From IMG/VR virus record IMGVR_UViG_3300008266_001135, positions 1-23,287 of that record: DNA of 23,287 bases; one strand, given 5' to 3'. The position numbers and the translations under genes are program-made. This stretch comes from a virus. Under the pieces are notes generated by a model. It was not told the origin of the DNA, did no database searches, and saw only the letters and a program-made list of their open reading frames with translations. Each line of letters starts with the position of its first letter. The stretch's first letter is position 1. Below are positions 1-23,287 of this stretch, piece by piece.

Positions 1-335
1 CCACCAAAATCAGCTGTTTTTTCTAATTTACTTAATGTATAAATATTTCCTTTAGTATCAAAAAACTTAATATTACTGGCTTTTGTATATAATTGTGATT
101 TTAAAATATCAATAAAGTCTTTACTTTTTTTATCATCAATAACTATTTCTTCACCACTTAATAATTTAACTGGTTCTTTTTTAGTTATTTTATTTAATAA
201 AACATCACCTCTGGTTCCGCCTTTTTTTGATGATTTAGCTAAAGTAGCAGGACTAAGAGAAGAAGCTTCATTTAATAATACTTTACATATTTCTTCCTTA
301 ATAATTTGGCGTAATTTTTTAATGGTGTTATTCAT
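1..335 (-). CDS. Partial CDS with capsid-targeting-like N-terminus, function unknown
   Basis: An open frame starts at ATG 335-333 and runs off the left edge, giving 111 residues with no stop. The N-terminus (MNNTIKKLRQIIKEEI, then KVLLNEAS) is a Lys/Leu/Ile/Glu amphipathic helix ending in L21-N22-E23 followed by Ala. This is the same layout as seven other genes in the window, and it resembles a T4-type capsid-targeting peptide with a gp21-like L-x-E cleavage site. The rest is basic and hydrophilic, with a KKGGTRGD stretch and a C-terminal LEKTADFGG just before the edge. I do not recognise the family from this portion. The leader has an ATATTTAT motif at 352-362. The predicted role is a packaged internal protein, an inference from the N-terminus only. 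Confidence 0.75.
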   Translation of the reverse strand, partial: MNNTIKKLRQIIKEEICKVLLNEASSLSPATLAKSSKKGGTRGDVLLNKITKKEPVKLLSGEEIVIDDKKSKDFIDILKSQLYTKASNIKFFDTKGNIYTLSKLEKTADFG

Positions 336-351
336 CTATAAAAATATTTCC

Positions 352-362
352 AATAAATATAG
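352..362 (-). promoter_or_regulatory. Putative phage late promoter motif (CTATATTTATT)
   Basis: The minus strand reads CTATATTTATT 17 bases before the ATG of the leftmost gene. The same 11-mer precedes three other genes (1273-1283, 12561-12571, 16897-16907), always in gene orientation. The promoter role is inferred. Confidence 0.45.
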
Positions 363-376
363 ATTAATATTTATTT

Positions 377-430
377 TTAGGGTATTTTTTCCCAAGTAAC
401 TCCATCTTCATTTGATTTTGATTTTATTCT
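377..430 (-). other. Out-of-frame coding remnant extending the 275-residue protein
   Basis: Directly after the stop of the upstream gene, the -1 frame stays open to a TAA at 377-379. It reads WGRIKSKS, then NEDGVTWEKIP. The switch point is a TTTTGGGG run on the coding strand (plus 432-439). With one extra T the protein would continue as EEDFWGRIKSKS and onward, a far more natural hydrophilic tail than the abrupt EEDFGEE. This could be a real one-base deletion, a base-calling error in a homopolymer, or a frameshift site. The run does not fit the canonical X XXY YYZ slippery heptamer well. Confidence 0.5.
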
Positions 431-1251
431 TCCCCAAAATCTTCTTCATTCATAGTATCAATTAAATACCATTTTCCATTTTTATTGGTTAGAATTGATT
501 CAATATCATCTCCTGATTGTTTGATTTTATTATCTTTTGATTTAAGTTCCCAATATTTATCGAACAAGTCTTTTTTTACGTATTTATATGGATTAAATTC
601 AGTAATCATTATTATATTATCCCCTTGTTTTTCAAAAGTCATATTCTTATTAGGAGATTTACCTTTTTCTAAAATACTTTGTATATCCCAATCATAAAAT
701 GGATGACCTCCTCCTTGTGAAGAAGTAAAAGTAGGACCTTCTACCCAAATAGAATATACTATATCTTGTATATCGTCATTATTTAATTTTGAAAAATCTT
801 TTTCTTTAAGTTCAATATTATTTCCTATTAATTTTCCGTTATATGATAATGCTATGATACCATTACTAAATTTATTTTTTTCATATTCGTGTGTAATTCC
901 ATATGCATTTGCTTCATTTAATGGATGATTTGATACAAAAAATGTATTTATTCGACCATCATCATATTTAAGTAAGGTTGTTCTTTGGAGATTTTTCTTT
1001 TCTACCTTATAAATATATTCCTTAGTAATAGCAATAATATAATCAATCCCTTTTAAATTAAGAATAGTCCAACCTCTATCATCTACATAAGCATCTTTAT
1101 TGGATTCTAATTCAGATTGTATCCATTCTTTAACTTTTTCTATTGAATCTTTAATTAAATCGGTTTGATTTTCACCATTGTTTTCATTTAACTTAATACC
1201 TGCTAATTGTTGTAAGCGTTTTATTTCGTTTAATTTTTGTTTATTTTTCAT
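424..1251 (-). CDS. Unknown protein with capsid-targeting-like N-terminus; C-terminus possibly frameshifted
   Basis: This 275-residue, mixed alpha/beta, hydrophilic protein has no recognisable domain. Residues 1-24 carry the second flavour of the shared N-terminal peptide, NEIKRLQQLAGIKLNEN, with L21-N22-E23 as the candidate prohead-protease site. A close relative of this peptide starts the 94-residue gene at 6389, and another lies inside the 693-residue protein (TRLKRLAGLKE). The body has aromatic-rich strands (GWTILNL, YIIAITKEYIYKV) and a GGGHPFYDWD motif around residue 180. No signal peptide or membrane segment is visible. The reading frame ends at a homopolymer, and the -1 frame continues with plausible coding sequence to 377. 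The predicted role is internal virion cargo; its activity is unknown. Confidence 0.8.
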   Translation of the reverse strand: MKNKQKLNEIKRLQQLAGIKLNENNGENQTDLIKDSIEKVKEWIQSELESNKDAYVDDRGWTILNLKGIDYIIAITKEYIYKVEKKNLQRTTLLKYDDGRINTFFVSNHPLNEANAYGITHEYEKNKFSNGIIALSYNGKLIGNNIELKEKDFSKLNNDDIQDIVYSIWVEGPTFTSSQGGGHPFYDWDIQSILEKGKSPNKNMTFEKQGDNIIMITEFNPYKYVKKDLFDKYWELKSKDNKIKQSGDDIESILTNKNGKWYLIDTMNEEDFGEE

Positions 1252-1272
1252 AATAATTTATTCTTTTATAGT

Positions 1273-1283
1273 AATAAATATAG
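1273..1283 (-). promoter_or_regulatory. Putative phage late promoter motif (CTATATTTATT)
   Basis: The minus strand reads CTATATTTATTACTATAAAAG in the 33-base gap before the gene starting at 1251, about 22 bases upstream of its ATG. The 11-mer is identical to those at 352-362, 12561-12571 and 16897-16907. Confidence 0.45.
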
Positions 1284-1284
1284 A

Positions 1285-1941
1285 TTAATCCTCTTTATCC
1301 TTGTCTTTTTTCTTAACTGAAGGTTTAGATTTTAATTTATTGGCATATTGTGTTGAATCTAATTTATTCATTGAGATAATATTATAGGGTGGTTTACACC
1401 CAGCACTATAACGAGAAGCAGCATCTAAAGAAAGTATTAACATATTTATTATATCATCTACATCCCATTCAGGGTCTTTAATTTCTAATTCTCTAGTTTG
1501 GGTAAATAATGAACCTAATGCTAAATCACTACCACATCCAACAGATAAATAAGGATCATACACTTCACCTACTTGAAAATCATCTTCAACGTAATATAAT
1601 TGGCCTTTATAACCGACTAAAAATGTTCCACCAATTTCATCACCTTCTTCTCTTTTTTGCAAATATCCACCTTCTTTAAATGCCTCTCTCAATGCATCAA
1701 TAAAATCAGTAATCATATAATCATAATCTGATTGGTCTGATTTTTGTTTCCAAGGTTTAAATTTACTAGACATTAGAATTTGTCCCATTCTAAAACTGGA
1801 GGTAAATCCAAATATAAATGGTCCGTTTTGAAATACTTTGGGGTCTTTTCTTATTTGTTGGGAAAAATTATCGTCTGTACCAGCACTATCACCAGCAAGG
1901 TAAACAGTGTCTTTATGAAGGAATCCTACTATACAAGTCAT
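1285..1941 (-). CDS. Proteasome/HslV-like Ntn-hydrolase (putative phage peptidase)
   Basis: This 218-residue protein begins MTCIVGF, with a VYLAGDSAG motif at residues 13-21. In T1-family Ntn peptidases (HslV, proteasome beta) the free N-terminal Thr1 is the nucleophile, with Asp17 and Lys33 assisting. If Met1 is removed, T2 becomes Thr1 and D18 falls exactly at the Asp17 position. K35, in DPKVF, matches the Lys that precedes Val in HslV. The following FIFGFTSS corresponds to the family's IAGFAGG-type strand and turn. Later, SVGCGSDLALGSL (residues about 131-143) resembles the conserved glycine-rich G-x-G-x-x-x-A segment. The fold call is therefore well supported, but substrate and activity are not. 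No ATPase partner (HslU-like) is in the window. The gene lies among late genes and cargo genes. It lacks the N-terminal cargo peptide, as a catalytic N-terminal Thr would require. Confidence 0.75.
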   Translation of the reverse strand: MTCIVGFLHKDTVYLAGDSAGTDDNFSQQIRKDPKVFQNGPFIFGFTSSFRMGQILMSSKFKPWKQKSDQSDYDYMITDFIDALREAFKEGGYLQKREEGDEIGGTFLVGYKGQLYYVEDDFQVGEVYDPYLSVGCGSDLALGSLFTQTRELEIKDPEWDVDDIINMLILSLDAASRYSAGCKPPYNIISMNKLDSTQYANKLKSKPSVKKKDKDKED

Positions 1942-2002
1942 ATAATTTAATTTTTGGATTTAAATATAATAAATAAAATATGAAATGTTTTTATCTATTT
2001 TG

Positions 2003-2461
2003 TTATAGATTTAGGTCATGAATAGTAAGATATAATAAGTGAAGAGCATCAGCTTGGTTATCTGAATTACCTTCCATCTCATATTTTTCTTTAGCTAACC
2101 GAACCATATCTGCTTTGGATGCTTTACCTGATTTACTGGCGAATTTTTTAATTTCTGCTGCAGAATATGCCCTATATTCGATTCCTCGTTCTTCGCAAAA
2201 TAATTTAAGGACTCCCGTTAGTTCTCCTGCTACTATTAAAGCATTTTTATGGAACCCACTTACACGTTCGTAAGTAATAACTTTAATATCCTCAGCATCA
2301 CATATTTCTTTTAATTTGGCTTTAAAACGGATTAATCTCATTCCTTTAGATTCATCACGTTTAGGAGTAAAATCCCATTCACCTGAAGCAGTTAATGTAG
2401 CCCATCCTGTATGCGTGGCAACGTCTAAGCCAAGTATGTTATTTTTTGTTAAATTTTTCAT
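2003..2461 (-). CDS. RuvC-like Holliday junction endonuclease
   Basis: This 152-residue protein has RNase H-fold resolvase motifs: NNILGLDVATHTGWA at residues 7-21 with catalytic D13, VITYERV at 61-67 with E65, and DNQADALHLL at 134-143 with D134 and D138. These match the acidic residues that bind metal in RuvC. Small RuvC-like resolvases of this size are common in phages. They resolve branched DNA during replication and before packaging, the job done by endonuclease VII (gp49) in T4. The gene lies 61 bases upstream of the Ntn-hydrolase gene. It is separated from the 693-residue gene by a strong terminator whose T-tract runs towards its start codon. Its leader (TTATTTATAATC on the minus strand at 2467-2478) may carry a degenerate copy of the late motif. 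Confidence 0.85.
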   Translation of the reverse strand: MKNLTKNNILGLDVATHTGWATLTASGEWDFTPKRDESKGMRLIRFKAKLKEICDAEDIKVITYERVSGFHKNALIVAGELTGVLKLFCEERGIEYRAYSAAEIKKFASKSGKASKADMVRLAKEKYEMEGNSDNQADALHLLYLTIHDLNL

Positions 2462-2479
2462 AATTGATTATAAATAAAA

Positions 2480-2504
2480 AAACCCATCTTTATTGGATGG
2501 GTTT
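2480..2504 (-). terminator. Intrinsic terminator after the 693-residue gene
   Basis: AAACCCATC (2480-2488) pairs with GATGGGTTT (2496-2504), a 9-bp stem with a 7-base loop. On the minus strand it is followed by TTTTTATTTA. It lies 22 bases past the stop of the gene ending at 2526 and just before the RuvC-like gene. Confidence 0.85.
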
Positions 2505-2525
2505 GATTTGGTTATTTATTTTATT

Positions 2526-4607
2526 TTATTTAACTTTGATAAATAAAGAAATATGACCTTTTTCCCCATACTCCATATATCCATTAGCTTTATATCCAGC
2601 TTTTTTAAGTTCTTCAACAGCTTTATCTATACGAGGTTGCCATTTTTTTCTATAAGGAGCTGCATATTGTTCAATTTGACTAGATGACATCCAATCCTCT
2701 CCATCTTCTCCACCACCATGGTCTGTTCTAGGACCTCTATCATTAGTTTGACCCCAATATTCACCATTTCCTTCATCATTCCATTTTACACCAGAAATAT
2801 TACTTTTTATAATATCTAGAGGGGTTTGTTTAGGAGTTGGTTTGGGTGCTTCTTTTTCTTTAGGGGTTTGTGATGATAATTTATTTAATTTATCTTCAAT
2901 ATATTTTTGATCAAAAGTATACCATCCACCCGGTCCTGGTGAGTCTGATGTTTTATGATTCCAAACATTACCTAGTTTATTATCATCATTCCCATGTGAA
3001 TTATGGTAAAAATAATCAGTATTAGGTTTAGTTGTTTTATATTCAAATGCTGTATATCCTATTCCTATTCCTCTATCTGTACCTAAATCCTCAGGTTCTT
3101 GAATTTTATAATACCAACTACCATCACTTTCACTTCTTTGTTTTTTTATAATATATCCTTTAGATGCAAGTGAATTTATCTTTTTTTCAATATAAGGACC
3201 ATCAAATCGTTTACCTGATAGGGTTGGGGATGGTTTTTCTTTAGGGGTAGATTTTGAATTTATTTCACCACTTACATTAGCTAACCATCCTTTTTCAATC
3301 ATTTTATTAATTGCAGAATTGATTTGTGGTTGTGATTTACCTAATTTTTTAGCTAATTCTCCTCTTGAAATACCATTTTCATCAGATTCATTATCTATAA
3401 TTGATAAAACATCTTGAACAAATTTTTTAGTCTTTGTATTAGTTAAATCAGATTTTTGAATTGGGGTTGTACCTCTTATTATATTAATAGAAGTACGAGC
3501 CATTTCGTCAATTTCTTCTACACCTTCATTTAATTTATCACCTTCTTTGAATGGTTTAATTTCAAAATCGTTTACATTATAATCTCCTGAGATGTTCTCT
3601 GCTAATCCTACAATTTCACTATCTGAAATTTCTAAACCATTATCTAATGTGTAAACCATATAACCGCCAACTTTAGCTTTACTGGCTTTAACTATACGAC
3701 CTGTTTTAACATTTTTAGATTTTTCAACTTTAGAAGTAGCTAACATACCTGAAGCTGGGAGGTTTACTTGGTATTTAACAGTATCTCCTTTTTTGTATTT
3801 GGTTGAATTGTTATTTTCATCAATTTCCTCAACACCTTCATTTAATTTATTATATAAATCTTCTAATTTACTAAATGCTAATTCATAATCAGATGTACTT
3901 AATGATTGTCCTGTTTCTTCATAATCACTAAATTCATCTTCCCAAATATCATATAAATCATCTCTAAAACTATCAGAATTAATATCATCTTCATCTACAA
4001 GACCTCTATTAATAGCAGTCATAGACATCCAATCTATAAAAGCATCAAATGGATCTTCCATAGTTATTTCTTTTAATCCTGCTAGTCTTTTCAATCTAGT
4101 AATTTCTGTCAATGGTAATTCCTCTTCAGGTGTTTCCTCAGCAGGGGTTTCTTCAGCTGGGGTCTCTTCGGTTGATGTTTCGGCTGGGGTTTCTTCGGTT
4201 GGTGTTTCGGCTGAGGTTTCTTCAGCTGCTTTTTCAGCATCTGCTTTTTCCTTTTCTTGATCAGCTTTAGACATTAGTTTACCTTTATTAAGAAGAACAT
4301 TTAATTGTTTTTGAGCAGATTGTTTTACATCTGCTCCTCCATCTAAATAAAATCTTTCTCCACCTATAATAGCAATAAAATCAATTTTAGTATATTCCAT
4401 CTTAAATTTCTGACCATTTGCTAATTCAATTTCAAATGTTGATGGAGTTGATACTAATAAATTAATTGAATTAATAACCTCAGGATTAGTAATCTTTAGG
4501 TTACCAACTAATGATTTTTTCAATGCTGGGTATTTTTGGAGCATTATTTCCACATTACGTGGTTTAGTTGGGGTTAATACCTCTTTAAGTAATTTGGTAA
4601 TTTTCAT
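2526..4607 (-). CDS. 693-residue modular protein with repeated protease-site motifs (putative cargo polyprotein)
   Basis: The modules in order are as follows. Residues 1-11 are a cargo-type N-terminus (MKITKLLKEV, site L7-K8-E9). A small beta-rich domain spans about 20-105. An acidic Glu/Thr/Pro/Ala linker spans 115-165 (repeated PAEET). A second targeting-like peptide, LTEITRLKRLAGLKE, spans 166-180. A highly acidic helical module ends at the motif KLNEGVEEIDE (254-264). An SH3/KOW-like beta module (GDTVKYQV to GLEISDSEIVGL, about 273-335) is followed by a second exact KLNEGVEEIDE (358-368). A winged-helix-like module (GISRGELAKKLGKSQPQIN, 412-430) and Pro/Lys linkers lead to a C-terminal alpha/beta domain (about 600-693). 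The L-x-E/I-x-E tripeptides sit at the module borders, where a gp21-like prohead protease could cut. The predicted role is packaged polyprotein or scaffold-like cargo; individual functions are unknown. A terminator follows. Confidence 0.75.
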   Translation of the reverse strand: MKITKLLKEVLTPTKPRNVEIMLQKYPALKKSLVGNLKITNPEVINSINLLVSTPSTFEIELANGQKFKMEYTKIDFIAIIGGERFYLDGGADVKQSAQKQLNVLLNKGKLMSKADQEKEKADAEKAAEETSAETPTEETPAETSTEETPAEETPAEETPEEELPLTEITRLKRLAGLKEITMEDPFDAFIDWMSMTAINRGLVDEDDINSDSFRDDLYDIWEDEFSDYEETGQSLSTSDYELAFSKLEDLYNKLNEGVEEIDENNNSTKYKKGDTVKYQVNLPASGMLATSKVEKSKNVKTGRIVKASKAKVGGYMVYTLDNGLEISDSEIVGLAENISGDYNVNDFEIKPFKEGDKLNEGVEEIDEMARTSINIIRGTTPIQKSDLTNTKTKKFVQDVLSIIDNESDENGISRGELAKKLGKSQPQINSAINKMIEKGWLANVSGEINSKSTPKEKPSPTLSGKRFDGPYIEKKINSLASKGYIIKKQRSESDGSWYYKIQEPEDLGTDRGIGIGYTAFEYKTTKPNTDYFYHNSHGNDDNKLGNVWNHKTSDSPGPGGWYTFDQKYIEDKLNKLSSQTPKEKEAPKPTPKQTPLDIIKSNISGVKWNDEGNGEYWGQTNDRGPRTDHGGGEDGEDWMSSSQIEQYAAPYRKKWQPRIDKAVEELKKAGYKANGYMEYGEKGHISLFIKVK
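3504..3848 (-). repeat. Two in-frame copies of KLNEGVEEIDE bounding a module
   Basis: The 11-residue motif occurs at 3816-3848 and 3504-3536, exactly 312 bases (104 codons) apart. It brackets the SH3/KOW-like module of the 693-residue protein. Each copy holds one L-N-E and one I-D-E tripeptide, both fitting an (L/I)-x-E protease site. Confidence 0.7.
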
Positions 4608-4631
4608 TAATGTGATCTAATAAGGATTTAT

Positions 4632-4640
4632 AATAAATAT
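4632..4640 (-). promoter_or_regulatory. Putative phage late promoter motif
   Basis: The minus strand reads AATATTTATTATAAATCC, 25 bases upstream of the ATG at 4607. It touches the stop codon of the preceding zinc-ribbon gene. Confidence 0.4.
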
Positions 4641-5254
4641 TATTCGGGTTTGGTTTCTTCATTTTCCTTATTATCATCCAACCAAGTTTTTCGGATTTTT
4701 TCAAGTTCAGGTAATACTTCGTTAAATATTTTATCTTTAACTTTATTTGATTTACCCCAATCTTCTTTGCTCCCATCCTCAGTAATAAATGATTCAGTAT
4801 CATTGTTACTAGCTTCATCTATTAACCATTCTTTATACATATCCAAACCACCCAATACGTTATTTTTTAACATATTATTTTTATATTCTTCATATTTACC
4901 CTCAATTTTTAATTTGGTTTCCATTTCGGTAACACAATTTAAACATTTTGAATGTACACGATACATCTTTTCATCAACTTGACTTTTCATTGGTTTACTA
5001 CAATTGGGGCAAGTTAACGGGATTAAATATTGTTTTTTGAACTGTTCTAATTTAGATATACTCTGCTTAACCCCATTTTTGATTGTCCAAGTTTTACCGT
5101 TTTCTTCCCAGATTTCTCCTTCAGAATGTTCAACTATATCTTTTTCATAACCAACCTGAACTCGAGTACCAGCATTGTAATCTTTTTTAATTAAGTTACG
5201 AATACGAGATAGGTCTCGTTCATTAAATTCTTTTTGTAATAAGGATTCTCCCAT
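4640..5254 (-). CDS. Zinc-ribbon protein of unknown function
   Basis: I place the start at ATG 5254-5252, giving 204 residues. The frame is open further upstream to 5341, but those codons run through a terminator hairpin and a promoter motif and encode an unlikely leader. Residues 82-107 hold a CX2C-X18-CX2C zinc ribbon: C82-P-N-C85 and C104-L-N-C107, with H101 nearby. Before it is a SEGEIWEENGKTWTIKNGVKQ segment (45-65) that looks like a beta-hairpin. After it come charged helices with an acidic, Glu/Asn-rich end. There is no targeting peptide, unlike the neighbouring genes. The CPNC / CLNC type of ribbon binds zinc for folding, DNA or protein contact. No specific function can be named. It follows the ADP-ribosyltransferase gene and precedes the 693-residue gene. 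Confidence 0.75.
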   Translation of the reverse strand: MGESLLQKEFNERDLSRIRNLIKKDYNAGTRVQVGYEKDIVEHSEGEIWEENGKTWTIKNGVKQSISKLEQFKKQYLIPLTCPNCSKPMKSQVDEKMYRVHSKCLNCVTEMETKLKIEGKYEEYKNNMLKNNVLGGLDMYKEWLIDEASNNDTESFITEDGSKEDWGKSNKVKDKIFNEVLPELEKIRKTWLDDNKENEETKPE

Positions 5255-5268
5255 AAAATAACATTTTA

Positions 5269-5279
5269 TATAAATATAG
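5269..5279 (-). promoter_or_regulatory. Putative phage late promoter motif
   Basis: The minus strand reads CTATATTTATATAAAATG between the T-tract of the terminator at 5288-5309 and the ATG at 5254. It lies about 15-17 bases from the start. Confidence 0.45.
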
Positions 5280-5287
5280 AAAAATAA

Positions 5288-5309
5288 AGACCCCCAATAT
5301 TGAGGGTCT
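5288..5309 (-). terminator. Intrinsic terminator after the ADP-ribosyltransferase gene
   Basis: AGACCC (5288-5293) pairs with GGGTCT (5304-5309). The intervening CAATATTG is self-complementary and extends the stem across a C/A mismatch. The minus-strand tail is TTTATTTTTC, directly followed by the promoter-like motif of the next gene. Confidence 0.8.
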
Positions 5310-5312
5310 GGG

Positions 5313-5334
5313 TTCAACGGTTTTTCACGTTGAA
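5313..5334 (-). other. Second hairpin just before the terminator
   Basis: TTCAACG (5313-5319) pairs with CGTTGAA (5328-5334), a 7-bp stem with an 8-base loop. It is three bases from the terminator stem, so on the transcript the two hairpins follow the stop at 5350 back to back. It has no T-tract of its own. It may stabilise the 3' end of the mRNA or serve as a recognition or processing element. Confidence 0.5.
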
Positions 5335-5349
5335 GGGGCATGTATTATT

Positions 5350-6102
5350 TTATGATTCTTCTATTTGACTAAATATTTTCTTTATTATATAATCATCAGT
5401 AACATCTTTTCCTTTTGACTTTAAATCAGAAGCAATAATTTTCCACTCATTTGTTTTCCATATAATGTATTCTTCATCAATAATCGCATCCCATCTTATT
5501 AAACAATATGTTTTTAATGGGTCTTTTGAAATTCTAACAGTTTCATCTTCTTCCACTCCCATAAATCTATCACTTAAATTATTCAATGCTTCTGGGTTGA
5601 AAATAAAATTACTGTCTACTTTACTTACCATTATAAAACCTGAATCTTTAGAAAAATCCTGGGCTGTTTTGAAATTTAAGGACCATGATTGTGCAGGTAA
5701 ATGAGACTTATAAGATAAAAATGGTTTTTTAGAATATAAATACCAAATACCTCCTATTTTAGTTTTAGTAAAATTATCTTTTAATGATATGTTTCTTAAT
5801 TGAGATGCTTTTCTTTGATCAAAATCTGCTCCTCTATAACATGTTTTACCTACTGGTGCTTTTAATATTTCTGGGTGTTTTTTAGATAATGCTTTAAAAT
5901 CCTCAAAATTATTTTTCAAGTATGATGCTGTTTTAGAAGCATTGTTACCTTCAACCCATTGTAAAAGCATTTTTAGTGCGTTTTCTTCCCAATCAGTATT
6001 GGGTTCTTCAGGTTTACTTTGGAAATTAGCTAATTCTTTATCACTTCCAAATAAAACTTTACCTACATCAGGTATCTCATTTAAAAGTTGGGAGAGTTTC
6101 AT
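5350..6102 (-). CDS. Predicted mono-ADP-ribosyltransferase with capsid-targeting-like N-terminus (Alt-like cargo)
   Basis: This 250-residue protein carries the R-S-E signature of ADP-ribosyltransferases. TCYRGADF at 87-94 has R90. QSWSLNFKTAQDFS at 138-151 gives the S-x-S motif S139-W140-S141 and the typical A-x-x-F that follows. VEEDETVRIS at 183-192 gives E185-D186-E187 as the E-x-E catalytic motif. The N-terminus MKLSQLLNEIPDVG has the short cargo peptide with L7-N8-E9 as the candidate cleavage site. In T4, Alt is an ADP-ribosyltransferase packaged in the head, injected with the DNA, and used to modify host RNA polymerase and other proteins. By analogy this protein would act in the host at the start of infection. 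The motif pattern is seen directly; target, activity and packaging are inferred. The start follows the stop of the 94-residue gene by 2 bases, and a terminator follows. Confidence 0.7.
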   Translation of the reverse strand: MKLSQLLNEIPDVGKVLFGSDKELANFQSKPEEPNTDWEENALKMLLQWVEGNNASKTASYLKNNFEDFKALSKKHPEILKAPVGKTCYRGADFDQRKASQLRNISLKDNFTKTKIGGIWYLYSKKPFLSYKSHLPAQSWSLNFKTAQDFSKDSGFIMVSKVDSNFIFNPEALNNLSDRFMGVEEDETVRISKDPLKTYCLIRWDAIIDEEYIIWKTNEWKIIASDLKSKGKDVTDDYIIKKIFSQIEES

Positions 6103-6104
6103 AA

Positions 6105-6389
6105 TTAAAGTTCACTAGGGCGGACATCAGTATTTAACTCACTTTTAGGCACACCTACAAACATAAAAAGATCTGTTGGACCCGCATATGCTTTGAATAT
6201 ATATTCTTTAGAATTTATATCAAACCCTACATATTCAAATTCATCATTAAATTCATCCATACCTGGATCGTAAACTTGATAATATTCTCCTAGTTTAAGG
6301 AATTTTTTATCAAATGATTCATTTTCATTAATCAATCCTGCTAATTTCTTCAGGCGCTTAATATCTTTGTTTAATTTTTCTTTTTTCAT
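6105..6389 (-). CDS. Small unknown protein with capsid-targeting-like N-terminus
   Basis: This 94-residue protein begins with the targeting-like peptide DIKRLKKLAGLINENES (residues 9-25, candidate site I20-N21-E22). That is the same flavour as the start of the 275-residue protein. The remaining ~70 residues form an acidic, aromatic, beta-rich small domain (LGEYYQVYDPGMDEF, then FEYVGFDINSKEYIFKAY and LFMFVGVPKSEL) with no recognised family. Its ATG overlaps the stop of the holin gene by ATGA (6386-6389), so translation is probably coupled. The ADP-ribosyltransferase gene starts 2 bases past its stop. The pair could be co-packaged, or this could be a partner or inhibitor of the enzyme; both are speculation. 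Confidence 0.75.
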   Translation of the reverse strand: MKKEKLNKDIKRLKKLAGLINENESFDKKFLKLGEYYQVYDPGMDEFNDEFEYVGFDINSKEYIFKAYAGPTDLFMFVGVPKSELNTDVRPSEL

Positions 6390-6823
6390 TTTTTGTTATT
6401 TTTATCCTTTAATAAACCTCTAAATCTAGAATCTAAATAATCTTTAATTAATGACATTAAATTCTTTCCGGTTGATTTTTCAAAGTTTTCAGCAATACTT
6501 GTAAATTCAGTCATAGCTAGAAATGCTAATGATATTTTTAAGAAAGGTATTTGGTTAAATAAATAAAGCTCACATAAATGAGCTGCTATAACTAATAACT
6601 GATAAACTAACATTTTTGTAAGGGTAGCTCCCATTTTTTTGCTTGTAATAGGATTTCCCTGTTTTTTAGCTGCTATTAATCCTGTAATAAAATCTATTGT
6701 AATTAAAACTCCTACTGCTAACATTACTGGATAAAGTGGTAGGAAGAAAATTGCTAGAGTAGCAAGAATTTTATTTATCATTTTATGTAGTGGGGTGTAT
6801 TGATTAATAAAAATAGCCTTCAT
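6386..6823 (-). CDS. Phage holin (Phage_holin_4 / toxin-secretion lysis holin family)
   Basis: This 145-residue protein has four hydrophobic segments at roughly 17-33, 34-52, 68-86 and 93-110. The pattern matches the holin_4 family: a membrane segment ending in IDFITGLIAAKK (42-53), then the polar SKKMGATLTKMLVYQ (61-75), then a late helix with MTEFTSIAENFEKSTGKN (104-121) and a basic tail. Such holins oligomerise in the inner membrane and release the endolysin at lysis time. It is not next to the endolysin, which lies about 1.5 kb upstream past the tube and endonuclease genes. The start may be Met1 or Met15 (MINKIL), as no ribosome binding site decides. The gene is coupled to the next one by ATGA. 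Confidence 0.75.
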   Translation of the reverse strand: MKAIFINQYTPLHKMINKILATLAIFFLPLYPVMLAVGVLITIDFITGLIAAKKQGNPITSKKMGATLTKMLVYQLLVIAAHLCELYLFNQIPFLKISLAFLAMTEFTSIAENFEKSTGKNLMSLIKDYLDSRFRGLLKDKNNKK

Positions 6824-6830
6824 TTCTCAA

Positions 6831-6864
6831 TAATTATTTGATAATACATATGTGTAAATAATTA
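6831..6864 (-). other. AT-rich inverted repeat between endonuclease and holin genes
   Basis: TAATTATTT (6831-6839) is complementary to AAATAATTA (6856-6864), with an ACATATGT palindrome in the loop. It lies 20 bases past the stop of the endonuclease-like gene. It is too AT-rich for a confident terminator and could be an operator. Confidence 0.35.
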
Positions 6865-6883
6865 AGAGAATGGGAGAGATTTT

Positions 6884-7735
6884 TTAGGATTTACAATTTT
6901 CTAATAATATTTTTTTAACTTCCAATATATTATTATTTATATCTGATTCCCAAAATCTAAGTAATTTATATCCATTGTTTAAAGCTGCTTGGGTTTTTAA
7001 CTGATCACGTAAATTATTCTCTATTTGAGTTTTATATATGGGACCATTTGGATAAAATTTAGGGTTACTGTGAAAAAAATCTCCATCTACTTCTATAATA
7101 ATATTATACTGGGGTATATAAAAGTCATAAAAATATTTAAATGATTTTATTTTAAAAAATTTTTTATATTCAATATTTAATGGTTTTAAAATATTATCTT
7201 CAAATTTATTTTCTAATTTAGAAGAATAATGTTTTTTTCCTATATTTCCGTTTTCCCAATTTATTTTATGAGACCCGCTCATTTTTTCCTTAGTCTCATC
7301 AGATTGGATTCTCCCAACACCAAATCCTTCAGGTTTAGGTTTAGGAATACCTTTAGCACCTTTAGATATTTTTTTACCTAAAGATGGATCTTTTCGATTT
7401 TTCTTTACTGCTTCTTTTATATGGTCGTATTCACCAGAAGCAAATTTTTCCTTTCTGGTTTTAATTATAGCATTTACTCTTTTTTCTGATTTTAGATCAC
7501 CCCAGTGACCTTTTAAGCGGGATTGATGACCATGTTTGAATTTACAAAAGTCTGCTAGTTTAGCTTCATATCTCATTTTTTCCCCACAACCACATCCACA
7601 GGTAGGATGGATACCATTGTATTTGATTTGAATTAAATAGTCGATTTTTTTAAGTTTATGGGTGTGTTGGATGTGTTTTGATAGTTTTAGTTCGCTATCT
7701 GCTTTAAAGTCACATAAATTACATTTTAAAGACAT
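6884..7735 (-). CDS. Free-standing homing endonuclease-like protein (C2H2 finger, NUMOD3-like, Vsr/EDxHD-like nuclease)
   Basis: This 283-residue protein has several parts. A C2H2 finger spans residues 5-26 (C5, C8, H21, H26). A second Cys/His cluster, CGCGCG, starts at C46 and includes C64, H68 and H70. A central region of short Gly/Lys/Ser motifs (SLGKKISKGAKG 118-129, SDETKEKMSGSH 145-156) is typical of NUMOD3 DNA-binding repeats. The C-terminal nuclease domain reads SKLENKFED (172-180), YDFYIP (203-208), IIIEVDGDFFH (212-222) and LLRFWESDI (258-266). The E / D / ExDG / H / E series fits the Vsr-like (EDxHD) very-short-patch-repair fold found in phage homing endonucleases. It is inserted between the tube gene and the holin. 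It has its own promoter-like motif inside the upstream terminator loop, as expected of a mobile cassette. The target site is unknown. Confidence 0.75.
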   Translation of the reverse strand: MSLKCNLCDFKADSELKLSKHIQHTHKLKKIDYLIQIKYNGIHPTCGCGCGEKMRYEAKLADFCKFKHGHQSRLKGHWGDLKSEKRVNAIIKTRKEKFASGEYDHIKEAVKKNRKDPSLGKKISKGAKGIPKPKPEGFGVGRIQSDETKEKMSGSHKINWENGNIGKKHYSSKLENKFEDNILKPLNIEYKKFFKIKSFKYFYDFYIPQYNIIIEVDGDFFHSNPKFYPNGPIYKTQIENNLRDQLKTQAALNNGYKLLRFWESDINNNILEVKKILLENCKS

Positions 7736-7737
7736 AA

Positions 7738-7770
7738 AAAAGGGTTTACAATAAATATGTAAACCCTTTT
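7738..7770 (-). terminator. Intrinsic terminator after the tail tube gene
   Basis: AAAAGGGTTTAC (7738-7749) pairs with GTAAACCCTTTT (7759-7770), a perfect 12-bp stem with a 9-base loop. On the minus strand the stem is followed by TTTATG, the ATG being the start of the endonuclease gene. It lies 43 bases past the tube stop. Confidence 0.9.
7750..7758 (-). promoter_or_regulatory. Putative late promoter motif in the terminator loop
   Basis: The loop of the terminator reads ATATTTATT on the minus strand, the core of the motif found upstream of many other genes. It lies 15 bases before the ATG at 7735. A transcript started here would lack the left hairpin arm and so escape termination. Confidence 0.45.
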
Positions 7771-7812
7771 AACAATTGTAGTGGATTGCTTAAAATTTAA
7801 AGAGGACCAAGG

Positions 7813-8304
7813 CTAGTAATTCAAAATGCAATAATCCATTGCAATAGTCATAGTAATTGTGAAAATTCCTGTATCTTGTGTCCAATCACCTTCACCAAAT
7901 TTAGCATCTTTAATAAAAGCACCTTTAATAATCCATTCTTCAACAACATCACCAACAGGTCCTAAGATATTTACTGTTAAATCTTTTTTATAAAAATCAG
8001 AATATCCATCTCTACCAGTTACAGATTCATGATGTAAACGAACCCATTCCATTACGATTTGAGCACCTGATGGAGTAATAGGATCATATAATTCTAATGT
8101 AATATCATCCCATCTTGATTTACCTTTTACTTTACGGTAAACATTGATATGATCTAATACGATTTCATTATTAGCAATTCCAGGGCGAGTTGCTTTCTTT
8201 ATCATGAATGAAGGAATCCCATCAACATACATTATAAATTGATGTTGTCTTTTGGGCTCAAAAGCTGTAAAGAATATCTCATTTGGTTGAAGTACTTGTG
8301 CCAT
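7813..8304 (-). CDS. gp19: Tail tube protein (T4 gp19-like)
   Basis: This 163-residue protein has the same length as T4 gp19. Its N-terminal region FEPKRQHQFIMYVDGIP (residues 15-31) followed by MIKKATRPGI is the hallmark of gp19-type tubes. The internal DITLELYDPITPSGAQ and the ending GDWTQDTGIFTITMTIAMDY fit the beta-sandwich subunit. Hexameric rings of this protein stack into the inner tail tube, through which DNA passes when the sheath contracts. In T4 the tube gene directly follows the sheath gene. Here a four-gene lysis cassette separates the two. The gene has its own promoter-like motif (8335-8345) and a strong terminator, so it is a single-gene unit suited to high expression. Confidence 0.9.
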   Translation of the reverse strand: MAQVLQPNEIFFTAFEPKRQHQFIMYVDGIPSFMIKKATRPGIANNEIVLDHINVYRKVKGKSRWDDITLELYDPITPSGAQIVMEWVRLHHESVTGRDGYSDFYKKDLTVNILGPVGDVVEEWIIKGAFIKDAKFGEGDWTQDTGIFTITMTIAMDYCILNY

Positions 8305-8334
8305 ACTGTGTATTTTTAATTATAATTGTTCCTA

Positions 8335-8345
8335 TATAAATATTG
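8335..8345 (-). promoter_or_regulatory. Putative phage late promoter motif
   Basis: The minus strand reads CAATATTTATATAGGAAC, 31 bases before the tube ATG, in the 57-base gap after the endolysin gene. Confidence 0.4.
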
Positions 8346-8361
8346 ACCAATTCAAGGTTTT

Positions 8362-9177
8362 TTAAGAAATTTTAATAATATCTTGAATTTTACTTTCTGG
8401 TGATAATTTTATTCCATTTTGATTGAAATAAGATATAATCATTGATAAATATGAATTACCTCCTCTAGCACCAGTAGAATAAATTTTAACAAATTGATCT
8501 ATTTGTCCTGTAAAAATAAATTCATATCCAGGTAAATAAGGACTCATTCCATATGTTTTAGCGTTTTTAGCTATTTCTGGGCTGTAATATGGTGGGATTG
8601 TTTTTTTCTTATTCATTGGGAAGGCACTATGTTTTCCTTCAACAATAGATAGGATATAATTCTTTTGCAATAATATTCCATCTGCTAATGATAAGTTTTT
8701 CTTATTAGCCCCACTATCTGTATTACCAATATTTCCAGGATTATTTGTAGCATATGATCTAGAACCCTTAAAGAAACCTTCTTTTTGAGCCATAATAGTA
8801 CAAAGTAATTTAAAACCTTTTGGTTGATCACCCATTGCTTTTTCTAGTGTTGGGAGATATTCACTAGTCATTTCTTTAGAAAGAGATATTTTCATATCAG
8901 TTTTAATAGGTGCATCTGGGAAGGTTGAACCTTGTATAGTAATATTTTCCCATTTTTTTTCTGATGGTTTAGCTGATGCTACTTCTTCTTTTAAAACAAT
9001 TCCCATTTTAGAAGCAGTAGTAGGTCCTACTATTCCATCATCTGTTAAACCATTGGTTTTCTGCCATTCTTTAACGGCTTTTTCAGTTCCTGGTCCGAAA
9101 TCACCATCTGCTGTGATTTTAAGGAAATTTTGTAAAGTCTTTACATTTTCCCCATTATCTCCTTTTTTTAATATCAT
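8362..9177 (-). CDS. Endolysin: peptidoglycan-binding domain plus lysozyme-like domain
   Basis: This 271-residue protein starts with a PG_binding_1 domain (residues 1-60): LKKGDNGENVKTLQNFLKI, DGDFGPGTEKAVKEWQ and DGIVGPTTASKMGI are the classic repeat strands. A linker (62-95) leads to a lysozyme-superfamily catalytic domain at about 100-255. There, AQKEGFF (130-136) supplies E133 as candidate catalytic acid, and SYATNNPGNIGNT (141-153) matches the NNPGN motif seen in phage and bacterial murein hydrolases. No signal peptide is present, so release would depend on a holin. The start overlaps the stop of the 81-residue membrane protein gene by ATGA (9174-9177), placing it last in the lysis cassette. 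An alternative is a virion-associated lysin, but the gene context favours an endolysin. Confidence 0.75.
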   Translation of the reverse strand: MILKKGDNGENVKTLQNFLKITADGDFGPGTEKAVKEWQKTNGLTDDGIVGPTTASKMGIVLKEEVASAKPSEKKWENITIQGSTFPDAPIKTDMKISLSKEMTSEYLPTLEKAMGDQPKGFKLLCTIMAQKEGFFKGSRSYATNNPGNIGNTDSGANKKNLSLADGILLQKNYILSIVEGKHSAFPMNKKKTIPPYYSPEIAKNAKTYGMSPYLPGYEFIFTGQIDQFVKIYSTGARGGNSYLSMIISYFNQNGIKLSPESKIQDIIKIS

Positions 9178-9419
9178 TTTTCTTTATTTTTATCTTTTTT
9201 ATTTATCCATTTATCTACTGAAGCAATACCAAAGCATGCTAATGTAATTACCATAAATGAATTAAAAATAAATTCATTAACTAATAATTCTACATTAAAC
9301 ACCCCAGTAACAATATCTACAATAGCAAATACAATCATTACTATGAATGCTAAAAATCCGATAACAGCCTTCTCATTTAGGTTATTATCATCATCAAATA
9401 AGGTCCAAAATTTTTTCAT
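9174..9419 (-). CDS. Small two-TM protein, holin candidate of the lysis cassette
   Basis: This 81-residue protein has a polar, acidic N-terminus (FDDDNNLNEK). It then has two membrane segments at about 18-40 and 49-68 and a strongly basic tail (KWINKKDKNKEK). That topology, with both ends cytoplasmic, resembles class II holins. The gene overlaps both neighbours by ATGA, with the lipoprotein gene upstream (9416-9419) and the endolysin downstream (9174-9177). Position and topology suggest holin or antiholin. A second, family-recognisable holin lies at 6386-6823, so the two may be a holin/antiholin pair. No sequence family is recognised. Confidence 0.65.
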   Translation of the reverse strand: MKKFWTLFDDDNNLNEKAVIGFLAFIVMIVFAIVDIVTGVFNVELLVNEFIFNSFMVITLACFGIASVDKWINKKDKNKEK

Positions 9420-9781
9420 CGTGTAGTGTCTTTTTTAATTGTTGAAACAACCTTTTGTATAAAATTTTTTTTCTTTTTTATTGGTAAGTTTTCAGATACA
9501 GTATCATTAAGTTGTTCTTTCACCATATAAAGCTCTTTTTTAGTTTCAATAAGTTCTTTTTTAAGAACCATATTTTCTTGCTTTATAACTTTTATCTCAT
9601 TAATTTTCTTTTCTACACCTTGTGTACTATCAAGTAAATTTTCTACTCTTTGATTAATACTATCTTGAGAAGATTCTACTACTACCATAGTATCTTTAAC
9701 GGATTCTTCCTGTTTTAAATTTGTTACAGATTCTCCTTTACAAGAGTAGAGAAGAACTAAGGCAACTGCAATTTTCTTCAT
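9416..9781 (-). CDS. Coiled-coil lipoprotein, putative outer-membrane spanin (Rz1-like)
   Basis: This 121-residue protein starts with a short lipoprotein signal peptide, MKKIAVALVLLYSC, with the lipobox Cys at residue 14. Signal peptidase II would cut before it. The mature part is hydrophilic and largely coiled coil (about residues 40-100, with heptads in QENMVLKKELIETKKELYMVKEQL split over 67-91), ending in a basic tail. It overlaps the upstream inner-membrane coiled-coil gene by ATGA (9778-9781). An N-terminal-TM coiled-coil protein followed by a coiled-coil lipoprotein is the usual two-component spanin arrangement, which fuses inner and outer membranes after cell-wall breakdown. It is larger than lambda Rz1. 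The spanin role is inferred from topology and context. Confidence 0.65.
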   Translation of the reverse strand: MKKIAVALVLLYSCKGESVTNLKQEESVKDTMVVVESSQDSINQRVENLLDSTQGVEKKINEIKVIKQENMVLKKELIETKKELYMVKEQLNDTVSENLPIKKKKNFIQKVVSTIKKDTTR

Positions 9782-10059
9782 TTTATATTATTTATCTCGT
9801 TTAATATTTCTAATTTAGCTAATGCTGCAGACATAATACTATCTGTTTTGCGTAATCTTTCACTAGTTTTTTCTAGTTTAACTTCTAGCATTTCTACTCT
9901 ACTATTACAATTATTATATTGTCCTTTATATTCTTCATTCTGTGCTTTATAGCTTGCTTTGTTATCATAGTAGAGATAACCAACAGCAAGAAGTACAATA
10001 AATAAAAGTCCTTTTACAGGATCCTTTGCAAAGTCTTTATAGCTTATAGGTAGTTTCAT
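9778..10059 (-). CDS. Inner-membrane coiled-coil protein, putative i-spanin (Rz-like)
   Basis: This 93-residue protein has a cytoplasmic N-terminus with KDFAKDPVKG and one membrane segment at about 17-31 (GLLFIVLLAVGYLYY). A long periplasmic coiled coil follows at about 33-93 (SRVEMLEVKLEKTSERLRKTDS). That is the topology of the inner-membrane spanin Rz. It is the first gene of the lysis cassette and lies 57 bases after the sheath-gene terminator. Two promoter-like elements precede it at 10083-10103. The next gene, a lipoprotein, overlaps by 4 bases, so the pair should be made together. The 111-residue TM/coiled-coil protein at 12913-13248 has similar topology but is not in the lysis context. 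Confidence 0.65.
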   Translation of the reverse strand: MKLPISYKDFAKDPVKGLLFIVLLAVGYLYYDNKASYKAQNEEYKGQYNNCNSRVEMLEVKLEKTSERLRKTDSIMSAALAKLEILNEINNIK

Positions 10060-10082
10060 TTTTTATTATGAGATTAAAATAT

Positions 10083-10103
10083 TATTTATACAATTATAAA
10101 TAT
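10083..10103 (-). promoter_or_regulatory. Putative late promoter of the lysis cassette
   Basis: The minus strand holds CATATTTATA (10094-10103) and then TATAAATAATATT (10078-10090). The second closely resembles the T4 late promoter (TATAAATA, followed by CTATT) and lies 24 bases before the ATG at 10059. Either element could serve. Confidence 0.5.
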
Positions 10104-10115
10104 GACCAAAAAGAA

Positions 10116-10139
10116 AAAGGATCAATTTCTTGATCCTTT
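10116..10139 (-). terminator. Intrinsic terminator after the tail sheath gene
   Basis: AAAGGATCAA (10116-10125) pairs with TTGATCCTTT (10130-10139), a 10-bp stem with a 4-base loop. The minus-strand tail is TTCTTTTTGG. It lies 21 bases past the sheath stop. Confidence 0.9.
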
Positions 10140-10160
10140 CCTCTATTAAAAATTACTAAT

Positions 10161-12518
10161 TTAAGCTACTGTTACTCCAGTTGGATTGATGTTGAAATCA
10201 ATTATAATGAATTCAGCAGCTTTAGTAGGTTGTAAATAAATAGCTCCTACTAATTCATTTCTATCAATTACATCAGGAGTATTATTAGTATCATCCATTA
10301 CAACTTTGAATGAATATAAACCTTGTCTTGATTGTACTGATTCCAAATATGGATTTACAATAGATAAGAATCTATTTCTTGTTACTGTAGTATTAGGATC
10401 GAATACAAGGTAACGAGATGAAGATGCTACAAATTTTTTCAATCTGATCATCAATCTTCTAACATTAATTCTATCTAATGCTGAAGAACCATCTTGTAAT
10501 GTTTTCTGACCCCATACACATACTCCTTGACCTGGGAATTGAGCGATTGGATTAATACGGTTTTCGTATAAGTCATCTCTTTCAGCTTGATTAAGTTTAA
10601 TCTTAGCTTCAATAGCACTTCCAATACCACCTCTATTTAAACCAGCTGGTGCCCACCATTCACCTGCAACTCTATCAGTATAAGCTAATACACCAGGTAT
10701 TACTACAGATGGTGGAACGAATACAGGTTTATTAGTGTTTGCATCAAGGATTTTAACCCAAGGATACCATACAGCAGCATAATTTGAATCTAAACCTTCT
10801 TGTTCAGAAATTGCAGTAGCAACATTATCATTAGCTTCTGTTAAATCCATTACATAAAAGGCATCTGCTCTTTCTTCACATATTTCAGTTGCTTTAGAAG
10901 TTACTGATGGGTGAAGAGCTTTTAATATACCAGGAGTTACTATCATATTAATATCGTATTCATCAGAATTTGATATAATATTAAGAGCGGTAGCATATGC
11001 TTGAGAACCTGAAGTAGAGGATGTTGAACAATTAAATCCAAATACGTTATCATTCTCAATATATTCACCTGTTAAAATACGAGTTGTTGGACTCATACCA
11101 TCAGCACCACCTTGTAAAGGTACTAAGAATTGTAATTGATCATAAGTTAAGTTAGTAGTTGTAGCTAAACTAGCACTTAATGAACCAACATAACTTGAAC
11201 TTGGATGACCGAAATACAAGTCAACATGGAATAAATTACCAAGTGAAGAACTTTCAACACCTCCTACATTAGGAATTGTTTTTAAGTATTGATTATTGTC
11301 TGTAGTACTAAAATCATATCCTTTATAATTTCTAGCACTGTAAGTATCAAAATCAGATGGATCTAAATATGTTGGAGCAGGTAAGTTATAAGTTGGGAAA
11401 CCTATAATAGTTTGCTTCAATTTTGCAAATCCTCTTGGTGACAATGAAGGTGCATATGCTTTAGATTCAACTAAAGGATCTACTTCAACTCTAACATAAG
11501 CTGATTTGTTTGTATAGTTTCCTTTGGTTTCTACTTTATTATTTGTAGTGTTATATTCAAAATATCTGTCACCAATTACTCGTGCAATATAATTTGGAGA
11601 ATCTGGGTTAAGATCTAGGTTATTAAATGTTTCAAGTACTACCTGACGATTATCAGTATCATCAAATCTTCTTATAACAACACTAAAAGTAGAATATACT
11701 GTTGAATCAGAGAACTCTCTCAATCCTGTAATACCAATTTTAATATCTGTATTGGTTGAATTACCGTGAGATAAATGGTGGAGTTTGAATAGATTTTTAT
11801 ACAACCCGCCATTATATTGAGATACAATCCAAGGTGTAGAAGCCGCCTGATATTTCGGGAAAGAAACATCTTGAGATGAATCAACAACACTTACAGCAGA
11901 TCCTGAGAAGGAAGCAGCAATAGTATCAGTAAATAATAAATATGGGAATGCTGTGTTAGAGTAAGTATTAACAGCAGTTAAAGAATTATCTGAATTAGTT
12001 CCTAATACTCTTGGTAAATAGTTAGTTTGAGTAGTTAATAATGAAGCAGAATAAGTTTGAGCTGATACTCCTGAACCTGATACAGTAAGTGCAAATGAGC
12101 CTGTTATTGAAGGTGTTGATGGAGATAAAGTCGTTTCACTTAAATCAAGTAAACTATCATTATTGTTTTTTGATGGGTGAAGTACAGTTAGAATTGTTGA
12201 ACCAGATATAATTGCTGTTAATTTATTAGAAGCAGCAGCATAAGTGTATCCACCTTCATTCATTACTCTGATAATAGTAGCAGTACCACCATTTTTCATA
12301 TATTCTCTCACTGAGTGAGGTACATATGAACCATTATACAGACTACCAAATTTTTGTTCAAATTCAGTAAATCCATTTTGGATTACAGTTGGAACAAATG
12401 CAGGTCCTTTAAGAGTAGGACCTATAAACACAGCTCCAATGTTTCCAATTCCTTGCGGTAAGAAGGAAAGATCATTTTCGCGTGTAAAAACTCCTGGGGA
12501 GACTATTCTTTCAGCCAT
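10161..12518 (-). CDS. gp18: Contractile tail sheath protein (T4 gp18-like)
   Basis: This 785-residue protein is longer than T4 gp18 (659). The N-terminus AERIVSPGVFTRENDLSFL followed by GAVFIGPTLKGPAFVPTVI is the conserved sheath start. The variable Ser/Thr-rich middle (about residues 110-480) corresponds to the outward-facing protruding domains. The C-terminal core carries the conserved features NRGGIGS, then LYENRINPIAQFPGQGVCVWGQKTL, DRINVRRLMIRLKKF and a final FIIIDFNINPTGV. Sheath subunits surround the tube and contract on infection, driving the tube through the envelope. The gene has an 84-base leader with a promoter-like motif and is closed by a strong terminator, consistent with an abundant product. 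Confidence 0.93.
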   Translation of the reverse strand: MAERIVSPGVFTRENDLSFLPQGIGNIGAVFIGPTLKGPAFVPTVIQNGFTEFEQKFGSLYNGSYVPHSVREYMKNGGTATIIRVMNEGGYTYAAASNKLTAIISGSTILTVLHPSKNNNDSLLDLSETTLSPSTPSITGSFALTVSGSGVSAQTYSASLLTTQTNYLPRVLGTNSDNSLTAVNTYSNTAFPYLLFTDTIAASFSGSAVSVVDSSQDVSFPKYQAASTPWIVSQYNGGLYKNLFKLHHLSHGNSTNTDIKIGITGLREFSDSTVYSTFSVVIRRFDDTDNRQVVLETFNNLDLNPDSPNYIARVIGDRYFEYNTTNNKVETKGNYTNKSAYVRVEVDPLVESKAYAPSLSPRGFAKLKQTIIGFPTYNLPAPTYLDPSDFDTYSARNYKGYDFSTTDNNQYLKTIPNVGGVESSSLGNLFHVDLYFGHPSSSYVGSLSASLATTTNLTYDQLQFLVPLQGGADGMSPTTRILTGEYIENDNVFGFNCSTSSTSGSQAYATALNIISNSDEYDINMIVTPGILKALHPSVTSKATEICEERADAFYVMDLTEANDNVATAISEQEGLDSNYAAVWYPWVKILDANTNKPVFVPPSVVIPGVLAYTDRVAGEWWAPAGLNRGGIGSAIEAKIKLNQAERDDLYENRINPIAQFPGQGVCVWGQKTLQDGSSALDRINVRRLMIRLKKFVASSSRYLVFDPNTTVTRNRFLSIVNPYLESVQSRQGLYSFKVVMDDTNNTPDVIDRNELVGAIYLQPTKAAEFIIIDFNINPTGVTVA

Positions 12519-12560
12519 AGTTTTTTAAGTTTTTTAATTTATTGTTAGATTATTTCTAAT

Positions 12561-12571
12561 AATAAATATAG
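12561..12571 (-). promoter_or_regulatory. Putative late promoter motif of the sheath gene
   Basis: CTATATTTATT on the minus strand lies 43 bases before the sheath ATG, in an A/T-rich leader with no Shine-Dalgarno sequence. It is identical to the 11-mer at 352-362, 1273-1283 and 16897-16907. Confidence 0.45.
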
Positions 12572-12602
12572 CTAAAAGTTTATAAAATGAAGAGAAGATA
12601 AA

Positions 12603-12857
12603 TTATTTGGAAGAGGGGGTAAAAATACCGGTAGAAGGATCTAATTGACCTTCTCCGTATTTATCAGATAATTTTTTAGCTTGAACTCTTTCTTTCTCAG
12701 TTAATTCATTATATATGTTCCACAATTGTGATTCAATTGAAGTCATTTTTTTCTTCTCAACTTCAAGTTGCCCTAATTGTAATAAAACATTTTCATAATC
12801 TTTTTTAAGATTATTTATTTCAGTAATTTCTTCTTCAGTAAATTTAATAGGATTCAT
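12603..12857 (-). CDS. Small coiled-coil protein, function unknown
   Basis: This 84-residue protein is almost entirely alpha-helical by composition. A TEEEITEINNLKKDYENVLL stretch (residues 7-26) begins a coiled coil to about residue 66, with a short extended end, KYGEGQLDPSTGIFTPS. The gene sits between the 111-residue membrane coiled-coil gene and the sheath. It could be a chaperone or a small structural factor for sheath or baseplate assembly; the only evidence is position. Its leader has TTATATTTAG at 12871-12880, a weaker form of the late motif. Confidence 0.75.
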   Translation of the reverse strand: MNPIKFTEEEITEINNLKKDYENVLLQLGQLEVEKKKMTSIESQLWNIYNELTEKERVQAKKLSDKYGEGQLDPSTGIFTPSSK

Positions 12858-12870
12858 CTTAATTTTTTAT

Positions 12871-12880
12871 CTAAATATAA
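12871..12880 (-). promoter_or_regulatory. Weak late-promoter-like motif
   Basis: TTATATTTAG on the minus strand lies 14 bases before the ATG at 12857. It differs from the CTATATTTATT form at the last positions, so it is only tentatively included. Confidence 0.3.
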
Positions 12881-12912
12881 CTTTATTTTATAAAAACAAA
12901 ACTTAATTAGGG

Positions 12913-13248
12913 TCATTTAATGTGGAAAACATCACTTTTACCCTTTTCATATGCTACATCAACCTTAATTTGTTCAACATCTTTTTTAAGTTCCATTCCA
13001 TGATTTTTCAATTCATTAAATATATCTATTATTTGTTTATATCTTTTATCATCTTTATCATCTCTTATTTGTAACTCTTGATTTATTTTTTCTTTTAATA
13101 TTTCTAATTCTTTTTTATTTTCATCAATGGTTACTCTTATTACAGAAACATTATAAATGAATATTATTATGGCTATACCAATAGTGATGATTTTCCACCA
13201 CGAATCAGCCCACGTTGAGAATTTTTTTAGTTTTTCTCCTTCAGCCAT
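12913..13248 (-). CDS. Single-TM coiled-coil protein, function unknown
   Basis: This 111-residue protein has a short cytoplasmic N-terminus with two Trp-rich positions (FSTWADSWWK), one membrane segment at about 19-37 and a long charged coiled coil to about residue 97. Its topology is like an inner-membrane spanin or a phage membrane-anchored coiled-coil factor. It is not adjacent to a lipoprotein gene, so I do not call it a spanin. It follows the gp15-like gene by 4 bases and precedes the small coiled-coil gene, in the cluster leading to the sheath. No family is recognised. Confidence 0.7.
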   Translation of the reverse strand: MAEGEKLKKFSTWADSWWKIITIGIAIIIFIYNVSVIRVTIDENKKELEILKEKINQELQIRDDKDDKRYKQIIDIFNELKNHGMELKKDVEQIKVDVAYEKGKSDVFHIK

Positions 13249-13252
13249 ACTA

Positions 13253-14125
13253 CTAAGAATCTCCTAAAATAATATTACCATTAATTTCTCTTTCGCCACT
13301 GATTTTAACAGTAGTTTTGTCAAAGAACCTATTGGCAACAGTAGACATATACTTGTTGTATGTGTCTGTTAGGAGGTAACCTTGTAGATCTAGGCTTAAT
13401 TCACTTTTTATTATTCTCTCTTTTCCAACTTCCATTTCAGAAGAAACAGGAAATGAACTTATTATTGTTTTAAATTGAAATTTATTTTTCTCACCCCAGT
13501 AAGAATAATCAGCATGACTAAATGATTCTATTATTTTATTCATATGAATCATATAGTTAGTCCATATCATTACTGAATATTTTATAGTTACAAAATCAGG
13601 AACTGATATTGCATAATATTCTGGATTAGGTGTTCTATTATTTAGAAGGGAGAATTTATCATATTGGTTATTTTTATTATACTTTTTAGCCCATATATCA
13701 TAATTTCTTGTTTTATTACCATCTAATTTATTGGTTAGATTTCTATTTTTTTCAATAGATTCTCTTTTTAATATAATAATAGGAATTTGTAATTTTCCCT
13801 TTTGATCTCTAAAATAACCATCAGCCTGGATTGATTTCCAAATTTCTTGGTTTGAGAATATTGTGGGTATTTTTATTTGATTACCATTTTGGAGAATGGT
13901 AGGTTTTATTGTGTTTTTTATATATGTAATTACAGCAGTATCAACATCTTCAAGGGTTACTTTAAAATCTTTTGTATTATCATCTTCTCTAGAGATATGT
14001 TGACCTCTATTTTGCTCTTGTACTTTAATTGGATCTCCTGTAATATAAGATTCTCTCCCTAAGTCATTTAAAATGTCTTCTTGTGTTTTGGGAGTTACTC
14101 TATTTTTACGGGATGAGCGTGACAT
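13253..14125 (-). CDS. Tail completion / sheath-terminator protein (T4 gp15-like)
   Basis: This 290-residue protein is close to T4 gp15 (272). Its features parallel gp15: an early IPIIILKRESIE strand region (residues about 115-126), then VTIKYSVMIWTNYMIHMNKIIESF (about 180-203), where gp15 has a similar strand followed by a helix. A FQFKTIISSF strand and SELSLDLQGYLLTDTY towards the end match gp15's final strand and turn. The first ~55 residues are polar and probably flexible. gp15 caps the sheath and tube and joins the tail to the neck. The gene lies between neck-type genes and the sheath, as in T4 (13-14-15-(16-17)-18). The assignment comes from pattern and order; it may instead be another neck subunit. 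Confidence 0.6.
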   Translation of the reverse strand: MSRSSRKNRVTPKTQEDILNDLGRESYITGDPIKVQEQNRGQHISREDDNTKDFKVTLEDVDTAVITYIKNTIKPTILQNGNQIKIPTIFSNQEIWKSIQADGYFRDQKGKLQIPIIILKRESIEKNRNLTNKLDGNKTRNYDIWAKKYNKNNQYDKFSLLNNRTPNPEYYAISVPDFVTIKYSVMIWTNYMIHMNKIIESFSHADYSYWGEKNKFQFKTIISSFPVSSEMEVGKERIIKSELSLDLQGYLLTDTYNKYMSTVANRFFDKTTVKISGEREINGNIILGDS

Positions 14126-14128
14126 ATT

Positions 14129-14428
14129 TTATTTTAAAGATTGTACTTTTTCTTTAGCAATTATTTTATCATCGAGAGATTTTAAATCACGTTTAATAGG
14201 ATCTAATTTAACCTTAGTTAAAGTACCTACTATTTTTCCAGTTGCAGGATAAAATTCACTTACTTTATCTTTATTAGTTACTAAACTACCTCCATCTACA
14301 ACTAAACGAATTTTCTTTAAACCTAAAGATTTATTGGCTCGTTTATTTAATCCGCTTTCATCCTCATTTTCTTTAAGGGTTTTACGAATTTCTTCTCTAA
14401 TAATATGTCTTAATTCTGACTTTTTCAT
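14129..14428 (-). CDS. Small protein with capsid-targeting-like N-terminus, unknown function
   Basis: I place the start at ATG 14428-14426, giving 99 residues. The frame extends 10 codons upstream, but the internal Met begins the shared peptide exactly (MKKSELRHIIREEI, then KTLKENE). This matches the next gene's MKKSELKQLIKEII in register. Candidate protease site: L18-K19-E20. The body is basic and beta-rich (GLKKIRLVVDGGSLV, SEFYPATGKIVGTLTKVKLD) with a Lys-rich C-terminus. It is unrelated in sequence to its neighbours. The stop lies 3 bases from the gp15-like gene. Predicted internal head cargo, possibly DNA-binding given its charge; that function is a guess. Confidence 0.7.
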   Translation of the reverse strand: MKKSELRHIIREEIRKTLKENEDESGLNKRANKSLGLKKIRLVVDGGSLVTNKDKVSEFYPATGKIVGTLTKVKLDPIKRDLKSLDDKIIAKEKVQSLK

Positions 14429-14442
14429 ATTGTTTATTTTAT

Positions 14443-14452
14443 AATAAATATT
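14443..14452 (-). promoter_or_regulatory. Putative late promoter motif
   Basis: The minus strand reads AATATTTATTATAAAATA about 15 bases before the internal start at 14428. It supports that start over the longer frame, whose ATG (14458) lies upstream of the motif. Confidence 0.4.
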
Positions 14453-14754
14453 TACCAATCTTTACAAGCTTGGTATCTTGGAGTTCCTGGTTTAGCTGAG
14501 GAACATTTATGTCTTGCTCTAAATGCTTTTTTACGTTTTGTATCTCCGCTTTTACCAGTTACTTTAACACCTTTTTGACCCCAATGTATTCTTTTATATC
14601 CATCTCCATCTTTAACACATTTCATCCATTTTTTACCTTTTCTGTCTGAAGAGGTTTTACCTGTTGTTTTAGTACAACGAGCTGCTTCTTGTAAAAGTTT
14701 ATTATCTTCTAAGATAATTTCTTTTATTAATTGTTTAAGTTCTGATTTTTTCAT
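14452..14754 (-). CDS. Basic Cys-containing small protein with capsid-targeting-like N-terminus
   Basis: This 100-residue protein begins MKKSELKQLIKEII followed by LLQEAARC, with L21-Q22-E23 before Ala as the clearest cleavage candidate. The rest is strongly basic (Lys, Arg, Gly) with four Cys: C27, C46, C84 and C97. They are embedded in KKWMKCVKDGDGYKR and FRARHKCSSAKPGTPRYQACKDW-type segments (about 78-100), the latter looking like a compact knuckle motif. A small basic protein with a removable head-targeting peptide resembles T4's basic internal proteins, packaged with the DNA. It could bind DNA, chelate zinc through the four Cys, or do both. Family not identified. It is the middle of three consecutive cargo-type genes between neck and tail genes. 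Confidence 0.75.
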   Translation of the reverse strand: MKKSELKQLIKEIILEDNKLLQEAARCTKTTGKTSSDRKGKKWMKCVKDGDGYKRIHWGQKGVKVTGKSGDTKRKKAFRARHKCSSAKPGTPRYQACKDW

Positions 14755-14757
14755 AAT

Positions 14758-15222
14758 TTACTTTTCGATATCAATTTTACTTAAATTTTTAGGACTAATA
14801 TATTTCGGGAAAAGTTGATTATATATTTTTTTCCTTTTCTCATCAGTTCCTTTTATATATATTTTATTAATCTCCTCTCTTTCTCCATATTCATTAATGA
14901 AATCATCTATTATTTTACTAATAGTTTGGATTACACTAATTACTTTATTTTCATTTGTTTTTTCTAAATACTTAGGATCTATTTCTTCTTTAGTTAATTT
15001 TTTTGTTTTAAATAATAACTCAAAATATCCTGGGGAGTAATCAAATGAGTTAAGGGTTACAATGTATAAATTATTAGGAGTTTTAAATTCATATTCTGCT
15101 GATATTAGAGAATCATCTTCTTCATCCCATGATTCATCAACATTATAGAATTTAAATATTTCTTCCTTTAATATTTTATTAATTTCTTCTCTAATAATTT
15201 GTTTGAATTCTAATTTTTTCAT
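14758..15222 (-). CDS. Small protein with capsid-targeting-like N-terminus, unknown function
   Basis: This 154-residue protein begins MKKLEFKQIIREEI followed by NKILKEEIF, with L18-K19-E20 as the candidate site. The body is acidic at first (DESWDEEDDSL) and then has a beta-sheet segment (AEYEFKTPNNLYIVTLNSFD, YFELLFKTK). A helix follows (VISVIQTISKIIDDFINEYG, 95-114), then INKIYIKG and KIYNQLFPKYISP. The alternating beta/alpha layout with a YNQLFPKY ending suggests a small alpha/beta fold, possibly an acetyltransferase-like or phage-specific fold, but no catalytic motif is clear. The start lies one base past the stop of the 163-residue neck gene, so translation is probably coupled. Confidence 0.75.
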   Translation of the reverse strand: MKKLEFKQIIREEINKILKEEIFKFYNVDESWDEEDDSLISAEYEFKTPNNLYIVTLNSFDYSPGYFELLFKTKKLTKEEIDPKYLEKTNENKVISVIQTISKIIDDFINEYGEREEINKIYIKGTDEKRKKIYNQLFPKYISPKNLSKIDIEK

Positions 15223-15223
15223 A

Positions 15224-15715
15224 TTATCTTAAAAATTCTGATATATTAGGTATTTCAATTCTAATCATATGGGTAGAAACAATTACTGAATAATTTTCAC
15301 CGAAGCTTTCATTATAATCAGATAAATTACTATCATCATTTTTACCGGCAATAAATTGGTTATCTACCAAATTTGATATCTCCCAATACCTATTATCCCA
15401 TAAAATAACATCGCCTGGTTCTATTGCAAGATTTTTTTCTCTTAGGTAATCTCTTAAAAATCTAAATTTCTTATTTTGATTATAATCGGGAGTTGAATCA
15501 TCATATGTAGTAGTTGAATCTTCTCTTTCTATTAAACAAAATAGTTTTATAGGTTGATAATAAAATTTTTCAGGTGATTCCCCATAAATATTAGGTGAAG
15601 TTGCATTTAAATCAATTTTATAATAGCCAATCTCCTGCTGAACTATTCGATCAGTAAATTCACGTGAAATTTTTCTAAACAGTGAAAGATCTCGAGCTCC
15701 TCCAAATAGTGCCAT
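15224..15715 (-). CDS. Neck / head-tail connector-type structural protein (gp14-like position)
   Basis: This 163-residue protein has a helical start (FGGARDLSLFRKISREFTDRIV split over residues 4-25) and the segment IGYYKIDLNATSPNIYGES. PIKLFCLIER follows, then PGDVILWDNRYWEISN (101-116), a typical small-barrel connector strand pair. The last part, SVIVSTHMIRIEIP, also looks like a beta-strand. Beta-barrel joining proteins with a GDVI-x-W-x-x-x-YWEI pattern are common in phage necks. In transcription order it comes directly after the 383-residue neck gene and before gp15-like and sheath genes, where T4 has gp14. The specific gp14 equivalence is inferred from order; size differs from T4 gp14 (256). 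Confidence 0.6.
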   Translation of the reverse strand: MALFGGARDLSLFRKISREFTDRIVQQEIGYYKIDLNATSPNIYGESPEKFYYQPIKLFCLIEREDSTTTYDDSTPDYNQNKKFRFLRDYLREKNLAIEPGDVILWDNRYWEISNLVDNQFIAGKNDDSNLSDYNESFGENYSVIVSTHMIRIEIPNISEFLR

Positions 15716-15731
15716 AAGAGTTTAATTTTTA

Positions 15732-16883
15732 TTATCCTACATAAATTGTTAAAGGAACATTTATTAACATTTTTCTTAATACTTCATCTTCTGTTGCCTT
15801 CCTTTCTAATTGTTTTGTTCTAGAAGTTTCATCTAAAGTAAGCCTTAATTGTTCTAATAATGATTTTTTTTCATCATCAGCCATAGTTTTTAAATCACTA
15901 CCATTTAATGTTAATCCAGCTCCTGGGATATCTATTGTTGCGTATTTACCTCTAATTAAAGCTAATATTTCTTTACATAATGCTAAAGCATAATTCCATA
16001 TCCATTGTCTTCCTAATGGGTTAACAGTATTATAATCTATATTAGTGAAAGGAACATTACTATAATTTGTTACTAAACCTTGAGAACCTGATACGAATGC
16101 AGCATTTCTATCTTCTTTTAAAATATATTGGAACCATAATTTAGTATCATAAGTAGGGACTGGGAATATTCTTAATTCATTATTTAATAATTCAAATGAA
16201 TAAGCTGATCTTCTGATCATATCATTAAACTCAATATGTTGTAGTTTTTGAACATCATAGCTTAATGGTAATAACATGAATATAATACCAGGAGAATAAT
16301 TTCCAAATCCAAAACCTTCCATAAAGGTTTGAATACTACCCCCAGTACCTGCATACGGGTCAAAATATCTTGTTATAGCAGGAGGAGTTTCATGGTATAC
16401 TCTTTTAACTTCAATTGCTTTACCACTTTCAGAAACATTAGCCCATAATTCATTTAAGTTATAAACTTGTTGGTCTGTAGTAATATCTATACTTCCAGAT
16501 CTAACTTTAACATTACCTCCAGAACCTGCTTCAGTACCATAGTTTTCAGCTAAGTCAATTAATTTTCCAAAATTAGGTCTAAATAAAACATTATTTAAGT
16601 TACTTCCTGTAGATGAACCTTCTATACTTAAATAATTTTCTCTTACTTTATATTGATAAACTTCTGTAGAATAAATTGATATTGCTTCTTCAAATGCAGT
16701 ATAAAAGTTTACATCTTGCATTTCAACATTTACAATAGGATATCCTAAACGACGTGAGGCCCATTTAGCAAATTTAGGACCATCTGATTGGAATGTAATT
16801 TGACCATCATAAAATCCGAAAGGAGTTCTTCCTATAATTGAGGATGGCTGATCATCCCATATGGGTATATTTAAAGAAGACAT
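15732..16883 (-). CDS. Neck protein (T4 gp13-like position)
   Basis: This 383-residue protein carries an N-terminal FGFYDGQITFQSDGPKF (residues 22-38), then WASRRLGYPI. A conserved-looking FEEAISIYSTEVYQYKVRENY (68-88) describes a helix typical of head-closure or neck subunits. A Gly/Ser-rich insertion follows, then a beta-rich middle (ELLNNELRIFPVPTYDTKLWFQYIL, split at about 232-256). The C-terminal helical bundle (WIWNYALALCKEILALIRGKYA, then LLEQLRLTLDETSRTKQLE) resembles a connector stem. T4 gp13 is 309 residues. Two promoter-like motifs (16897-16907 and 16939-16949) precede it. The neck role is inferred from composition and order with the gp15-like and sheath genes. Confidence 0.6.
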   Translation of the reverse strand: MSSLNIPIWDDQPSSIIGRTPFGFYDGQITFQSDGPKFAKWASRRLGYPIVNVEMQDVNFYTAFEEAISIYSTEVYQYKVRENYLSIEGSSTGSNLNNVLFRPNFGKLIDLAENYGTEAGSGGNVKVRSGSIDITTDQQVYNLNELWANVSESGKAIEVKRVYHETPPAITRYFDPYAGTGGSIQTFMEGFGFGNYSPGIIFMLLPLSYDVQKLQHIEFNDMIRRSAYSFELLNNELRIFPVPTYDTKLWFQYILKEDRNAAFVSGSQGLVTNYSNVPFTNIDYNTVNPLGRQWIWNYALALCKEILALIRGKYATIDIPGAGLTLNGSDLKTMADDEKKSLLEQLRLTLDETSRTKQLERKATEDEVLRKMLINVPLTIYVG

Positions 16884-16889
16884 ATAGGT

Positions 16890-16907
16890 TATTTATAATA
16901 AATATAG
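16890..16907 (-). promoter_or_regulatory. Putative late promoter motif of the neck operon
   Basis: CTATATTTATT (16897-16907) is followed directly by ATAAATAACC and the ATG at 16883. A second ATATATTTATT lies upstream at 16939-16949. The pair sits between the large adhesin gene and the neck genes, where no clear terminator is visible. Confidence 0.45.
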
Positions 16908-16959
16908 AAACAATAAGGAAAACCACCTAGAAGGTAAAATAAATATATAAATTATGGTT

Positions 16960-19900
16960 TTATAAAACAAAGGTAAATGAACTTTCGCTTAAAGTTACAT
17001 CTGTCGGAAGTGTAGCCCAATTCAAGGTGTTTGAAAGAACCCCAGCGTAAGAATAGACAGTCTTTCCTAAAGATGAATCTATGTCTGTAGCATTGACGAA
17101 TCCTAAATCTACTGTTACTCCTGGTTGAACAGTTAATATAGCCTGAGAACCTGGTGTTGTTGATCTAAATAAAACTCTATTTGCATCTGTAGCGGTAGTA
17201 CAAGTAAAAGCAGTTGTAATTGTATTAGTTATTCCTGAAACCAATCGTTGAGTTAATCCTGCTGCTGAGACTATTAATGTTCCTACTGTAAATCCAGAAG
17301 TTGCAAATGTAACACTACCTCCTAATGTCATTGTTCCTGTAGCAGTTAATAAATTACTTAATGTAATAGTTATTGTTCCTGAGGTTGTTATATTATTCCA
17401 ACTCATTCCATTAGTTGCTAATGTTGTGGTAAATGTTATAATATTTAAAGTAGAGCCAGTCGTTATAACAGTTCCTGCAGTATAAGTTAAAGTACCTGTA
17501 TTGTAGTACACATTTCCTGAAATAGTAATCGTACCCGCAGTGTTAATAGTCAAGTTATTTCTAAGTATTGAAGTTGATACATGTGACCATGTGCCTGTTC
17601 CATTGAGTATAATTGTACTAGTACCACTAACAATAAATCCTGCGGTATTTACAGTTAAATTTCCTCCTACTAAAATAGAATTACTATTTATTGTTATTGT
17701 ACTACTACTTGTTAATAATAAGTTATTAGATACAGTTAAATTACTACTTAGTGTAATTGTAGTTGTTCCAGTTGTACCAAAAGTTGTAACATTATTCCAA
17801 TTAATACCATTTGTATTAAGAGTTGTTGATGTGGGATTAGCACCGCTTCCGATAAATAGTGTGCTTCCTGTAGTAGTAACTGTCCCTGCAGTATAAGTTA
17901 AAGTGTTATCATAATAATATACATTACCAGAAATAGTAATTGTTCCTGCTGTGTTAATAGTTAGATTATTTTTAATAGGCCCTAAAAAAGTAGAAGACCA
18001 AGTACCTGTTCCTGTTAATACTAAGTTAGTTGTTCCGCTTAGTCCTTGATTTATATTATTATTACCATTAATTGTAAAATTTCCTGTTATTGATAATTGG
18101 TTCCCATTAAGCTGTGTTGAATGATCAGAAGTTAAGTTTATACATGTTATATTTTGTGGAACATTAAAGATTGTCTGACCTCCTCCTGTATTAACTAAAT
18201 TAATATTTGCATTTGTGGTAATTAAATTGTTACCTCCTAATGTAAAACTTAAAGTTCCTGCACTTACATTTAAAGTACCAGTTAAAGTCAAATCACTTGA
18301 AAGAGTAATTGTAGTAGTTCCTGAGGTTGTTATATTATTCCAAGTTATACCATTAGTATTTAATGTTGTATTTGTTCCAATAGTTAAAGTTGAACCAGTA
18401 GTTGTAACCCCTGCCGCAGCAGTATAGGTAAGAGTTCCTGTGTTATAATATACAGTTCCACTTACTGTAATAGTTCCAACTGTATTAATAGTTAAATTGT
18501 TTCTTATTTGTCCTGTACTCGTATGACTCCAAGTACCTGTTCCACCAAGAACAATAGTAGTTGTTCCTGCTAAAACTGCTGTACCTGTATGAGTAATATT
18601 ACCATTAACTGTAAGAGTATTACCATTTAAATTAAAAGTTATTGAACCTCCTCCTCCGAGAGCTAATGTTAAATTCCCATCAGCATTCATATTATCAGAA
18701 AGAGTAAAAGTAACACCAGATGCAGAATTTGAAAAAGTTACATTATTCCAATTAATACCATTAGTAGTAAGTGTAGAAGTAGCTGTAATAGTAAAAGTTG
18801 AACCAGTTGTTACTACTGTACCTGCAGTATAAGTAAATGTTCCACCATAATAAACAGTTCCACTTATTGTGATCGTACCAGAAGTATTTATTGTAAGATT
18901 AGTTCTTAACTCACCAGTAGACCCATGACTCCAAGTTCCTGTCCCATCTAAGATAATACTTGCTGTACCCGTTGTATTACCAATACTTGTAATTGATAGG
19001 TTACCTCCTACTGTTATTGTATTATTAGTTAAAACTACATTTCCAGCAAGAGTAAAATTTCCATTAATATCTAAATTATTTGACAAAGTTATTGTACCAT
19101 TGGTGGATATAGAGATATTATTCCAACTCATCCCATTAGTTGCTAATGTTGTGGATTGCGCAATAATTACAGTAGAGCCAGTCGTTGTAACAGTTCCTGC
19201 AGTATAGGTTAAAGTTCCTGTATCATATCTAACTGTTCCACTAACTGTAATTGTTCCTGCTGTGTTAATTGTTAAATTATTTCTGATAATACCAGACGAT
19301 GAATTTGACCAGATTCCTGTTCCAGTCAATACTAAAGAAGTAGTTCCGCTGCAAATACCAGAACTAGTTGTAGTAAGGTTTCCTGATATGTTTATTGTAT
19401 TAGTATTTAATATTGGATTAGCTCCACTGTTAACAAGTGTAGCATTTGTAACATTTAAAGTGTTAGGAACAGTAGTTGTTCCAGTACCGACCACTAAAGG
19501 ACCAGTTGGGTTGAAGGTAAAGGCTCCAATACTAAAACTTAATGTTGCTGAATGACCTAATGTAAGAGTTCCTGTGATGTTTAGGTTAGAAGAAAGAGTA
19601 ATTGTATAACCTGTTCCTGCAGTTGTAAAATTATTCCAATTTAAAGTGCCTGTATTAAATGTAGTTGCTGCTGCAACTTGTATTGTAGAACCAGTTGTAG
19701 TAACTGTTCCAGTAGTATAGGTTAAAGTACCTGTATCATAGTAAACAGTCCCACTAATTGTAATTGTACCAGCAGTGTTAATAGTCAAGTTATTTCTAAG
19801 TATACCAGTAGAAGTATGTGACCAAGTCCCAGTACCATCTAATACTATATTAGTTGTACCTGATGTCGTTGCAGTAGTGGTTTGGGTTAAATTTCCACTT

Positions 19901-21234
19901 ACATTTATTGTGTTACTTGTTAGTGTCATGGCAGTAGTACCGCCCAAAGATAGAGCACCACCTACGTTTAAATTACTTGATAGAGTAAAAGTTTGTGATG
20001 CGCCAGAAAGTGTAACATTATTCCAACTCATTCCGCTTGTTGCAAATGTAGTACTTGCTGCACAGTTTAATGTAGATCCTGTAACTGTAACTGTACCTGC
20101 AGTGTAAGTAAGGATTCCTGTATTATATCTAACAGTTCCACTAACTGTAATTGTACCCGCAGTATTTATTGTTAAGTTGTTTCTAATAATACCAGTATTT
20201 GAATTTGACCAAGTGCCTGTACCGTTCAATATTAAGGAAGTAGTTCCACTACAAATACCAGAGCTAGTTGTAGTAAGGTTTCCTGATATGTTTATCGTGT
20301 TAGTATTTAGTATAGGACTTGTTGATGAATTGACAAGAGTAGCATTTGTAACACTTAAAGTATTGGGAATTGTGGTTGTACCTTGTGTTACGATTAAAGG
20401 ACCAGTAGGATTAAAAGAAAATGCTCCAATACTAAAACTTAAAGTTCCCGTATGATTTAGTGTAAGTGTTCCTGTTATATTTAAGTTTGATGAAAGTGTT
20501 ATTGTATATGTTGATCCTGCGGTTGTAAAATTATTCCAATTTAAAGTGCCTGTATTAAATGTAGTTGCTGCTGCAACTTGTATTGTAGATCCTGTAACTG
20601 TTACTGTTCCAGTAGTATATGTAAATATTCCTGTATCATAGTAAACAGTTCCACTTATTGTAAGTGTTCCCGCAGTATTAACAGTAGTATTATTTCTAAT
20701 AACACCAGTAGATGAATTACTCCATGTTCCTGTACCACCAAAAACAATCGCAGTAGTTCCTGAATATATACCAGCAGTTGTTTGTGTTAAGTTACCATTG
20801 ATATTTAAGGTATTATTTGTAAGAGTAGTAGTTCCTGTTCCTTGAAATGTTATAGCTCCAGTTACAGTCCAGTTATCTGCTAATGTATATGTTACACCTG
20901 CTCCCCCAAATGTCAATGTCCTTGACCAAGTAACACCGCCTGAAGTTAGAGTTGTCGCACCATTTAATAAAATACCATTTGCTCCTGCTTGTGTATATCC
21001 TCCTGTGCCAAGATTAAGTACACCATTTGTTGTTATATTTGCATTGAATGTAATAGTACCAACATAGTTAGTAAAGTTTACTCCTACTAAACCTGCTGAT
21101 GCAACATTTACAGTAAGATTTCCTGATGTAGCAGTAAAGGCAATATCATCCCCAGCAACAGGCACAACGCCACCTACCCAAGTAGTTGTTGCATTCCAGT
21201 TACCACCTGTATTCGATACCGTTCTTGTTGCCAT
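16960..21234 (-). CDS. Giant repetitive beta-solenoid adhesin / tail fibre (1424 residues)
   Basis: The protein is dominated by Thr, Gly, Asn and Ser with very few charged residues. The N-terminal cap is TVSNTGGNWNATTTWVGGVVP, then AGDDIAF, the start seen in secreted beta-helix adhesins. Eight solenoid repeats follow. Each begins GTGTWS, continues with RNNLTINTAGTITISG and VYYDTGTLTYTAGTV, then TTGSTL, SWNNIT, TITLSSNLN and GNLT. The anchors are spaced 171, 129, 171, 126, 134, 177 and 137 residues. The last ~100 residues form a C-terminal cap (TTAFTC, DANRVLFRST, FVNATDIDSSLGKTVYSY) shared with the 384-residue neighbour. There is no signal peptide, so virion location is likely, probably as a distal fibre or surface-binding appendage. 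Repeat number probably sets its length. The neck gene follows. Function is inferred. Confidence 0.75.
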   Translation of the reverse strand: MATRTVSNTGGNWNATTTWVGGVVPVAGDDIAFTATSGNLTVNVASAGLVGVNFTNYVGTITFNANITTNGVLNLGTGGYTQAGANGILLNGATTLTSGGVTWSRTLTFGGAGVTYTLADNWTVTGAITFQGTGTTTLTNNTLNINGNLTQTTAGIYSGTTAIVFGGTGTWSNSSTGVIRNNTTVNTAGTLTISGTVYYDTGIFTYTTGTVTVTGSTIQVAAATTFNTGTLNWNNFTTAGSTYTITLSSNLNITGTLTLNHTGTLSFSIGAFSFNPTGPLIVTQGTTTIPNTLSVTNATLVNSSTSPILNTNTINISGNLTTTSSGICSGTTSLILNGTGTWSNSNTGIIRNNLTINTAGTITVSGTVRYNTGILTYTAGTVTVTGSTLNCAASTTFATSGMSWNNVTLSGASQTFTLSSNLNVGGALSLGGTTAMTLTSNTINVSGNLTQTTTATTSGTTNIVLDGTGTWSHTSTGILRNNLTINTAGTITISGTVYYDTGTLTYTTGTVTTTGSTIQVAAATTFNTGTLNWNNFTTAGTGYTITLSSNLNITGTLTLGHSATLSFSIGAFTFNPTGPLVVGTGTTTVPNTLNVTNATLVNSGANPILNTNTINISGNLTTTSSGICSGTTSLVLTGTGIWSNSSSGIIRNNLTINTAGTITVSGTVRYDTGTLTYTAGTVTTTGSTVIIAQSTTLATNGMSWNNISISTNGTITLSNNLDINGNFTLAGNVVLTNNTITVGGNLSITSIGNTTGTASIILDGTGTWSHGSTGELRTNLTINTSGTITISGTVYYGGTFTYTAGTVVTTGSTFTITATSTLTTNGINWNNVTFSNSASGVTFTLSDNMNADGNLTLALGGGGSITFNLNGNTLTVNGNITHTGTAVLAGTTTIVLGGTGTWSHTSTGQIRNNLTINTVGTITVSGTVYYNTGTLTYTAAAGVTTTGSTLTIGTNTTLNTNGITWNNITTSGTTTITLSSDLTLTGTLNVSAGTLSFTLGGNNLITTNANINLVNTGGGQTIFNVPQNITCINLTSDHSTQLNGNQLSITGNFTINGNNNINQGLSGTTNLVLTGTGTWSSTFLGPIKNNLTINTAGTITISGNVYYYDNTLTYTAGTVTTTGSTLFIGSGANPTSTTLNTNGINWNNVTTFGTTGTTTITLSSNLTVSNNLLLTSSSTITINSNSILVGGNLTVNTAGFIVSGTSTIILNGTGTWSHVSTSILRNNLTINTAGTITISGNVYYNTGTLTYTAGTVITTGSTLNIITFTTTLATNGMSWNNITTSGTITITLSNLLTATGTMTLGGSVTFATSGFTVGTLIVSAAGLTQRLVSGITNTITTAFTCTTATDANRVLFRSTTPGSQAILTVQPGVTVDLGFVNATDIDSSLGKTVYSYAGVLSNTLNWATLPTDVTLSESSFTFVL
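18946..20736 (-). repeat. Tandem duplication of a two-repeat, ~900-bp unit in the adhesin gene
   Basis: Copy 1 spans 19837-20736 (900 bp) and copy 2 18946-19836 (891 bp). Each encodes one 171-residue and one 126-129-residue solenoid repeat. The copies share a 68-base identical run (20522-20589 and 19622-19689, exactly 900 apart). Elsewhere the protein is conserved while many third positions differ. Confidence 0.85.
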
Positions 21235-21246
21235 TTATTTTTTTAT

Positions 21247-22401
21247 TTAATTAATAAAAGTAAAAGCTGATGTGTTAATTGTAGGATCAGTAGAAAGTAA
21301 TGACCAATTATCAGTATTGGAAAATACTCCTCTATATGAATATATAGTTCTTCCTAAAGAAGAATTTATGTCTGTTGCATTTACAAATCTAAGATTATTA
21401 GTTGCTCCTGAATTTAAAGTAAGAATTGCTTTACTTGAAGCAATAGTTGATCTGAATAACACTCTTGAGGCATCAGTAGCAGCAGTACAAGTAAATGCAG
21501 TAGTTATAGTATATGTTACTGTTGATACTAATTGATGGGTTAAACTAGCAGTAGATACTAAAGTTCCTACTGAAAAACCAGCAGCCCCAGCAAAAATAAT
21601 TGAATTTGATAATGTCATTGTTCCGTTTGCACTGAGTAAACTATTTAGCGTTTGTGTTCCGGAGGTTATTGTTATATTATTCCATGACATTCCAGAAGTA
21701 TTAAATGTTGTTGCTGCTGCAACATTTAATGTTGAACCAGTTGTAGTGACTGTCCCTGCAGTATAAGTTAATGTACCTGTGTCATATCTAATAGTTGTAC
21801 CTAAAGTTAAAGTGCCGGATGTGTTAATAGTTACATTATTTTGAATTCTACCTATGGTTGTATGTGACCAAGTTCCAGTACCATTAAAATTAAATAATGT
21901 AGTTCCTGATATATTTGATGCTGAACTGTAAGTTAAATTACCGCCAATGTTTAGTGTATTTCCATTTATAGTCGGGCTAAAATTTTCAAAAGTTAAATTT
22001 CCTAAAACTGTTAAGTTATCAGCTAATGTAAAAGTACCATTTGATGCAAATATAATATTTCCACCCCATGAAGAACCATTTGATGTTATAGTTGTAGCCG
22101 TTTGAAATCTTAAGGCAGCAGTACCCGAAACAGTATATGTTCCTGATCCTAAATTTACTGTTCCTGTTGTAGAAAGGTTATTTGTAAAAGCTAATGTACC
22201 TGCAAATCCTGTAAGATTTAAGTTTGCACAAAATGAGGCAACATTAATAGTAGCTGTACCTACTCCACTACTTGCATCAAAAAAAACATTATCTGAAACA
22301 GATGGAACAGATGCTCCTGAAGCACCCCCTGAGGTTACTGACCAGTTTGTTGTTGAGTTATAATTACCTGTGCCTCCTGCTACCCAATATCTATCTGCCA
22401 T
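21247..22401 (-). CDS. Short beta-solenoid adhesin paralogue (384 residues)
   Basis: It has the same architecture as the giant neighbour. The N-cap is YWVAGGTGNYNSTTNWSV, then VPSVSDNVFFDASSG. A single repeat (GTGTWSHTTIGRIQNNVTIN, then RYDTGTLTYTAGTVTTTG and SWNNIT) leads to the C-cap TTAFTCTAATDASRVLFRST, then RFVNATDINSSLGRTIYSY. The caps match those of the 1424-residue protein nearly residue for residue. This suggests gene duplication followed by repeat expansion in the larger copy. The ATG overlaps the TAA of the 84-residue gene by one base (TAATG), so translation is likely coupled. Predicted fibre or adhesin; it may assemble with, or compete with, the long form. Confidence 0.75.
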   Translation of the reverse strand: MADRYWVAGGTGNYNSTTNWSVTSGGASGASVPSVSDNVFFDASSGVGTATINVASFCANLNLTGFAGTLAFTNNLSTTGTVNLGSGTYTVSGTAALRFQTATTITSNGSSWGGNIIFASNGTFTLADNLTVLGNLTFENFSPTINGNTLNIGGNLTYSSASNISGTTLFNFNGTGTWSHTTIGRIQNNVTINTSGTLTLGTTIRYDTGTLTYTAGTVTTTGSTLNVAAATTFNTSGMSWNNITITSGTQTLNSLLSANGTMTLSNSIIFAGAAGFSVGTLVSTASLTHQLVSTVTYTITTAFTCTAATDASRVLFRSTIASSKAILTLNSGATNNLRFVNATDINSSLGRTIYSYRGVFSNTDNWSLLSTDPTINTSAFTFIN

Positions 22402-22655
22402 TACTCAATTCCTCTTTTTCTACGCTCTGTTATTTCTCGATTAGTAATTCCTAATGTAATATCAGCTTCTGATTGAGGATTAAAGTGAGGAATATCGACA
22501 ATTACAGATTCTCCATTAATATCATACTCAACAGTTGTAGTAACTATTTTATTAGTTAAAGTAGTACCTTCATTAGGTATTTCATTTCCTAATTCATCAT
22601 ACTTTGGAAAGTATTGATCAATAAATTCTTCTTTTGTGTTGATTACTTTATACAT
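22401..22655 (-). CDS. Small unknown protein in the fibre operon
   Basis: This 84-residue protein has an N-terminal YKVINTKEEFIDQYFPKYDE helix (residues 2-21), then NEIPNEGTTLTNKIVTTTVEY. A beta-strand region (GESVIVDIPHF, 47-57) and a charged helix with NREITERRKRGIE end the protein. It is soluble with no membrane segment. It lies between the fibre-like gene (6 bases upstream) and the short adhesin (TAATG overlap). Such small genes next to fibres are often assembly chaperones or adaptor proteins, but nothing in the sequence shows this here. No family recognised. Confidence 0.7.
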   Translation of the reverse strand: MYKVINTKEEFIDQYFPKYDELGNEIPNEGTTLTNKIVTTTVEYDINGESVIVDIPHFNPQSEADITLGITNREITERRKRGIE

Positions 22656-22661
22656 AAATTA

Positions 22662-23177
22662 TTATTGTTTTGTTATATAAATACTTACATTTACTCTAGT
22701 TACAGTTGAAGCTGAATCTACATTAAAAGCAAATATGTCACCTGGAGAAACCGAACTGGTCCATGTAGTTAATGCTGTATCTGTATTTAATTGTTGTGAA
22801 GAAAGTGTTGGTTTTTCAGTTCCTGTAATAGTATTAGATGATGTTGGAATAGCATTTGCTGTTTTCCAAACATCAACTACACAACTTCCTGATTGATCAG
22901 AAATTATTCTCCATCCAGTTATTGTTCCTCCATATGGTACAGTTAAATATCCTTTATTTCCTGTTGTAATAGCTGAACCTCCACCATCTATTGTTATTCC
23001 AAAAGATCCTGATAATGCTCCACCAGTTACACTTCCTCCTCCACCACCTCCATTTAAAGCATAACTTGCAGTTAAAGCATAAGAAGCTGTTCCAAATAAA
23101 CTTCCAGTAAAATCAGTTGCAGTAACTGAGCCTGATATTAGTACTGAGCCAGATAGTATAGGTTCAAATATTATCAT
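22662..23177 (-). CDS. Fibre-like structural protein with Ala-Ser-Tyr repeat
   Basis: This 171-residue protein begins with SGSVLISGSVTATDFTGSLFG, then TASYALTASYALNGGGGGGSV. The GTASYALTASYA element is typical of the shaft region of phage tail-fibre and appendage proteins and precedes a poly-Gly hinge (residues about 43-48). The C-terminal ~110 residues form a beta-sandwich-like domain (GYLTVPYGGTITGWRII, then SGSCVVDVWK, DIFAFNVDSASTVTRVNVSIYI). They could be the knob or receptor-contact domain. It lies first among the complete fibre and adhesin genes here. No Shine-Dalgarno sequence precedes it (leader AAAAATAAAAA). Confidence 0.7.
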   Translation of the reverse strand: MIIFEPILSGSVLISGSVTATDFTGSLFGTASYALTASYALNGGGGGGSVTGGALSGSFGITIDGGGSAITTGNKGYLTVPYGGTITGWRIISDQSGSCVVDVWKTANAIPTSSNTITGTEKPTLSSQQLNTDTALTTWTSSVSPGDIFAFNVDSASTVTRVNVSIYITKQ

Positions 23178-23230
23178 TTTTTATTTTTATATTATTTGGG
23201 TAGTGAATTTTATATACTATCATAACTCAA

Positions 23231-23287
23231 TTAAGATAATTTAGTTAATATTAAACAAGTTCCTGCTTTTAAAGTTACTGTTGATGT
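23231..23287 (-). CDS. C-terminal end of an upstream gene (partial)
   Basis: From the right edge the minus strand reads an open frame ending TSTVTLKAGTCLILTKLS with TAA at 23231-23233. Only 18 residues are visible. The beta-strand-like TVTLKAG ending is compatible with a structural or fibre protein. The stop lies 53 bases from the start of the fibre-like gene. Confidence 0.55.
   Translation of the reverse strand, partial: TSTVTLKAGTCLILTKLS

What the first reader, a model, noticed from the sequence alone, without database searches (positions are those of the whole stretch)
5350..6102. Predicted Alt-like ADP-ribosyltransferase carrying a cargo peptide
R90 (CYRG), S139-W140-S141 followed by A-x-x-F, and E185-D-E187 form the complete R-S-E signature in the right order and spacing, on a protein that starts MKLSQLLNE. 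A packaged ADP-ribosyltransferase would parallel T4 Alt, but the sequence looks different from Alt and ModA and the protein is far smaller than Alt. The combination suggests host takeover by covalent modification at the moment of injection.
Basis: partly seen in the sequence, partly recalled or inferred. Interest (0 to 1): 0.8.

Follow-up and report, generated by a model that had tools for sequence, protein, structure and literature searches.

The report
Phage ADP-ribosyltransferase with head-packaging tag
A virus of bacteria encodes a small enzyme, too divergent for protein databases to recognise, that very probably attaches ADP-ribose to host molecules; a short N-terminal tag suggests it is packed into the virus head and injected with the DNA, a known phage strategy seen here in a new enzyme family.

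Summary
No Pfam, NCBIfam, PHROG or PDB sequence model recognises it. It is nevertheless almost certainly an R-S-E-clade ADP-ribosyltransferase (ART). Motif scans of IMG/VR recovered two divergent homologues (33% and 28% identity) that keep R90, S139, E185 and E187. The protein matches a profile of 60 phage ARTs better than T4 ModB does. An AlphaFold model built with ART sequences in the alignment resembles ARTs, but that test is weak and partly circular.

'Alt-like' fits only the delivery idea. The protein is Mod-sized, and a profile of its family shows no detectable similarity to Alt, ModA or ModB.

Packaging is inferred. MKLSQLLNE matches the T4 gp21 cleavage rule (L/I-x-E). One homologue (MKSNKQILKE) keeps it; the other lacks it. 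Unrelated neighbouring genes carry similar tags. The gene sits in a tight late operon with a holin, between tail and terminase regions.

Best reading: a head-packaged, injected mono-ART, probably arginine-specific. Head-packaged phage ARTs are already known, so this is a new, divergent member of a known kind. Catalysis, target and packaging are untested.

The parts
5350..6102 (-). Predicted R-S-E ADP-ribosyltransferase, 250 aa
   Evidence: catalytic motifs conserved in divergent homologues; phage ART profile match 23.1 bits.
6076..6102 (-). N-terminal peptide MKLSQLLNE, predicted capsid-targeting propeptide cleaved after E9 (L7-N8-E9)
   Evidence: Matches the T4 gp21 L/I-x-E rule (PMC9026906); homologue L233 has MKSNKQILKE; similar tags on neighbouring genes. 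Inferred; cleavage not shown.
5986..6063 (-). Conserved N-terminal segment, residues 14-39 (GKVLFG...EP....E), function unknown
   Evidence: G14, L17-F18-G19, E33-P34, E39 invariant in three homologues, including the one without an LxE tag.
5833..5835 (-). R90 codon (CYRG), predicted NAD-binding arginine
   Evidence: Invariant in 3 homologues and 22 aligned sequences.
5680..5688 (-). S139-W140-S141, predicted S-x-[ST] motif
   Evidence: S139 invariant in 3 homologues; SWS, SWT or SFS.
5653..5664 (-). A147-x-x-F150 helix after the S motif
   Evidence: F150 invariant and A147 nearly invariant in the ART alignment.
5542..5550 (-). E185-D186-E187, predicted E-x-E catalytic motif
   Evidence: E185 and E187 invariant in 3 homologues.
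6105..6389 (-). Small gene just upstream, also tagged (MKKEKLNKDIKRLKKLAGLINE)
   Evidence: ART ATG begins 2 nt after its stop.
6386..6823 (-). Holin (Pfam Phage_holin_4_1), first gene of the tight cluster
   Evidence: E = 1.7e-13; 4-nt overlap with 6105-6389.
5288..5309 (-). Terminator-like hairpin with T-rich tail just after the ART gene
   Evidence: 9 pairs (5 G-C); consensus match only.
2526..4607 (-). Another tagged protein (MKITKLLKE), 693 aa

Best explanation
The gene encodes a mono-ADP-ribosyltransferase of the R-S-E clade that the phage packs into its head. Made late, with the holin and structural proteins, it would be drawn into the prohead core by its first nine residues. The T4-gp21-type prohead protease would cut after L-N-E9, leaving a ~241-aa enzyme inside the head. 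It would be ejected with the DNA and use host NAD+ to modify host macromolecules, most likely on arginine since the motif is E-x-E, before any phage gene is expressed. Shown here: the sequence, the conservation, the relation to phage ARTs, the LxE peptide and the gene context. Inferred: catalysis, arginine specificity, cleavage, packaging, injection and target.
For: (1) Two divergent homologues, L233 (33%) and L312 (28%), keep Y89-R90-G91, Q138-S139, F150, E185, E187, R190 and I191. L312 was fetched by a P[VI]GK..YRG pattern only, so its QSFS and EEDE motifs are an independent check. (2) Phage ART profile: P0001 23.1 bits and L233 22.4, against 14.3, 6.7 and 3.2 for T4 ModB, ModA and Alt. hhalign score: P0001 38.6, ModB 30.8; highest among ORFs sharing the search pattern by chance 20.8, among non-ART ORFs of 300 random ones 20.3. 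(3) LxE N-terminus, also in L233; 19 of 48 genes of the two loci have LxE in residues 4-14 against 6.7% of internal windows. (4) Late operon with the holin and a terminator-like hairpin after the ART. (5) In the cultivated relative immuto the annotated capsid protein (MELNQLFE) and prohead protease also carry N-terminal LxE sites. (6) A published survey finds phage ARTs enriched in myoviruses and often encoded near head genes (PMC9503650).
Against: No curated family model detects the protein. Masking the motif residues removes the profile signal, and that profile was built from proteins sharing part of the query's pattern. The structure model is middling (pLDDT 67.6, pTM 0.59), its alignment contained ARTs, and fold matches are weak (best Z 5.1, best PDB Foldseek E 6e-3). 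L312 lacks an LxE N-terminus. The window contains no prohead protease or capsid gene, so cleavage specificity in this phage is unknown.
Confidence: 0.6

Rival explanations
1. It is an active ART but not a head protein: a late-expressed enzyme acting in the infected cell, as ModA/ModB do after infection, with the LxE-like N-terminus incidental.
For: Size and architecture match ModA/ModB (200 and 207 aa). Homologue L312 has the same domain without an LxE peptide. Most standalone phage ARTs in the motif-scan set have no such peptide.
Against: The peptide type recurs on unrelated neighbours here and in L302 and on the L233 homologue; the gene is coupled to a holin rather than to early genes.
Confidence: 0.27
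2. It is a head-packaged ART whose main job is counter-defence or NAD/nucleotide manipulation, not reprogramming of host transcription or translation (a sub-case of the best explanation, differing in target).
For: T4 IPI, another tagged head protein, is an anti-restriction protein (PMC9026906). In L302 the homologue lies among many tagged genes, one a predicted Tox-ART-HYD1.
Against: No target information exists; the E-x-E motif is typical of protein-arginine ARTs (established knowledge of the R-S-E clade).
Confidence: 0.25
3. It keeps the ART fold and motifs but has no catalytic role, for example as a structural internal head protein.
For: Sequence is highly divergent and no activity is known.
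Against: Catalytic R, S and both E are conserved at 28-33% overall identity, which suggests selection for catalysis.
Confidence: 0.06
4. The motif match is coincidental and the protein is not an ART.
For: No curated model and no strong fold match.
Against: Homologue conservation, profile scores above a true ART (ModB), and the shuffle control.
Confidence: 0.05

Closest known systems
T4 Alt (NP_049811.1)
   Same: R-S-E clade ART with a short N-terminal propeptide; head-packaged and injected in T4 (PMC9026906).
   Different: 682 aa with a large non-catalytic N-terminal part, against 250 aa here; no detectable similarity to the family profile (-1.6 bits).
T4 ModA and ModB
   Same: Small single-domain R-S-E ARTs (200 and 207 aa) with [YW]RG, S motif with A..F, and E-x-E; ModB is the nearest T4 enzyme by ART-profile score.
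   Different: Act after infection rather than as head cargo in T4; no LxE N-terminus of this type; no direct profile match (1.2-1.4 bits).
Phage ARTs with S-W-[ST] motif (e.g. L122, L111 and L183 fragments)
   Same: YRG, SWS/SWT, A..F and E[DE]E in the same order; hhalign of the family profile against them: probability 95%.
   Different: Several lie inside much longer proteins; most standalone ones have no LxE tag.
T4 internal proteins with capsid-targeting sequences (IPI-IPIII)
   Same: Short N-terminal peptide ending in L/I-x-E (10-19 aa in T4; PMC9026906).
   Different: The T4 internal proteins are not ARTs; cleavage is shown there and only predicted here.

Membership tests
R-S-E clade ADP-ribosyltransferases | Aromatic-R-G motif on the first core strand | tested here: met
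   Y89-R90-G91 invariant in 3 homologues; modelled strand 87-92.
R-S-E clade ADP-ribosyltransferases | S-x-[ST] motif followed by A..F helix | tested here: met
   S139-W-S141, A147..F150; SWT and SFS in homologues; strand 138-141 and helix 144-150. L312 lacks the A.
R-S-E clade ADP-ribosyltransferases | E-x-E (or Q-x-E) motif | tested here: met
   E185-D-E187 invariant E positions; followed by modelled strand 188-190.
R-S-E clade ADP-ribosyltransferases | Detected by curated ART models (PF03496, PF01129); a practical, not a biological, criterion | tested here: not met
   No hit; only 2 of the 22 aligned proteins match each of these models, so these models miss many divergent phage ARTs.
R-S-E clade ADP-ribosyltransferases | ART fold | tested here: inconclusive
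   Model pLDDT 67.6; most aligned PDB chains over residues 63-208 are ART-superfamily, but Z is at most 5.1 and the alignment contained ARTs.
R-S-E clade ADP-ribosyltransferases | NAD-dependent transfer activity | not testable with these tools
   Needs an enzyme assay.
T4 Alt family | Sequence similarity and Alt domain architecture | tested here: not met
   250 vs 682 aa; family profile gives Alt -1.6 bits.
T4 Alt family | Carried in the virion and injected | not testable with these tools
   No proteome; only the LxE peptide and gene context suggest it.
T4 ModA/ModB family | Sequence similarity to ModA/ModB | tested here: inconclusive
   Size and motif order match, but the direct profile gives 1.2-1.4 bits.
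Capsid-targeted (CTS) head cargo | N-terminal peptide ending in L/I-x-E within about 20 residues | tested here: met
   MKLSQLLNE, E9; rule from PMC9026906.
Capsid-targeted (CTS) head cargo | Peptide conserved in homologues | tested here: inconclusive
   Present in L233, absent in L312.
Capsid-targeted (CTS) head cargo | Cleaved by the phage prohead protease | not testable with these tools
   Protease gene lies outside this fragment; relatives have an annotated one.

The most novel reading that the evidence does not exclude
This T4-like phage group uses short, swappable L/I-x-E N-terminal tags to load a whole battery of unrelated enzymes, including several distinct ART families, into the head for simultaneous injection; the window's ART is one of them. 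In L302 six of seven consecutive genes start with a near-identical MIKLxxIL.E peptide (the other MIKLELLLKE), one of them a predicted Tox-ART-HYD1 enzyme, a few genes from the ART homologue.
Probability: 0.35. Interest if true: 0.72.

Novelty: new member of a known kind. Interest (0 to 1): 0.45.

Why it matters
Phage-injected ARTs reprogram hosts from the first moment of infection, and T4 ModB can also attach RNA to proteins. A family that no curated model detects suggests that surveys undercount phage ARTs. If the N-terminal tags are real packaging signals, the injected cargo of this phage group could be read straight from sequence and tested by virion proteomics.

Tried and rejected
Pfam, PHROG, NCBIfam and PDB sequence searches of the protein and its homologues: nothing relevant. 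tblastn of phage and plasmid collections: no relative. Two scans of bacterial and archaeal genomes: none. Single-sequence AlphaFold: useless, pLDDT 35.8. The weak match in Microcystis phage Mel-JY01 (W02:141976-142281) lacks the motifs and was rejected. Promoter-like matches are no more frequent than in shuffles and were not used. The diaminopimelate epimerase hits are chance.

Full report
What is there. The window is a 23,287-bp viral record from a T4-like myovirus: tail sheath, tail tube, neck protein and holin are recognisable, and the best sheath matches by coverage include Microcystis phage Mel-JY01 and Flavobacterium phage immuto. One other IMG/VR contig is identical over 14,102 bp and adds no variation.

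Is the signature more than chance? In 100,000 shuffles of the protein a loose R-S-E pattern appeared 4 times and a stricter one never. No other of 2,239 ORFs from related phage loci matched the loose pattern. A DNA pattern for the second and third motifs only (W-S-x5-A-x-x-F, then E-[DE]-E-x-[VIM]) was run over IMG/VR. Most in-frame hits had an aromatic- or K-R-G motif upstream, which the pattern did not contain, while the few hits that looked like chance had none. So the combination marks ARTs.

Homologues. A second scan with S/T variants brought in L233, a 305-aa protein 33% identical. A scan for P[VI]GK..YRG brought in L303/L312, 28% identical, with an in-frame TGA that reads as tryptophan under code 4. 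Invariant in all three: G14, L17-F18-G19, E33-P34, E39, P77, L80, P83, G85-K86, Y89-R90-G91, K108, T112, Q138-S139, F150, F168, L173, E185, E187, R190, I191. L312 was selected on the R motif alone, so its QSFS and EEDE motifs are an independent confirmation. L233 was selected on motifs II and III and is independent only for the R motif and the rest of the alignment.

Relation to other ARTs. A profile of 60 phage ARTs, excluding this family, scores P0001 23.1 bits, L233 22.4, T4 ModB 14.3, L312 8.3, ModA 6.7 and Alt 3.2. By hhalign the single sequence scores 38.6, L312 32.1, ModB 30.8; the best ORF sharing the pattern by chance scores 20.8, and the best non-ART among 300 random ORFs 20.3. The family profile aligns with the ART profile at 95% probability with all three motifs in register. 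Caveat: reference ARTs were chosen with part of the query's own pattern, and masking those residues removes the signal. The reference set is itself ART-like: its alignment with this family finds solved ARTs, the Vis enzyme first, E = 3.9e-5. No curated library recognises the new family; those models also miss most of the reference ARTs.

Structure. A single-sequence model was useless. A model with 22 aligned sequences reached pLDDT 67.6 and pTM 0.59; R90, S139 and E187 fall in or next to strands 87-92, 138-141 and 188-190. Most PDB chains aligned over residues 63-208 belong to the ART superfamily, but Z is at most 5.1 and the best Foldseek E-value is 6e-3. Because ARTs were in the alignment this is partly circular, and I treat the fold as inconclusive. 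Distances between the catalytic residues could not be measured.

Cargo peptide. T4 prohead protease gp21 cuts after L/I-x-E; the Alt propeptide has 7 residues, and those of the internal proteins 10-19 (PMC9026906). MKLSQLLNE ends in such a site. L233 starts MKSNKQILKE and sits among genes starting MIKLKDILKE, MIKLKNILSE, MIKLELLLKE and similar. In the window, unrelated genes start MKITKLLKE, MKKEKLNKDIKRLKKLAGLINE and MKKSELRHIIREEIRKTLKE. Over the coding-strand genes of both loci, 19 of 48 have LxE within residues 4-14 against 6.7% of internal windows, binomial p about 8e-11. In immuto the annotated major capsid protein (MELNQLFE) and prohead protease also have N-terminal LxE sites. Against this, homologue L312 has no such peptide, and the window carries no protease gene.

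Gene context. Holin (6386-6823), a small tagged gene (6105-6389) and the ART form a tight cluster with a 4-nt overlap and a 2-nt gap; a terminator-like hairpin follows the ART at 5309-5288. In relatives sharing the HslV-like peptidase gene, tagged genes and then terminase and portal follow it, so the ART probably lies in the late region between tail and head genes. A survey of viral NAD systems reports ARTs enriched in myoviruses and about 44% of phage ARTs in contexts suggesting head packaging (PMC9503650).

How it most likely works. Late synthesis, recruitment to the prohead core by the N-terminal peptide, removal of that peptide, ejection with the DNA, and NAD-dependent modification of host molecules. 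The E-x-E form suggests arginine acceptors, from general knowledge of the clade. T4 ModB shows that such enzymes may also transfer NAD-capped RNA (PMC10468400), so RNAylation is not excluded. Likelihoods (my judgement): ART about 0.93; packaged, given ART, about 0.68; the full statement about 0.6.

Novelty. Head-packaged ARTs are an established kind. What is new is a divergent family not covered by any library searched here, combining a Mod-sized enzyme with an Alt-style propeptide.

Noticed in passing
L302:9768-13209: Seven consecutive genes start MIKL.....E, one a predicted Tox-ART-HYD1 enzyme (L302:11756-12238, PF15633 E = 2e-5) and three weakly like DUF6934; the ART homologue is a few genes upstream.
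   Followed up: partly
L303 and L312: T4-like phage contigs in which TGA appears to code for tryptophan: many genes are whole only under code 4, and 2 of 5 aligned TGA positions in the neck protein match W in the window.
   Followed up: partly
L091:760-1926 (PP395634.1:22429-23595): Microcystis phage Mel-JY01 'hypothetical protein' WWT39312.1 carries an ADPrib_exo_Tox domain above cut-off, between head genes.
   Followed up: partly
window 4640-5341: The ORF's listed start lies upstream of the terminator-like hairpin; the likely start is the ATG at 5254 (MGESLLQKEF), matching immuto MGESLLKKEF.
   Followed up: partly
window 1285-1941: HslV-family peptidase gene (phrog_1040, E = 3.5e-22), conserved near tagged genes and terminase in relatives L085 and L086.
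   Followed up: no
window 16960-21234: A 1,424-aa highly repetitive T/N/G-rich protein; a shorter similar one lies next to it at 21247-22401.
   Followed up: no
window 14129-15222: Three consecutive small genes start MKKxE...I, each with LxE sites; one weakly matches a minor head/DNA pilot protein family.
   Followed up: no
L111:1947-3488 and L159:7603-9507: Phage proteins with two tandem R-S-E ART domains in one chain.
   Followed up: no
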